64,000 nucleotides of DNA from Microbulbifer litoralis (lineage in GTDB: Bacteria; Pseudomonadota; Gammaproteobacteria; Pseudomonadales; Cellvibrionaceae): contig NZ_JALKCV010000004.1 of NCBI RefSeq assembly GCF_023634065.1, positions 62,001 through 126,000 of the forward strand, given 5' to 3'. The translations under genes were made by a program, and so were the position numbers. Of the stretch, positions 1 through 64,000 are shown piece after piece (position 1 is the first letter of the stretch; every line of letters starts with the position of its first letter). A model generated the notes under the pieces. The model made no database searches. It was not told where the DNA came from and saw only the letters and a program-made list of their open reading frames with translations.

Positions 1-249
1 CTGCGCGAGCTGGTGCAGAGACTCAGTTCCCGCATCGAACTGCGCCGTGTCCAGGCCACGGTGGACACACCAGACTGGGAGTTTGTCGTCTCCGACGGTC
101 GCCGCGCCCTCTTCTGCGACGACCGGGACCAGTGGTTGGGCAGCTACGATGCGGACAACCCGGTCAGGGCCGCCAGGCTGGAGGAAGCCTTCCGGCAGGA
201 CTGGTCCCTGGGCGCGACCGATCCCAACCTGCGCCGCCTGCAGCTCTGA
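1..249 (+). CDS. C-terminal part of a DUF7931 (phospholipase D-like) protein, 5' truncated
   Basis: The frame is open from base 1, so this is the end of a longer protein whose start lies outside the window. The last ~80 residues (…LSSRIELRRV…, then a D-P-N-L-R-R-L-Q-L ending) resemble the DUF7931 tail that, in pseudomonads and relatives, often follows a GNAT acetyltransferase domain. A GTG at base 13 is in frame but has no convincing ribosome-binding site and is probably internal. The function is not known. The assignment rests on recalled family resemblance only. Confidence 0.55.
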   Translation: MRELVQRLSSRIELRRVQATVDTPDWEFVVSDGRRALFCDDRDQWLGSYDADNPVRAARLEEAFRQDWSLGATDPNLRRLQL

Positions 250-272
250 CGTCTCATCGCGGCCGCCCGGGC

Positions 273-1793
273 TCAGGCGGCGGCCCTGAACCGATCATCC
301 GGGAACACGCGGACGCCCTCGCTGCGCTCGATCACCTCGACCTCGATACCCCGCGTGTCTGCGGTGGCGATAAAATCCGCAATGAGCTCGCCCACATCGT
401 GATTGATATAGACGCAGTTCCGCTTGTCCAGGATCACGTGGGCATTGTGCGGTATCTCGCTGAGCTCCTTGCGGATGGCACCCTTGTTGAGGAATGTCAC
501 TTCTTCCGCCAATTGCAGATTGATACGCGCGCGGTTGTCCGGCTCGGTATCCTGCTTTTTGTGCAGGAAGTGGGAATTGAGATAATTGCGGCGCAGCAGT
601 GCAAAAATGGCCGCCGCCATGCCCAGCCCCACCCCGGTCAGCAGGTCGGCCAGCACCACACCGAGCACGGTGACAATAAACGGCAGGAACTGCTCCGGGC
701 CGCTATCCCACATCTTCCGGAACAGCACCGGCTTGGCGAGCTTGTATCCGGTCAGTATCAGCACCGCGGCCAGCACACCCAGCGGGATCATATTCAACCA
801 GCCGGGAAGCGTGGCGACACACACCAGCAGCAACACACCGTGGAAGATGGTGGACGCCTTCGAGCGCGCGCCGGTCTGCAGGTTGACCGAGCTGCGCACA
901 ATCACCTGGGTAACCGGCAGCCCGCCCACCAGCCCGGAAAAGGAGTTGCCGACGCCCTGCGCCACCAGTTCGCGGTTGGTGGGCGTGGTGCGTTTCAGCG
1001 GATCCATCTTGTCGATCGCCTCGACGCTGAGCAGCGTCTCCAGGCTCGCGACCACCGCGATGGTGACCGCGGTGGTCCACACGGCCGGGTTATCGATCTG
1101 GGAAAAATCCGGCAAAGTGAACAGGCCGATAAATTCGTCCAAACCGGATGCCACCGGCACGCTCACCAGCTGGCTTTCGAGCAGTCGCAGGTTATCAAAC
1201 TGATTGAACAGGAACGCCAGCGCCACTGCCGAACCGACCGCGAGCACCGGCCCGGGGATGGCGGCAGCCCACTTCAAGCGCCTGACCAGCGGCGTCTCCC
1301 AGGCGATCAGCAGCCCCAGAGACAGCAGGAAAATCACCAGCACACCGGGGTGAATGTTCGACAGTATTTCCCCCGCACCCGCGGTATCGCCCAACCCGAG
1401 CGCATAGGGAATCTGCTTCAACACAATAATCAGGCCGATACCGGTCAGCATGCCGGTAATGACGGAGGAGGGAAAGAAATAGCCCAGGATGCCCGCCCTC
1501 AGCAATCCGAGCACAATCTGCAGCAGACCGCCGATCAGCACCGCCAGCAGGAACACGTCAAAGGCGCCGAGCCCCTCGATGGCGCTCAGGACGATCACCG
1601 TCAGGCCGGCGGCGGGGCCCGAAACCCCCAGCGCGGAACGGCTGACGGCCCCAACAACGACGCCACCGACAATACCCGCAATCAGGCCGGAAAACAGTGG
1701 CGCACCCGAGGCCAGTGCCACCCCGAGGCACAGTGGCAGGGCCACAAAAAACACCACGATACTCGCGGGTATATCTTTCTTGAGATCGTTCAT
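273..1793 (-). CDS. SulP-family inorganic anion transporter
   Basis: Inner-membrane anion transporter of the SLC26/SulP family (sulfate, bicarbonate or C4-dicarboxylate type), 506 residues. The N-terminus (NDLKKDIPASIVVFFVALPL) and the ALGVSGPAAGLT stretch are typical of the bicarbonate-like SulP group. About ten to twelve hydrophobic segments fill residues 15-420. A short cytoplasmic tail ending in VILDKRNCVYINHDVGELI looks like a reduced STAS domain. The ATG at 1793 is used; a TTG three codons upstream lies better spaced from an AGGAG and could be the real start. It is divergent from the two-component system at 2013, with paired repeats between them. The substrate cannot be told from sequence. 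Confidence 0.88.
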   Translation of the reverse strand: MNDLKKDIPASIVVFFVALPLCLGVALASGAPLFSGLIAGIVGGVVVGAVSRSALGVSGPAAGLTVIVLSAIEGLGAFDVFLLAVLIGGLLQIVLGLLRAGILGYFFPSSVITGMLTGIGLIIVLKQIPYALGLGDTAGAGEILSNIHPGVLVIFLLSLGLLIAWETPLVRRLKWAAAIPGPVLAVGSAVALAFLFNQFDNLRLLESQLVSVPVASGLDEFIGLFTLPDFSQIDNPAVWTTAVTIAVVASLETLLSVEAIDKMDPLKRTTPTNRELVAQGVGNSFSGLVGGLPVTQVIVRSSVNLQTGARSKASTIFHGVLLLVCVATLPGWLNMIPLGVLAAVLILTGYKLAKPVLFRKMWDSGPEQFLPFIVTVLGVVLADLLTGVGLGMAAAIFALLRRNYLNSHFLHKKQDTEPDNRARINLQLAEEVTFLNKGAIRKELSEIPHNAHVILDKRNCVYINHDVGELIADFIATADTRGIEVEVIERSEGVRVFPDDRFRAAA

Positions 1794-1897
1794 GCTTATC
1801 AAGGACCAACTCCTGCAATACCGATTAGTCACGACAGTCCAGTCGACAGCTGTGGCCGGGGGCCACTCGCGCAGGCGGCGAGGTTACACAAGCAAAC

Positions 1898-1956
1898 TTT
1901 CAGCAACCTTTCAGGCAGAAAATAAATGAATGCTTAAATTGTCAGGTATGTGTCAG
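1898..1956 (+). promoter_or_regulatory. Two pairs of 11-bp-spaced direct repeats, candidate response-regulator binding sites
   Basis: TTTCAG occurs at 1898 and 1909, and TGTCAG at 1940 and 1951. Each pair has exactly 11-bp periodicity, and the pairs start 42 bp apart (four turns). Direct repeats of this spacing are the usual target of OmpR/PhoB-type winged-helix regulators. The sites lie between the divergent SulP and response-regulator genes, so control of one or both by the encoded regulator is likely but inferred. Confidence 0.5.
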
Positions 1957-2012
1957 CACGATGGTGTAGTCTTGCCCACCGAATTTCGCCGGTAAGTCAT
2001 TCGCGGAGTCAC

Positions 2013-2681
2013 ATGAACCTACTGCTGGTTGAAGACGACCCACTGATCGCACAGGGCCTGGTTCAGGCATTGCAACAGTCCGGTTATACGGTCACGCACG
2101 CGACGTCGGGCCAATGTGCAGATGGCCTGCTTCGCGCCTACGATATGGACCTGGTGATTCTCGACCTGGGATTGCCGGATATCGACGGGCTGGAAGTGCT
2201 CCGCCGGCTGCGTTCGCGACGGCATCGCATTCCGGTACTGGTTCTGACGGCCCGGGACGGTATCGAACAGCAGGTCGCTGCCCTGGATCTCGGCGCCGAT
2301 GACTATATGGAAAAGCCGTTCGATCTACGGGAACTCGAGGCGAGACTGCGGGCGCTGCTGCGGCGCAGCCACAACCTCAATTCCGACGAGATCGTGCTGG
2401 GGCCCCTGCGCCTGAGCCCGTTCCACCACACCGCATCGCTGGCAAGCAGCCGCATCGACCTGCCGGCGCGCGAATACGAGATGCTGGAGGCACTGGCGCT
2501 CAACGCCCCGCGGGTGGTGACCAAGGCGCGCCTCGCCCAGCGCCTGATCCGGCAGGGGGACGAGGTAGGCGACAACGCGGTGGAAGTCTACATTCACCGG
2601 CTGCGCCGCCGGCTGAAAGATTCCGGGCTCGCCATCCGCACGCTGCGCGGCGTCGGCTACCTGCTCGAGGAGACAGATTGA
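2013..2681 (+). CDS. OmpR/PhoB-family response regulator
   Basis: DNA-binding response regulator of a two-component system, 222 residues. The receiver domain (1-115) has acidic residues E7-D8-D9, phospho-acceptor D51 in VILDLGLPD, T/A and K switch residues (VLTARD, MEKPFD). A C-terminal winged helix ends in VEVYIHRLRRRL and RGVGYLLEE. The ATG at 2013 is preceded by GCGGAG and begins the canonical MNLLLVEDD; a longer reading from 1950 lacks a family match. Its stop overlaps the kinase start by four bases (TTGA). The family resembles TctD/QseB, but the signal and targets are unknown; the adjacent SulP gene is the obvious candidate target. Confidence 0.93.
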   Translation: MNLLLVEDDPLIAQGLVQALQQSGYTVTHATSGQCADGLLRAYDMDLVILDLGLPDIDGLEVLRRLRSRRHRIPVLVLTARDGIEQQVAALDLGADDYMEKPFDLRELEARLRALLRRSHNLNSDEIVLGPLRLSPFHHTASLASSRIDLPAREYEMLEALALNAPRVVTKARLAQRLIRQGDEVGDNAVEVYIHRLRRRLKDSGLAIRTLRGVGYLLEETD

Positions 2682-4081
2682 ACGAGCGATACGGGCTCCG
2701 CACCCAACTGCTGTTGCTGGTTGGCGGCCCACTGTTTTTCCTGCTGCTGATCGAAATGCTGGTGTCCTACGGCATCGGCCTGCATGTCACCAACCAGGTT
2801 TTCGACCGCTGGCTGCTGGACTCCGCCTACTCGCTGGCCCAGGAGGTCAGGCGCGACGGCGATCGCCTGGTTTTCTACGCCGACGAAGCGGCCATCGAGG
2901 TGTTCGAATGGGATGAACTGGACGAAATCTATTTCCGCGTGGCCACACCGGATGGCGGGCTGCTGGGCGGCCGGACCGAGGCCTGGACCCAAAGCGACCT
3001 GGCGACCCTCCGGCAGGGCCCGGTTTTCAGCGATGTGAACCTGGGCGGCGAACGCGCGCGAAGTGTCACCGTGCTCGCCAATGCGGACTCGCCGCAGGAT
3101 ATCGCCATCGTCAGCGTCGCCGAGACGCTGCACAAGCGCATGCCCTATGCGCGAACACTGATGGTGGAAGTGCTGTTCTCCAAGATCGCCTTCTTTATCG
3201 TCGCGCTGCTGGTGATGGGAATGGCCCTGTCCAGGGGAATCCGCCCCCTGCTGCAACTGAGTCGCGAACTAAGCAACCGTCACTCCCGCGACCTGGCACC
3301 GATCGACACCCCGCCAGCGCCCAAGGAAGTCCGGACCCTGGTCGACAACACAAACCGGCTTCTGCGGCGCCTCGATACCGCCTTCAGCTCGCGGGAGCAG
3401 TTTATCGGCAACATCTCCCACCAGCTCAAGACGCCTCTGGCGGGAATCAAGCTGCAGGCGCAACTGGCGCTGCGCGAGCGGGATCTGGACGCGGTGCATG
3501 CGGCACTCGAGCGCATCTGCCACACCACCGATGCCATGTCTCACATGAACAGCCAGCTTCTGAAGCTGGCGCGGGCCGAAGCGGCCTCCGGCCGCGGCCT
3601 GAGGAAGGAGCCGGTGGCCCTGGATGCCATTGTGATCGAGGTGGTCGAGGACCTCGACAGTCTGTCCGCGGAGCGCGGCGTCAGTGTACGGCAACGGCTG
3701 GAGGGCGGCCCTTTCCAGGTCTCCGGCGAACCGGCGCTGCTGCGGGAGCTGGTGTGGAACCTGCTGGAGAACGCGGTACTGTACGTGGAATCGGGCGGTA
3801 CCGTGTGGGTAGACGTCTCCCGGGATACCGGCGGGGCAACCCTGCTGACGGTCAGGGACAATGGCCCGGGCATTCCCCGGGAGCACTGGCCGCAGATTTT
3901 CGAGCGCTTTTTCCGCCCCCGACCGGGCGGCGACGGCTCCGGCCTGGGGCTCGCCATCGTGCGCGAAATCGCCCTGGCCCACGGCGCCAGTGTCGCACTG
4001 CACGAGTCACCCGATAGCAGCGGGGCCTGCTTTGTCACCCGCTTTCCCCCGCTGGAAAAGCACCCGGCCGGGGGCCGGTGA
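2678..4081 (+). CDS. Sensor histidine kinase, TctE/QseC-like
   Basis: Membrane sensor kinase partner of the preceding regulator, 467 residues. A transmembrane segment at about 11-31 is followed by a ~130-residue periplasmic sensor region, a second transmembrane segment near 165-185 and a HAMP-like linker. The H-box is NISHQLKTPLAG with phospho-acceptor H248. The N-box is ELVWNLLENA, and the ATP-binding glycine motifs are RDNGPGIP and GSGLGLAIV. Translation starts at a TTG that overlaps the upstream stop, implying coupled translation. The periplasmic domain resembles the short 2CSK_N type of TctE-like kinases. The ligand is unknown. Confidence 0.9.
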   Translation: MNERYGLRTQLLLLVGGPLFFLLLIEMLVSYGIGLHVTNQVFDRWLLDSAYSLAQEVRRDGDRLVFYADEAAIEVFEWDELDEIYFRVATPDGGLLGGRTEAWTQSDLATLRQGPVFSDVNLGGERARSVTVLANADSPQDIAIVSVAETLHKRMPYARTLMVEVLFSKIAFFIVALLVMGMALSRGIRPLLQLSRELSNRHSRDLAPIDTPPAPKEVRTLVDNTNRLLRRLDTAFSSREQFIGNISHQLKTPLAGIKLQAQLALRERDLDAVHAALERICHTTDAMSHMNSQLLKLARAEAASGRGLRKEPVALDAIVIEVVEDLDSLSAERGVSVRQRLEGGPFQVSGEPALLRELVWNLLENAVLYVESGGTVWVDVSRDTGGATLLTVRDNGPGIPREHWPQIFERFFRPRPGGDGSGLGLAIVREIALAHGASVALHESPDSSGACFVTRFPPLEKHPAGGR

Positions 4082-4167
4082 CCGGCGGCCCAATCGGCAC
4101 CGCACCGCTCTCCAGCACCTTCGAATCACAAGTCGGCGGATTGATACCCGCAAGTCATTCGGCATTT

Positions 4168-4198
4168 ATTTGCTTGGCTAAGCAAATTACCCTAAAAT
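4168..4198 (+). promoter_or_regulatory. SlyA/MarR operator overlapping the promoter of the regulator gene
   Basis: An 8-bp perfect inverted repeat, ATTTGCTT (4168-4175) and AAGCAAAT (4180-4187), is separated by four bases. It covers a likely -35 (TTGCTT, 4170-4175); a -10 TAAAAT (4193-4198) follows after 17 bp. This is the classic layout of autorepression by a MarR-family dimer. The predicted transcript would begin within about two bases of the ATG at 4206, so the mRNA may be leaderless. Confidence 0.6.
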
Positions 4199-4205
4199 AC
4201 TTAGC

Positions 4206-4661
4206 ATGCGAAACAAATCCATTTCCCGCACCGAGGGTCTCGGCCTGCGCCTGCGGCATGTGCACAGCCTGTGGCGCTCGGTGGTCGACCAGACGGTCCA
4301 GCCCCTGGGCCTGACCCAGTCCCGCTGGACGGTACTGATTACCCTGCGCTACCTCGGCGACGGCAGTACCCAGAAAATCCTCGCGGAAACCCTCGAGATC
4401 GAACTGCCCTCCCTCTCCCGCACCCTGGACCAACTGGCGCAGCAGGGCCTGGTGGAGCGGCGCACCTGCGCCACCGACCGCCGCGCGCGGGAAGTGTTTT
4501 TCACGCCGCGGGGCCGCGAGGTGCTGGCCGCACTCGAAACCCGTGCCAGCGAGGCCCGCGAGCAGATGGTGGCCGGTATTTCCGACGGCGATTTCGACGC
4601 CTTCGAACGGGTGCTGGCCGCCATTGAGAAAAACGCCGCCCGCGAACTGGGCGGTACCTGA
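4206..4661 (+). CDS. SlyA-like MarR-family transcriptional regulator
   Basis: Dimeric winged-helix regulator, 151 residues. It closely follows the E. coli SlyA pattern: LGLTQSRWTVL, then EIELPSLSRTLDQLAQQGLVERR, then the wing residues TDRRAREVFFT. It lies 44 bp upstream of an HlyD-type adaptor and a FUSC-type membrane protein, the same companions (YdhJ, YdhK) found beside slyA in enterobacteria, there divergent and here co-directional. It probably represses the three-gene unit and responds to a small aromatic or toxic compound. No ribosome-binding site precedes the ATG, consistent with a near-leaderless message. Confidence 0.85.
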   Translation: MRNKSISRTEGLGLRLRHVHSLWRSVVDQTVQPLGLTQSRWTVLITLRYLGDGSTQKILAETLEIELPSLSRTLDQLAQQGLVERRTCATDRRAREVFFTPRGREVLAALETRASEAREQMVAGISDGDFDAFERVLAAIEKNAARELGGT

Positions 4662-4705
4662 GCCCCGCCCCAGGCCGCCGTATTTGGATGTACTGAGAGA
4701 CAACT

Positions 4706-5767
4706 ATGACTCCCGAACAACGTTTCGCCCGCTGGATACGCGTGGCGGCAGTGGGTTTCGCCCTGCTGTTTGCGTATTTTGTCGTGGCCGACCTGATGAT
4801 ACCGCTGACTCCCCAGGCGCGCGCCATGCGCGAAATCACCCAGGTGGCGCCGGAACTGGGCGGCCGGGTGGTGGAAGTGACGGTGGAAAACCACAGCCAG
4901 GTGAAAAAAGGCGACCTGCTGTTCCGCCTGGACCCGGAACCCTACCGCATCGCCGTGGAAAAGGCGCAACTGGCGCTGGAACAGGTGCAGCGCGATAACG
5001 CGCGCCTGGACGCCTCCCTGGCGGCGGCCCGCGCCGAGCTGCGCGCGGCCGGGGCCGACGCCCGCGAGCTGGCGCGGGAACGCGAGCGCCTGCAGGCCCT
5101 GATCGCCGGCCACACCGTGTCCCAGCAACTGCTCGACCAGACGGTAGCCGACTATGAAACCGCCACCGCGAAGGTGGAAGCGGCCCGCGCCAGCGTCGAT
5201 GAACTGCGCGTGCAGCGGGGCGAGACAGGCCCGGACAACCTGCAGTTGCGCCGCGCGCGCAACAATCTGGCCGATGCCGAGCTGGACCTGGCGCGCACCG
5301 AGGTGCGCGCCGGGCGCGACGCCGTGGTATCCAACCTGCAGCTGGAGGCCGGCGACTACGCCGCCGCCGGCGGCCCGGTACTGGTACTGGTGGGCAACGA
5401 GCTGGATATCACTGCCGACTTTCGCGAGAAGAGCCTGCGCGACCTGCAGCCGGGCGACCTGGCCCTGGTCAGCTTCGACGCCAGTCCGGGCCGTATCTTC
5501 GCCGCGCGCGCCACCGGTATCGACGCCGGCGTGCGCGACGGCCAGTTGCCGGCGGATGGCCAGCTGGTGGACATTCCCACCAGTTCCCGCTGGGTGCGGG
5601 ATGCCCAGCGGCTGCGCCTGCACCTGGCGCTGGAGACCACGCCCTTACGGATGCCGGCCAGTGGCGCCCGCGCCACGGTGCAGCTGATTCCTTCCGACCA
5701 CCCGATCGCGGCCTTTTTCGCCCGCCTGCAGATACAGCTGATCAGCCTGCTGCACTATGTCTACTGA
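4706..5767 (+). CDS. HlyD-family efflux adaptor (membrane fusion protein, YdhJ-like)
   Basis: Periplasmic adaptor subunit, 353 residues, anchored by one N-terminal membrane helix (about 12-32). A biotinyl-lipoyl half-motif (VAPELGGRVVEVTVENHSQVKKGDLLFRLD) is followed by a long alpha-helical hairpin (about 85-200, many Ala/Arg/Glu heptads), the second lipoyl half (DAVVSNLQLEAGDY) and a beta-barrel region. It would link the FUSC-like inner-membrane protein encoded next to an outer-membrane channel not present here. Its end overlaps the downstream gene by 11 bases, indicating a single operon. Substrates are unknown; aromatic acids or drugs are typical for related pairs. Confidence 0.88.
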   Translation: MTPEQRFARWIRVAAVGFALLFAYFVVADLMIPLTPQARAMREITQVAPELGGRVVEVTVENHSQVKKGDLLFRLDPEPYRIAVEKAQLALEQVQRDNARLDASLAAARAELRAAGADARELARERERLQALIAGHTVSQQLLDQTVADYETATAKVEAARASVDELRVQRGETGPDNLQLRRARNNLADAELDLARTEVRAGRDAVVSNLQLEAGDYAAAGGPVLVLVGNELDITADFREKSLRDLQPGDLALVSFDASPGRIFAARATGIDAGVRDGQLPADGQLVDIPTSSRWVRDAQRLRLHLALETTPLRMPASGARATVQLIPSDHPIAAFFARLQIQLISLLHYVY

Positions 5768-6932
5768 GTACTCCTGGGGCGAAATCCGTCAGCCGCTGCT
5801 GGCACTGCCCCCGCCGGGCTGGCTGGCTGAGCCGACGCCTGCCGCCGAACCGGCGGCCCGGCGGCGCTCCCTGCTCCACTGGTTCGGCGGCCGCCGGCGC
5901 CCGCTAGCTTCGCCGGGCCTGGATCACAACGGCCTGCGGCAATGCCTGCGTATTTCCGGCGGCGCCGCACTGGGGTTTGTCATCAGCCAGTTGCTGGACT
6001 CCAGCTACGGCGTCTTTTTCGTGGTCTTCCCGATGTTCCTGCTGGGCGTGATTCCGGCGGTGAACGCCCATGTGGCGCGGCAGTTTATCGGCACCACCGC
6101 CATCAACTGTGTCGAGCTCACGCTGGTGGTGGGATTCCTGAGCCACTGGCCCCCGGTCATGACGGCCGCCGTGTTTACACTGTTTGCCGGCCGTTTCGCA
6201 CTGATGGCGCGCGGGCCCATGTTCCTGTTCGGCGCCCACGGCGTGGTCAGCCTCAGCATCATGCTGCACTACAGCAGCTACCCGGATACGGACCTGATGA
6301 ACCTGATGGGGCAGAACCTGCTGGCATCGTTCGTGGCCGTGGCCGTGGCGCTGCTGATGCTGCAGTTGTTCCCGGATGTGGAACCGCGCAAGCCGCGGGC
6401 GCGACCGCAGAAATCCGCGGCGCGTATCCGGCACGAAACCCTGCTCGGCGCCACTGTGGCCACGCTGTCGTTCGCCGTTTTCCAGGTGGTCGAGCTGCGG
6501 GATTCCATGTCCGCACAGATCTCCACGGTGGTGATACTGTTTGCGCTGCACTACCCGGACACCATCCACACCGCGCACAAGCGCACATTCGGTACCCTGC
6601 TGGGCAGTGCGCTGGCGGTTGCGATGCAGCTGGTGCTCTACTCCCACGTGGACAACCTGCTGCTGGTGATGATCCCACTCTGGTGCGGCCTGATGTTGTT
6701 CGCCCGCGCCCACATACTTGAGGGTGGCGCCTCCGGTATCGGTTTCAGTGGCCTCACCACCATGGGAATCCTGTTCGGCCAGTATGTGGCGCCGGACCAG
6801 GACCTGCTATACAGCGCCTTCTACCGTATCTCCTCTGTGATGGTGGCGCTGGTCTGCGGCCTGGCGGTGACCGCGCTGGTGCACCGGCTGCTGAACCGCT
6901 TCGAACTGACCCGCACCGACGCCCCCTCCTGA
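5757..6932 (+). CDS. FUSC/DUF2955-type inner-membrane transport protein (YdhK-like)
   Basis: Inner-membrane protein of 391 residues with two blocks of hydrophobic helices (about 65-205 and 225-385) separated by a basic loop (PRKPRARPQKSAARIRHE). This duplicated arrangement is typical of fusaric-acid/aromatic-acid exporters. The start overlaps the adaptor gene by 11 bases. With the adaptor it forms the pump part of a SlyA-controlled operon. It is shorter than full FUSC proteins (about 650 residues) and nearer to the DUF2955 length. Export of a toxic small molecule is the likely role, inferred from family and context. Confidence 0.75.
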   Translation: MSTEYSWGEIRQPLLALPPPGWLAEPTPAAEPAARRRSLLHWFGGRRRPLASPGLDHNGLRQCLRISGGAALGFVISQLLDSSYGVFFVVFPMFLLGVIPAVNAHVARQFIGTTAINCVELTLVVGFLSHWPPVMTAAVFTLFAGRFALMARGPMFLFGAHGVVSLSIMLHYSSYPDTDLMNLMGQNLLASFVAVAVALLMLQLFPDVEPRKPRARPQKSAARIRHETLLGATVATLSFAVFQVVELRDSMSAQISTVVILFALHYPDTIHTAHKRTFGTLLGSALAVAMQLVLYSHVDNLLLVMIPLWCGLMLFARAHILEGGASGIGFSGLTTMGILFGQYVAPDQDLLYSAFYRISSVMVALVCGLAVTALVHRLLNRFELTRTDAPS

Positions 6933-7196
6933 TCCGTCGCCAACAGTGAAGCGGTCGGCGACAGCTTTGCGCCGGAAGCCACAGTTTTGCAATCCCCTCC
7001 CCGCCAGCCGCCAATATGGCGGCAGAGTTCCTTTGTCTTCCGGGGCATTTCGTTAGCATGAAACATGAAAGGCAGCGCTGTCATCGGTGATCTGTTGCCG
7101 CCTTTCTGTAATAAATTCGATCATCGACGCCGGAGAACTCTCAGGGCCCGCGTCGACATCGGCATAAAAATCACAAGAAAAGAAGGAGAACGCATC

Positions 7197-8636
7197 ATGC
7201 TGCGCAAAACCCTGCCGCTGATGACAGCGCTGTCTGCGCTGGTTTGGATGAACCAAGCTCTCGCCCACGGCACCATGTCGGTGCCGGAAAGCCGCGTCTA
7301 CAACTGCTTCCTGAACAATCCGGAAAACCCCAGTGACCCGGCCTGTGCCGCCGCCAGGGAGGTGGCCGGTTCCCAGGCTTTCTACGACTGGAACGGCATC
7401 AACCAGGCCAGCGCCGCCGGTGACCACCGCGCCGTGGTCCCCGATGGCCAGCTGTGTGCCGGCGGCAATGCCAAGTTCGCCGGGCTCGACCTGGCCCGCA
7501 GTGACTGGCAGTCAACCCCGATCGCGCCCGGGCCGGACGGCACCTTCGATTTCGAGTTCTACGCCACCGCGCCGCACGCCACCCAGGACTGGGTTTTCTA
7601 TGTCACCCGCCAGGGCTACACGCCGGACCAGCCACTGCAGTGGAGCGACCTGTTCGAATTCTGCCGACTGGGCGACGTCCCCCTCAGCGCCGACAACCGC
7701 TATATCCTGAATTGCCCGCTGCCCGCCGTGACCGGCAAGCACGTGATCTACACCACCTGGCAGCGCTCGGACAGCACCGAGGCGTTCTACACCTGCACCG
7801 ACGTCATCCTCGGCGAGGGCGGCGGCAGCCCCTGGGCGGACGAGGGGCCGATGAATGCCCAGACAGATCTCGTTGCCGGCAGCACCGTGACCCTGCGCCT
7901 GTTCAACGGCAGCGGCAACGATATGGAGAGTGTCGAGTATGCGGTGACGGCCGATATGTCGGCCGCCGAGTGGGCCTATGGTTTCGCGCAGGTGGTCAAC
8001 GGCCAGTCCCAGTACGCGCGTATCGGCCTGCTTGATCCGGACAGTGGGGATATCACCGCCCAGCAGAGCGCCAGCGGTAACCGCGTTTATACCCGGGCGG
8101 ACCTGAACCTGAACCACGAAGTCGACATCCAGATTCCGGGTGGCAATAGCGCCCCGGTGGCCGCGGTCAGTGCCGACCCGGGCTCGGTGACCGGCGCCGG
8201 CACCGTCAACCTTTCCGCCGCTGGTTCCAGCGATGCGGACGGCGATCCGTTGACCTACAGCTGGAGCCTGCTCGCCGGCAGCGGTGCCAGCCTGGATGGC
8301 GCCACCGGCCAGGCGACCACACTGACACTGGCCGACCCGGCCCAGGACCAGACGATCACAGTGCAGGTCACCGTCAGCGATGGGGAACTCACCGACAGCG
8401 CGAGCGTGAATATCAACCACAGTGCCGACAGTGGCAGCGGCGGCGGTGACTACGACTACCTCTACCCGGACGGGGTCGGCAGCTACCTGCCCGGGGAAAC
8501 CGTGGTACTCGGCAGCGATGGCAACCGCTACCAGTGCAAGCCCTTTCCCTACGGCGACTGGTGCAATGTGGACAGCCCCTTCCACTACGCGCCGGGCACC
8601 GGCGCCAACTGGCAGGATGCCTGGATAGCGCTGTAA
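7197..8636 (+). CDS. Secreted AA10 lytic polysaccharide monooxygenase with GbpA-2, PKD-like and CBM73-like domains
   Basis: Copper enzyme that oxidatively cleaves crystalline chitin (possibly cellulose), 479 residues. The signal peptide (1-23) is cut directly before His24, giving the N-terminal histidine of the copper brace. The second brace histidine is H127 in FYATAPHATQDW, and EAFYTCTDV supplies the axial Phe. The AA10 domain spans about 24-205. A GbpA domain-2-like region (about 210-315) follows, then a PKD/Ig-like module (320-415), a Ser/Gly linker and a C-terminal 60-residue module with YQCKPFPYGDWC and WQDAW typical of CBM73 chitin-binding domains. ATG 7197 has an AAGGAG nine bases upstream; a longer in-frame extension lacks a signal peptide. 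The 264-bp upstream gap has hairpins (7007-7023, 7068-7109) but no riboswitch I recognise. Confidence 0.92.
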   Translation: MLRKTLPLMTALSALVWMNQALAHGTMSVPESRVYNCFLNNPENPSDPACAAAREVAGSQAFYDWNGINQASAAGDHRAVVPDGQLCAGGNAKFAGLDLARSDWQSTPIAPGPDGTFDFEFYATAPHATQDWVFYVTRQGYTPDQPLQWSDLFEFCRLGDVPLSADNRYILNCPLPAVTGKHVIYTTWQRSDSTEAFYTCTDVILGEGGGSPWADEGPMNAQTDLVAGSTVTLRLFNGSGNDMESVEYAVTADMSAAEWAYGFAQVVNGQSQYARIGLLDPDSGDITAQQSASGNRVYTRADLNLNHEVDIQIPGGNSAPVAAVSADPGSVTGAGTVNLSAAGSSDADGDPLTYSWSLLAGSGASLDGATGQATTLTLADPAQDQTITVQVTVSDGELTDSASVNINHSADSGSGGGDYDYLYPDGVGSYLPGETVVLGSDGNRYQCKPFPYGDWCNVDSPFHYAPGTGANWQDAWIAL

Positions 8637-8779
8637 TCCCGGCAAGCGGATCCGGTAGCGCCGGCCGGCGCTGTCGGATCCGTACAGGCAAAAGTTGGCT
8701 GCCCCGGGATATCTGGCGATTTCCACACCATACCTGCGCCATGCCATTGAGGCACTGTCACGCTGTCACGACATTGGCT

Positions 8780-9598
8780 TCACTCCGCGAAAAGTCTTGC
8801 GAAAGCGGATTCGACCTGTGCGGACTCGGGCAGTTCGATGCCAAAGGTATCCAGCAACGTCCGTCGCAGTGCACCCGGCCCGGCCAGAACGGATTCCCGC
8901 TTTTCCCCGCCGGGCGGATAAAAGGTGAGCCTGTTGTTACTCAGCGTGTGCCGACCGCCCTCACCTCCCCGTGTGGCAATCAGCTCGCGAGTGAAATGCG
9001 AATCGGGATGGGTGGAGCAGTACCAGTTGAAAACCTTGTAATCACCGGCGGACTGCTGCTGCAGATCGAACCGGTAGATCGGCTTCCATTCGCCGCGCAC
9101 GTCCGCCTGCACCAGGTATTCCTGCCCCGATCGCAAAATGCAGTAGTTTCCCTGGGGACTCGCCTGTGCCTCCGCGGTATCCAGCCGCAGTGGCGCGGTT
9201 GGAGTCTGGCTGCCGAAGCCCACATCCACCAGGTACGGAACTTCCCCGACCTGCGCGCGCAACATCATATGGGACTGGGGCGGCATCGCATCCTCCGGCG
9301 CCTGCCAGAGCACCCTTGCGGCCAGCGGTGTGACCTCGATACCGATCGACTCCAGCACCGCCCGCATCAGTGTATTCTGTTCGTAGCAATAACCACCGCG
9401 ACGGCTGCGCACCAGCTTCTGCTCCACGGCGGGCAGGTCGATTTCCACCGGCCAGCCGAGAAACGGGTTCAGGTTTTCAAACGGAATGGCCCGCGTATGT
9501 CGCGCCACGAGTTTTCCGATGCTATCCAGGTCCGCTGCGGGCCTGCCGGAAAAATCGATGCGTTGCAGGTACGCATCGAGGTCGATCATTTCTCCCAT
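8780..9598 (-). CDS. nat: Arylamine N-acetyltransferase
   Basis: Cytoplasmic enzyme transferring acetyl from acetyl-CoA to arylamines or hydrazines, 272 residues (usual bacterial length 260-280). The Cys-His-Asp triad is visible: C71 in RGGYCYEQN, H110 in PPQSHMML and D125 in YLVDVGFGS. The start at 9598 has GAGGG seven bases upstream; an internal Met4 is also possible. It is convergent with the LPMO gene and monocistronic. Its physiological substrate cannot be inferred from the neighbours. Confidence 0.9.
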   Translation of the reverse strand: MGEMIDLDAYLQRIDFSGRPAADLDSIGKLVARHTRAIPFENLNPFLGWPVEIDLPAVEQKLVRSRRGGYCYEQNTLMRAVLESIGIEVTPLAARVLWQAPEDAMPPQSHMMLRAQVGEVPYLVDVGFGSQTPTAPLRLDTAEAQASPQGNYCILRSGQEYLVQADVRGEWKPIYRFDLQQQSAGDYKVFNWYCSTHPDSHFTRELIATRGGEGGRHTLSNNRLTFYPPGGEKRESVLAGPGALRRTLLDTFGIELPESAQVESAFARLFAE

Positions 9599-9676
9599 GA
9601 GTTTCCCTCGCTCTGTAAAGGACGGAGCGCAGTTTGCAACCTCAAGTCAGGTTCAGGTCAAGGGCACGGCCAATAA

Positions 9677-9698
9677 AAAAGGCCCCGCAGGGCCTTTT
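9677..9698 (-). terminator. Rho-independent terminator of glcB
   Basis: Nine-base arms AAAAGGCCC and GGGCCTTTT enclose CGCA. Read on the minus strand the stem is followed by a T-run, and it sits 20 bases past the glcB stop. Confidence 0.85.
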
Positions 9699-9717
9699 GG
9701 ATGACTACCGCTTCGAA

Positions 9718-11907
9718 TCAGGCGCGCTTCGCCTTCAGTTGTTTTTCCTTGAACTGGCGGCGCCGGCGGTGCAACACCGGTTCGGTGTAGCCGTTGGGCT
9801 GCGCGCAGCCGTCGAACACCAGTTCACAGGCGGCCTGGAAGGCGATGCTGTCGTCGAAGTCCGGAGACATATCACGGTAACCGGAGTCGCCGGCGTTCTG
9901 GCGATCCACCACCGCAGCCATGCGCCGCATGGTTTCCTCCACCTGCTGGCGGGTCGCCACGCCCTGCTTCAGCCAGTTGGCGATATGCTGCGATGAAATC
10001 CGCAGCGTGGCGCGGTCTTCCATCAGGCCCACATCGTGGATATCCGGCACCTTGGAGCAGCCGACGCCCTGGTCGATCCAGCGCACCACATAGCCGAGGA
10101 TGCCCTGGGCATTGTTGTCCAGTTCGCGCTGGATTTCTTCGGCACTCCAGTTGGCCTCTTCCGCCACCGGCACCGTGAGGATATCGTCCAGCCTTGCGTG
10201 CTCGCGCTCAGCCAGCTCCTGCTGGCGCTTGGCCACATCGACCTTGTGATAGTGGAGCGCATGCAGGGTCGCCGCGGTGGGCGACGGCACCCAGGCGGTA
10301 CTGGCGCCGGCCATCGGGTGCGACAACTTGGCTTTCATCATGTCGGCCATCAGGTCGGGCATGGCCCACATTCCCTTGCCGATCTGCGCCCTGCCCCTGA
10401 GGCCGGTTTCCAGGCCGGTGTCCACATTCCAGTCCTCGTAGGCACTGATCCACTTGGACTGTTTCATGTCGCCCTTGCGGATCATGGCGCCGGCCAGCAT
10501 CGACGTATGGATTTCGTCGCCGGTGCGGTCCAGGAAACCGGTATTGATAAAGGCCACCCGCTCTTTCGCCGCGGCGATACAGGCTTTCAGGTTGACGGTG
10601 GTGCGGCGCTCCTCGTCCATGATGCCCATCTTGAGGGTGTTGCGCGCGAGCCCCAGCGCGTCCTCGATGCGGCTGAACAAAGTATCGGCAAAGGCCACTT
10701 CCTCCGGGCCGTGCATTTTCGGCTTGACGATATAGACGCTGCCGGTGCGGGAGTTCTTCAGCTCGCCGGTGCCGCGCAGGTCGTGCAGTGCAATCAGGCT
10801 GGTGATCATGCCGTCGAGAATACCCTCGGGTATCTCGTTGCCGTCTTTATCCAGAATCGCGTCGTTGGTCATCAGGTGGCCGACATTGCGCACAAACATC
10901 AGGCTGCGCCCCGGCAGTGTCCGCGGGTTGCCGTTGGGGGAAATATACTCCCGGTCGGGATTGAGCCTACGCTGGAAAGTCTGGCCGCCCTTTTCGATGG
11001 TCTCTGCCAGGTCCCCTTTCATCAGACCGAGCCAGTTGCGGTAGACGACCACCTTGTCCTCCGCGTCCACGGCCGCGACCGAGTCCTCGCAGTCCATGAT
11101 GGTGGTAATCGCGGATTCCACCAGCACGTCCTTGACGCCGGCGGCATCGGTCTTGCCGATCGGATGTTCGCGGTCGATCTGGATTTCGAAATGCAGGCCG
11201 TGCTGCCGGAGCAGTATGGCCTCGGGTTCGCCGGCGCTGCCGCGATAGCCGGCGAACTGCTTGCTGTTCTGCAGTGTCGCGACATCGCCATTGCCCAACA
11301 CCGCCTCCAGCAGCGAGCCGTTGATACGGTACTCGGCAACGTCCCGGTGGCTGCCCCCGGTCAGCGGCGCGGACTGGTCCAGTACCTCGCGCGCATACTC
11401 GATGACCCTGGCACCGCGCACCGGGTTGTAGCCGCTGCCCTTTTCCGCGCCGTCGTCTTCCGGGATCACGTCGGTGCCGTAGAGGGCGTCGTAGAGGCTG
11501 CCCCAGCGGGCGTTGGCCGCGTTCAGCGAATAGCGGGCATTCATCACCGGCACGACCAACTGCGGCCCGGCCATGGTGGCGATTTCCGCATCGACGTTTT
11601 CCGTGGTCGCGGTGAAATCCGCGGGCTCTTCCACCAGGTAGCCGATCTCCCGCAGGAATTCCCTGTAGCGGTCGAGATCGCGATAGGCACCGGGATTGTC
11701 GGTGTACCACTGGTCGATCTGTGCCTGGATCCGGTCCCGCTTCTCGAGCAGCGAACGGTTCACCGGCGCCAGGTCGTCGAGGATATTTTTCAGCTCGGCC
11801 CAGAACACATCGGCATCCACGCCGGTCCCGGGAATTACTTCTTCGGTGACCAGTTTGTACAGTTCAGATGCGATTTGCAGTTCGCCGACTTGGACTCGTT
11901 CCGTCAT
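9718..11907 (-). CDS. glcB: Malate synthase G
   Basis: Condenses glyoxylate with acetyl-CoA to malate, the second step of the glyoxylate shunt; 729 residues, close to the ~723 of E. coli GlcB. Recognisable segments are [22 protein letters not shown], the G-isoform region [10 protein letters not shown] and [19 protein letters not shown], and the [22 protein letters not shown] loop before the C-terminal cap with the [14 protein letters not shown] tail. The ATG has GAGAGG upstream. It lies on the same strand as the LysR gene and two genes from isocitrate lyase, so both shunt enzymes are clustered though not co-transcribed. Confidence 0.97.
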
Positions 11908-12104
11908 ATCCGGGCCTCTCGCTGATTGTTGGAGCTCAATTGTTAGAGTTGGGGCATTCTAAACAGCCGCTCGAGCATATAACTAATTTATAGGTGCAAT
12001 TTTCACTATTCACAGATTCGATTTAACAGATCCTGAAAAGAATACGAAGGCCGATGCGAAGGTCCCGGTTACCGGGGTCGCCCCGAAGCAAGCTTACAGG
12101 CACC

Positions 12105-13040
12105 CTAGAGCTGCCGCCCGATATCCAGAATCAAGCGGCGCAGCCACCGGTGCGGCGCACTCTGCTGCAGCAGCGGGCTCCAGGCCATTTTCAGTTCCAG
12201 CGGCGGTATCTCCAGCGGCGGGTCGCGGCGCACCACGCGGGGATTGTCGGCCGCCAGTTGTGCCAGCCGCGTGGGCACCGTGACGATCAGGTCGCTCTGT
12301 TCCGCCAGCAGCATCGCCACCTGGTAGTGGCGGGTGAATACCGCGATCTCCCGCTTCTCGCCCTGGCGCCCGATGGCCTCGTCCACCCAGCCCAGCCGCT
12401 GCACGTCTTCCGGGTTGACCCCCACGCCGACGCCCATCCCCGTCTTGCTGACCCAGATATGCTGCGCCTGCAGGTAGCTCTGGAGATTGTAGTCCCCGAG
12501 GATCGGGTTATCGGCCCGCATGACGCAGGAGAAGCTGTCGCGCCACACCGTCGCCTGGTGGAAGCTCTGCGGCATGCTGTCGAAGCGGTTGATGACCATA
12601 TCCACCTTGCCCTGCTCCACGTCCACGAAGCTCACGTCGCTCGGCGTCATGATATCGAGACTGATGCCCGGGGCCCGGTCGCGGAGCTGGATCAGGAGCG
12701 GCGGAATCAGCGTGGATTCGGCGTAGTCGCTCGCCATAATGCGGAAGGTACGGCGCGCATCGGCCGGTGCGAAATCCCGGTTGGGCTGTATCACCCGGTC
12801 GATCGAGGCCAGCGCCTCGCGGACCATCGGCTGCAGCTCCAGGGCGCGCTCGGTGGGCATCATGCCCTCGCGGGTGCGCACCAGCAGCGGGTCGTCAAAC
12901 AGCTCCCGCAGGCGTTTGAGGCCATTGCTCATGGCGGGCTGGGACAGGCCCAGATAATTGGCGGCGCGGGTCACATTGCGCTCGCGCAGCAGTACATCCA
13001 GGTACACAAGCAGGTTGAGGTCGGCTCTTTCCAGATTCAT
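12105..13040 (-). CDS. LysR-family regulator, probable glyoxylate-shunt regulator
   Basis: LysR-type regulator of 311 residues. The N-terminal winged helix (LLVYLDVLLRERNVTRAANYLGLSQPAMSNGLKRLRELF) and the effector domain (MASDYAESTLIPPLL onward) resemble the NodD/LeuO-like branch. The Met at 13040 starts the canonical MNLERADLNLL; the longer reading from 13121 would run through the promoter. It is divergent from aceA with a 110-bp gap and followed by glcB on its own strand, an arrangement that suggests it controls aceA and perhaps glcB. The effector is unknown. Confidence 0.88.
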   Translation of the reverse strand: MNLERADLNLLVYLDVLLRERNVTRAANYLGLSQPAMSNGLKRLRELFDDPLLVRTREGMMPTERALELQPMVREALASIDRVIQPNRDFAPADARRTFRIMASDYAESTLIPPLLIQLRDRAPGISLDIMTPSDVSFVDVEQGKVDMVINRFDSMPQSFHQATVWRDSFSCVMRADNPILGDYNLQSYLQAQHIWVSKTGMGVGVGVNPEDVQRLGWVDEAIGRQGEKREIAVFTRHYQVAMLLAEQSDLIVTVPTRLAQLAADNPRVVRRDPPLEIPPLELKMAWSPLLQQSAPHRWLRRLILDIGRQL

Positions 13041-13150
13041 ATATTTGTCTGACTGATAGCGGAAATTAAGATAATAAATTAGGCAAATTATGCCAGAGCC
13101 ACTAGGATTCTCAACACCCAATCGCAGTCACCTTTTGAGGATTCAAAGCC

Positions 13151-14749
13151 ATGTCCACCTACGAGAAAGACATAGAAGCGGCAAGCAAGCTCTGTGACGC
13201 CCACGGCAGTTCCTGGGACGCCATCAACCCGGAATACGTGGCGCGCATGCGCGCCCAGAACCGGTTCAAGACCGGCCTGGACATCGCCAGGTACACCGCC
13301 GACATCATGCGTAAGGACATGGAGAACTACGACAACGACAGCTCCAAGTACACCCAGTCACTGGGCTGCTGGCACGGTTTTATCGGCCAGCAGAAAATGA
13401 TTTCGATCAAGAAGCACTTCGAGGGCAATACCGATCGCCGCTACCTGTATCTGTCCGGCTGGATGGTCGCGGCGCTGCGCAGCGAGTTCGGCCCCCTGCC
13501 CGACCAGTCGATGCACGAGAAGACCGCGGTCGCCGGCCTGATCGAGGAGCTCTACACCTTCCTGCGCCAGGCGGATGCGCGCGAGCTGGGCGGCCTGTTC
13601 CGCGAGCTGGATGCGGCGCGGGACGCCGGTGACAAGGCTGCAGAGAAAGCGATCCAGGACAAGATCGACAACCACGTGACCCACGTCGTGCCGATCATCG
13701 CCGATATCGACGCCGGTTTCGGCAATGCCGAGGCCACCTACCTGCTGGCCAGGAAGATGATCGAGGCAGGCGCCTGCTGCATCCAGATCGAAAACCAGGT
13801 GTCCGACGAGAAGCAGTGCGGCCACCAGGACGGCAAGGTGACCGTTCCCCACGAGGAGTTCCTGGCCAAGATCCGCGCGGTTCGCTACGCCTTCCTCGAG
13901 CTGGGTGTCGACAACGGTGTAATCGTCGCCCGCACCGACTCCCTGGGTGCCGGCCTGACCAAGCAGATCGCCGTCACCCACGAACCGGGCGACCTGGGCG
14001 ACCAGTACAACGCCTTCCTGGACTGCGAGGAAGTGAGCGATGCCGAGCTGGCCAACGGCGACGTGGTGATCAAGCGCGACGGCAAACTGCTGCGCCCGAA
14101 ACGCCTGGCTTCCAACCTGTTCCAGTTCCGCAAGGGCACCGGCGAGGCGCGCTGCATCCTCGACAGCGTGACCTCACTGCAGAACGGCGCCGACCTGATC
14201 TGGATCGAAACCGAAAAACCCCATGTCCGCCAGATCGGCGCCATGATGGACGAGATCCGCAAGCAGGTGCCCGACGCGAAACTGGTGTACAACAACAGCC
14301 CGTCGTTCAACTGGACCCTGAATTTCCGCCAGCAGGTATTCGACGCCTGGAAAGAGGAAGGCAAAGACGTATCCGCGTACGACCGCGACAAGCTGATGAG
14401 CGCCGAGTACGACGATACCGAGCTGTCCGCTGCGGCGGACGCCAAGATCCGCACCTTCCAGGAGGACGCCTCCCGCGAGGCCGGTATCTTCCACCACCTG
14501 ATCACCCTGCCGACCTATCACACCGCGGCCCTGTCCACCGACAACCTGGCCAAGGCGTACTTCGGTGACGAAGCCATGCTGGGTTACGTGAAGGGCGTAC
14601 AGCGGAAAGAGATCCGGGAGGGTATCGCCTGCGTCAAACACCAGAATATGGCCGGTTCCGACATGGGCGACGACCACAAGGAATACTTTGCCGGTGAAGC
14701 GGCGCTGAAAGCGGCCGGTAAAGACAACACCATGAACCAGTTCGGTTGA
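13151..14749 (+). CDS. aceA: Isocitrate lyase (long, Pseudomonas-type)
   Basis: Cleaves isocitrate to glyoxylate and succinate, first step of the glyoxylate shunt; 532 residues, matching the ~531-residue isocitrate lyase of pseudomonads rather than the 434-residue E. coli form. The catalytic loop is seen as SDEKQCGHQDGK, with the substrate-binding ADIDAGFGN, the VARTDSLGAGL strand and NNSPSFNW nearby. GAGG lies ten bases before the ATG. A terminator follows at once, so the gene is monocistronic. Its divergent LysR neighbour probably regulates it. Confidence 0.97.
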   Translation: MSTYEKDIEAASKLCDAHGSSWDAINPEYVARMRAQNRFKTGLDIARYTADIMRKDMENYDNDSSKYTQSLGCWHGFIGQQKMISIKKHFEGNTDRRYLYLSGWMVAALRSEFGPLPDQSMHEKTAVAGLIEELYTFLRQADARELGGLFRELDAARDAGDKAAEKAIQDKIDNHVTHVVPIIADIDAGFGNAEATYLLARKMIEAGACCIQIENQVSDEKQCGHQDGKVTVPHEEFLAKIRAVRYAFLELGVDNGVIVARTDSLGAGLTKQIAVTHEPGDLGDQYNAFLDCEEVSDAELANGDVVIKRDGKLLRPKRLASNLFQFRKGTGEARCILDSVTSLQNGADLIWIETEKPHVRQIGAMMDEIRKQVPDAKLVYNNSPSFNWTLNFRQQVFDAWKEEGKDVSAYDRDKLMSAEYDDTELSAAADAKIRTFQEDASREAGIFHHLITLPTYHTAALSTDNLAKAYFGDEAMLGYVKGVQRKEIREGIACVKHQNMAGSDMGDDHKEYFAGEAALKAAGKDNTMNQFG

Positions 14750-14808
14750 TCGGTTTTCCGGACTCGTCACCAGACTCTGTAGCCAGAGTAATATCCTTCA
14801 CTCATTGC

Positions 14809-14832
14809 GGGCCGCTTTTGCGGCCCTTTTTT
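14809..14832 (+). terminator. Rho-independent terminator of aceA
   Basis: GGGCCGC and GCGGCCC form a seven-base stem with a TTTT loop, followed by six T residues, about 60 bases past the aceA stop. Confidence 0.88.
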
Positions 14833-15067
14833 ATTTCACGCTACTTATCGACTTTTATTGAATAACCCGGCAGGTTTTCCATTTCGGGCCCGATCATCGC
14901 GCAGTGACCCCGCCATTTCGTGACGCCATTCGAATTTTCGCCCTTCCCCGCTTTTCGGCGGTATCGCTACCACTGTCAAAAGTCATATATTTCCGACAAA
15001 ACAATAATGACGAAGCATGCCTCGCACTGAATAACCAGCAACAGAGAGAAAAAGGGAGATCCTAACC
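14833..15067 (+). promoter_or_regulatory. Upstream region of the cellulase gene with a LacI-type operator-like palindrome
   Basis: After the aceA terminator this AT-richer stretch carries no ORF. GGTATCGCTACC at 14960-14971 is a near-perfect palindrome centred on CG, like LacI-family operators such as those of cellulose-responsive regulators. An AT-rich patch around 14980-15010 may hold the promoter, but no convincing -35/-10 pair was found. GGGAG at about 15054 is the ribosome-binding site of the cellulase gene. Low confidence beyond the palindrome itself. Confidence 0.3.
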
Positions 15068-17413
15068 ATGCGATTATCGCATCAGTGTTTGTTGTTCAGT
15101 ATGTGCCTTGTGGCGCCATCGGCCTTTGCCGCACAGGCAACCATGAATATCACCAACGACTGGGGGCAAGGTGCCCAGGCGGAAATCGTCGTACTCAATG
15201 ACGATCCGGTACCGCTGTCCGACTGGACCGTGGAGTTCGACCTGGATGCCGAAATCACCCAGATCTGGAACGGCAATATCGTTTCCCATACGGGCAGCCA
15301 CTACGTTGTCGGACCGGCCGGCTACAACGGCACCGTGGGTGTGGACGGCCAGGTCAGCATCGGCTTCCTGACCACACCGGGCGGTCTCTCCGCGGTGCCG
15401 GTCACCGTGCAGGGCGACGGCGGTGGCTCCTCCAGTTCGTCGTCGAGCAGCTCGTCTTCCAGCAGCTCGAGTTCCTCCAGCAGTTCTTCGAGCAGCAGTT
15501 CCAGTTCGTCCTCCAGCAGCTCCTCGTCTTCATCCAGTTCTTCCTCTTCCAGTAGCTCCAGCGGTGGCGACTACCTGGGCTACGAGACCAGCGGCTTTAT
15601 CACCGTGGACCAGTTCGGCTACCTGCCGGACAGCGAGAAGGTGGCCGTGCTGCGCGATCCGCAACTGGGTTACGACAGCGCCGGCGAATACGTGCCCGAC
15701 AGCGATATCAGGGTGGTGGACCTGGACTCCGGCGAAGTCGTCTACACGGCCCAGGCCAGCGCCTGGAACGGCGGCGCCACCGGGGACAACTCCGGCGACC
15801 GCGTCTGGCACCTGGATTTCTCCGCGGTGACCGCGCCCGGCGAATATATTCTTGCGGACGCACAGAGTGAACTGCGCTCCCCCGCCTTCCGTATCGGTGC
15901 CGATATCTACCGGCCGGTACTGGAACAGGCCGTGCGCACCTTCTACTACCAGCGCGCCGGCTTTGCCAAACAGTCTCCCTACGCCGACGCGCGCTGGGCG
16001 GACGGCGCCAGCCACCTGGGCACCAGCCAGGACCCCGAGGCGACCCTGTACAGCGACGCCGACAATGCGAATACCCAGCGCGACCTGCGCGGCGGCTGGT
16101 TCGATGCCGGCGACTACAACAAGTACACCAACTGGCACGCCGACTACCTGATCGCGCTGCTGCACAGCTACCGGGAAAATCCCGCCGTGTGGAGCGACGA
16201 CTTCAATATCCCGGAATCCGGCAACGGTATCCCCGACCTGCTGGACGAGGTGATATGGGGCATGGACTGGCTGGTACGCATGCAGGAGGACAATGGTTCC
16301 GTGCTGTCGGTAATGGACCTGTCCCACGCCAGCCCGCCGTCTTCCGCCAGCGGCCCCAGCACCTATGGCCCCGCCACCACCGCCGCCAGCTACACCAGCG
16401 CCGCCGCATTCGCGCTGGGCAGCCATATTTTCGGGCAGATTGCCGGCCTCGAGAGCTATGCCGCAGACCTGCGGGACCGCGCAGAAGCCGCCTGGCAGTG
16501 GGCGCAGGCCAATCCCGCGGTGACCTTCTACAACGCCGATAACGGCGTCGCCGCCGGCGAGCAGGAGGTGGACGACTACGGTCGCTTTGCCAAGAGCCTG
16601 ATCGCCGCCGTCCAGTTGTACGGAGCCACAGGTGCAGCCGAATATCGCGACTATGTCGAGGCCAACTACCAGGATGCCCACCTGATGCTGTGGAGCTGGG
16701 CCTCCATCTGGGAGGCGGAAATCCAGCACGCGCTGCTCTACTACAGCTCGCTCGACGGCGTTTCAGGCGAGGTGGCCTCGGCCATCCGCAGCACCTATGA
16801 AACCGCCATGAACGGCGACGCCAACTGGCCGGCGGTGACCGGCGATATCGACGCCTACCGGGCCAGCATCCCGGAGTACACCTGGGGCAGCAATCGCAGC
16901 CACTCCCACCAGGGCAACCTCTACCTGGACCAGCAGTTGTTCAATGCCGGCGGACCCGGCACCGCTGAGGCCCGCGACGCGGCACTGCGCCACCTGAACT
17001 ACCTCCACGGCGTCAATCCGCGGGGTCAGGTCTACCTGTCCAATATGGGAGAATTCGGCGCGGAGCATTCTGTCGACAGCTTCTATCACACCTGGTTTGC
17101 CGACGGCAGCCCGCTGTGGGATTCGGTCGGGGAATCCTCCTACGGCCCGGCCCCGGGCTTCCTCGTCGGCGGTCCCAACCCCTCCTACGACTGGGACGCC
17201 TGCTGCCCGGGTAGTTGCGGCAGCCCGGAGAACAACGCTCTCTGCGGCGTGGCGCCACCGGAGCCGCCCTACGGCCAGCCGGCCCAGAAGTCCTTCCTGG
17301 ACTTCAACACCAGCTGGCCGCTGAACTCCTGGGCGGTTACCGAAAACCACAACGCCTACCAGGTGGCCTATATCCGCCTGCTGTCCAAGTTTGTACCGGC
17401 CGACAGCGAGTAA
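15068..17413 (+). CDS. Secreted GH9 endoglucanase (CBM2-like, polyserine linker, Ig-like, GH9)
   Basis: Extracellular cellulase of 781 residues. Signal peptide at 1-22 (cut near AFA-AQ). Residues 23-117 form a beta-sandwich resembling a CBM2 (W32, W53, W67 conserved) but lacking the usual terminal cysteine pair. Residues 121-165 are 45 consecutive serines. An N-terminal Ig-like CelD domain (about 175-275, FITVDQFGYLP) precedes the GH9 (alpha/alpha)6 barrel. The catalytic base region is GGWFDAGDYNKY (D346, D349), and the proton donor is E759 in VTENHNAYQ. GH9 enzymes invert beta-1,4-glucan linkages. It stands alone between the aceA terminator and its own terminator. The linker is the hallmark of Saccharophagus/Cellvibrio/Microbulbifer enzymes. 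Confidence 0.95.
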   Translation: MRLSHQCLLFSMCLVAPSAFAAQATMNITNDWGQGAQAEIVVLNDDPVPLSDWTVEFDLDAEITQIWNGNIVSHTGSHYVVGPAGYNGTVGVDGQVSIGFLTTPGGLSAVPVTVQGDGGGSSSSSSSSSSSSSSSSSSSSSSSSSSSSSSSSSSSSSSSSSSSSSGGDYLGYETSGFITVDQFGYLPDSEKVAVLRDPQLGYDSAGEYVPDSDIRVVDLDSGEVVYTAQASAWNGGATGDNSGDRVWHLDFSAVTAPGEYILADAQSELRSPAFRIGADIYRPVLEQAVRTFYYQRAGFAKQSPYADARWADGASHLGTSQDPEATLYSDADNANTQRDLRGGWFDAGDYNKYTNWHADYLIALLHSYRENPAVWSDDFNIPESGNGIPDLLDEVIWGMDWLVRMQEDNGSVLSVMDLSHASPPSSASGPSTYGPATTAASYTSAAAFALGSHIFGQIAGLESYAADLRDRAEAAWQWAQANPAVTFYNADNGVAAGEQEVDDYGRFAKSLIAAVQLYGATGAAEYRDYVEANYQDAHLMLWSWASIWEAEIQHALLYYSSLDGVSGEVASAIRSTYETAMNGDANWPAVTGDIDAYRASIPEYTWGSNRSHSHQGNLYLDQQLFNAGGPGTAEARDAALRHLNYLHGVNPRGQVYLSNMGEFGAEHSVDSFYHTWFADGSPLWDSVGESSYGPAPGFLVGGPNPSYDWDACCPGSCGSPENNALCGVAPPEPPYGQPAQKSFLDFNTSWPLNSWAVTENHNAYQVAYIRLLSKFVPADSE
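15428..15562 (+). repeat. Polyserine linker of 45 codons inside the GH9 gene
   Basis: Forty-five successive serine codons of mixed type (TCC, TCG, TCT, TCA, AGT, AGC). The mixture makes the DNA far less repetitive than the protein, so the run appears to be kept by selection on the serine tract rather than by triplet slippage. It joins the CBM2-like domain to the catalytic part. Confidence 0.95.
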
Positions 17414-17428
17414 ATCCTCCTACTGACA

Positions 17429-17451
17429 GGGCCGCGTCGGCGGCCCTTTTT
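17429..17451 (+). terminator. Rho-independent terminator of the GH9 gene
   Basis: GGGCCGC and GCGGCCC stem with a four-base loop and five T residues, 16 bases past the stop. It uses the same seven-base stem as the aceA terminator. Confidence 0.88.
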
Positions 17452-17533
17452 GTTCCCCCAGCCCGCTCTGCCGCCGAAAACCATACCGGATTCGACTAGC
17501 CTTAAGGGATAGGTCTGGCAACCGGCGGACACC

Positions 17534-18745
17534 ATGAGCAGTTCCGGTCTTGTACTGATTTTCAATGCCGGCAGTTCCTCGCTGAAGTTTTCGGTCATCG
17601 ACCCGGACTCCGGGCGCGAATCGCTCGATGGTATCGGCGATGCGCTGGGCAGTGAGCAGCCGGTACTCAAGTGGCAATACGACGGCCACAAGCACGCGCG
17701 GAAGCTGGACGCCGGCGCCGGTCACGGCGAAGTGATCGATTTCCTGGTGGGCGACCTGCTCGGAGAACTGCCGGCGCTGAAAAAACGCCTGATCGCCATC
17801 GGCCACCGAATCGTGCACGGCGGTGAACACTTTTCCCGATCGGTGCTGATCGACCGGAAGGTCATCGAGGCGATCGGGGAATGCGCGTCGCTGGCGCCGC
17901 TGCACAATCCCCCCGGCCTACTCGGTATCCGCGCTGCGCTCGAGGCATTCCCGCAGCTGCCGCAGGCGGCCGTGTTCGATACAGCCTTTCACCAGACACT
18001 GCCGGAACACGCCTACCTGTACGCGCTGCCCTATTCTCTCTACCGCGAGCACCGGCTGCGCCGCTACGGCATGCACGGCAGCAGCCACCGCTTTGTCAGC
18101 GAGCGCGCCGCCGATCTGCTGCAGAAGCCGTTGCGGGAGACGAATATCATTTCCGCCCACCTTGGCAACGGCGCCTCGGTGGCCGCAATCAAGGGCGGTA
18201 CCAGTGTCGATACCAGTATGGGGCTGACGCCGCTGGAAGGGCTGGTCATGGGAACCCGCTGCGGCGATGTGGACGCGGGCCTGCTGATGCACCTGCAGGA
18301 ATCCCTGGGCTATTCCCCCGAGCGTCTCAACCAATTGCTGAATCGCGAGAGCGGCCTGCTGGGTATTTCCGGGCTCAGCAACGACTGCCGCGAGCTGGAG
18401 CAGGCGGCCGCCGAAGGCCACCGCGGTGCCCGGCTGGCACTGGAGATATTCTGCTACCGGCTGGCCAAATATATCGCCGCCTATACAGTGCCGCTGCGGC
18501 GTGTCAACGCGGTGATTTTCACCGGCGGGATCGGCGAGAACTCAAGCTGGGTGCGGGAGCGGGTACTGCACTGGCTCGCCGCGCTGGACTACCGACTCGA
18601 TACGGAAATGAATGAGCGCATGCGCTTTGGCGCGGAAGGCGCAATTACACCGGCGGGCAGCCCCACTGCAATGGTGATCCCCACCAACGAGGAGTGGGTG
18701 ATTGCACGGGACGCCGCGGGACTCGTCGACGGGGAGAATGGCTGA
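17534..18745 (+). CDS. ackA: Acetate kinase
   Basis: Interconverts acetate plus ATP and acetyl phosphate, 403 residues (family about 400). The ASKHA-fold motifs are present: N-terminal [22 protein letters not shown], the HNPPGLLGI loop, [17 protein letters not shown] and the late adenosine motif FTGGIGENS. The ATG lies after a weak purine stretch. The stop overlaps the ATG of pta by one base, so both are translated as one unit. Together they allow acetate overflow or assimilation, beside the glyoxylate-shunt genes. Confidence 0.97.
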
Positions 18746-20880
18746 TGTCGCGTACCATCATGCTGGTGCCCCTCAGTGTCCGGGTTGGCATCACGTCCAT
18801 CAGCCTGGGCATTGTGCGCGCACTGGAACGCAACGGTGTCGGGGTCAGTTTCTTCAAGCCGGTCACCGAACCGCCGGCGCGCGACGGCAGCAGCGAACGC
18901 TCCACTGAGATCCTGCGCAGGGCATCCAGCCTGGAAATCCTGGATTCCTTCAGCGCCCAGCACGCGGAATCCATGATCTCCAATGGCAAGCTGTCGGAGC
19001 TGCTGGAGGAGATCCTGGCGCGCTACCGGGAGGGCGGCAAAGAGGCCGACGTGATCCTCGTCGAGGGTGTACTGCCCGATGCCGACAGCCAGTTCGCCAA
19101 CCAGCTCAATTACCAGATTGCCAAGACCCTGGACGCGGAAATCGTGCTGGTGGTGTGCCCGCACCGGGATTCCACCCAGCAGCTCAAGGAGCGGCTCGAA
19201 TTCGCCACCGCAATTTTCGGCGGCCGCGAGTCCCACCAGGTGGTCGGCTGCATCATCAACAAAGTGGGCGCGCCCACGCAGGTGCCGGATGCACCGGGTG
19301 CGGATATTACCGGTGTATTCGATGAGTCGGGTGTGCGCCGCAGCGAACTGGATATTCTGTCGCTCTACGGCAAGAGTCCATTGCGTATTGTCGGCTGTGT
19401 TCCCTGGAACGCAGAACTGCTGGCACCCAGGGCGGTGGACCTGGCGCGGCATTTCAATGCGGAAATCATCAACCGCGGCGACCTGGATCACCGGCGCTTG
19501 CGCAGTATCACTTTCTGCTCGCGCTCCCTCGGCAATATGATCTACCGCTTTGTGCCCGGCGCCATGCTGGTGACCTCCGGTGACCGCCCGGATGTGATCG
19601 TCGCCGCCTGCCTGGCGGCCATGAACGGGGTCAAGATCGGTTGCCTGCTGCTGACTGGCGGATACCAGCTGGAACCGATGGTGCGCAAACTGTGCACTCC
19701 GGCACTGGAGACGGGCCTGCCGGTGCTGCTGGTCCAGAACAACACCTGGCAGACGGCGCTGCAACTGCAGCATTTCAATACCCGCACACCGACCGACGAC
19801 CTCGAGCGGATCGACCGGGTCCAGGATTTTATTGCCGGCCACCTGGACCACCAGTGGATCCAGTCGTTGAGCGGCGAGTCGTCGCGCCCCAAGCGACTGT
19901 CTCCGCCCGCCTTCCGCTATCACCTGACAGAGCTGGCGCGCAAGGCCAACAGGCGCATCGTGCTGCCGGAGGGGGAAGAACCGCGCACGGTGCGCGCGGC
20001 AGTTATCTGCGCCGAGCGGGGCATCGCCCGACCGGTCCTGCTGGGCAATGCCAGGGATATCCACCGAACGGCGGAACAGCAGGGCGTCACGCTGGGCGAC
20101 AAGGTCGAAATCATCGAACCGGAAAGTGTGCGGGACCAATACGTGGAGCCGATGGTCGCGCTGCGCAAGAACAAGGGGCTGACGGAAGTCGTTGCGCGGG
20201 AGCAACTGCAGGACAACGTGGTGCTGGGCACCATGATGCTGGCCGAGGGAGAAGTCGACGGACTGGTGTCCGGAGCTCTACACACGACCGCCAACACCAT
20301 CCGCCCCGCCCTGCAACTGATCAAGACAGCCCCCGGGGCCAAGCTGGTTTCCTCCATATTTTTCATGCTGCTGCCGGAGCAGGTACTGGTCTACGGCGAC
20401 TGCGCCATCAACCCGGACCCCAACGCCGAGGAACTGGCGGATATCGCCATACAGTCGGCGGACTCGGCGGAGGCGTTCGGCATAGAACCGCGAGTGGCGA
20501 TGATCAGCTATTCCACGGGCAGTTCCGGTTCCGGTTCCGATGTGGAGAAAGTGCGCGAGGCGACAAAACTCGCCCAGGAGAAACGCCCGGACCTGGTGAT
20601 CGACGGCCCGCTGCAGTACGACGCGGCAGTGATGGAAAACGTCGCCGAGACAAAAGCCCCCGACAGCCCGGTGGCCGGCCGCGCAACGGTGTTCATCTTC
20701 CCGGACCTGAACACCGGCAACACCACCTACAAGGCCGTGCAGCGCAGCGCCGAACTGGTGAGCATCGGCCCCATGCTGCAGGGCATGCGTAAACCCGTCA
20801 ACGACCTGTCGCGCGGGGCACTGGTGGACGACATCATCTATACGATTGCGCTGACGGCGATTCAGGCGGATCAGTCCTAG
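18745..20880 (+). CDS. pta: Phosphate acetyltransferase
   Basis: Interconverts acetyl-CoA and acetyl phosphate, 711 residues (E. coli Pta 714). It has the long three-part architecture: an N-terminal BioD-like P-loop domain (about 1-215, with [16 protein letters not shown]), a central DRTGG domain (220-330, [16 protein letters not shown]) and the C-terminal catalytic domain (about 375-700, [45 protein letters not shown]). The start is the ATG in TGATG at the ackA stop. No strong terminator follows; a short hairpin lies at 20892. Confidence 0.96.
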
Positions 20881-20891
20881 TGGGCCGTACG

Positions 20892-20909
20892 GGAAGTTTG
20901 CGAACTTCC
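20892..20909. terminator. Weak hairpin between convergent pta and the acetyl-CoA hydrolase gene
   Basis: Perfect seven-base arms GGAAGTT and AACTTCC around TGCG, just past the pta stop. There is no T-run on the plus strand, so intrinsic termination is doubtful. Confidence 0.3.
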
Positions 20910-20993
20910 TGCACAGAAAAATAGTTACAGGCGAGTCTGGCGTTCCCTTGCATCAGGTCCCGGCATTCTGTCCCATGAGCGGTCGCTCTTCCG

Positions 20994-23201
20994 TCAATCC
21001 CAGCGCAGCGGCCGCTTCAGATCGATAAACCGCTTCAGCGCACCGGCCACCGCGTAACCCTCCAGCCGGTGCTCGTAGGTATCGGTGCCCTCGAATGCCA
21101 TTCGTTCGAGGCAGCGGTGGATCCAGGCATTCTCTTCCGAGTGGTCTTTCCACATGCGGCGGCCGGTCAACACCAGCGGAACCATCTTCCACCATTTTTT
21201 GCTCTGCCGCTTGAGCTCTTTCAGGGCCACCGCCAGCAGCGCCTCCTCGTCGGTGAAGTCGGTGCCCAGCGGGAAGTGCGGCAACAGCCGCAGCGACTTT
21301 TCGTCGGCGAATACGGCGGCAATGCGCTCCGGGGTGTTCTCGGTGAATTCCAGCGGAATCGCGTAGTCCTTTTCCACCTTGACCGCACTCTTGGCTTTTT
21401 CCAGCAGCTCGCCCTGGAAGCGCGAGTCGCAGATGCAAAGCATGGCGGTGATGACATCCCGGTCGGTCTTGCCGCGCAGGTCCGCCACGCCGTACTCGGT
21501 GACGACGATATCGCGCAGGTGCCGCGGTATGGTGCAGTGGGGGTATTCCCAGACGATATTGCTTTTGATCTCGCCGTTGCTGCGGCGGGTGGCGGGGACG
21601 GCGATGATCGAGCGGCCACCCGGCAGTTCGTGGGCCTGGGCGACGAAGTTGTACTGTCCCCCTACCCCGCTCACCACCTGGCCGTTTTCCAGGCCGTCGG
21701 AAATCACGGCGCCGTTCAGGGTCACCATCATGGCCGAATTGACAAAGCGTGCGCTGCGGCGCTGTGCCACCTTCAGTTCGCGGTTTTCCTGCAGGTCGTT
21801 GATAAAATCGATCGCGGTCATATTGATGCCGGCGCGTTCATCGTCCGGCATTTCCCGCAGTTCCTCGTACATGGACGCGGGCCCCAGGTAGAAACCGCCG
21901 TGCAGCCAGGTGGCTCCCTTCAATGGTTCGTTCAGGCAGCGGCCCAGCAGGCGCCGGCGGCCGTGTTCGCTGTGCAGGTCGCACTCTTCCTCTTCGCCAT
22001 CCGGGGTCATCAGCCGGTGGCCCCGCCAGCTGTAGCTGGGGTCCACGATACCCATCTTCTGCAGGAAAACCGTATCGCTCTCTGTCAGTGGGCAGCGGAT
22101 GCGGCCGCTGTCCCGCAGTGCCAGCAATGTCTCCTCGTTGACGGTGGTGGTGATGACATCGTCGTCGAGCAGCCGCTGGATATCCGCATCGGGATAGACT
22201 TCGCGTTTCAGCACACCGGCGCGGCGCAGGTGCAGAAAGCCGGGCGGCACCATCTCGCTGGCGCCGTACAGGCCGTGGCTGAAAGGCTCCAGCATGGGCG
22301 GCAACTTCTGGCGCAGTTGCAGTGAATCGTCACAGGTCAGGTCCCGCACCACACAGCGGAACTGTTCGTTGTCGGTCTGGCGCAGACGCAATGCGTGGCA
22401 GACCGCATCGCCGAGCGCGCCGATCCCCACCTGCAGGGTACCGCCGTCGACCACCAGGCTGGCGATATGGAAAGCGAGGCCGTATTCGGTAAAGCTGACC
22501 GGCGGCGAGGGCGCCGGGAACAGCGGTACATCGAATGTATCGCCCTCGAGCAGAAAGTCGAACTCCGCCATATCCAGCAATGCATCGTTACCGAGAAATG
22601 GCAACTGTGGGTTGCTCTCGCCGAGCAGGAACAGCGGATAGTTTTCCAGTTCCCGGGCCATGCGCAGTACCGGCAGTGTCAGGTCGGTATTGCTGCTCAG
22701 GCTGAGTTGCTCGCCGTCCGCTGCGGGCGAGACCATCTGTGCGATCACGTTGACACCGCGGTCGATCAGGTCCCGCGCTACATGCGTGTAGTTGGAACTG
22801 ACGTAGTCCTGTTGCACTGTTGGATTGCCGAGGAAGCTGCCCGGCTGCAGGAAGAATTCGCACACCTCGATATTGTCCGGCAGCATCCTCTTGCGCCGCG
22901 CTGGGGTATAGGCGAGATCCTGGTAGCGGTTGTAGAGACGGTCCAGCAGCGGCTGGATAAAACGCCGCTCTATCTCGCTGTGACCGAGCGGCCGCTCCAG
23001 CGTCAGTGCCGTAAAAATGGTCAGGGAGATCGACGGGTCGGCGGCGGCGCGGGCGTAGAGCGCATTGGCGAAATGATTGGCCTTGCCGATACCCAGCGGC
23101 AGGCCGAGCACGATACGCTTGCCGACCTTTTCCAGCACCGCATCCACACAGGTCTCGGCGCAGGAAAAGCGCTGCGGGTCTCGCTGGGGCATTTTTGCCA
23201 T
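20994..23201 (-). CDS. Acetyl-CoA hydrolase/transferase family protein
   Basis: Member of the acetyl-CoA hydrolase/CoA-transferase family (two NagB-like halves), 735 residues, longer than the ~500 of the classic succinyl-CoA:acetate enzymes. The N-half contains VLGLPLGIGKANHFANALY. The C-half contains NGAVISDGLENGQVVSGVGGQYNFVAQAHELPGGRSIIAVPAT and the TEYGVADLRGKTDRD signature of the C-terminal domain. It lies 24 bp downstream of the FadE-type gene on the same strand, so probably an operon. A role in moving or hydrolysing acyl-CoA thioesters released by beta-oxidation is plausible; hydrolase and transferase activity cannot be separated here. Confidence 0.85.
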   Translation of the reverse strand: MAKMPQRDPQRFSCAETCVDAVLEKVGKRIVLGLPLGIGKANHFANALYARAAADPSISLTIFTALTLERPLGHSEIERRFIQPLLDRLYNRYQDLAYTPARRKRMLPDNIEVCEFFLQPGSFLGNPTVQQDYVSSNYTHVARDLIDRGVNVIAQMVSPAADGEQLSLSSNTDLTLPVLRMARELENYPLFLLGESNPQLPFLGNDALLDMAEFDFLLEGDTFDVPLFPAPSPPVSFTEYGLAFHIASLVVDGGTLQVGIGALGDAVCHALRLRQTDNEQFRCVVRDLTCDDSLQLRQKLPPMLEPFSHGLYGASEMVPPGFLHLRRAGVLKREVYPDADIQRLLDDDVITTTVNEETLLALRDSGRIRCPLTESDTVFLQKMGIVDPSYSWRGHRLMTPDGEEEECDLHSEHGRRRLLGRCLNEPLKGATWLHGGFYLGPASMYEELREMPDDERAGINMTAIDFINDLQENRELKVAQRRSARFVNSAMMVTLNGAVISDGLENGQVVSGVGGQYNFVAQAHELPGGRSIIAVPATRRSNGEIKSNIVWEYPHCTIPRHLRDIVVTEYGVADLRGKTDRDVITAMLCICDSRFQGELLEKAKSAVKVEKDYAIPLEFTENTPERIAAVFADEKSLRLLPHFPLGTDFTDEEALLAVALKELKRQSKKWWKMVPLVLTGRRMWKDHSEENAWIHRCLERMAFEGTDTYEHRLEGYAVAGALKRFIDLKRPLRWD

Positions 23202-23225
23202 CGACGGCCCTTCCCGGATCCGCGG

Positions 23226-25457
23226 CTAGGATTTCTTCCCGGCCAGTTCGTCAAACTCGAAATGGTCGACCTGGATCGCCATGTCCACCGCATCGGCGGC
23301 ATCGCGCAACCTGTCGGCCTCCTCGTCGCTGATCAGTTTTTTCTCCAGCGCCTCGTCGACCGTCTTGCGGCTGAACATGCGGATGCCGCCGCGCTTCATC
23401 TTGTCGCGGGCGTCTTCGGTCTCACAGACCTTGTTGAAGGCCTGCTCCACCAGGTCGACACCGTCGCCGGGGTTGCCGAGGAAGACCCCCTTTGTCAGGC
23501 GGTCGCGGGTGTCCGACGGTGTCATCAGCAGGTCGGCGCAGGCTTTCGCCTGGCGATCGGACGCGGTGTGCACGCTGTGGCCCCAGGGCATGGTCAGGAA
23601 ATGCAGCAGCTGGCCCACGAAGCGATGGGGGAAGTTCTGGAACACCTCCAGCAGGCTCACCTCGATATTGTGCAGCCCGGCGCGCATGGCGAATTCGAGC
23701 AACGGCCGGTCCTCCCTGGGACTGCCGTCGTCCTTGAAGCGCTTCAGGGTACAGCTGAGCAGGTAGAGTTCGCTGAGTACATCACCGAGGCGGGCGGAGA
23801 TCATCTCCTTGCGCTTCAGTTCGCCGCCCAGTGTCATCAGGGACACCTCGGTGGTCAGCGTCAGGATGGCCGAGTAGCGGTTCAATTGCCGGTAGTACTT
23901 GGCCGCCTTGCCCACGCCGCGGGGGCTGCTGGCAAAGAGCCCCACGGTCCAGCCGTGGAAGACGCCGCGCAGGAAGGTCTTGACCGAGAACCAGACATGT
24001 TTCGGCAGCAGCTTGTCGAGCTCTTCGACACCGGCTTCATCATCGTCGTTTTCCGCCGCCAGCATTTCGTCGAGCAGGTAGGGGTGGCAGCGGATGGCCC
24101 CCTGGCCGAAGATCATCAGGCTGCGGGTCAGGATATTGGCGCCCTCGACGGTAATCGCCACCGGCACGGCGCGGTAGACGTTGCCCAGGTAGTTCATGGG
24201 GCCGTCGATCACCGCCTTGCCGGCATGGATGTCCATGGCATCGTTGACCGACTGGCGCAGGCCGGTGGTGGCGTGGGCCTTCATGATCGCGGAGATCACC
24301 GCCGGCTTGAGCCCCTTGTCCAGGGCCCGGGTGGTGGTCTTGTGGGCGCTGTCGAGTACATAGGCGATACCGGCGATCTCCGCCAGCCGCCGCTGCACGC
24401 CCTCGAATTTGCCGATGGGAATACTGAACTGCTCGCGGATGCGGGCGTAGGCGCCGGTGGTGCGCGCCGCCATCTTGGCGCCGCCGGTGGACAGCGAGGG
24501 CAGCGAAATGCCGCGGCCGGCTGCCAGCGCGCTCATCAGCATATGCCAGCCCCTGCCGACATTCTCCCGCCCGCCGATGATCCAGTCCATGGGCACGAAG
24601 ACGTCCTTGCCCCAATTGGGACCGTTCATGAACGCCTGAAGCGCCGGCAGGTGCCGCTGGCCGATGGTCACGCCCTCGGTATCCGTAGGCACCAGCGCCA
24701 CGGTAATCCCCAGTTCCTCCTGGTCGCCGAGGATATGGTCCGGGTCGTAGAGTTTGAAGGCCAGCCCGAGGATGGTGGCCACCGGGCCCAGGGTGATATA
24801 GCGCTTGTGCCAGTTGACGCGCATACCCAGGGTCTTTTCCCCCTTGTACTCGCCGTAACAGACGACGCCCCTGTCGACCATCGAGGCGGCGTCGGAGCCG
24901 GCCTCGGGGCTGGTGAGGCCGAAACACGGAATCTCGCGGCCGTCCGCCAGCCGCGGCAGGTAGTAATCCTTCTGTTCGTCGGTGCCGTGGGCCATCAGCA
25001 GTTCGCCCGGACCCAGTGAGTTGGGCACCATGACCGTCACACCGACACTGGTACTGCGAGTCGAGATCTTGGTGACGATCTGTGCGTGTGCGGTCGGGGA
25101 AAACCCGAGGCCGCCGTATTCCTTGGGGATGATGATGCCGAAGAAGCGCTCCCTCTTGATGAACTCCCAGACCTCCTGCGGCAGGTCGTGGTCCTCGTAG
25201 CTGATCTGCCAGTCATCGACCATGCGGCACAGCTCTTCCACCGGGCCGTCCAGGAAGGCGCGCTCCTCTTCGGAGAGTTCCGGCGGGCCCATATTCAGCA
25301 GCTGTTCCCAGTCGGGTTTGCCCGACAACAGCTCCGCATCCCACCAGACCTCACCGGCCTCCATCGCCTCGCGCTCGGTATCCGAGATGGGCGGCAGTAC
25401 TTTCCTGATCAAGTTCAATAGCGGGCGGGTAATCCACTTCTTGCGCAGGTCGCTCAT
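23226..25457 (-). CDS. FadE-type acyl-CoA dehydrogenase
   Basis: FAD-dependent first enzyme of fatty-acid beta-oxidation, 743 residues. It has an N-terminal/middle acyl-CoA dehydrogenase core (PKEYGGLGFSPTAHAQIV, GLTSPEAGSDAASM, RTTGAYARIREQF, GGAKMAARTTG) and the long C-terminal extension (DUF1974) typical of the E. coli FadE group (814 residues). ATG 25457 begins MSDLRKKW; the extra 26 residues of the longest reading have no family match. It is followed 24 bp later by the acetyl-CoA hydrolase/transferase gene. It can be called fadE-like; chain-length preference is unknown. Confidence 0.92.
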   Translation of the reverse strand: MSDLRKKWITRPLLNLIRKVLPPISDTEREAMEAGEVWWDAELLSGKPDWEQLLNMGPPELSEEERAFLDGPVEELCRMVDDWQISYEDHDLPQEVWEFIKRERFFGIIIPKEYGGLGFSPTAHAQIVTKISTRSTSVGVTVMVPNSLGPGELLMAHGTDEQKDYYLPRLADGREIPCFGLTSPEAGSDAASMVDRGVVCYGEYKGEKTLGMRVNWHKRYITLGPVATILGLAFKLYDPDHILGDQEELGITVALVPTDTEGVTIGQRHLPALQAFMNGPNWGKDVFVPMDWIIGGRENVGRGWHMLMSALAAGRGISLPSLSTGGAKMAARTTGAYARIREQFSIPIGKFEGVQRRLAEIAGIAYVLDSAHKTTTRALDKGLKPAVISAIMKAHATTGLRQSVNDAMDIHAGKAVIDGPMNYLGNVYRAVPVAITVEGANILTRSLMIFGQGAIRCHPYLLDEMLAAENDDDEAGVEELDKLLPKHVWFSVKTFLRGVFHGWTVGLFASSPRGVGKAAKYYRQLNRYSAILTLTTEVSLMTLGGELKRKEMISARLGDVLSELYLLSCTLKRFKDDGSPREDRPLLEFAMRAGLHNIEVSLLEVFQNFPHRFVGQLLHFLTMPWGHSVHTASDRQAKACADLLMTPSDTRDRLTKGVFLGNPGDGVDLVEQAFNKVCETEDARDKMKRGGIRMFSRKTVDEALEKKLISDEEADRLRDAADAVDMAIQVDHFEFDELAGKKS

Positions 25458-25550
25458 TTTTGTACCTTCCAGATGGCTGTGCGTCGCGGGCCGCAAAACG
25501 GGGCGCCACATGCAGGGGACTGTGTCAGCTGACAATGATAGGCAAGGATC

Positions 25551-26393
25551 TCAAGCGAGTGCCAGCGCGCCGATACCGGCAAAGATAATCAGCGCCGCAA
25601 TCATCCTTCGCGGGGAAAAACGCTCGTCCAGTGCATAGACCGAGATGACCGATGCAAACAGGATGCTGGTTTCACGCGTCGCTGCAACCGCCGCTACCGG
25701 CATGATCGACGTGGCCCAGAGTGCCACAGCAAAGCCGCCGCTGGCCAGCAGGCCGGAAGCGGAGCCGCGCAGCAGGTTGGCGCGGGCAAAGGTAAAGCCG
25801 CGCACCGGCTGCGTGCACAGCACGGCCAGCAGGATGCCCGATCCGGACAGTATCTCCAGCCAGGCAACAAAGCTCAGCGGATTGGCCACCGCCCGCACAC
25901 CGGCGGCGCCCAGGGTGGTATAGCCGGTTATGGCAACGCCGGTGCCCAGCGACAGCAGGATGCCGCTGCGCGATACCCGCAGTTCCTTCATGATCAGCGC
26001 AAAGATGCCGCAGGTTACCAGCAGCACGCCGGTCAGCTGCAAGGGGCGCAGCGATTCATCCAGGAACAGCAATGCCGCGGTGGCCACCAGCAACGGGGTC
26101 ACACCGCGGGCAACCGGGTAAGCGGTACCGTAATCCAGTACGCGGTAGCTCCGCGTCAGCAGGAAAAAGTAGAGATACTGGAAAAGCGCTCCGCCCGCGA
26201 GGTAGCCGAGTGCCGCGGGGTCCGGCGGTGGCAGGTGCAGCGCCAGGAAGGCGCCCAACAGCAGGCCCACACTGCGAATCATCGCCAGCTGCAGGAATGC
26301 TTCAGCGCTGTGTTTGACTACTGCGTTCCAGGTGGCGTGGGCCAGGGCGGAGAGCAGGACCAGTCCGTAGACAAGTGATTCCGGTACTACCAA
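25551..26393 (-). CDS. EamA/DMT-family transporter
   Basis: Inner-membrane protein of 280 residues with ten predicted helices in two EamA repeats (about 8-135 and 140-280). Typical motifs are ALAHATWNAVVKHS near the start and LDYGTAYPVARGVTPLLVA at the end of the first repeat; the second half ends FSPRRMIAALIIFAGI. Substrates in this superfamily are mostly amino acids or metabolites exported from the cell; none can be assigned. It lies 46 bp after rraA on the same strand, and the two may be co-transcribed. Confidence 0.85.
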   Translation of the reverse strand: MVVPESLVYGLVLLSALAHATWNAVVKHSAEAFLQLAMIRSVGLLLGAFLALHLPPPDPAALGYLAGGALFQYLYFFLLTRSYRVLDYGTAYPVARGVTPLLVATAALLFLDESLRPLQLTGVLLVTCGIFALIMKELRVSRSGILLSLGTGVAITGYTTLGAAGVRAVANPLSFVAWLEILSGSGILLAVLCTQPVRGFTFARANLLRGSASGLLASGGFAVALWATSIMPVAAVAATRETSILFASVISVYALDERFSPRRMIAALIIFAGIGALALA

Positions 26394-26439
26394 TTTGAAC
26401 TCATTAACCTGTTCCGGCGCGGCCCGCGAGCCGCCGAAA

Positions 26440-26919
26440 TCAGATCAGGGACCGGGGCGAGACGATGACGCCGTTGTTGTCTGCATAGAGGTATTCGCCA
26501 GGCGTGAAAGTGACACCACCAAAAGCGACCGGCAGATCGCGTTCGCCGATCCCTTTCTTTTCGGTTTTCATCGGGTGAGTGCCGAGAGCCTGTACTCCTA
26601 ACTGTAGCCCAGAAATCTCGTCCACATCGCGGATGCAACCGTACATGACGATCCCCTCCCAGCCATTGGCGCAGGCTTTCTCGGCCAACTGGTCTCCCAG
26701 GCAGGCTCGCCGCATGGAGCCGCCGGCGTCCACCACCAGCACCCTGCCCTGGCCCTGTTCCGCCACCAGCTCGCGCACCAGGGAGTTATCCTCAAAGCAC
26801 TTGATGGTGACTATCTGCCCACCAAACTGCTGGCGCCCGCCGTAGTTCACGAACATCGGCTCGACCACTTGCACGAGATCGGCGTACTCATCGCAGAGAT
26901 CCGGTGTGGAAATCGACAT
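26440..26919 (-). CDS. rraA: Ribonuclease E activity regulator RraA
   Basis: Trimeric protein that binds and inhibits RNase E, 159 residues (E. coli 161). Signature segments: [19 protein letters not shown], the conserved [22 protein letters not shown] and [15 protein letters not shown], and [19 protein letters not shown]. Some relatives show aldolase activity, and the D-G-G and R-x-x-x-L-G-D residues used for that are present. Upstream lie the terminator and gene of an L,D-transpeptidase on the same strand. Confidence 0.95.
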
Positions 26920-26990
26920 AAAACCCCCAAAGTTATCCGTGGATTGTCACGCGCGATAATAGCGGCTCCCGGCGTTACCTGCAGATCAAT

Positions 26991-27030
26991 AAAAAAATAC
27001 CGGGTATTACCGCAATGGATAATACCCGGC
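26991..27030 (-). terminator. Rho-independent terminator of the L,D-transpeptidase gene
   Basis: CCGGGTATTA (27000-27009) pairs with TAATACCCGG (27020-27029) around a ten-base loop. Seven A residues at 26991-26997 give the T-run on the minus strand. Confidence 0.85.
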
Positions 27031-27057
27031 AGGTCTCGAGCGATTCCGACTGGCGCT

Positions 27058-27630
27058 CTACCAGGTTACGCGTACCGGAGTCCCGACCCGCACGTGGCGG
27101 AAGAACTTCTGTGCCATCTGCGGGGGCATACGCACACAGCCGTGGGAAGCCGGGTAGTTGGGTACATGGCCGGACGCGTGCATGCCGATACCGCCGTTGA
27201 AACGGATATAGTTATTCATCTTGGCGCCGCGATAGTAGGTTCCCGCTGGACGGCGATCCTTGCGTGTATTGACGTTGGCCTTGACCACACGACCGGTGCG
27301 ACGGTCCACGTAGCTGCCATAGATCGACGAGCGGTGACGGGGATGCTTGGACAGCACGCGGAAGTGTCCGGGGCTGGTGCCATACCCCTTTTTGCCAGAC
27401 GAAACCTTGGATACGCCGACAAGCTTGCCACCTTTGTAGAGATAGGCCCGCTGTTCACTCAGGGAAATCCTTATCTTTGATGGCCCAGAGGCACTGGCTG
27501 CCGCGTGCTCGTCAAACCAGTTGCCACCGCGGGGATTTGCCCAGCCCGATGGCGCCACCAGCAATGCGCCCAGGAAGAGTATCAGACTGGCATAGAGTAT
27601 CGGACTCCAGTTTCGTCTGCTTGAATGCAT
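27058..27630 (-). CDS. L,D-transpeptidase (YkuD domain)
   Basis: Exported peptidoglycan cross-linking or lipoprotein-attachment enzyme, 190 residues. A hydrophobic N-terminal segment (11-31) is a signal peptide or anchor. The YkuD domain (about 52-190) has the catalytic motif with H151 in GMHASG, H163 and C165 in ASHGCVRMP. The mature protein is very basic (KANVNTRKDRRPAGTYYR). The ATG is preceded by GAGGTGAG. It stands alone between its own terminator and an empty upstream region. The exact cross-link formed (3-3, or Braun lipoprotein) is not deducible. Confidence 0.92.
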   Translation of the reverse strand: MHSSRRNWSPILYASLILFLGALLVAPSGWANPRGGNWFDEHAAASASGPSKIRISLSEQRAYLYKGGKLVGVSKVSSGKKGYGTSPGHFRVLSKHPRHRSSIYGSYVDRRTGRVVKANVNTRKDRRPAGTYYRGAKMNNYIRFNGGIGMHASGHVPNYPASHGCVRMPPQMAQKFFRHVRVGTPVRVTW

Positions 27631-27980
27631 GGCTCACCTCACTCACTTGGTCTATTGGTACCGAATACACAGTTCGGCGCTCCGTGCCCCGTAACCCCGC
27701 GCCGGGAGATTGATCCGCTGTTTCCGGCTTCTCCGGCCAGCAGTGCGAAACAGCTTTCTCCTTTCGCGCGCAGATGTGGACTATTCGGATTTTATTGAGG
27801 AGGGTGCAATTGCTTAGATTGAATGCTTCTCTTCGGATAGCGCGTTATCGGGATGGGGATTGAACATAAGGTGCAGACAGCGGAGAGACCACGAAAATGG
27901 CAGGAAAAAATCGGTCAATAACCGCTCTTGAGTAAAACAAAAGACCAGTAAACCCGCATTATCCAACTGCAGTGAAGGGC
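27631..27980. other. Intergenic stretch without gene
   Basis: About 350 bases between the L,D-transpeptidase start and the ppsA terminator. It presumably contains the transpeptidase promoter near 27640-27800. I see no ORF with family resemblance, no tRNA-like fold and no clear repeat. Confidence 0.5.
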
Positions 27981-28006
27981 ATTAAAAAAGCGGCCTATCG
28001 GGCCGC
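27981..28006 (-). terminator. Rho-independent terminator of ppsA
   Basis: GCGGCC (27990-27995) and GGCCGC (28001-28006) with a five-base loop. The A-run at 27984-27989 provides the T-tract on the minus strand, 14 bases past the ppsA stop. Confidence 0.85.
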
Positions 28007-28020
28007 TTTCAGGGAGGAAA

Positions 28021-30384
28021 TCAGGCTTCTTCGTTGGCCAGGAATAGCCAGGTATCGACTGCCGTATCCGGGTTCAGTGAAACACTGTCTATGCCTTCAT
28101 CCATCAACCAGCGGGCGAAATCCTTGTGATCCGAGGGTCCCTGGCCGCAGATACCCACATATTTTCCGGCTTGCTTACAGGCCTGGATGGCGCGGGACAG
28201 CAGCGCCTTCACCGCCGGGTTACGCTCGTCGAACAGATCGGCCACGAGCCCCGAATCCCGGTCCAGTCCCAGGGTCAACTGGGTCAGGTCGTTGGAGCCG
28301 ATGGAGAAACCGTCGAAATGCTGCAGGAATTCCTCCGCCAGCAATGCATTCGACGGCAGCTCGCACATCATGATGACCTTCAGCCCGCCCTCGCCGCGCT
28401 TGAGGCCGTTGTCGGCCAGCAGCCCGACCACTTCCGCGGCCTCTTCCGGTGTGCGCACGAAGGGCACCATGATCTCGACATTGTCGAGGCCCATTTCGTC
28501 GCGCACTTTTTTCAGCGCGCGGCACTCCAGCGCAAAACACTGGCGGAAATCGGCGGAGCGGTAGCGGGACGCGCCGCGGAAACCGAGCATCGGGTTCTCT
28601 TCGCTGGGCTCGTACAACTGGCCACCCACCAGGTGCGCGTATTCGTTCGACTTGAAGTCCGACAGGCGCACGATTACCCGGTTGGGCGCAAAGGCCGCGG
28701 CCAGGGTGGAAATCCCCTCCACCAGCTTTTCGACGATAAAGTCCTCCGGCGATTCGTAGCCGCCGATGCGCTCGCGGATATTCTGCTGCAGTTCCTCCGG
28801 CAACTTGTCCAGCTCCAGCAGCGCCTTGGGGTGAATGCCGATCATCCGGTTGAGGATGAATTCCAGCCGCGCCAGGCCCACACCCTGGTTGGGGATATGG
28901 CTGAAGGCGAAGGCGCGGTCCGGGTTGCCGACGTTCAGCATGATCTTGAACGGCAACTCCGGCATATCGCTGACTTCGGTCTCCTCGCGCTCGAAGTTCA
29001 GTTCCCCGGCCATCACGGAACCGGTATCGCCCTCGGCGCAGGACACGGTCACCGGCGTACCGCTGTGCAGCAGCTCGGTGGCATTGCCACAACCCACCAC
29101 CGCCGGGATGCCCAGCTCGCGGGCGATGATCGCCGCGTGGCAGGTGCGGCCGCCGCGGTTGGTGACGATGGCGCTGGCCTTCTTCAGAACCGGCTCCCAG
29201 TCCGGGTCGGTCATGTCGGTGACCAGCACCTCGCCATCCTGCATGGCTGCCATATCGTCGACGGATTCCAGTACGCGCACCTTGCCGGCGCCGATGCGCT
29301 GGCCGATGGCGCGCCCCTCACACAGCACCTCGCCCCTCTCGCGCAGGTGGAAGCGCTCGATGCTGGTACCGGCATCGCGGGAGCGCACGGTTTCCGGGCG
29401 CGCCTGGACGATAAACAGCTCGCCGGTATCTCCGTCCTTGGCCCACTCGATATCCATCGGGCGGCCGTAGTGTTCCTCGATCTTGCGCGCCTGGATCGCC
29501 AGGTTGGTCAGCTCGTCGTCATCCAGCGCGAAGCCCAGGCGATCCTCGTCCGGCACCGGCACCGTCTTGACCGAGCGGCCACAGTCTCCGCTCTGGTCGT
29601 AGACCATCTTGATCGCCTTGCTGCCGCGGTTGCGGCGCAGTATCGCCGGGCGGCCGGCATCCAGGGCCGGCTTGTAGAGATAGAACTCGTCCGGGTTGAC
29701 CGCACCCTGCACGACGGTTTCCCCCAGGCCGAAGGCGGCGGTGATAAAGATGACATCGCGGAAACCGCTCTCGGTGTCCAGGGTGAACATAACCCCGGCG
29801 GCGCCGGTCTCGCTGCGCACCATGTGCTGGATACCGGCGGACAGGGCCACACCGGCGTGGGCGTAACCGGTGTGCACGCGGTAGGCGATGGCGCGGTCGT
29901 TGTACAGGGAGGCGAAGACTTCCTTCACCGCCTGCAGTGCGGCATCGATACCGCGGATATTCAGGAAGGTCTCCTGCTGGCCGGCAAAGGAAGCATCCGG
30001 CAGGTCCTCTGCGGTTGCGGAAGAGCGCACCGCCACGGCGGTCTCGCCGCCGCCCAGGGCCTCGTAGCCGTCGCGGATCTCCTGTTCCAGCCGCGGCGGG
30101 AAGGGTGTGTCCATGATCCAGCCGCGGATCTGCTTGCCGGCCTCGGCCAGCGCGATCACGTCGTCGATATCCAGCTCCAGCAGGCGATCGGCGATGCGCT
30201 GTTCCAGCTGCTCGTGGGCCAGGAAAGCGCGGAAGGCCTCGGCAGTGGTGGCAAATCCGCCGGGTACGCTGACGCCGGCACCGGCCAGGGACGAGATCAT
30301 CTCGCCCAGCGATGCATTCTTACCGCCGACCTTGTCGACATCCCCCATGCCCAGTTGCGCGAATTCGATGGTGAAGTTCGTCAA
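28021..30384 (-). CDS. ppsA: Phosphoenolpyruvate synthase
   Basis: Converts pyruvate and ATP to PEP, AMP and phosphate for gluconeogenesis, 787 residues (E. coli 792). The N-terminal ATP-grasp domain starts [14 protein letters not shown]. The central phosphohistidine domain carries H416 in [14 protein letters not shown]. The C-terminal TIM barrel has NEYAHLVGG…[14 protein letters not shown] and ends with [11 protein letters not shown]. The gene is divergent from its regulator ppsR, with 174 bp between the starts. Together with the glyoxylate shunt it allows growth on acetate or amino acids. Confidence 0.97.
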
Positions 30385-30558
30385 GAGTAGGCCCTCAGCT
30401 AGCAGGTGTATGTTGGCGGTGGATTATAACGATGGGTTTTGTAAAAAATACCCCGAAAAACCCGCCGAAAATGTTGTAAATTTTCTACAAGATCCAGGGG
30501 CAGACCCGCGCGTCAAAACCGCTTAGCATAGAGCCCCCGAACGCTGTATGGATCAATC

Positions 30559-31386
30559 ATGGCAAAAGACAAGCGCACCGCCTTCTTTATTTCCGACGGT
30601 ACCGGCCTCACGGTGGAGGCCATCGGCCACAGCCTGCTGGCGCAGTTTCGCAGCGAGCATGTGGAACAGGTGACATTGCCCTACGTGGATTCCCCGGACA
30701 AGGTGGAGCGGGTGCTGCAGCGCATCGAAAAGGCGGCGCGAGAATCCGGCATGCAGCCGATCATCATCACCAGTATCGTATCGGATGAGATTCGCCGGCA
30801 ATTGCACCAGAGTTCCGCGTTGATGCTGGACGTCTTCGAAAGCTACCTGACACCGCTGGCCAACCTGTTCGGCACGGACCCGGCCCAGTCCGTCAATATT
30901 TCCCACGGTATTGCCGACGACCGGCGCTACAGCGAACGTATCGACGCAGTGCACTTTGCGATGGACAACGACGACGGCCGCCGGGTGCGGGAGTTCGAGC
31001 GCGCCGACGTGATCCTGGTGGGTGTCTCCCGGTCCGGCAAGACCCCCACCTGCCTCTACCTGGCGCTACAGTTCGGCCTGCGCGCGGCCAATTACCCGAT
31101 TACCGAGGAGGATATGGACAGCACTGCCCTGCCCAGGATACTGCGCCCTTTCCGCGACAAGCTGTTCGGCCTCACCATCGATCCCAAGCGCCTGATGAAC
31201 ATCCGCCAGGAGCGTCGCGCCAATAGCCGCTACGCTTCCATGGAGCAGTGCGAATTCGAGGTGCGCCAGGTGGAACAGATGCTGCGGCGGGCCCAGATTC
31301 CCTGTCTGGACGCCACCGAACTCTCGGTCGAGGAGCTGGCCACGCGGCTGATGTCGCAGGCCGGCATCGAGCGACGCGTCGATTGA
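30559..31386 (+). CDS. ppsR: PEP synthase regulatory protein (bifunctional kinase/pyrophosphorylase)
   Basis: DUF299-family enzyme that inactivates PpsA by ADP-dependent phosphorylation of the threonine next to the catalytic histidine and reverses this with phosphate; 275 residues (E. coli 277). It opens with AFFISDGTGLTVEAIGHSLLAQF and has the P-loop-like VGVSRSGKTPTCLYLA and the SVNISHGIADD segment. It is divergent from ppsA, the conserved arrangement in gammaproteobacteria. The 174-bp gap contains a TTGTA…TACAA dyad near 30475-30491 of unknown meaning. Confidence 0.96.
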   Translation: MAKDKRTAFFISDGTGLTVEAIGHSLLAQFRSEHVEQVTLPYVDSPDKVERVLQRIEKAARESGMQPIIITSIVSDEIRRQLHQSSALMLDVFESYLTPLANLFGTDPAQSVNISHGIADDRRYSERIDAVHFAMDNDDGRRVREFERADVILVGVSRSGKTPTCLYLALQFGLRAANYPITEEDMDSTALPRILRPFRDKLFGLTIDPKRLMNIRQERRANSRYASMEQCEFEVRQVEQMLRRAQIPCLDATELSVEELATRLMSQAGIERRVD

Positions 31387-31508
31387 GGGCCGGGGAATGT
31401 ACGGCGAAAGGCGGCTGGCAGGCGCCGTGCGGAAATCTTTTCTTGTGCCGTGGATGGGTGTAGGGTGCGCCATCCTCTGTCACCTGGCCCGGTATTCAGC
31501 TCACTGAA

Positions 31509-32840
31509 ATGCAAATCGTCTCCCTGCCCTATTCGATCAACACACCGGTGGCCTTCCAGGCGATCGCCGACCTGCCCGCCCCCGTATGGCTCGACAGCGG
31601 CCGACCGCTGGCACCCGGCGGGCGCTTCGATATCCTCAGCGCCGATCCCATCGAGACACTGCGCCTGGAGGCGGACAGCGCGGAACCTTTCGCCCAGCTG
31701 GACGACCTGGTGTGCGAACTCTGCCCCCAGGACAGCGATGCGCAACTGCCCTTCTGCGGCGGCGCAATCGGCTACGCCGGCTATGAACTGGGCGCAGCGG
31801 GCAATTTCCTGCAACCGGATACCCGGCCCACCGGGCTGCCGGCCGGCTTTTTCGGCCTCTACAGCTGGGCGCTGATCGTCGACCACCAGCTGCGCGCCAG
31901 CCACCTGGTGCTCCACCCGGCCTGTACCCGGGCACAGAAGAGCGACCTGGTTGCCCGCTTTACTGCCGTGCGCTGGCAGACGGAAGCCCGCCGCGGGGAT
32001 TTTGCGTTGCGGGACACCTTTGCGCACGAGTTCGACGGCGCCGGTTACCGGGCGGCGGTCGACAGGGTGCTGGAATATATCCGCGCCGGCGATATCTACC
32101 AGGCCAATTTCACCCAGCGCTTCAGCGCCTCTTTTGAGGGCGATACGCTGGCGGCCTACCTGGCCTTGCGCGATCGCGCTGCAGGCCCCTTTTCCGCCTA
32201 TATGCGCCTGCCGGAGGGGGATCTGTTGAGCCTGTCGCCGGAGCGGTTTGTGCGCGCCGATGGCGGCAGCCTGCAGGCGGAACCGATCAAGGGCACGGCG
32301 CCACGTTCGGGAGATCCGGTCAAAGATGCCCGCGCCGCGGCGGCGCTGCAGCGCAGCGACAAGGACCGCGCCGAGAACCTGATGATCGTAGACCTGCTGC
32401 GCAACGACCTTGGCAAGCTGTGCCGGCGCGGCAGCGTGCGGGTGCCAAAGCTGTTCGAACTGGCAAGTTTCGCCAATGTGCACCACCTGGTCAGCACCGT
32501 CACCGGCGAACTGCCGGCGGACTATGCGTTCACAGACCTGCTCGCCGCCTGCTTTCCCGGCGGTTCCATTACCGGCGCCCCCAAGCGGCGCGCGATGGAG
32601 ATCATCCGCGAGCTGGAGCGCAGCCCGCGCGGTGTCTACTGCGGCAGTATCGGCTATATCAGCAGCTGCGGCCGCGCCGATACCAATATCGCCATCCGCA
32701 CGCTGACCGCGGCAGGCGGCCGCATGACCTGCGCCGCCGGCGGCGGCATAGTGGCGGATTCGGTGCCGACCGCGGAACACGAGGAATGCCTGGGTAAGGT
32801 GCGGCTGTTGCTGGAGACTGTGGAAGCGTTTCTGGCCTGA
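31509..32840 (+). CDS. pabB: Aminodeoxychorismate synthase component I
   Basis: Makes 4-amino-4-deoxychorismate for folate, 443 residues. It belongs to the chorismate-binding family. The PIKGTAPRSGD motif, with lysine where anthranilate synthases have alanine, marks it as PabB. SLSPERFV, SDKDRAENLMIVDLLRNDLGKLC and FPGGSITGAPKRRAMEII complete the active site. The partner PabC is encoded at 56.5 kb in this window. A glutamine amidotransferase subunit is not seen here. Followed by repeat DNA rather than a terminator. Confidence 0.93.
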   Translation: MQIVSLPYSINTPVAFQAIADLPAPVWLDSGRPLAPGGRFDILSADPIETLRLEADSAEPFAQLDDLVCELCPQDSDAQLPFCGGAIGYAGYELGAAGNFLQPDTRPTGLPAGFFGLYSWALIVDHQLRASHLVLHPACTRAQKSDLVARFTAVRWQTEARRGDFALRDTFAHEFDGAGYRAAVDRVLEYIRAGDIYQANFTQRFSASFEGDTLAAYLALRDRAAGPFSAYMRLPEGDLLSLSPERFVRADGGSLQAEPIKGTAPRSGDPVKDARAAAALQRSDKDRAENLMIVDLLRNDLGKLCRRGSVRVPKLFELASFANVHHLVSTVTGELPADYAFTDLLAACFPGGSITGAPKRRAMEIIRELERSPRGVYCGSIGYISSCGRADTNIAIRTLTAAGGRMTCAAGGGIVADSVPTAEHEECLGKVRLLLETVEAFLA

Positions 32841-32847
32841 CCCAAGC

Positions 32848-32880
32848 ACGTTGGACTTCGCAAAGCTCAGTCCAGCCTAC
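32848..32880. repeat. REP-like imperfect palindrome
   Basis: TGGACT (32852-32857) and AGTCCA (32869-32874) flank a CGCAAAGC core. The layout (GTAGGCTGGACT… on the minus strand) resembles small dispersed palindromic elements common between gammaproteobacterial genes. It occurs once in this window, so dispersal is inferred. Confidence 0.4.
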
Positions 32881-32892
32881 ACACTGATCGGG

Positions 32893-32940
32893 TCCCGAGT
32901 CCCGAGTCCCGAGTCCCGAGTCCCGAGTCCCGAGTCCCGA
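32893..32940. repeat. Tandem heptanucleotide repeat, 6.9 copies of TCCCGAG
   Basis: TCCCGAG is repeated perfectly from 32893 to 32940 (six full copies plus six bases). It lies 52 bp past the pabB stop and about 110 bp before the CxxC gene. Perfect copies suggest recent slippage, making this a candidate variable-number locus. Confidence 0.9.
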
Positions 32941-33051
32941 AGTTATAAGCCTATCCCCCATTGATATTTCAAAGTTATTAGCCGCTCTGCTAACTTCTGC
33001 GCCATTCACCCGTATTCCGGGTGTCGCAACTTTTCTGTGAAGGATGTCAGA

Positions 33052-33333
33052 GTGAAAATTACGCTGGTAAAGAAAGTGCTCGAGGACGGCTCCCCCTGCG
33101 CCAAATGTGGCGATGTGCAGGAAAAGCTGGAGCAGAAGGATCAGCTGCGCTTTATCGACGAGACGGTGATCGCCGACGTGCGCGATGACAACAGCCGCGG
33201 CATGCAGCTGGCGCGCCAATACAATGTCGACCGCGCGCCCTTCTTTATCGTTGAAGAGGAAGGCAGGGAACCGCAGGTCTATACGGTGTACTTCAAGTTT
33301 GCCAGGGAAGTACTCGGTCCAATGGCCGGGTAG
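33052..33333 (+). CDS. Small thioredoxin-fold protein with a CxxC motif
   Basis: Cytoplasmic protein of 93 residues with redox motif C16-A-K-C19 near the end of a first beta-strand/loop (MKITLVKKVLEDGSPCAKC). A beta-alpha-beta pattern follows, then a cis-proline-like RAPFFIVEEE strand. The size and order match glutaredoxin/thioredoxin-fold small proteins. The GTG at 33052 is chosen because AAGGA ends seven bases upstream; an in-frame GTG at 33037 lacks a site. It converges with cysB, suggesting a link to sulfur metabolism, but no specific family name is recognised. Likely a disulfide reductase; the partner is unknown. Confidence 0.7.
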   Translation: MKITLVKKVLEDGSPCAKCGDVQEKLEQKDQLRFIDETVIADVRDDNSRGMQLARQYNVDRAPFFIVEEEGREPQVYTVYFKFAREVLGPMAG

Positions 33334-33404
33334 CAGAAACCCACGGCTTGCGGGCCGTTATCAACGGCACAATTGCCCGGTACCTGTTTATCCCCGGGCC
33401 CGAA

Positions 33405-34433
<1,029 letters not shown>

Positions 34434-34516
34434 TTATAAAAACCGTCTAAGTTTATGCGAGAAAAGAATAGCAGTCATTGATCGGGGGAGCCAACTGCCG
34501 GTTCCCATTTTTTTGT

Positions 34517-34539
34517 CTACTGACGTCAACTGACAGTAG
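34517..34539 (+). promoter_or_regulatory. Candidate WYL-regulator operator
   Basis: CTACTG (34517-34522) and CAGTAG (34534-34539) form an inverted repeat. Overlapping it, ACTGAC is directly repeated at 34519 and 34529 (10-bp spacing). It is upstream of the VOC remnant and of the YafY-like regulator gene, so it could be the regulator's binding site. Confidence 0.35.
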
Positions 34540-34594
34540 CGGCGCCTATGCTGGCGGCGTTGACACAAAACCAGAGACCCGGAAGCGATACAAG

Positions 34595-34723
34595 ATGGAA
34601 AATGTCACCCCTTCGATAATGAGCCACGTGTCCATCGGCACCAACCGCTTCGCCGAGGCCGTGGCTTTCTACGATCGTGCCCTTGAGGTTCCGGGTGCCC
34701 GCCCGCGGTCCCAACACGACTGA
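34595..34723 (+). pseudogene. Truncated VOC (glyoxalase/bleomycin resistance) family gene
   Basis: Only 42 codons remain. ISMSHVSIGT-like residues (MSHVSIGTNRFAEAVAFYDRALEV) match the first beta-alpha unit of VOC proteins, which are normally 120-140 residues. The reading then changes to RPRSQHD and stops 60 bp before the WYL-regulator gene. An internal deletion that removed the rest of the gene is the simplest explanation. VOC genes commonly accompany YafY-type regulators, so the intact gene was probably the regulator's target. Confidence 0.65.
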
Positions 34724-34782
34724 ATCACTGTCCCGATCGCCACCGCTCGGTTAAAGTCCGCTCCGGGAGGGAGTCTGTATTG

Positions 34783-35490
34783 ATGAACAAATCCGAACGA
34801 CTGCTGCAGCTTCTGAATCTGCTGCGCGTTCGCCGTACCGCGGTGACCGCCCGCGCGCTGGCGGAGCGGCTCGGCGTGTCCGAGCGTACCCTCTACCGCG
34901 ATATCCAGTCGCTGGTGCTGTCGGGAATTCCGATCGAGGGCGAGGCGGGGGTCGGTTACCGGTTGCGCAAGGGCTCGTTTATTCCGCCGCTGATGTTCAG
35001 CGAAAACGAAATCGAGGCCCTGTTGCTGGGCGTGCGCATGGTGCAGGGCTGGGGCGACGAGGACATGGGCACCGCCGCTGACTCGGCGCTGCAGAAGATC
35101 CGCTCGGTGCTGCCCGAGCGCATGCTGCAGCAGCAGGATCTGCAGCGCTCGACCTTCCTGGTCCCGGATGTGCAGCGCCGGGAAAAGTCGCGTTTCGGCG
35201 GCAGTATCCGCCAGGCGATCAAGAGCCGTGAGACCGTCTGGCTCGACTACCGCGACGAACAGGGGAATCCCACCCAGCGCCGCGGCAATCCGCTCGCACT
35301 GATCTACTGGGGCGGCGCCTGGACACTGCTGGCCTGGTGTCAGTTGCGGGACGACCACCGCCTGTTCCGCCTCGACCGGATCCGGGACCTGCAACTCACC
35401 GGCGAGGTGTTCCGGATCGAGCCGCACCAGACACTGGAGACCTATATCCGCCAGTACGATCCGGAGTTTGTCGATCGGGCGTTTCCCTAG
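34783..35490 (+). CDS. YafY-family transcriptional regulator (HTH plus WYL domain)
   Basis: DNA-binding regulator of 235 residues. The N-terminal winged helix (MNKSERLLQLLNLLRVRRTAVTARALAERLGVSERTLYRDIQSL) precedes the YafY linker (GVGYRLRKGSFIPPLMFSENEIEALLLG). A WYL domain at about 140-215 has VWLDYRDEQGN and WTLLAWCQLRDDHRLFRLDRI. WYL domains sense nucleotides or other ligands. The ATG at 34783 lies 11 bases after GGGAGGG. Its likely target next door is the decayed VOC gene. Confidence 0.88.
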   Translation: MNKSERLLQLLNLLRVRRTAVTARALAERLGVSERTLYRDIQSLVLSGIPIEGEAGVGYRLRKGSFIPPLMFSENEIEALLLGVRMVQGWGDEDMGTAADSALQKIRSVLPERMLQQQDLQRSTFLVPDVQRREKSRFGGSIRQAIKSRETVWLDYRDEQGNPTQRRGNPLALIYWGGAWTLLAWCQLRDDHRLFRLDRIRDLQLTGEVFRIEPHQTLETYIRQYDPEFVDRAFP

Positions 35491-35530
35491 GGGCGACGGA
35501 CACAAGGGGCAACGAACACAGGTTTGCCCC
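35490..35530. repeat. Imperfect 15-bp direct repeat and hairpin between convergent genes
   Basis: GGGGCGACGGACACA at 35490 and GGGGCAACGAACACA at 35506 differ at two positions. The second copy's GGGGCAA also pairs with TTGCCCC at 35524-35530. The element ends exactly within the stop codons of the two convergent genes and may act as a bidirectional terminator. It resembles small intergenic elements, but no other copy is in the window. Confidence 0.5.
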
Positions 35531-36432
35531 TACTCCTCCAGGTTCGCAACCCCGTGCGGCACATGGCCGGTGGCCACGTGCTCGGCCGCCGAGGCGCAGT
35601 GGTTGGGCTGGTCGTCGAAGAATACATCGGCACCGAAGGCCCGCAGGAATTCACCCTTCGGGAGGCCGCCGAGAAATACCGACTCGTCGATACGCACATG
35701 CCAGGCCCGCAGGGTACGGATGACCCGTTCGTGGGCCGGGGCGGAACGGGCGGTGACCAGGGCCGTGCGGATCGGGCAGCTGTCCGGGCCGAATTCCGCC
35801 TGCAGGCGCTGCAGGGCCTCCAGGAACCCCTTGAAGGGGCCGCCGCCCAGCGGCTTCTGTGCGGAGGCCCGCTCGGCGGCGGCGAAAGCGGCCAGTCCGT
35901 CGCGCTTGAAGATCTGCTCCGCTTCGTCGGAAAAGATCACCGCATCGCCGTCGAACGCGAAGCGCAGCGTGTCGTCGCGGCGCTCGCGCGCTCCGCCGGC
36001 GACCAGGGTCGCCGCCGCCACCCCCTGCTCCAGCGCGTGGCGCACATCCTGCCCGTCGGAGGACAGGAACAGGTGGCAGCCGAACGGCGCGATATAGCGG
36101 TAGGGGCTCTCGCCGTTGCAGAAGGCGGCGCGGGTGATGTCCAGGCCGTAGTGCTCGATGGAGTTGAATACCCGCAGGCCCGTATCGGCACTGTTGCGGG
36201 ACAGCAGGATGACCTCGACCCGCGATTCGCCGCCCAGGCGCTCGTTGATCTGCAGGAATTTCTCCACCAGCGGGAAGGCGTCACCCTTTCGCAGCACGTC
36301 GTTTTCATGCTCCACCTGGTACTGGGAAAAGGCATCCAGGCCCTGCTCCTCGAATACCCGGTGGCTGTCCTGCAGGTCGAACAGGGCGCGCGACGAGATC
36401 GCGATCACCAGTTTGTCGGTGAGCTGTGGCAT
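35530..36432 (-). CDS. Cytosolic 5'-nucleotidase family protein
   Basis: Member of the 5'-nucleotidase family related to eukaryotic cytosolic NT5C1A (PF06189 type), 300 residues. Features are VIAISSRALFDLQDSHRVFEEQG, then VEVILLSRNSADTGLRVFNSI, then CHLFLSSDGQDVRHAL and the late VFFDDQPNHC strand-loop. It would dephosphorylate nucleoside monophosphates in the cytoplasm. Its ATG overlaps the stop of the TetR gene by one base, so the two form an operon. Substrate preference is unknown. Confidence 0.82.
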   Translation of the reverse strand: MPQLTDKLVIAISSRALFDLQDSHRVFEEQGLDAFSQYQVEHENDVLRKGDAFPLVEKFLQINERLGGESRVEVILLSRNSADTGLRVFNSIEHYGLDITRAAFCNGESPYRYIAPFGCHLFLSSDGQDVRHALEQGVAAATLVAGGARERRDDTLRFAFDGDAVIFSDEAEQIFKRDGLAAFAAAERASAQKPLGGGPFKGFLEALQRLQAEFGPDSCPIRTALVTARSAPAHERVIRTLRAWHVRIDESVFLGGLPKGEFLRAFGADVFFDDQPNHCASAAEHVATGHVPHGVANLEE

Positions 36433-37112
36433 CAGGGCGCCTCCACATCGTCGAGACCGGCGGGGTGGCCCTCATCGCGATGGGCCTCGAGCATCGTCAG
36501 CAGCATCCGTTTCAGGTCCTCCCGTGTGCGGTCGGAGCGCACGCCCACCTGGTTGACGATGACCAGGAAAATAGCGTGACAGGTTTCCAGCGTCGTCCGC
36601 GCCAGGCGGTTGAGCTCGTTGGGTGGGCAGCGGAAACCCAGCCGCCGGAACATGTCCGTCAGGTGGCGGATGATCAGTTCGTCGTGACGGTCGTCCAGTT
36701 CGTGCAGCTCCGGAATACCCCACATCGCCTGTACCAGCGGCAGCAAACCGTGCTGTTCGCGGTAGACCGCCAGCAGGCGTTCGATCAACTCGCCGAGAAA
36801 GGCCTCCAGGGACATCTGCTCCAGCCCGGCGCCCTCCAGCTCTTCCAGCGCCGCCGTCATGCTGGCAAGCCACTGCTCCCCCATCGCGTAGAGAATGGCG
36901 TGCTTGTTGGGAAAATAGTGGTACAGGGAGCCCACGGAAACGCCCAGTTCCTTGGCGATCAGGATGGTGGTGAGGTCGTTGAGGCCCACTTCCTCCAGCA
37001 GGCGACCGGTGGTATCCAGGATCTGGCGGGTGCGCGCGCGGGCGCGCTCCTGCACGGGTTCCCGCCGGGGGCTCAGCTGGCTGCGGCGTTTCTTCTGCTC
37101 TGCGTTGGACAA
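36432..37112 (-). CDS. TetR/AcrR-family transcriptional regulator
   Basis: TetR-type repressor of 226 residues. The helix-turn-helix region is ARTRQILDTTGRLLEEVGLNDLTTILIAKELGVSVGSLYHYFPNKHAIL; the C-terminal ligand domain is all-helical. The start is taken as TTG at 37112, seven bases after a strong GGAGGGGAG; an upstream ATG at 37133 overlaps that site and has none of its own. It precedes the 5'-nucleotidase gene with a one-base overlap. A terminator at 37201 separates it from the TonB-dependent receptor gene on the same strand, which it could regulate. Confidence 0.85.
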   Translation of the reverse strand: MSNAEQKKRRSQLSPRREPVQERARARTRQILDTTGRLLEEVGLNDLTTILIAKELGVSVGSLYHYFPNKHAILYAMGEQWLASMTAALEELEGAGLEQMSLEAFLGELIERLLAVYREQHGLLPLVQAMWGIPELHELDDRHDELIIRHLTDMFRRLGFRCPPNELNRLARTTLETCHAIFLVIVNQVGVRSDRTREDLKRMLLTMLEAHRDEGHPAGLDDVEAP

Positions 37113-37200
37113 GATCGTCTCCCCTCCCTCCATTCCGGGCAGTTTACCATCAATCCGGCGCCCGATTTCGAATGGAGAGCGTGGATCCCCACGTCCGGAA

Positions 37201-37234
37201 ACAGAAAACCGGCGTCGGGGCGCCGGTTTTCTGT
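37201..37234. terminator. Strong terminator after the TonB-dependent receptor gene
   Basis: Fourteen-base perfect arms, ACAGAAAACCGGCG and CGCCGGTTTTCTGT, with a six-base loop. It is T-rich on both strands; the adjoining receptor gene ends 30 bases away on the minus strand. Confidence 0.8.
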
Positions 37235-37263
37235 CCATCCTGTGAGAGATGAGGAAAGCGCAA

Positions 37264-39624
37264 TCAGAAGCGGTAGTCCAGGTTGGCCCCCACCACGCGA
37301 CCGCGCGACGGGTCCGTCCTGGTGGCCGGTAGGTTGTACAGGGCCTCGGCGTAACCCCAGTGGTAGTACTCCTCACCGGTCAGGTTCTCCGCGTAGAGAC
37401 CCGCAGTCCAGCTGTCTTCCGGGGACGTCAGCGCGATGCGCAGGTTGAAGACATTGCGGCTGTCGAGTTTCACCGCATCGGTATTCTCCAGGTCGGACCA
37501 CTGCTCGCCGGTAAAGGTGTACTCGCCGGAGAGCGAGATTTCGCCCAGGCCGGTCATATGGCGGTAGGTCAGCACCGTGGCGGAGGAAAACGCCGGGGAA
37601 AAGGCCATTTCGTTGCCGTTGCAGGCATCGCAGAATGCCTCCGGCGCGTCGGTGAATTCGGTATCCAGCCACGCCAGGCCGGTGTACAGGTCCAGGTTGT
37701 CGGTGATCAGCCAGCGGGCGTCCAACTCCAGGCCGCGGCCGGTGGTTTCGCCCACGTTGCGGGTAATCGCCGCCGCGCCCACCCAGAAGGCCTGCTGCAG
37801 GTCGTCGTAGGTGTACTGGAAGGCCGCCGCGTTCAGGGCCAGCCGGTTGTCCAGCAGGCGCGCCTTGACGCCCAGCTCGTAGGACAGCACCTTTTCCTCG
37901 TCGAAGCGGTAGGGTTCGGCGTTGTTCGCATTGACTTCGTAGCCCTGCTCGTCCAGCCAGGCGTACTGGCTGTCGGCATCAGTGCCGTAGGCCGGGTCGG
38001 TGATGCGGTAGGACAGGTAGTCGAAACCGCCGGACTTGTAGCCGGTGGCAACGCTGGCGTAGGCCGTCAGCTCGTCGCTGAATACCCGGGTCAGGGTCGC
38101 GCGGCCGGACAGGTTGTCCCAGGTGTGGTCGCCGGTGATCGGCCCGTCGGTGTACATCGGCTGGTAGTTCCAGGTACCGGTCCAGGTATCCGGCCAGGGA
38201 GAGTCCACTCGGTAGTTTTTCGAGTCCTCGGTGTAGCGCACACCGAGCCCCAGTGTGGTGGCCTCACCCAGGTCGTAGGTGGTGTTGGCGAACAGACCCC
38301 AGCCGCTGTAGTCGCCCAGGGTGTCGGCGGCCTCGATCGACAACTGGCCCGGGGCGTACTCCCAGGGCTCGCCCTCAAAGCCGAAGGCCTCGTCCAGTAC
38401 GCCCTGCGGCAGAGCGTCGCAGCGCACGAAGCTGTCCAGCCCCTCTTCCCATTCGTCGGCATAGATGCCGTCGCAGATAAAGTCCTCGCTGTCGACACCG
38501 GCAAAGTAGGCGTCGATTTCTTCCTCATAGTAAGAGGCTCCCAGCACATAGTTGAAGGGGCCGCTGTTGTTGGAAGTCAGGCGGAACTCCTGGCTGAAGA
38601 AGTCACCGCCCTGGTCGCGCACGTAGGTGTCGATGGCTTCGGCGGTACCGTCGAAGTCCTCGACATAGGTGTAGTTGTGGGTCTTGTAGCCGGTGATGGA
38701 GGTAAAAGTGCTGCCACCGGCCAGCTCGTGTTCGACCGTCAGGATCACGTCGCCGATTTCGGCTTCATCCTTGCCCTGCACATCGTTGTAGACCTGGTCG
38801 TAATCCCCTTCCGGGATCGGGTAGTTGTAGCCGGTGTCGTTGTCGAAAGCGCGGTAGATGGTGCCGTCGCTGATGCGGTCTTCATACTGCGCCGTCAGGG
38901 TCACGGTGGTGTCCTGCAGGCCGTCGTAGACGGCGGTCATGCGCATGGCATTCAGCTCGCTGGCGCCCAGGTCGCGGCCGCCGGCCAGGTTTTCGACATG
39001 GCCGTCTTCCTGGAAGTGCTTGCCGGCAAAGCGCACGGAGAGGTCTTCGCCCAGCGGCATATCGAGGCCGCCCTCGACCTCGGTGCGCCCGTACTGGCCG
39101 GCGCCGATGGAAATATCGCCGGCGACGGTGTCACCGGGCTTGCGGGAGACCATGGAGATGGCACCGGAGGCAGTGTTGCGCCCGAACAGCGTGCCCTGGG
39201 GGCCCTTCACCACTTCCACACGCTGCATGTCGTACATGCTGGGGGTGGCACCGGCACGGCTCTGGTAGACGCCGTCGAGGAAAATCCCCAGCGCCGGGTC
39301 GCTGCCGCTGCCGAAGCTGTTGTTGTTGACGCCGCGCACCGATACCGAATCGAAGAAGGAATCGGTGGTTTCGCCGGAGACACCGGGCGTCAGGGAAAAC
39401 AGGTCCTTGAAATCGCTCAGGTTACTGTTTTTGACGGTATCGCCGGTAAAGGCGCTGACCGCCATGGGTACATCCTTGAGGGATTCGGCACGCATCTGCG
39501 CGGTGACCGTCACCTCTTCAATTTCCGCCGCCGCGGCCCCGCTGCTGGCAGTCAGGACTGCCGCACCGATGGCCGACGCCAGGGTGTATTTGCTGGTTTT
39601 GAATGGTCTGTCCGAAACAGGCAT
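37264..39624 (-). CDS. TonB-dependent outer-membrane receptor
   Basis: Outer-membrane active transporter of 786 residues. A signal peptide (about 1-33, TLASAIGAAVLTASSGAAAA) is followed by a TonB-box-like EIEEVTVTAQ and the plug domain (about 45-160, with VEVVKGPQGTLFGRNTASGAISMVSRKPG). A 22-strand barrel ends in RGRVVGANLDYRF with terminal Phe. The Met at 39624 is preceded by GGGGG; an upstream Met at 39639 has no site. The barrel type (TIGR-like, alteromonad/sphingomonad) is used for carbohydrates or other nutrients as well as iron. Its promoter shares an operator with the puu-like genes, suggesting an amine-containing ligand; this is inference. Confidence 0.9.
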   Translation of the reverse strand: MPVSDRPFKTSKYTLASAIGAAVLTASSGAAAAEIEEVTVTAQMRAESLKDVPMAVSAFTGDTVKNSNLSDFKDLFSLTPGVSGETTDSFFDSVSVRGVNNNSFGSGSDPALGIFLDGVYQSRAGATPSMYDMQRVEVVKGPQGTLFGRNTASGAISMVSRKPGDTVAGDISIGAGQYGRTEVEGGLDMPLGEDLSVRFAGKHFQEDGHVENLAGGRDLGASELNAMRMTAVYDGLQDTTVTLTAQYEDRISDGTIYRAFDNDTGYNYPIPEGDYDQVYNDVQGKDEAEIGDVILTVEHELAGGSTFTSITGYKTHNYTYVEDFDGTAEAIDTYVRDQGGDFFSQEFRLTSNNSGPFNYVLGASYYEEEIDAYFAGVDSEDFICDGIYADEWEEGLDSFVRCDALPQGVLDEAFGFEGEPWEYAPGQLSIEAADTLGDYSGWGLFANTTYDLGEATTLGLGVRYTEDSKNYRVDSPWPDTWTGTWNYQPMYTDGPITGDHTWDNLSGRATLTRVFSDELTAYASVATGYKSGGFDYLSYRITDPAYGTDADSQYAWLDEQGYEVNANNAEPYRFDEEKVLSYELGVKARLLDNRLALNAAAFQYTYDDLQQAFWVGAAAITRNVGETTGRGLELDARWLITDNLDLYTGLAWLDTEFTDAPEAFCDACNGNEMAFSPAFSSATVLTYRHMTGLGEISLSGEYTFTGEQWSDLENTDAVKLDSRNVFNLRIALTSPEDSWTAGLYAENLTGEEYYHWGYAEALYNLPATRTDPSRGRVVGANLDYRF

Positions 39625-39710
39625 GGTCGCCCCCGTCATTTTTTTTATATCAGGGTTGCACATCCGATACCGCCGATGGCTGTTACCCAACGAGTGAATG
39701 TTTGAATCTT

Positions 39711-39744
39711 GTTATCCCACAAACCGAATCATTATTCAAATTCG
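39711..39744 (-). promoter_or_regulatory. Promoter/operator of the TonB-dependent receptor gene
   Basis: On the minus strand TTGAAT (39734-39739) and GATAAC (39711-39716) are 17 bases apart. The -35 and spacer match the glutamine synthetase promoter at 41164 for 21 of 23 positions (core TTGAATAATRATTCGGTT). The palindromic core GAAT-n-AT-n-ATTC overlaps the -35, as expected for a repressor site. Confidence 0.65.
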
Positions 39745-39793
39745 AAATACCCCTCCTATTTTGGTGCGCGGAGTGCACACTGCTGGGGCAAAA

Positions 39794-41101
39794 TCAGCCG
39801 CCAAGCTTGTCCTTGAGGCTGTAGTAGAGCATACCCATCACCAGCCCCGGCCAGCGCAACAGGGTCCCACCCGGGAAAGTGGGAGTCGGAATGCGCGCCA
39901 GTACGTCAAAGCGCTCCTCGGTGCCCGCCACGACTTCTGCAATCAGCTTGCCGGCCAGTGTCGCCGTGGGCACGCCGTGGCCGGAGTAGCCCTGGCTGTA
40001 GAAGACGTTCGGTTCCAGCCGGCCCAGGTGCGGCATCCGGTTCATGGTGATTGCCAGGGTGCCGCCCCAGCCGAACTCGATCGGCGTATCCGCCAGTTGA
40101 GGATAGACCCGCAGCATGTATTTGCGCACGAACTGGCGGATGTCCTGCGGGAAGCGTGAGGAGTAGTTCTCACCGCCGCCGAAGATCAGGCGGTTGTCGC
40201 CGGAGAGTTTCCAGTAGTCGATCACGAACAGGGTGTCCTGCAGCGCGTGGTCGTTGGCGATCAGCTCCCGGGCGAGCGACTCCGGCAGGGGTTCCGTGGC
40301 CAGCACGAAATTGTTGATGGGCATGATCTTGCCGGCCATGCGCGGCTCCAGACCACCCAGGTAGCCGTTGCAGGCCAATACCACATTGCCGGCCTTCACC
40401 CGCCCCCGCTCGGTGTTCACGGTGCAGGGCGAGCCGCCGGTGTAGCGGGTCACACGGCTGTGCTCGAAGAAACGGACCCCGGCGGCCGCGGCGGCATCGG
40501 CCAGGCCCAGGGCATAGTTCAGCGGGTGCAGGTGCAGGGAGCCGCTGTCGACCTGGGCACCGAAGTAGCGCTCGGAACCGACCAGGGAGCGCGCCTCCGC
40601 CTCGTCGATATAGCGCATCTGCCCGTAGCCATAGCGCTCCCGCAACAGCTCCACTTCCTCTTTCAAGCCCTCGTTGTGGCTGCGCTTGGCCGCCAGGTGC
40701 ATAATGCCGCGCTTCAGGTCGCAGCGGATGCCGTGCCGGGTGACCAGCTCCTCGACCAGTTGCACAGCCTCGACGCTCATATCCCACAGTTGCCTGGCAG
40801 TCTCTGCGCCGAGCATTTTCTCCAGGTCCTGCTGGCCGCGGCGCTGCCCCACGCCGACATGGCCACCGTTGCGCCCCGAGGCGCCCCAGCCAATGCGCTC
40901 CGCCTCCAGCACCACCACCCGATAGCCGCGCTCCGCCAGGTGCAGTGCGGAGGACAGGCCGGTGTAGCCGGCACCGATGACGCAGACGTCGGCATCCACC
41001 TCGCCCTCCAGTTGCGGATAAACCGGCGCCGGATTGGCGCTGGCGGCATAGTAGGAATCTGTGTGTCCCAGCAACTTGTTTACGGTGCCAGCGGCCGTCA
41101 T
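39794..41101 (-). CDS. FAD-dependent oxidoreductase, PuuB-like (gamma-glutamylputrescine oxidase)
   Basis: DadA/GlpD-fold flavoprotein of 435 residues. FAD-binding begins ADVCVIGAGYTGLSSALHLAERGYRVVVLEAERIGWGASGRNGGHVG. The C-terminal FGWGGTLAITMNRMPHLGRL and YSQGYSGHGVPTA resemble PuuB (E. coli 426 residues), which oxidises gamma-glutamyl-putrescine to its aldehyde. It is divergent from a PuuA-like glutamine synthetase across a shared operator, strongly supporting a gamma-glutamyl-amine pathway. The other puu genes (puuC, puuD) are not in this window. Confidence 0.8.
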   Translation of the reverse strand: MTAAGTVNKLLGHTDSYYAASANPAPVYPQLEGEVDADVCVIGAGYTGLSSALHLAERGYRVVVLEAERIGWGASGRNGGHVGVGQRRGQQDLEKMLGAETARQLWDMSVEAVQLVEELVTRHGIRCDLKRGIMHLAAKRSHNEGLKEEVELLRERYGYGQMRYIDEAEARSLVGSERYFGAQVDSGSLHLHPLNYALGLADAAAAAGVRFFEHSRVTRYTGGSPCTVNTERGRVKAGNVVLACNGYLGGLEPRMAGKIMPINNFVLATEPLPESLARELIANDHALQDTLFVIDYWKLSGDNRLIFGGGENYSSRFPQDIRQFVRKYMLRVYPQLADTPIEFGWGGTLAITMNRMPHLGRLEPNVFYSQGYSGHGVPTATLAGKLIAEVVAGTEERFDVLARIPTPTFPGGTLLRWPGLVMGMLYYSLKDKLGG

Positions 41102-41139
41102 AGAACGTCTCCCATCGGCGGAAATGGCCCGACGCCATA

Positions 41140-41193
41140 ACCGAACAATAATTCAATTTATAATTGAATAATAATTCGGTTTGTTGTCATAAT
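41140..41193 (+). promoter_or_regulatory. Long dyad operator between the divergent PuuB- and PuuA-like genes, with the puuA-side promoter
   Basis: Two 19-bp arms (41140-41158 and 41162-41180) around a TAT spacer match at 16 of 19 positions. The right arm contains -35 TTGAAT (41164-41169), and CATAAT (41188-41193) follows 18 bases later as -10. Each arm contains the same GAAT-n-AT-n-ATTC palindromic core as the TonB-dependent receptor promoter, so one repressor may bind all three sites. Confidence 0.7.
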
Positions 41194-41355
41194 CAAAGCC
41201 TGTGATCGATACTCCCTTGCGATCACTTTCTGACCCGACCGGTCCGGCTGCAGGCTAGGCTGCCATTAACGCGCAAGTCTCAGTCGGTGACCCGGGCATA
41301 TAATAATGCAGCCCAGTCCGGCGACTGGGATCGATCATTCCGATCAAGGTGCAAC

Positions 41356-42690
41356 ATGGACAAGATCAAGAAGTGGCTCGCAGAACACAACATTTCCGAA
41401 GTGGAGTGTCTGGTGCCCGACATGTCCGGCAACGCGCGGGGCAAATTTACCCCCACGGACAAATTCCTCACCCAGGACAGCCGCCTGCCGGAGAGTATTC
41501 TGGTGCAGACGGTCACCGGCGACTATGTCGACGAACACAACGAACTGGTGGACCCGGCGGATACCGATATGCTGCTGGTCCCGGATCCGGATTCCATCCG
41601 CCTGAACCCCTGGGCCAACGAGCCCACGGCGCAGATCATCCACGACTGCTACACCCGGGACGGCCAGCCGCATCCGATCAGCACACGCAACATCCTCAAG
41701 TTTGTGCTGGATAAATTTGCCGCGCGCGGCTGGAAACCGATCGTGGCGCCCGAGGTGGAATTCTACCTGATCAAGCGCAACCTGGATCCGGATGAAAAAC
41801 TCTCCGCGCCGGTCGGGCGTTCGGGTCGCACCGAGAAAACCCGGCAGTCCTACAGCATCGATGCAGCCAACGAGTACGAGGCCATCATCGAGGACATGTA
41901 CGATTTCTGCGAAGCCCAGGGGCTGGATGTGGACACGCTGATCCACGAATCGGGCACGGCGCAGATGGAAATCAACTTCCTGCACGGCGATCCGCTGAAG
42001 CTGGCCGACCAGGTCTTCACCTTCAAGCGCACGGTGCGCGAGACGGCGCTGCGTCACGGCATCTATGCCACCTTCATGGCCAAGCCGATGGAACACGAAC
42101 CCGGCAGTGCACTGCACATTCACCAGAGCATCGTCGATGCGGACACCGGTAAAAATATCTTTGTCGACGACGAGGGGCGGGAAAACGAAACCTTCCACCA
42201 CTTTATCGGTGGCATGCAGAAATACACCCCGGGCTTCATCAGTTTTTTTGCCCCCAACGTAAACTCCTACCGGCGCTTCACCCCGGAAATTGCCGCACCC
42301 ACCAGCCTGCACTGGGGCTACGACAACCGCACCACCGGCCTGCGTGTACCGGACAGCTCGGCGCAGGCCAAACGCCTGGAAAACCGCTTCCCCGGGGCGG
42401 ACTGCAACCCCTACCTGGCCATTGCCACCTCCCTCGCCTGCGGTTACCTGGGCATGGTCAACGGGATCAAACCGAGCGAACCCTACCAGGGCGACTGCTC
42501 GGAAGAGCCGATCTCCCTGCCCCGCACCCAGGAGCACGCGCTCAGCTTACTGCTGGAGTGCAAGGAGGCCGAGGAGATGTTCGGGGAAAAATTCGTGCGC
42601 GCCTGGAGTGCGATCAAGCGCGACGAATACGAGGAATTCAATCGCGTGATCAGTTCCTGGGAGAGAGAGTACCTGCTACTGAACGTCTGA
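41356..42690 (+). CDS. Glutamine-synthetase-family gamma-glutamylpolyamine synthetase (PuuA-like)
   Basis: ATP-dependent ligase of the glutamine synthetase superfamily, 444 residues, expected to join glutamate to putrescine or another amine. The catalytic domain shows APEVEFYL, SGTAQMEINFLHGDPLKLADQV, FMAKPMEHEPGSALHIHQS (metal-binding E and H) and NRTTGLRVP with RLENRFPGADCNPYLAIATSLA. It lacks the adenylylation loop of GlnA. The ATG at 41356 has AAGG nine bases upstream; the longer reading covers the promoter. It is divergent from the PuuB-like oxidase, supporting a polyamine-type role. A terminator follows directly. Confidence 0.85.
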   Translation: MDKIKKWLAEHNISEVECLVPDMSGNARGKFTPTDKFLTQDSRLPESILVQTVTGDYVDEHNELVDPADTDMLLVPDPDSIRLNPWANEPTAQIIHDCYTRDGQPHPISTRNILKFVLDKFAARGWKPIVAPEVEFYLIKRNLDPDEKLSAPVGRSGRTEKTRQSYSIDAANEYEAIIEDMYDFCEAQGLDVDTLIHESGTAQMEINFLHGDPLKLADQVFTFKRTVRETALRHGIYATFMAKPMEHEPGSALHIHQSIVDADTGKNIFVDDEGRENETFHHFIGGMQKYTPGFISFFAPNVNSYRRFTPEIAAPTSLHWGYDNRTTGLRVPDSSAQAKRLENRFPGADCNPYLAIATSLACGYLGMVNGIKPSEPYQGDCSEEPISLPRTQEHALSLLLECKEAEEMFGEKFVRAWSAIKRDEYEEFNRVISSWEREYLLLNV

Positions 42691-42721
42691 TGCATAAAAA
42701 CAGTGCAGCGACCATTCAGGA

Positions 42722-42746
42722 AAGCCCCAGACCGGGGCTTTTTTTT
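42722..42746 (+). terminator. Rho-independent terminator of the PuuA-like gene
   Basis: AAGCCCC and GGGGCTT stem with a five-base loop and eight T residues, 32 bases past the stop. Confidence 0.88.
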
Positions 42747-45289
<2,543 letters not shown>

Positions 45290-45305
45290 CATCCGATGGG
45301 GCAAT

Positions 45306-45341
45306 AAAAAAGGGGCAGCCAGTTGGCTGCCCCTTTTTTTT
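45306..45341. terminator. Bidirectional terminator between the protease and AGCS symporter genes
   Basis: Sixteen-base arms (AAAAAAGGGGCAGCCA and its complement) around GT at 45306-45339, T-rich on both strands, between two convergent stops. Confidence 0.92.
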
Positions 45342-45353
45342 ACCGAATCACAT

Positions 45354-47024
45354 TTATTTGTGGCTGGGATCTTTCCAGTAATCCTTCACGGTATCTTTCA
45401 TTTCCCGGGCGAGGATACTGATACCAAACAGGTTCGGCAGTGTCATGATCACAATGGCCACCGCGGACAGGTTCCAGATCACGGTGGTGTCCTCGATCGC
45501 CGCCCAGAAGAACGCCACCACATAGACGAGGCGGTAGGGCATGACCGCCCTGGGCCCGAACAGGTAGATCATCGAGCGGTCGCCGTAATAGGACCAGGCG
45601 ATGGCGGTGGAGAAGGCAAACAGCAGGATCCCCAGCGTGACAATCAGGCTGCCGTATTCACCGAAGAAGCCTTTCTGGAAGGCCACGTTGGTCAGCGCCA
45701 CCGAGTGCAGCAGTGAGTTGCCCCAGACATCCACATTCGGGTTGACGAACTCTCCGTCGACCACGGTCAGCACACCGCTGAAGTTGTCCTCTCCCACACG
45801 GAACTCGACATCCTCCGCCACCGAGCGTGCATTGATGATGGTGAACTCATCACTGTTCAGCGCGCGACCATCGGCCACCACCACGGAGCCGCTGTAGGCC
45901 TGTACGTCGCTGTCGCCGTCGGTCAGGAAACCGAATAACTGCTGCACATTTTCCGGCTGGTCGTCGGTGTAGGTGCCGGCGACCACGGCCATATCGGCGC
46001 GCTCGAACCGGTTCATGTGTTTTTCCGTCCAGACGCCGGACGACAGGATCACCAACCCGGTCAGGGTACAGATGATGATGGTGTCGATAAACGGCTCCAG
46101 CAGCGAAACCATGCCCTCGGACACCGGCTCGTCGGCTCTTGCCGAGGCGTGCGCAATGGGTGCGGAGCCCTGCCCCGCCTCGTTGGAGAAGAGACCGCGG
46201 TTGACGCCGCGGTTGAAGGCGTAGGCAAAGGTTGCACCGAGGAAGCCGCCCGCTGCCGCAGTGCCGTTGAACGCATCCTTGAAGACTGCCACGAAGGACG
46301 GAATGATATTCTGGTAGTTGTAGGTGATTACCGCCAGGGCACCGATGATATACAGCACCGCCATGATCGGCACGATGGTGGAGGTCACCTTGGCGATGCG
46401 GGTAATACCGCCGATGATTACCATCCCCAGCAGGATGGCGAGAATGCCGCCGGTCAGCGCCTTGTTCAGGCCAAAGGTATCGTACATGGCCTGGGCGATA
46501 TTGTTTACCTGCGGCAGGCTGCCGGTACCGAAGGAGCAGATCACCGTGGCGATGGCGAACAGCACCGCCAGCCACTTCATGTTCAGGCGTCGCTCCATGT
46601 AAAACATCGGCCCGCCGGCAAAGTAACCGTCCGCCGCCTTGATGCGGTATTTGTGCGAGAGGGTTACCTCGACAAATTTGGTGGTCATGCCGAGGAAGGC
46701 CGTGACCCACATCCAGAAAAGCGCGGCCGGGCCACCGAGGAAAATCGCCAGGCCCACACCGCCGATATTACCGGTACCTACCGTACCGGAGAGAGCCGTG
46801 GAGAGTGCCTGGAAGTGAGAGGTATCACCCGGGTCACCGGGCTTGTCATACTTGCCCTGGACAATCTTCACCGCATGGCGGAAATAGCGAATCTGCGGAA
46901 AGCCCAGGTACAGGGTAAAAAACAGACCGACCCCCAAAAGCACCCAGGGGAACCAGGGTGCGGAGCCGAGCAGGCCGTCCAGGGACAACAGCACATGATT
47001 GAAGGATTCCAAATCAGCCCCCAC
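45354..47024 (-). CDS. Alanine/glycine:cation symporter (AGCS family)
   Basis: Sodium- or proton-coupled uptake of alanine or glycine, 556 residues. Family motifs are [56 protein letters not shown] and the helix pair around [19 protein letters not shown]. An insertion of about 95 acidic, hydrophilic residues (341-440) lies between two helices, so the protein is longer than the ~450-residue norm. The start is uncertain: GTG at 47024, or TTG at 47012 (MESFNHVLL) which has a GGGGG six bases upstream. It is convergent with the M4 protease, and the two suit peptide use. Confidence 0.9.
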
Positions 47025-47122
47025 TACTCTTATTTAATTCTGATTGTTTTGTGTACAGCCGAAGCTGCCGATTGCAGCGCAGGTTAGCAGCTTCCGTCAA
47101 AGTAGAACAGTAAGCGGCCATT

Positions 47123-48133
47123 TTACAGAAGGAAGGAAAACTTTTCCCGGTGGGGAAACAGCCCGAACTGACCGCCGGTATGCACGAAAACCAGGTTTTC
47201 GCAATCCCGGTAGCGTCCCTTGCGCAGCTCCTGCAGCAGGCCGTGGAAGGCCTTGCCCGTATATACCGGGTCCAGTAACAGCCCCTCTTGCGCCGCCGCA
47301 TCGGCAATCGTACGGTAAACCGGTTCGTCGGCCTCGGCATACCCCGGGCCGATATAATCCGCATTGACCGAGATATCCAGCTGCTCTTCGTCGATGTGGT
47401 TGCCGCTCAACTCGCTCCAGTGGCGCACATCCTCACGCACCTTGCGCCGGAAGTACTCGGCGTTGTCGCAGACGGCATAGCCGGTCACCAGCGCGCGGGC
47501 CCCATTCAGCTGGCAGCCCAGCGTCAGGCCCGCCTGGGTGCCGCCGCTGCCGGTGGCACAGACAATATGCTCCGGCTCAAAACCCGCCTCCCGGCAATCC
47601 TCCAGCAGCTCCGCAGCGCCGGCGATATAGCCCCAGATGCCGAGCCCGTCGCTGGCGCCGGTGGGAATACAGAATGCCCTGTGCCCGCGCTGTGCGTAGA
47701 AGTTTTTCCAGTGTTCGAACAACTGTGGCAGCTCCTCAAAGTACTGGCGGGCCGGGTAGCAGGCGGTCGACGCTCCCGCCAGCTCATCCAGGAGCAGGTT
47801 CCCGTCCACCGGCCCGCTGACTTCGCCGCGCAGGATAAGCTGCACACGAAACCCCAGCCTGGCCCCCACCAGTGCGGTGGTGCGGCAGTGGTTCGACTGT
47901 ATCCCGCCGCAGGTGATCAGCGTATCGCAACCCCGCTCCCGCGCCGCACCGGCGATGAATTCCAGTTTGCGCAGTTTGTTACCGGACATGGCTGACTCGG
48001 TGAGATCGTCACGTTTCACCCACAGGCGCGGTCCGCCGAACGGCGTGGAGAACTTTTCAGTGATGCGGTCCAGTGGCTGCAGGGGGGTGGGCAGGTTGGC
48101 GAGGCGAACCCGCGCCGGAAAAGTAAGTTCCAT
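47123..48133 (-). CDS. ACC deaminase / D-cysteine desulfhydrase family PLP enzyme
   Basis: Fold-type II PLP enzyme of 336 residues. It opens LPTPLQPLDRITE and has the PLP lysine in SAMSGNKLRKLEF, then TCGGIQSNHCRTTALVGARLGF, and the phosphate loop CATGSGGTQAGLTLG. Members are D-cysteine desulfhydrases (pyruvate, ammonia, H2S) or 1-aminocyclopropane-1-carboxylate deaminases. The tail HTGGQFGLFPH is common to both. The ATG at 48133 is preferred over 48163 by homology. It follows yajC after a terminator, hence probably independent. Confidence 0.85.
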   Translation of the reverse strand: MELTFPARVRLANLPTPLQPLDRITEKFSTPFGGPRLWVKRDDLTESAMSGNKLRKLEFIAGAARERGCDTLITCGGIQSNHCRTTALVGARLGFRVQLILRGEVSGPVDGNLLLDELAGASTACYPARQYFEELPQLFEHWKNFYAQRGHRAFCIPTGASDGLGIWGYIAGAAELLEDCREAGFEPEHIVCATGSGGTQAGLTLGCQLNGARALVTGYAVCDNAEYFRRKVREDVRHWSELSGNHIDEEQLDISVNADYIGPGYAEADEPVYRTIADAAAQEGLLLDPVYTGKAFHGLLQELRKGRYRDCENLVFVHTGGQFGLFPHREKFSFLL

Positions 48134-48174
48134 GGTCTTTTCCCGCTTGTCCAGGAAGGGCACTGTCGGCCCGA

Positions 48175-48201
48175 ATCAAAAAACCCGGCGAATGCCGGGT
48201 T
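48175..48201 (-). terminator. Rho-independent terminator of yajC
   Basis: AACCCGGC (48182-48189) and GCCGGGTT (48194-48201) around GAAT. The preceding A-run gives the T-tract on the minus strand. Confidence 0.85.
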
Positions 48202-48227
48202 CTTGTGCAGTGGATCAGAGACGCGGC

Positions 48228-48560
48228 TCAGATCTTCTTGATGGTGCCCTTGGGCAGAATCGCGTGAACGGCGACCTTCTGGAACTTGAGCGACATGTTG
48301 TCGGCCACTTCCAGTACGATGTAATCGTCGTCCACTTTTTCCACACGACCGAGCATACCGCTGGTCATTACCACCTCGTCACCCTTCTTCAGTGACGAAA
48401 CCAGTTCCTGGTGTTCCTTCTGGCGTTTGCGCTGCGGGCGGATGATAAAAAACCACATAAACGCAAACAGGCCCGCGAACATCAACAGCGTGATCAGCGG
48501 ATTACCCTGCGGCGACGGTGCCGCTTCCTGTGCCACAGCAGCGGGAATAAAAAAGCTCAT
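48228..48560 (-). CDS. yajC: Preprotein translocase auxiliary subunit YajC
   Basis: Small inner-membrane partner of SecDF in Sec export, 110 residues. A single transmembrane helix at about 22-41 (LITLLMFAGLFAFMWFFIIRPQRKRQKEH) precedes the cytoplasmic SKGDEVVMTSGMLGRVEKV region. AGAGGA lies seven bases before the ATG. In most gammaproteobacteria it sits directly before secD-secF after tgt; here a terminator and a PLP-enzyme gene follow, and no secDF is nearby. Confidence 0.94.
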   Translation of the reverse strand: MSFFIPAAVAQEAAPSPQGNPLITLLMFAGLFAFMWFFIIRPQRKRQKEHQELVSSLKKGDEVVMTSGMLGRVEKVDDDYIVLEVADNMSLKFQKVAVHAILPKGTIKKI

Positions 48561-48668
48561 GCAAATCCTCTAAGAGTCAGCTTGTCCAATTGCCGCCAAC
48601 TCTAACGGGTTTGCACTGCAGAGGCAATCTGGTCGGGCCGGAATACAGGCCGGCCCTTATCGATGTTT

Positions 48669-49115
48669 TCAGAACCGCTGACGCACCTGGCGGCGATACC
48701 CGGTGGGTGACATACCCGTCCAGCGCTTGAAGGCACTGGTAAAGCTGGTTCTGTCGGAGAAATCCAGGATCCGGGAAATACCGTCTACGCTGAGCGCCGT
48801 ATCCTTCAGGAAGTGGACCGCGTGGCGAAAACGCACGTGATCGCGAAGGGAGGCGAAGCTCAAACTGTGTTCCTGCAAACGGCGCTGGAGCGTGCGGGTA
48901 GACATACTGAGATCCGACGCCACCGGGCGAATGGCCAGGGAGGCCTTGCCGATGCGCTGTTCCAATACGTCGATCACACGCGCGGCGATACCGAAACTGG
49001 TGGCTTCCGGCGGTGCCAGAAGCTGGTCCAGAATATTGGGATCACCGGAGATCCTGGCCTGCTGCAGTGGTTTGTCTTCCGAAAGCGAGGTTTGATCTGG
49101 CTGAATATGGTTCAT
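48669..49115 (-). CDS. Short AraC-family regulator (HTH domain only)
   Basis: A protein of 148 residues with an AraC-type double helix-turn-helix at about 55-145: IGKASLAIRPVASDLSMSTRTLQRRLQEHSLSFASLRDHVRFRHAVHFLKDTALSVDGISRILDFSDRTSFTSAFKRWTGMSPTGYRR. The usual N-terminal ligand domain of 150-180 residues is absent; instead about 50 residues of unclear fold are present. The ATG has AAGGAG nine bases upstream, so the gene starts here and is not simply a fragment. Its target is unknown. A palindrome lies some 300 bases upstream. Confidence 0.8.
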   Translation of the reverse strand: MNHIQPDQTSLSEDKPLQQARISGDPNILDQLLAPPEATSFGIAARVIDVLEQRIGKASLAIRPVASDLSMSTRTLQRRLQEHSLSFASLRDHVRFRHAVHFLKDTALSVDGISRILDFSDRTSFTSAFKRWTGMSPTGYRRQVRQRF

Positions 49116-49543
49116 CGAGCTGCTCCTTTAAGTTCCGTGAGCCGCAGTTATTGTTCTATGCCCGCTTCCTGCGGAACCCCCTTTGCCTCAACCTGCCCCA
49201 AGATACTGATAGAGAGAGCGGGCTACTACCCGGGTGCGGGGATGCACCTGAAACAGGCACCGAATCTGTCACAGAGCTGTACAAAAATTAAACTTACTGC
49301 TCCGGTAACTTCCCTATTGGTTCAACTCCGGTACCGGCGCACCTTTCCTTCACACAACGCAGTATAGACCATGAAATCAGAATGCAAGGGGCGACAGCCA
49401 TATTTTTTTGGTGCTGTCACAAATGACAGCTGAACACCAATAGGCACCACTGTACAAATTGGATCGATATCCCGTTGACTGGGATGCAGAAGTGGTACAG
49501 AGGAGCGAAAGGGAGCGGTTCCGGGGCCCGGAACCGCAGGCGT
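49116..49543. other. Intergenic region with promoter and palindrome, no gene
   Basis: About 430 bases between the AraC-type gene and bcp. The half nearer the AraC-type gene (49116-49365) would be a 250-base leader if the promoter at 49371 is used. I see no ORF of known family and no terminator for bcp, which ends at 49544. Confidence 0.5.
49371..49430 (-). promoter_or_regulatory. Probable promoter and operator of the AraC-type regulator
   Basis: On the minus strand TATACT (49371-49376) is a good -10 and TTGCAT (49382-49387) a possible -35 at short spacing (15 bases). Just upstream, GCTGTCA (49413-49419) and TGACAGC (49424-49430) form a perfect seven-base dyad around CAAA, flanked by further complementary GGTG/CACC bases. 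A regulator site is likely. Confidence 0.45.
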
Positions 49544-50020
49544 TCACACCAGATTGTCGTCGATCCACTCCAGCACGTCATCGTGGTGGGTCTTGGTTTT
49601 CACCTTGTCGATGATGTGCCGCAGGCGGCCGTTCTTGTCGATGATAAAGGTGGTGCGCAGCAGGCCCATATACTCCCTGCCCATAAACTTCTTGAGGCCC
49701 CAGCAACCGTACTTGTCGGCGATCTTGTGCTCATCGTCTGCCAACAGGTCGAAATTCAGCTCGTGTTTGTCGATGAACTTCTTCAGCTTCGCCTCCGGAT
49801 CCGGGCTCACACCCAGTACCACCGTGTCACGCCTGGCAAACTCGCCGGCGCTGTCGCGGATACCGCAGGCCTGGGTGGTGCAGCCCGGTGTCAGGGCCTT
49901 GGGGTAGAAGTAGAGCACCACGTTGCTCCGGTCGCGAAAGTCCTTCAGTGCAACCTTTTCCCCATCCTGGTTGCGCAGGGTGAAGGCCGGAGCCAGGTTG
50001 CCGATCTTGGGAAATGCCAT
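49544..50020 (-). CDS. bcp: Thioredoxin-dependent thiol peroxidase (Bcp/PrxQ)
   Basis: Reduces hydrogen peroxide and organic hydroperoxides, 158 residues (E. coli 156). The peroxidatic cysteine sits in YFYPKALTPGCTTQACGIRDS, with the second cysteine five residues later as in 2-Cys PrxQ enzymes. GVSPDPEAKLKKFIDKHELNFDLLADDEHKIADKYGCWGLKKFMGREY is the characteristic middle. The ATG at 50020 begins MAFPKIGNLAPAFTL; the longer reading has no match. Cytoplasmic; the DUF2244 gene lies 88 bp upstream on the same strand. Confidence 0.95.
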   Translation of the reverse strand: MAFPKIGNLAPAFTLRNQDGEKVALKDFRDRSNVVLYFYPKALTPGCTTQACGIRDSAGEFARRDTVVLGVSPDPEAKLKKFIDKHELNFDLLADDEHKIADKYGCWGLKKFMGREYMGLLRTTFIIDKNGRLRHIIDKVKTKTHHDDVLEWIDDNLV

Positions 50021-50108
50021 AAATACCCCCGTTTGAGAAGTGCTGGTAAAAACTGGCCGGGGATTATAACGAAAAGTGCGACCACCCTGCCCCCACTGAT
50101 CCCGACGC

Positions 50109-50630
50109 TCAGAACTCCTGCACCTGGTAGCCCTTCTCTTTGCGGGCACAGATACCGCACTGCCCCAGCTTGCGGATCAGTTCCGCCCGCTCCGCGTCGG
50201 TGAGGAAGCCCCCCACCTCGAGGCAGCCCTCGGGCCCACTGAAACTGACGGATGCGGGCTCGGTAGCGCTGCCGCCCATGCGCACCAGCACGTCGAGACT
50301 GTCGCGGACGAATTCCCGATGGTAGACGCTCTGCTGGCGGTGGCCGCGGCAGCAGTCGAGCACCACCCGTTCGCCGTTGATGCGGATCACTTCCCGCTTG
50401 GTGCTCTCCGTATAGACATAGGCGAAGAGCGCCCCCAGCAGCAGCAACTCCAGGCCGGCGAACGGCAGTATCATCCAGGCGCCGGCGAGCGCGAATGCCA
50501 GGCTGATTCCCAGCGACACCGCGACCAGGGAGATAAACACCCAGAGATTGCCCGAGAGCGACAGGGACTGGTTGGGCTGTAGCAGGATACAGGCGCTGCG
50601 GGAGGAGGCGCGGCCGACTTCAGTGACCAT
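50109..50630 (-). CDS. DUF2244 domain membrane protein
   Basis: Inner-membrane protein of 173 residues. The first motif LLQPNQSLS is the family hallmark. Two adjacent hydrophobic segments (about 29-50 and 52-73) are followed by a cytoplasmic or periplasmic beta-rich domain (REVIRINGERVVLDCCRGH). Its function is unknown. Start codon chosen by ORF length with no strong site seen. The bcp gene follows 88 bp later on the same strand, so co-transcription is possible. Confidence 0.8.
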   Translation of the reverse strand: MVTEVGRASSRSACILLQPNQSLSLSGNLWVFISLVAVSLGISLAFALAGAWMILPFAGLELLLLGALFAYVYTESTKREVIRINGERVVLDCCRGHRQQSVYHREFVRDSLDVLVRMGGSATEPASVSFSGPEGCLEVGGFLTDAERAELIRKLGQCGICARKEKGYQVQEF

Positions 50631-50704
50631 GATATCGAGTCCGGATACTGCTTTTTTCCAGTGTAGCAGCCGGCGCCTTTTTCAACCTTGCCCGATCCCA
50701 TCCG

Positions 50705-50732
50705 AAAAAAACCCGCACCTGGGTGCGGGTTT
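50705..50732 (-). terminator. Rho-independent terminator of mdh
   Basis: Eleven-base arms AAACCCGCACC and GGTGCGGGTTT around TG (50709-50732), A-run at 50705-50711. It lies 36 bases past the mdh stop on the minus strand. Confidence 0.9.
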
Positions 50733-50767
50733 CTCGCTCGTCGAACCGCGGGGCGGCCGGCGATATC

Positions 50768-51748
50768 TTACGGCAGCAGGTGCGCTACGGCATCGCGCTC
50801 TTCCGCCAGTTCCTGCTCGGTGGCAGTCATCTTCTCGCGGGAGAAATCGTTGATGTCGACACCCTGGACAATTTCCCAGTCGCCGTTCTTGCAGGTACAC
50901 GGGAAGGAGTAGATCAGTCCTTCCTGGATACCGTAGGAGCCGTCGCTGTAGATGCCCATGCTGGTCCAGTCGCCCTCGGCGGTGCCCAGGGCCCAGTCAC
51001 GCATATGGTCGATGGCCGCGTTGGCAGCAGAGGCGGCGGAGGAGGCTCCGCGGGCCTTGATGATGGCGGCACCGCGCTGCTGCACGGTGGGGATGAAGTC
51101 GTCCTCGTACCAGCCCTGGTCCACCTTATCCATCGCGGACTCACCGGCCACTTTCACCTGGTGCAGGTCCGGGTACTGGGTGGAGGAGTGGTTGCCCCAG
51201 ATGGTCATATGGGTGATGTCATTGACGCTGGAGTCGGTCTTGTTGGCCAGCTGCGACAGCGCGCGGTTGTGATCCAGGCGGGTCATGGCGGTGAAGTTGC
51301 GCGGATCCAGGTCCGGCGCATTGCGCTGTGCGATCAGCGCGTTGGTGTTGGCCGGGTTGCCGACTACCAGTACTTTCACATCGCGCGCCGCGACATCGTT
51401 CAGGGCCTTGCCCTGGGCGGAGAAGATGGCGGCGTTGGCTTCCAGCAGATCCTTGCGCTCCATACCCGGGCCGCGCGGGCGGGCGCCGACCAGCAGTGCG
51501 TACTGGGCGTCCTTGAAGGCGACATTGGCGTCGTCGGACTGGACAATACCGGCCAGCAGCGGGAAGGCACAGTCCTCGAGCTCCATGGCCACGCCCTTCA
51601 GCGCTTCCAGGGCCGGGGTGATTTCCAGCAGTTGCAGGATAACCGGTTGATCTTTACCCAGCATTTCGCCGGAGGCGATACGGAACAGCAGCGAATAGCT
51701 GATCTGACCGGCGGCGCCGGTAACAGCAACACGAACAGGTGCTTTCAC
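50768..51748 (-). CDS. mdh: Malate dehydrogenase
   Basis: NAD-dependent interconversion of malate and oxaloacetate, 326 residues. It belongs to the cytosolic-type (group 2) enzymes rather than the 312-residue E. coli form. Motifs: [25 protein letters not shown] (Rossmann), [17 protein letters not shown] (substrate loop arginines), [11 protein letters not shown] and the catalytic histidine in [12 protein letters not shown]. Translation starts at GTG 51748, seven bases after GGGAGAA. It is monocistronic and completes the malate step fed by malate synthase G. Confidence 0.96.
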
Positions 51749-51886
51749 GATAGTTCTCCCTCGTTTGTAAGCGGGCCGCATTATAGAGAATTGCGAATAA
51801 ATTTCACCTCGGGGCACCGGTCCCCAACCCGGTATGCGGGTCGCAAACCCGCCAATTCGCCCGTAAACAGGCTCCTGTGGCCGGAT

Positions 51887-52525
51887 TCAGCCGACCGCGG
51901 CAGTCTCTCGGTAGCGGGCCTGCAGGGCACTGTACAGCTGTTCACTGTAGTCGTCGGCACCGGTATCCAGGCCCGCGGCAATTTCGGCCAGGTGTTCGTT
52001 GTCCTCCCGGCCCCGCCAGTTTTTCACGTAACTGCCGTCCTTGTAGCCGTTGTCCTGGCGGAAGCGGTTGAGCACGTTTTTGCCCACATAGCGCTGGTAG
52101 AGTTCCTCAAAGTCCATATCGACATCCGCCAGCAACTGCGCGAAGCCAACCAGGTCGAACTGCCTGCTGGCCAGGGTATTGAGTGTGAATTTTTCCAGGT
52201 TTTCGCGGAAATCGCCGGCCGTGCGCTGCGCCGCGCCCAGTTCCGCCTGCATCCGCGCAGCCACCTGCTCCGGCGCTCCCTGCTGCAGTTCCAGGCTGAG
52301 CCCGAAATGCCAGATATCCACCAGCTCGAGCTTGACCTGGTCCAGTTCCGGCTGCTGTTTCTTCCACCATTTCCAGCCGTAGTGGTCGAGCAATTCGGCA
52401 CTCTCGACCCAGATGGCGCGATACCAGGGAAAATTTTGCGCGCGCCAGTCGCTGTTGACCAGCGTATTGATCTCGTCCTGCAGCGCCAGCATGGCCTGCA
52501 GCTGTCTTTGCATCGCTTGGGACAT
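51887..52525 (-). CDS. Dimeric (all-alpha) dUTP diphosphatase
   Basis: Hydrolyses dUTP to dUMP, keeping uracil out of DNA; 212 residues. This is the all-helical MazG-related dUTPase_2 type, as in some gammaproteobacteria and trypanosomatids. The metal-binding helices are visible as AIWVESAELLDHYGWKWWK and VKLELVDIWHFGLSLEL, with the later FAQLLADVDMDFEELYQRYVGKNVLNRFRQDNGYKDGSYVK matching the C-terminal catalytic part. The ATG is followed by M-rich helix one. It precedes tatD-like DNA on the same strand (35-bp gap). Confidence 0.88.
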   Translation of the reverse strand: MSQAMQRQLQAMLALQDEINTLVNSDWRAQNFPWYRAIWVESAELLDHYGWKWWKKQQPELDQVKLELVDIWHFGLSLELQQGAPEQVAARMQAELGAAQRTAGDFRENLEKFTLNTLASRQFDLVGFAQLLADVDMDFEELYQRYVGKNVLNRFRQDNGYKDGSYVKNWRGREDNEHLAEIAAGLDTGADDYSEQLYSALQARYRETAAVG

Positions 52526-52560
52526 CGGGGGAATTCCGTTATTGAAAGGGAAACCCGGAC

Positions 52561-53337
52561 TCAGGCGGCCCGGGGAAACAGTCGGTAAAAGTTTTCGCTG
52601 GTGATTTCGGCCAGTTCTTCATAGGGGATGCCGCGCAACTCGGCGATGAACTCCGCAACCTCGCGCACATAGGCCGGGATATTCGGTTTGCCGCGGTAAG
52701 GTACCGGCGCCAGGTAGGGTGAATCGGTCTCCACCAGCAACCGTTCCAGCGGTATCCTGCGCGCGACATCGCGCAGTTCTTCGGCATTCTTGAAGGTCAC
52801 GATGCCGGACAGCGAAATGTAGTAGTTCAGGTCCATGGCCGCCTTCGCCATTTCCCAACTCTCGGTAAAGCAGTGCAGGACACCGGCGTGCTCGGCGTCG
52901 CCGTGTTCGCGGATCAGGTCGATGGTGTCCTCGCGGGCGTCGCGGGTGTGGACGATGACCGGCAGCTGCGCGCGACCCGCGGCCTGCAGGTGCGCGGCGA
53001 AACTCTGTCGCTGGACCTCCTTCGTTTCCGTGCTGTAGTAGTAATCCAGGCCGGTTTCACCGAGGGCGACCACATTGGGCTTCTTCGACAGCTCGAGCAG
53101 CCTGTCGACATCGGCGAGTCCGGATTCCACATCGAGTGGATGCACACCCACGGAACAGACGATATCGTCGTTCTGTTGCGCGATATCGACAACGCTGTCG
53201 ACATTGTCCAGGCTGATACCAACACACAGGAATTTGCTCACACCGCGGCTGCGGGCCAGGTCGAGGACCGCGTTCAGGTCGCCGCCGAACTTGTCCAGCT
53301 TCAGGCGATCGAGATGGCAGTGGCTGTCTACAAGCAT
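52561..53337 (-). CDS. TatD-family metal-dependent hydrolase
   Basis: Deoxyribonuclease or D-aminoacyl-tRNA-deacylase-like TIM-barrel enzyme, 258 residues, YcfH group. Metal ligands include the HxH of DSHCHLD near the start, then E in ALGETGLDYYYS, H in PVIVHTRDA and H in VLHCFTES, and D in VETDSPYLAP. It ends an operon-like run holB-pilZ-tatD conserved in pseudomonads, with pilZ ending 7 bp from its start. The cellular substrate in this family is still debated. Confidence 0.92.
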   Translation of the reverse strand: MLVDSHCHLDRLKLDKFGGDLNAVLDLARSRGVSKFLCVGISLDNVDSVVDIAQQNDDIVCSVGVHPLDVESGLADVDRLLELSKKPNVVALGETGLDYYYSTETKEVQRQSFAAHLQAAGRAQLPVIVHTRDAREDTIDLIREHGDAEHAGVLHCFTESWEMAKAAMDLNYYISLSGIVTFKNAEELRDVARRIPLERLLVETDSPYLAPVPYRGKPNIPAYVREVAEFIAELRGIPYEELAEITSENFYRLFPRAA

Positions 53338-53344
53338 GGTTCAA

Positions 53345-53698
53345 CTATAGCGTGTGCGTGGGCCGGCTGGATTCCAGCGAACCGGCCAGGAACGTTTCGA
53401 TTTTGTTCTGGGCGACATTGTCCTTGTCGCTGAACTGGACACCGATACCCGGTGTGCGGTTGCCCTGGGCACCGGCCGGTGTGATCCAGATGACCTTACC
53501 GGCCACGGGCACTTTCTCGGGTTCGTCCATCAGGCTCAGCAACAGGAACACCTCGTCGCCCAGGTCGTAGGACTTATCCGTACTGATAAACAGGCCGCCG
53601 TTTTTCACAAACGGCATATAGGCCGCGTAGAGTACGGATTTGTCCTGGATCTTCAATGAAAGGATGCCGTTGCGGGCACCGCCCCCCATGGCTTTCAT
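53345..53698 (-). CDS. pilZ: Type IV pilus PilZ-domain protein
   Basis: A 117-residue single PilZ domain. The N-terminal RxxxR and the (D/N)xSxxG motif for c-di-GMP binding are absent or altered, as in the founding PilZ of Pseudomonas, which acts with PilB/FimX in pilus extension rather than binding the nucleotide. The visible core is NGGLFISTDKSYDLGDEVFLLLSL…PVAGKVIWITP, ending GIGVQF. Its place between holB and tatD matches the pilZ locus of pseudomonads. The start may be at the second Met. Confidence 0.9.
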   Translation of the reverse strand: MKAMGGGARNGILSLKIQDKSVLYAAYMPFVKNGGLFISTDKSYDLGDEVFLLLSLMDEPEKVPVAGKVIWITPAGAQGNRTPGIGVQFSDKDNVAQNKIETFLAGSLESSRPTHTL

Positions 53699-53800
53699 AG
53701 CCGGACCTCGTTGTTATCGAATGGCTGTAACTTATCTGAGCGTACCGGTTGTGTCCAGAATTGCGGGACTCCAGCAGGAAGCACCGTGCACACTGGCCGG

Positions 53801-54835
53801 CTACTTGAACAACTTTGCCCAGCGGATCAGCAACTCCTCGATCAGCAGGCGTTTGTTCGGATTCGATCCGCCCACCAGCGACTGGCGGGCGCGCAGCAAT
53901 TGATCGTTGAAACCGAACAGCGGGCGCAGGCTCTCGCTGCCGCTGCCCGGCAGGCGCTGCAGCAGGCCCATGATCTGCTCGTCGGCGGTCAGGTCGCAAC
54001 TGCGCGCACGCAGCATCTGCGACACCCAGTGCTGCCAGAATTGCAGTAACTGGCCCAGGTCCGCCGCGTCTCCCGGCGCCTCCCAGCGGCCGGCCAGGGT
54101 CACGCTGCTGGCGCCCCCCTGTGCCAGGGCGGTCAGGTCCGCCATAAACTGCTCGCGCAGCTCCCGCGACTCCGGCTCCGCCAGCCGCGCCGCCAACAGC
54201 GGTGCGCCTCCCGCCAGCACCAGGGCCCGCCGCGCCGCGCGGTCGTCCAGTCCACCCTCGTGCAGCCAGCGCAGCGCCGGCTCCCCGGCCGGTGCCGGGA
54301 AAGCCACCGACTGGCAGCGGCTGCGGATCGTGGGCAGCAGCCCCGACGGCGAATCGGTCACCAGCAGGAAGATCACCGACGCCGAGGGCTCCTCCAGATT
54401 CTTCAGCAGCGCGTTGGCCGCATTGACGTTCATCGCCTCCGCCGGTGCCAGCCACACCACCCGGGCCCCTTCCCTGCCGCTTGTACGGCCGACAAAACCG
54501 CCCAACTGGCGGATCTGCTCGACTTTCAGCGGGCCGCCGGGTTTTTCCGGCTCGACCCGCAGAAAGTCCGGGTGCGAACCCGCCTGCCACAACCGGCAGC
54601 CACGGCAAGCGCCGCAGGCCAGGCCGTCGCGCGGCTGCTCGCACAGGGTGAGCGCGGCGAAAGCCTCGGCAAAGCGGCGCTTGCCGAGCCCCGGCTGGCC
54701 GCTGAACAGCAGCGCGTGTGGACAGCGGCCGGCGCGCCATTGGGCGCCGAGGCGCTGCCACTGCTCTGCCTGCCACGGCAGCGGGGACGGAATGGTTGGG
54801 GAGTCGGTCGCTTCGGATTGCACAGATTCAGTCAT
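53801..54835 (-). CDS. holB: DNA polymerase III delta' subunit
   Basis: Clamp-loader subunit, 344 residues. AAA+ features: [22 protein letters not shown] (P-loop like), a four-cysteine zinc knot beginning [16 protein letters not shown], the [33 protein letters not shown] sensor region and the C-terminal domain. The ATG at 54835 overlaps the tmk stop by eight bases, so both are translated from one transcript. The first 21 residues of the longer reading are out-of-family and were excluded. Confidence 0.93.
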
Positions 54836-55460
54836 CAAACAGTTTTTCGAGTTCGTCGCCCAGCCGCTGCTGGACCTGCTCCAACGGCCGCGCCGCATCG
54901 ATTACCGCGTAGCGCTCTGGCGCACTTTCGGCGCGCTCCAGATAGGCCGCGCGCACGCGCTGGAAGAACGCCAGTTGCTCGCTTTCGAAACGGTCGGCGG
55001 CGCCGGTGCTGGCGGCTCGCTGCAGACCGGTGCGGGGATCCAGGTCCAGCAGCAGCACCCGGTCGGGCCTGAGGCTGCCCTGCACCGTCTGCTCCAGCTG
55101 TGCGATCAGGGCCCTGTCCAGTTGCCGCCCCCCACCCTGGTAGGCGTAGGTGGCATCGGTGAAGCGGTCGCAGATGACCCACTCGCCGCGGGCCAGCGCC
55201 GGCTCGATGACCCGCGCCAGGTGCTGGGCCCGGGCCGCGAAAACCATCAACAGCTCGGCTGTCGGGTCCACCGCTTCCTCGCGATTGCTCAGCAGCAACT
55301 CCCGCAGCTCCTCGGCCAGCGGCGTTCCGCCCGGCTCGCGGGTCTGTAAATAGGCGACGCCGCGACTGTCCAGCCAGTCGGTGACAAACTGCAGGTTGGT
55401 GGATTTTCCGACGCCTTCGCCGCCCTCGAGTGTAATGAACCGGCCGCGCTTCAGCGTCAT
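54828..55460 (-). CDS. tmk: Thymidylate kinase
   Basis: Phosphorylates dTMP to dTDP, 210 residues. P-loop in [34 protein letters not shown] with the family RE-P-G-G motif, and [15 protein letters not shown] as the base-binding DRx loop. Its ATG overlaps the end of mltG by four bases, and its end overlaps holB by eight. The compact mltG-tmk-holB order is conserved in gammaproteobacteria. Confidence 0.96.
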
Positions 55461-56536
55461 TCGGCCCCCTTCTCGGCCGGGCTGGAGCGGTAGTCGGCGC
55501 GCCGCTTCAACTGGTATTCGCGCACCGCGCGATTGTGCTCGGCCAGCGTGGACGAGAAGTGGTGGGAACCGTCGCCCTTGCCGACAAAATAGAGACTGTC
55601 GCCGGGTTCGGGGTTGAGCGCCGCGCGGATGGCCTCGCGGCCGGGCAGCGCGATCGGTGTCGGCGGCAGGCCGTCGATCACATAGGTGTTGTAGGGGGTC
55701 GACTGGCGCAGGTTGGCGCGGGTCAGGTTGCCATCGTAATCGTCACCCAGGCCGTAGATGACGGTCGGGTCCGTCTGCAGGCGCATTCCACGATCCAGGC
55801 GGCGCACGAAAACGCCGGCGATTTCGCTGCGCTCGGACGGCAGGCCGGTCTCTTTCTCGATCAGCGAGGCCATGATCAGCGCCTCGTAGGGCGAGCTGTA
55901 GGGGAGATCCCGCTCCCGCTGCTGCCACTCCTCATCGAGCACCTGCTCCATGCGCCGGCGCGCCTGGCGCAGGAGATCGACATCGCTGGTACCGGAGCGG
56001 TAGACATAGGTATCGGGGAATATCCAACCCTCGGGGCTGTCGCCCTCGAAGCCCAGCGCCCGCGCGGCACTCTCCGGGCTGGCGCCGGCCTCGGACTGGA
56101 CGATATTGCGCCCCGCCCGCACCTGGGCCAGCGCCTGGCGAAAGGTCCAGCCCTCCACCAGGGTCACGCGATAGCGGGTCACATCGCCGCGGTTCAGGCG
56201 CGATACCAGGTCCATGGCGTTGCTGCCCTGGGGCAGCAGGTACTCGCCGGCGTGGATGCCGGTTTCGCCCTGCCAGTAGGCATAGGCAAGCACCAGGCGC
56301 GGCCACTTGAGAACGCCGCGCTGTTCCAGGTCCCGCAGTGCGCTGGACAGGTTGCCACCGCTCGCCACCTCGAAGCGCAGCCCCTCGTCCTCTACCGCCA
56401 GGGGCTGTACCAGAGCCTTCTGTACGGCCCACAGGGTGAAGACCGCGCCGACCAGCAGCACCAGGATGCCCCCGAGCAGATAGCGCCCCAGGGAGCGTCC
56501 GGTCTTGGGCTGTTTCTTGCTCTGTCGTTTTTTCAC
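55457..56536 (-). CDS. mltG: Endolytic murein transglycosylase MltG
   Basis: Inner-membrane enzyme that cleaves nascent glycan strands and so limits chain length, 359 residues. A basic start ([14 protein letters not shown]) and one transmembrane helix (about 22-44) precede the YceG-like domain with catalytic glutamate in [15 protein letters not shown] and the [16 protein letters not shown] segment. The start is chosen as GTG 56536, overlapping the pabC stop by one base, eight bases after AAAGAG; the longest reading covers pabC. Followed by tmk. Confidence 0.92.
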
Positions 56537-57303
56537 TACCACAACTCTTTCGCTATGAGCCGCTGCAGGCGGCGGATCTCGCCTCCCGGCAACCACTGCC
56601 GGTGTCCGATCAGTTCGCGCACCGGTAGAACGCCGCGCACACTGTTACACAGGGCGAGCTCTTGCGCATCCTCCAGGCGGCTCAGCCCGATATCGACTTC
56701 CTCCAGCGGAATACGCCGGCCCAGCCAGTCCCGCATCACGCCGCGCACGCCACAGCGCCCCAGATACGGGGTGACCCAGCGGCCATCGAGCAGTACCAGC
56801 AGGTTGCAGCGCAGGCTCTCGATCACCCTGCCCTCGACATCCAGTATCAGGCCATCGTCGGCCCCGGGGGGCAACTCCTCCCCGGCGCGATTATATCCCG
56901 CCCGCAGCAGGGATTTGCAGCCCGGGTTGGCAGATTCGACCAGTGGCAACCGCTCGCGACAGGGAAAGAGCCTGACGCCCCGCTGCGAGCCGGGGCCCTG
57001 CCCCAGCGCCCCCAGGGCGACATCCCAGTAGCGCTGGCCCTGCTGTCGGCCGATGCGGAGCCGGACCCTGGCAGCCGCCGGGGAAGCACTGGCGACGAAA
57101 CGCTGCAAATGCAGGCCTATGACCTCCAGCTCGCCCTCGCCGACCGAGCCGCTGCGCATCAGGCGCTCGCGGTGCAGGGGCCAGAGTGGCAGGGCACCGC
57201 CCTGGCAGCGCATGGTTTCCAGCAGGCCGTCGCGGATCGCGTCGTCCGGCGGCAGCGCGGCAACGGGAATACCATTTTGCAGGAAGAGTGGAAGCTTTGG
57301 CAT
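56536..57303 (-). CDS. pabC: Aminodeoxychorismate lyase
   Basis: PLP enzyme releasing pyruvate from aminodeoxychorismate to give p-aminobenzoate for folate, 255 residues. It has the class IV transaminase pattern: RDGLLETMRCQGG, LPLWPLHRERLM, PLVESANPGCKSLLRAGYNRA with the PLP lysine, and the NLLVLLDGRWVTPYLGRCGVRGVMRDWLG C-terminal half. ATG 57303 is used; a TTG 21 bases upstream has no site. It lies between fabF and mltG as usual. Its partner PabB is encoded 24 kb away in this window. Confidence 0.9.
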   Translation of the reverse strand: MPKLPLFLQNGIPVAALPPDDAIRDGLLETMRCQGGALPLWPLHRERLMRSGSVGEGELEVIGLHLQRFVASASPAAARVRLRIGRQQGQRYWDVALGALGQGPGSQRGVRLFPCRERLPLVESANPGCKSLLRAGYNRAGEELPPGADDGLILDVEGRVIESLRCNLLVLLDGRWVTPYLGRCGVRGVMRDWLGRRIPLEEVDIGLSRLEDAQELALCNSVRGVLPVRELIGHRQWLPGGEIRRLQRLIAKELW

Positions 57304-57345
57304 GAGAGCTGGCACCCGCCACAATGGCGGGCGCCGGACGGGTGA

Positions 57346-58587
57346 TCAGGCGCGCCTGAAAATCAGCGAGCCGTTGGTGCCGCCGAAGCCGAAGGAGTTG
57401 GACAGCACTGCATCGATGTCCATTTTCTGGGCCTCGAACGGTACCAGGTTGATCCCCCTGCAATCCTCGTCGGGGTTGTCGAGGTTGATGGTGGGCGGCG
57501 CCACCTGCTCGCGGATCGCCTGCACCGAGAAGATCGCCTCGATGGCACCGGCGGCACCCAACAGGTGGCCGGTCATCGATTTTGTGGAACTGACCGCGAG
57601 ACTGTCCGCAGCGTTGCCGAAGACCGAGTGCACGGCCTTGATCTCCGCCTTGTCTCCCAGCGGCGTCGAAGTGCCGTGGGCATTGATGTACTGCACATCC
57701 CCGGCGGAGAGGCCGGCGTCACCGAGGGCATTCTGCATCGACAGGGCCGCACCTGCGCCGTCTTCAGGCGGCGAGGTAATGTGGTGGGCGTCGCCGCTCA
57801 TGCCGAAGCCGCTCAGTTCCGCATAGATCTTGGCACCCCGGGCCCTGGCCCGCTCGTACTCCTCCAGCACCAGCACACCGGCACCCTCACCCAGCACAAA
57901 ACCGTCCCGGTCACTGTCCCAGGGGCGGCTGGCCCCCTGCGGATCGTCGTTGCGTGTGGACAGCGCACGGGCCGCGCAGAAGCCACCCAAACCCACCGGC
58001 GTGGTCACCATCTCGGCGCCGCCGCACACCATGACATCGGCATCGCCATACTGGATGGTACGCATACCCAGGCCGATGGCGTGGGTGCCCGTGGTACAGG
58101 CGGTGGTGGTGGAGAGATTGGGGCCTTTCATACCGTATTTGATCGACAGGTTGCCGGCCACCATATTGATGATGGCACCCGGCACAAAGAAAGGAGAGAC
58201 GCGGCGCGGGCCCTTTTCGGCAATCAACATGGCATTGTTTTCGATCGCCTGGATACCGCCCATACCGGAACCGATACAGGCGCCGACCCTCGGTGCGTCG
58301 CTCTCGCTCATCTCCAGGCCGCTGTCTTCAATGGCCTGTATACCGGCCACCATGCCGTACTGCAGAAACATGTCCATTTTCCGCGCTTCTTTCGCCGGCA
58401 TATAGGGCGTCGGATCAAAATCCTTCACCGTGGCGGCAAAGCGCGTGGAAAACGCCGAAACATCAAAAGTCTCGATCGGCGCGACACCACTGGTGCCGGC
58501 CAGTACGGCGGTCCAGTTTTCATCCAGGGTGTTGCCCAGCGGGCCCACCATGCCCATTCCGGTTACGACAACTCTTCTACGCGACAC
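57346..58587 (-). CDS. fabF: Beta-ketoacyl-ACP synthase II
   Basis: Condensing enzyme for fatty-acid chain elongation, 413 residues. Thiolase fold with the active cysteine in [18 protein letters not shown], and the two histidines in [12 protein letters not shown] and [17 protein letters not shown]. It starts at GTG 58587 ([18 protein letters not shown]), six bases after GGGGGAA. It is separated from acpP by the acpP terminator, and followed by pabC 42 bp later. Confidence 0.96.
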
Positions 58588-58690
58588 TCGTATTCCCCCG
58601 ACATTCGATTCTGCACCAGCGACTGCCCCATCCGATGTCACACAATGTTTCGACGAAGTGACAGGCAGCGGTCACACTTGCTGGATGCCA

Positions 58691-58730
58691 ATAAAAGGAG
58701 AGCCGTACTATGCGACATAGAACGGCTCTC
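58691..58730 (-). terminator. Terminator after acpP
   Basis: Nine-base arms GAGAGCCGT (58698-58706) and ACGGCTCTC (58722-58730) continue, after one A·A mismatch, into CTATG/CATAG closed by a CGA loop. A T-rich tract follows on the minus strand (58691-58696). It isolates acpP from fabF. Confidence 0.85.
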
Positions 58731-58801
58731 GCGATGCTTTCATACTCGCTCGCGGCTACGGGTGCAGACGGCTACCCGCAGCCTGAACTACTCAGCGCAG
58801 A

Positions 58802-59038
58802 TCAACCAAGGTTTTCCTTGATGTAATCGATGGCCAGCTGAACAGTTGTAATTTTTTCGGCTTCCTCGTCGGGAATCTCGGTTTCGAACTCCTCTTCCAG
58901 AGCCATCACCAACTCAACTGTGTCGAGGGAGTCAGCGCCCAGATCTTCAACAAATGAGGCTTCAGGCTTTACGTCTTCTTCCTTTACGCCCAGCTGTTCA
59001 GCAACGATCTTTTTAACGCGCTCTTCAATGCTGCTCAT
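58802..59038 (-). CDS. acpP: Acyl carrier protein
   Basis: Carries growing acyl chains on phosphopantetheine, 78 residues (E. coli 78). The attachment serine is S37 in [18 protein letters not shown]. The protein is strongly acidic. It has its own upstream promoter (59154-59181) and downstream terminator, consistent with the very high expression needed for this protein, within the conserved fabD-fabG-acpP-fabF order. Confidence 0.98.
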
Positions 59039-59153
59039 GATTCAATTTAACTCCTAGTGGATAAAAATCTGTTGTAGTCGTTGTTGTTCTTCACCGCATT
59101 GAGTTGCGGAGATAACGACCGGCTCACACAGCTTCTGGTTAATGCGAGGCGGC

Positions 59154-59181
59154 ATTGTACCCCAACTTTTTCGGGATGTAA
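59154..59181 (-). promoter_or_regulatory. Probable acpP promoter
   Basis: On the minus strand TTACAT (59176-59181) and TACAAT (59154-59159) are 16 bases apart, about 110 bases before the acpP start. The fabG stop lies 82 bases further upstream. Confidence 0.55.
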
Positions 59182-59262
59182 TGCGCAGCCTTTCACAGCC
59201 ATCAGCTACTATAAAAAATCTTTAGCAATCAGCAGGTTATGGCCATTTTTTGAGGAAAATCC

Positions 59263-60018
59263 TCAGGCCATATACATGCCGCCATTCACGTGAATTGTTT
59301 CCCCGGTGACGTAACCACCGGCATCACTGGCCAAAAATGCAACAACCGAAGCAATCTCTTCCGGCGCCCCCAGGCGGCCCAGCGGGATCTTGCTCTGCAG
59401 CGCCTCACGCTGCGCTTCCGGCAGCACCTTGGTCATGTCCGTATCGATAAAACCGGGGGCCACGGTATTGACGGTAATACCCCGGGAACCGACTTCGGCG
59501 GCCAGCGAGCGCGCAAAACCGGCGACGCCCGCCTTGGTCGCAGCGTAGTTGCTCTGGCCCGCGTTGCCCATACTTCCGACCACGGAACTGATATTGACGA
59601 TACGCCCCCAGCGCGCCTTGGTCATGTCGCGCAGGCAGGCCTTCGTCACACGGTAGACGGCCGACAGATTGGTCTCGATGACCGACGCCCACTCTTCGTC
59701 CTTCATCCGCATCAGCAGGTTGTCCTTGGTGATGCCGGCATTGTTGACCAGAATGGTCGGCGCGCCAAATTCGCTTTTCACGGACTCCAGCAGTGCCGCC
59801 AGGCTGTCGGCACTGGTGACATCCAGCACCTTGCCGGCACCGGTAACACCTTTCTCGGCGAAACGCGCGTTGATTTTTTCCGCTCCCGCCTCACTGGTGG
59901 CGGTACCGATAACGGTCGCCCCCATGGCGCCGAGGGTATCCGCAATGGCCGCGCCAATACCGCGGCTGGCGCCGGTGACCAGGGCCACCTTGTCCTGCAG
60001 GGATGTTGTCAGTGTCAT
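59263..60018 (-). CDS. fabG: 3-oxoacyl-ACP reductase
   Basis: NADPH-dependent short-chain dehydrogenase of fatty-acid synthesis, 251 residues (E. coli 244). Motifs: TGASRGIGAAIAD, NNAGITKDNLLMRM, the catalytic Ser-Tyr-Lys in NISSVVGSMGNAGQSNYAATKAG and the FIDTDMTK…GGMYMA end. A few extra N-terminal residues (MTLTTS) precede the usual start. It lies 45 bp after fabD and before acpP. Confidence 0.96.
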   Translation of the reverse strand: MTLTTSLQDKVALVTGASRGIGAAIADTLGAMGATVIGTATSEAGAEKINARFAEKGVTGAGKVLDVTSADSLAALLESVKSEFGAPTILVNNAGITKDNLLMRMKDEEWASVIETNLSAVYRVTKACLRDMTKARWGRIVNISSVVGSMGNAGQSNYAATKAGVAGFARSLAAEVGSRGITVNTVAPGFIDTDMTKVLPEAQREALQSKIPLGRLGAPEEIASVVAFLASDAGGYVTGETIHVNGGMYMA

Positions 60019-60063
60019 TATTACTCCTGAATCGATTCGCCCCGAAGTGCGATGATTTTTGTT

Positions 60064-61008
60064 CTAGTCGGCCGTCGCCAGTAACGCTTCGCTGAACTTC
60101 GCCGGCGCGTCGATGTTGTGGCTGCCGAGGCCGCGATCGATACGCTTGGCCAGGCCCGCCAGGACCTTGCCCGGACCGCACTCCAGCAGTTGCTCGATGC
60201 CGTCTGCGGCCATCGCCTGTACACAGGCGGTCCAGCGCACCGGGCTGTAGATCTGCTCGATCATCAGCTTCTTGATCGCCTCCGGCTCGGATTCCGGCCT
60301 GGCGTGTACATTGTGAATCACCTGAATTTCCGGTGCATGGAACACCGTGGACTCAACCTGCGGGGCCAGCTTTTCCGCAGCCGGGCGCATCAATTCGGTA
60401 TGGAAAGGCGCACTCACCGGCAGCGGCATGGCGCGCTTGGCACCCGCGGCCTTGCAGGCCTCTATGGCGCGATCGACCGCCCCCTTGCTGCCGGCAATGA
60501 CCACCTGGCCGGGGGAGTTGTAATTGACCGCAGCGACGACCTCTCCTTGCGCGGCATCGGCACAGGCCTTCTCAACCTCGGAGTCATCCAGGCCGATCAC
60601 TGCGGCCATGGCGCCCTCGCCCGCCGGCACCGCCTCCTGCATCAGCCGGCCGCGCTCGCGCACCAGGCGCACCGCATCGGTAAACGCCAGGGAGCCGGCG
60701 CAGACCAGCGCCGACCACTCGCCCAGGCTGTGCCCGGCCATGCGCGCCGGGCGGACACCACCTTTCGCACACCAGGCGCGGTAGAGCGCCACACTGGCGG
60801 CCAGCAACAGTGGCTGGGTTCGCTCGGTAAGGTTGATATCGGCCTGCTCGCCGTTCTGGCACAGGTCCCAGAGGTCGTAGCCGAGAACGTCGGACGCCTC
60901 GCTGAAAGTAGAGTGAATTTCGGGGAGTTCAGCCGCGGCGTCCGCCAGCATGCCTATCTGCTGGGAACCCTGGCCGGGAAAGACGAATGCGAGCCTTGCA
61001 TTGGTCAT
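60064..61008 (-). CDS. fabD: Malonyl-CoA:ACP transacylase
   Basis: Loads malonyl groups on ACP, 314 residues. It opens AFVFPGQGSQQIGM with the GQGSQ loop. The nucleophile is S94 in AGHSLGEWSAL, with R in GRLMQEAVPAG and the late H in VSAPFHTELMRPA. It is downstream of plsX (33 bp) and upstream of fabG on the same strand. Confidence 0.96.
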   Translation of the reverse strand: MTNARLAFVFPGQGSQQIGMLADAAAELPEIHSTFSEASDVLGYDLWDLCQNGEQADINLTERTQPLLLAASVALYRAWCAKGGVRPARMAGHSLGEWSALVCAGSLAFTDAVRLVRERGRLMQEAVPAGEGAMAAVIGLDDSEVEKACADAAQGEVVAAVNYNSPGQVVIAGSKGAVDRAIEACKAAGAKRAMPLPVSAPFHTELMRPAAEKLAPQVESTVFHAPEIQVIHNVHARPESEPEAIKKLMIEQIYSPVRWTACVQAMAADGIEQLLECGPGKVLAGLAKRIDRGLGSHNIDAPAKFSEALLATAD

Positions 61009-61041
61009 GGAACATCCTTAAACCTGGTTGGCGGTTATGGG

Positions 61042-62070
61042 TCAGGACTCGACCTGTACGCGCGCCATCGCGCGAGCCAGGCGGGCGGCCAGATCGGCCT
61101 CGGCACACTCCTTGGCGGTGATCATCGCCCGGTAGAATGCCTCACTGCTGGCACCGCCGTGACTTTTGATCACGTTGCCCTGCACCCCTAAAAAGCTGGC
61201 GCCATTATAGCGGGCAGGCTCTACCTGTGTACGCCATTTTCGCAACAGCTTTATGGCCATTTGGCCAAAAAGACGCTTAAACGGCCCCTTCTGCTCGATG
61301 GTAAACGCTTTTTGACCCATCAGTCGAATAACGCCTTCGGCGGACTTCATGGCCACGTTCCCCATCAGGCCATCGCAGACCACCACATCCACCACGCCGG
61401 TAAAAATATCGTGCCCCTCGACAAAGCCGGCGTAGTCTATATCGGGGGCCGCCTCAAACAGCTCCGCCGCCCGGCGGATCTCCTCGGTGCCTTTGTGCGC
61501 CTCGGCGCCGATATTGAGCAGCGCCACCCGCAGGTCCCGCCTGCCGATATGCACGCGCTGCGCCTCGAGCCCCATGCGCGCAAACTGCAGCAGGTCCTCG
61601 GCGCTGCAGCCGATATTGGCCCCCAGGTCGAGCAGGAAGCAGGAGCCGGACTCCGTGGGCAGGGATTTACCCAGCGCCGGCCGCCGCACACCTTCGAGGG
61701 TGCCGAGAATACTGCGGCTCAACGCAAACAGGGCCCCGGTGTTGCCGGAGGTCACCATCGCATCGGCGCCCCCCGCAGCAACCGCCTTCAGGGCCATGGC
61801 CATGGAGGAATCGCGCTTGTGCCGCAGCGCCTGCACGGGATTGCAGCTCTGGGTGACAACCTGCTCACAGGACGCGATCTGCAGGCGCTCACCGATATGC
61901 CGGTGTCGCCGTTCGCGGTCAATCAGGTCCTGGAGTTGGGTGCGGGGGCCGAAGAGCATCAGCTCCGCATGGGGAAAGCGCTGGAGGAATCTGGTACAGG
62001 CCGGAACGACAGAGCGGGGACCTAAGTCCCCGCCCATCGCATCCACGGCCAATCGCAATTGGCTGGACAA
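61042..62070 (-). CDS. plsX: Phosphate acyltransferase PlsX
   Basis: Makes acyl phosphate from acyl-ACP for phospholipid synthesis, 342 residues. The N-terminus LAVDAMGGDLGP is the family mark. Later segments are ADAMVTSGNTGALFALSRSILGTLEGVRRPALG and LLDLGANIGCSAEDLLQFA. It is preceded by rpmF with three bases between stop and start, as in most gammaproteobacteria. Confidence 0.96.
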   Translation of the reverse strand: MSSQLRLAVDAMGGDLGPRSVVPACTRFLQRFPHAELMLFGPRTQLQDLIDRERRHRHIGERLQIASCEQVVTQSCNPVQALRHKRDSSMAMALKAVAAGGADAMVTSGNTGALFALSRSILGTLEGVRRPALGKSLPTESGSCFLLDLGANIGCSAEDLLQFARMGLEAQRVHIGRRDLRVALLNIGAEAHKGTEEIRRAAELFEAAPDIDYAGFVEGHDIFTGVVDVVVCDGLMGNVAMKSAEGVIRLMGQKAFTIEQKGPFKRLFGQMAIKLLRKWRTQVEPARYNGASFLGVQGNVIKSHGGASSEAFYRAMITAKECAEADLAARLARAMARVQVES

Positions 62071-62073
62071 AGT

Positions 62074-62265
62074 TTACTCTTCTTCAGAGCCGCCGACTTC
62101 GATCACCTTGCGACCGCGGTAGAAACCGTCTTTGGTCACGTGGTGACGACGGTGCTTCTCACCGGTAGTCGGATCGACGGACAGGCTCGCTCCGGCGCCC
62201 AGGGCGTCGTGAGAGCGACGCATACCGCGACGGGACCGAGTCTTCTTGTTTTGCTGAACAGCCAT
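62074..62265 (-). CDS. rpmF: Ribosomal protein L32
   Basis: Protein bL32 of the large ribosomal subunit, 63 residues. It starts [20 protein letters not shown] and continues with the conserved [21 protein letters not shown]. The zinc-cysteine pairs of some L32 paralogues are absent. It lies between yceD and plsX. Confidence 0.96.
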
Positions 62266-62345
62266 GGCTTGCTCCTAAAATCAACAGATTACACTGGAAC
62301 CGGGGCGCCTACCGGCGAGCCCAAACTCATCGAACAAACCCTCGA

Positions 62346-62888
62346 TCAGGGCTTGTTCGACGAACCCTTCAACTGTTCCAGCACTTTAAAGGGGTTTTCC
62401 CGTTGCTCTTCCTCCCCCTCGGGCTCACCACCGGAATGGAATCTGTCGCGGGGGACACACTCCGCCTCGTGGTAGGCCACCATGGGCAGGTTGAGCAAAA
62501 TCTCGTCTTCCAACACCTGGTACAGGTCCAGCTCGTCGCCGTCCTGTATCACCGGATCCAAATCCCGGGGCAACGCTCTGCCCTGCTCTTCGGACCACAC
62601 GACACCCCAGTGGAATTCCGCCTCGACCGCCTCCGGCACCGGCTGCAGGCAACGCTGGCACTGCAGGTGCACATTGCAACTCAACTTGCCGCTGGCGGCC
62701 AGGTGGCCATTGAGATCCCGCGCAAACTCGACGTCGGCGCGAATATCCCCGTTGATCGACTCCACCGCCGCACTCAGGCGCTGCAGCTCTGCAGCCGGCA
62801 GTATGCCTGTCAGGCGCTGCTCGCGCTGTACCAGTTTGCGTGCATCCACGCTCCTGGGAAGCGCTGCTGTAGAGGGGGGTATCGACAT
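62346..62888 (-). CDS. yceD: YceD-family 23S rRNA accumulation protein
   Basis: DUF177 protein of 180 residues, required for normal 23S rRNA levels in E. coli. The conserved cysteine pair is LSCNVHLQCQRCLQPVPE, with an acidic middle (DLDPVIQDGDELDLYQVLEDEILLNLPMVAYH) and the second ECVPRDRFH element. A Glu-rich tail closes the protein. It sits beside rpmF as in nearly all proteobacteria. Confidence 0.93.
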   Translation of the reverse strand: MSIPPSTAALPRSVDARKLVQREQRLTGILPAAELQRLSAAVESINGDIRADVEFARDLNGHLAASGKLSCNVHLQCQRCLQPVPEAVEAEFHWGVVWSEEQGRALPRDLDPVIQDGDELDLYQVLEDEILLNLPMVAYHEAECVPRDRFHSGGEPEGEEEQRENPFKVLEQLKGSSNKP

Positions 62889-62996
62889 AAGCGCGCAATT
62901 CTATGGACAAGCCCTACCCTTGTCAAAACAAATCAACCGCCCCAATATCGCGCCTCTCCGCCGAACCGAGACAGCGACAAAACGGACCCGCAAACC

Positions 62997-63638
62997 ATGG
63001 ACCGCCACCTGATTCTAGCCTCCGGATCACCCTACCGGCGCAAGCAGCTCGAACAGCTGCAACTGCCCTTCGAATGTATCCCGCCCCATATAGATGAAAC
63101 AGCATTGGCGGGAGAAAGGCCCGCAGACCTGGCCCGGCGCCTGGCGGAAGAGAAAGCCCGCGCACTGGCCGACACCTGTCCCGATGCGCTGATCATAGGA
63201 TCCGACCAGGTGGCCGAGTGCGGCGGCAGGGCACTCGGCAAGCCCGGCAACAGCGAGAGCGCCCTCGAGCAGCTCAAGCGCTGCAGCGGCCGACAGGTGC
63301 ACTTCCATACCGGTATCAGCCTGCTGGACAGCCGCTCCGGGAGGCAGCGCACCGAGGTGGAAATATTCACGGTGCACTTCCGCCGACTGGGCGATGCGCA
63401 AATAAGGCACTACATCGCACTGGAAGAACCCTATGACTGTGCCGGTTCGTTCAAAGTGGAAGGCCTGGGCATCACTCTTTTCGAAAAAATGGAAGGATCA
63501 GATATAAATTCCCTGATCGGACTCCCATTAATTCGACTGATCGATTTGCTACAGGCCTTCGGGGTCGACCCGCTCACACATGCAGAAGCCCCCTTTCAGG
63601 GCACCAGCGGCGGCCAGCGGAGTAGTTCGGAGAAGTGA
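62997..63638 (+). CDS. yceF: Maf-family nucleotide pyrophosphatase (YceF-like)
   Basis: Cytoplasmic nucleoside-triphosphate pyrophosphatase of the Maf-1/YceF (7-methyl-GTP) group, 213 residues. It begins RHLILASGSPYRRKQLEQL, then IIGSDQVAEC, GKPGNSESALEQLKRCSGRQVHFHTG, and YDCAGSFKVEGLGITLFEKMEGSDINSLIGLPL. The ATG at 62997 is the first in family register; the longer reading would run back across the divergent yceD. Its last 43 bases overlap the end of a convergent HAD phosphatase gene. Confidence 0.92.
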   Translation: MDRHLILASGSPYRRKQLEQLQLPFECIPPHIDETALAGERPADLARRLAEEKARALADTCPDALIIGSDQVAECGGRALGKPGNSESALEQLKRCSGRQVHFHTGISLLDSRSGRQRTEVEIFTVHFRRLGDAQIRHYIALEEPYDCAGSFKVEGLGITLFEKMEGSDINSLIGLPLIRLIDLLQAFGVDPLTHAEAPFQGTSGGQRSSSEK

Positions 63639-64000
63639 TCGATGATGGCGCGGGGCCCACAGGTGGACAACCGCTCGGGGTGATGGACACCGTAGCTGAC
63701 GCCAATGGATGCCATGCCGGCAGCCGCCGCCATCTCCAGGTCGTAGACCGTGTCCCCGACCATTACCGCCTCCCCGACTGGCACGCCGGTCTCCGACAGC
63801 AGCTCCCGCAACATCAGCGGATCCGGCTTGGAGGCGGTCTCGTCGGCACAGCGACTGGCCGCAAACAGGTGTCCGAGCCGATGCTCCTCGAACTCCCGAC
63901 TGAGGCCGCGCCGGCTCTTGCCGGTAGCCACCGCCAGGCTGTGATTGGCGCCGAGCAGCCGATCCAGCGTTTCCAGCACCCCGTCGAACAGCGGCAGCGG
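63596..64000 (-). CDS. HAD-superfamily phosphatase (Gph-like), 5' end beyond window
   Basis: Only the C-terminal ~134 residues are here; the frame runs off the right edge, so the N-terminal DxD nucleophile is not visible. The visible HAD motif 2 is AVATGKSRRG, motif 3 the lysine in ETASKPDPLML and motif 4 GDTVYDLEMAAAAGM, ending GVSYGVHHPERL. This resembles phosphoglycolate-phosphatase-like genes found near rluC in pseudomonads. It overlaps the convergent yceF by 43 bases. Confidence 0.85.
   Translation of the reverse strand, partial: PLPLFDGVLETLDRLLGANHSLAVATGKSRRGLSREFEEHRLGHLFAASRCADETASKPDPLMLRELLSETGVPVGEAVMVGDTVYDLEMAAAAGMASIGVSYGVHHPERLSTCGPRAIIDHFSELLRWPPLVP

Follow-up and report, generated by a model that had tools for sequence, protein, structure and literature searches.

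A predicted TetR-family operator at a TonB-dependent receptor gene and at polyamine genes in Microbulbifer

Described polyamine regulons and TonB-linked regulons

In Pseudomonas aeruginosa, the PauR and BauR regulons cover the gamma-glutamylation and beta-alanine branches of polyamine utilization under regulators of other families, and we know of no TonB receptor in either regulon. Polyamines are nitrogen-rich and abundant in marine blooms, and the small ones are thought to pass outer-membrane porins. The Puu pathway of Escherichia coli is close to the Microbulbifer locus in its proteins and layout: the locus encodes a PuuB-like oxidase (45.9% identity to E. coli PuuB over 423 aa) and a PuuA-like ligase (33.4% identity to E. 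coli PuuA over 449 aa), which diverge from an operator region, and PuuC of a congener shares 55% identity with its E. coli counterpart. These homologues of PuuA, PuuB and PuuC have a common predicted operator. The PuuA-like ligase scores under the cut-off of the NCBIfam GGputSyn model, as E. coli PuuA itself does. The locus differs from the E. coli system in its regulator, a TetR-family protein that has no blastp match to PuuR at 1e-5 and is not of the PuuR (XRE) type. It also differs in that no PuuP adjoins and that the Microbulbifer targets additionally include a TonB receptor, polyamine synthesis genes and a membrane protein gene, here called MP279.

E. coli AcrR, a TetR-family repressor, is described in the accessible part of PMC9769551 as released by putrescine, cadaverine and spermidine and as controlling puuA. 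It resembles the regulator proposed here in being a TetR-family protein tied to polyamines and puuA, but its main target is drug efflux and that part of the article makes no mention of TonB. Furthermore, no AcrR model is among the 10 NCBIfam families listed for the Microbulbifer protein. The AcrR precedent makes a polyamine more plausible as the ligand class and the regulator less new. The same part of the article states that polyamines block the OmpF and OmpC porins, which might also favour an active polyamine route. TonB transporters have been predicted by comparative genomics in the catabolic regulons of HypR and HutC, according to the available portion of PMC5343134. These regulons likewise combine the catabolism of a nitrogen compound with a TonB-dependent transporter, but they concern hydroxyproline/proline and histidine, and their regulators belong to the GntR family. 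A review of the regulation of polyamine assimilation lists PuuR, EpuRII and GlnR among others and, in its accessible sections, names no TonB receptor (PMC9397018); searches of openly licensed papers brought up no polyamine regulon that includes a TonB receptor.

We consider it probable that the locus belongs to a polyamine regulon, in which the TetR-family protein would bind a shared operator and be released by a polyamine or a product of it, and in which the receptor would import a polyamine or a polyamine conjugate. If this is true, several genera actively take up certain polyamines or conjugates of them. It would also propose a substrate class for one receptor among the 79 TonB-receptor barrel hits of the host genome, and offer a regulator with a defined predicted operator and a pathway for the domain-less MP279 family.

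The shared element and the genes that it precedes

The window, i.e. the whole 64-kb stretch analysed, contains a block in which the genes for TetR, the receptor and the PuuB-like oxidase lie on the minus strand, followed by the divergent gene for the PuuA-like ligase, a glutamine-synthetase-like (GS) protein (Table 1). The TetR protein matches Pfam TetR_N with 48.6 bits (cut-off 24) and TetR_C_15 with 67.4 bits (26.8), and the receptor has the plug (61.2 bits) and barrel (92.6 bits) domains of TonB-dependent transporters. At 45354-48163 of the window, an AgcS-type symporter gene and a CuyA/desulfhydrase-like gene lie without a motif match; they adjoin GS in most of the congeneric loci examined.

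Table 1. Genes of the block (start codons picked by eye), inferred promoter elements and predicted operators, in window coordinates
Feature	Position	Strand	Basis
TetR-family regulator, proposed operator binder	36432..37133	-	Pfam TetR_N and TetR_C_15
TonB-dependent outer-membrane receptor	37264..39639	-	Pfam plug and barrel
Receptor gene, inferred -10 (GATAAC)	39711-39716	-	
Predicted receptor operator	39723..39739	-	exact motif match; kept in congeneric loci
Receptor gene, inferred -35 (TTGAAT)	39734-39739	-	
PuuB-like FAD oxidase (gamma-glutamylpolyamine oxidase)	39794..41101	-	identity to E. coli PuuB; DAO
Predicted left operator of the 41-bp dyad, PuuB-like side	41140..41156	+	exact motif match
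Predicted right operator of the 41-bp dyad	41164..41180	+	exact motif match
PuuA-like gene, inferred -35 (TTGAAT)	41164-41169	+	
PuuA-like gene, inferred -10 (CATAAT)	41188-41193	+	
PuuA-like gamma-glutamylpolyamine synthetase	41356..42690	+	identity to E. coli PuuA; glutamine synthetase fold

A preliminary description of this DNA had pointed out that the receptor promoter (TTGAATAATGATTCGGTTTGTGG) and the GS promoter (TTGAATAATAATTCGGTTTGTTG) agree at 21 of 23 positions from the -35 onwards, and alignment reproduced this exactly, positions included. The 41-bp dyad that it reported, with an inverted second copy, also proved correct: it spans 41140-41180, and 32 of its 41 positions are self-complementary. 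Its term "unlinked" for the two promoters did not stand, as they sit 1.4 kb apart in one block; the truly unlinked copies of the motif are those at aptA, speA, puuC and MP279, all outside the window. The motif ACCGAAYNATNATTCAA has exactly three exact matches in the window, at the receptor promoter and the two dyad halves. When up to three mismatches were allowed, four matches were found against 0.92 expected, a number reached in 2 of 100 shuffles. The short core GAATNATNATTC with two mismatches showed no excess over chance in the window (8 found, 10.2 expected), and therefore the ACCG/CGGT flank holds much of the signal.

We scanned the host genome (4.99 Mb) with the motif. With at most one mismatch allowed, there were six places, three of them in the window, and all six precede polyamine-pathway genes, the receptor or MP279. 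With up to three mismatches, there were 74 sites against 28 for the reversed control. One of the unlinked sites lies 72 bp ahead of a gene for an AptA-type omega-aminotransferase (700.7 bits, cut-off 500), which is followed by mmsdh, encoding a CoA-acylating methylmalonate-semialdehyde dehydrogenase (676.7, cut-off 448.5). Another lies 159 bp ahead of speA, encoding biosynthetic arginine decarboxylase (828.3, cut-off 369). The second protein of the speA operon is carboxynorspermidine synthase-like (434.1, below the cut-off of 800), and carboxynorspermidine decarboxylase (472.2, cut-off 409.05) and agmatinase (235.3, cut-off 174.3) follow. A third site lies 71 bp ahead of MP279, a gene for a 279-residue membrane protein. 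In addition, a degenerate palindrome, ACTGAAGCATTATTCAG, lies 28 bp ahead of the start codon of the host's own puuC (C5:159255-160757). That the motif is the mark of a polyamine regulon is a well-supported prediction. At 0-1 mismatch, the motif is not common at unrelated promoters of the host genome; in relatives, 5 of the 25 sites outside the TetR locus among the matches listed (other congeners and G022) have no adjoining pathway gene (L130, L131, L135, L142, L146). The rest of these 25 precede MP279 (9), puuC (5), aptA (4), speA (1) and, in G022, a succinate-semialdehyde dehydrogenase gene (1).

The element is kept in congeners. Another 25 congeneric loci contain the receptor. At least one site (0-1 mismatch) stands in the divergent oxidase/GS region of every one of them, and 24 have two sites there, spaced 22-24 bp from each other (0-2 mismatches). 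Of the 25 receptor promoters, 23 carry a site with at most one mismatch; L095 has one with two mismatches and L086 has none. For the remaining promoters we used a score matrix trained on 67 sites (at most one mismatch) from the GS/oxidase and receptor loci. Its scores at the GS and receptor promoters are therefore circular, and only those at speA, puuC, MP279 and aptA are independent of the training set; the gaps between high and low scores were identified post hoc. The background came from 1,236 windows, each 250 bp long, of the same loci with real sites included; its 95th percentile is at 5.8 and its 99th at 25.4. The speA promoters, covering 30 of 36 congeneric genes, score at least 8.9 in 24/24 loci of genomes with TetR and at most 4.0 in 6/6 loci without it. 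Among the puuC promoters (30 of 38 matches covered), 23/23 loci with the canonical TetR score at least 9.1, and three of three without TetR and four of four with a variant TetR score at most 1.1. The MP279 promoter scores at least 17.3 in 25 of 26 congeners, L273 having no site, and 8.6 in G022; G027 has none. The aptA promoter reaches at least 10.0 in all ten orthologues (at least 76% identity) and in neither of two relatives of about 59%. Outside the five genera that have the TetR gene, operator counts are uninformative, since reversed controls match there too.

Two other palindromes were observed. All puuC promoters examined (L180-L209, e.g. L181:3062-3071) have TGTGATCACA within their inferred spacer, whether or not TetR is present, and this palindrome occurs in 36 of 402 fetched loci, 35 of which are puuC loci (some loci overlap). 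This suggests that puuC likely has a second, specific regulator. The GS/oxidase and receptor-operon promoters of genus g27 (L115-L118, L391, L392) carry CCCC-AATT-GGGG-like palindromes on both sides of the TetR site.

TetR as the candidate regulator and its possible mode of action

Occurrence of the motif follows that of the TetR gene directly downstream of the receptor gene. Among 36 congeners, at most one mismatch allowed, the 26 with the canonical TetR have 110 motif hits against 4 with the reversed control, the four with a variant TetR have 1 against 4, and the six without TetR have 3 against 3. The GS promoter site is present in none of the six TetR-less congeners and in all five g9 genomes, in which GS and TetR are unlinked (separate contigs, or a long distance between them). 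The four variant genomes have ARKLDI in place of AKELGV in the helix-turn-helix, and their GS operator has become GAAT-GGTA-ATTC in three and a decayed form in the other. In a speA tree of 30 genomes, the six TetR-less and four variant genomes form one clade, with two state changes in all; the co-occurrence of TetR and motif within the genus therefore amounts to one or two events, and Fisher values overstate independence. A common regulator of the receptor, the puu genes and the unlinked targets is well supported by these comparisons, and the TetR-family protein is likely to be the binder. The preliminary description had postulated a common repressor. The shared regulator in this claim holds up, given the recurring operators and the absence of sites where TetR is absent, and repression is what we infer.

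Alternatively, some other regulator of general function, such as Fur, might bind the motif, the TetR gene being a bystander. The motif is A+T-rich, and within the window no ACCGAAYNATNATTCAA match lies ahead of the TetR gene's own start, a result that also counts against the polyamine regulon proposed here. A bystander is difficult to reconcile with the absence of the speA, GS and puuC sites from the TetR-less congeners examined, and with the changed helix-turn-helix that accompanies the changed GS operator, and we regard this explanation as very improbable. Fur was rejected as the binder: a consensus scan stayed at background, the best match at the receptor promoter being 12/19, which 15 of 400 random windows equalled, and the sites are absent from the TetR-less congeners examined. 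A terminator-like G+C-rich inverted repeat at 37205-37230 of the window separates the receptor and TetR genes, and TetR may therefore have its own promoter.

Relative to the inferred starts, operator centres lie at about -28.5 (receptor), -29.5 (GS), +0.5 (own puuC), -47.5 (aptA) and -98.5 (own speA). The speA operator centre is 54-56 bp upstream of the inferred start in 18 of 30 loci, namely those where a simple pattern found both promoter elements, and the host's own speA has a degenerate operator copy at about this place. The motif had been said to block the -35; this is right for the receptor and GS promoters, where it overlaps the -35/spacer (by eye also at MP279), but not for aptA, speA and puuC. 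The positions at the receptor, GS and puuC would fit repression. At speA, where the site lies upstream of a weak -35, activation would fit as well or better; repressing polyamine synthesis too would make poor sense unless the regulator acts otherwise there.

In the polyamine regulon that we propose, the TetR-family protein would bind palindromes of the type ACCGAATNATNATTCRRT. At the receptor and PuuA promoters, half of the palindrome is at the same time the -35 hexamer, TTGAAT, and bound TetR would exclude RNA polymerase there. TetR would release the operators once a polyamine, or a product of its breakdown, reaches high levels. The gamma-glutamylation pathway (PuuA, PuuB, PuuC) and the beta-alanine branch (AptA, MMSDH) would then be made, together with MP279 and the TonB receptor for a polyamine or a polyamine-containing compound. 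A more elaborate version is tentative and on balance doubtful: TetR might be a two-way switch whose ligand-free form keeps import and breakdown repressed and promotes synthesis, and the TonB receptor and MP279 might form a two-membrane route for polyamines too large, scarce or porin-blocking for diffusion, e.g. acylated or long-chain ones. It builds on the sites at the -35/spacer or +1, which suggest repression, and on the activator-like position of the speA site in the 18 loci. To repress import and breakdown while supporting synthesis at low polyamine would make physiological sense.

Distribution of the receptor and its candidate substrates

We surveyed 120 genomes of 30 genera with E-value cut-offs of 1e-30 (TetR), 1e-20 (MP279) and 1e-120 (receptor). 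TetR was found in 43 genomes, MP279 in 39 and the receptor in 37, all limited to the same five genera (g1, g9, g14, g22, g27), and the genomes with MP279 and those with the receptor are both subsets of those with TetR. In G056 and G064, both of g27, TetR and MP279 are present and the receptor is absent at 1e-120. Single stop codons were reported inside the matches to the receptor genes of G093 and G117 and to tetR of G117. The receptor lies behind a predicted operator in three genera. In g14 (L293, L393, L394), the region between MP279 and an oxidase-receptor unit carries a single site or a pair, and in g27 (L391, L392), a site lies ahead of a TPR/sulfotransferase-receptor unit, far from TetR. 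The g9 relative of the receptor is flanked by genes for a putrescine-type aminotransferase and a PuuA-like protein, with a LuxR-type regulator and an amino-acid permease also near it in L387; an operator was found in 0 of 4 g9 loci, which counts against the regulon model. Paralogous receptors of 35-37% identity (Microbulbifer, G022), taken as a control, have an operator score of at least 9 in 0 of 6 loci. A TPR protein with a sulfotransferase domain adjoins the receptor in the clusters of three lineages (L291, L292, L293, L391).

More distant relatives were compared by neighbourhood. Six retrieved relatives have a best segment of at least 36%, and five of them, from HTCC2207, two Porticoccaceae, a Pseudomonadales bin and Pseudomaricurvus, adjoin a putrescine-type aminotransferase gene. 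Three of the five have a PuuA-like gene nearby as well; for the other two, the contig stops too early to tell. PuuD-like genes are present in the L292 cluster, near the receptor relative, and in the g14 clusters. None of the query genes adjoins the relatives L328 (M. hainanensis, 37%), L296, L298, L299 and L342, and L294 and L300 (35%) have aldehyde dehydrogenases as sole query-gene neighbours. The best reading of these comparisons is that the receptor may import a polyamine or polyamine conjugate via TonB. The small size of free putrescine and spermidine suggests that a scarce, large or conjugated polyamine is the likelier ligand. The preliminary description had proposed a TonB-dependent polyamine route; the polyamine role is well supported by recurrence of the operator in related species at puuA/puuB, puuC, aptA and speA, and uptake by the receptor is the part that we infer.

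Among proteins of solved structure, those closely related to the receptor are siderophore or related metal-chelate receptors, the best being the pesticin receptor (74 bits). With the same operator and TetR, the receptor might therefore import the iron complex of a polyamine-containing siderophore, the amine of which the enzymes would recycle, and such siderophores with their own TonB receptors exist, as described in the available part of PMC7962358. This is unlikely, as the Fur box of the receptor promoter is at the level of random windows and the neighbours of the receptor in other families are breakdown genes. The receptor's unusual acidity was set aside as a weak hint: its net charge per residue is -0.096 against a mean of -0.069 (sd 0.018) in 23 receptors, each less acidic, that were kept from the best 30 of the 79 barrel hits after seven with a frame end other than F, W or Y were dropped; some frames may be wrong.

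The true substrate could instead be another amine or an omega-amino acid (e.g. beta-alanine or a mono-amine), the polyamine genes being secondary. GS-family ligases accept varied amines, AptA belongs to the omega-aminotransferase family, and the top score of the oxidase is to L-pipecolate oxidase, though that of E. coli PuuB is too. Several observations make this improbable: the identity of the congener PuuC to that of E. coli, the site at the speA operon in every TetR-containing locus covered, the PuuD-like and putrescine-type aminotransferase genes that cluster with receptor relatives, and the succinate-semialdehyde dehydrogenase gene behind the G022 site.

MP279 would take part in the polyamine regulon as a further target. 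The host's gene is L023:5945-6784, its relatives are L252-L279, and searches of Pfam, NCBIfam and PDB gave no match at the thresholds used. It follows the site and GS in g9 (L401, L402), and in g27 (L115, L117) the order is GS, amidohydrolase and MP279. Amidohydro_3 genes with lipoprotein-like starts lie beside GS in g14 and g27 (L122:2445-4541, L115:5142-7133, L117:3872-5932), and these amidohydrolases could release amines from amides.
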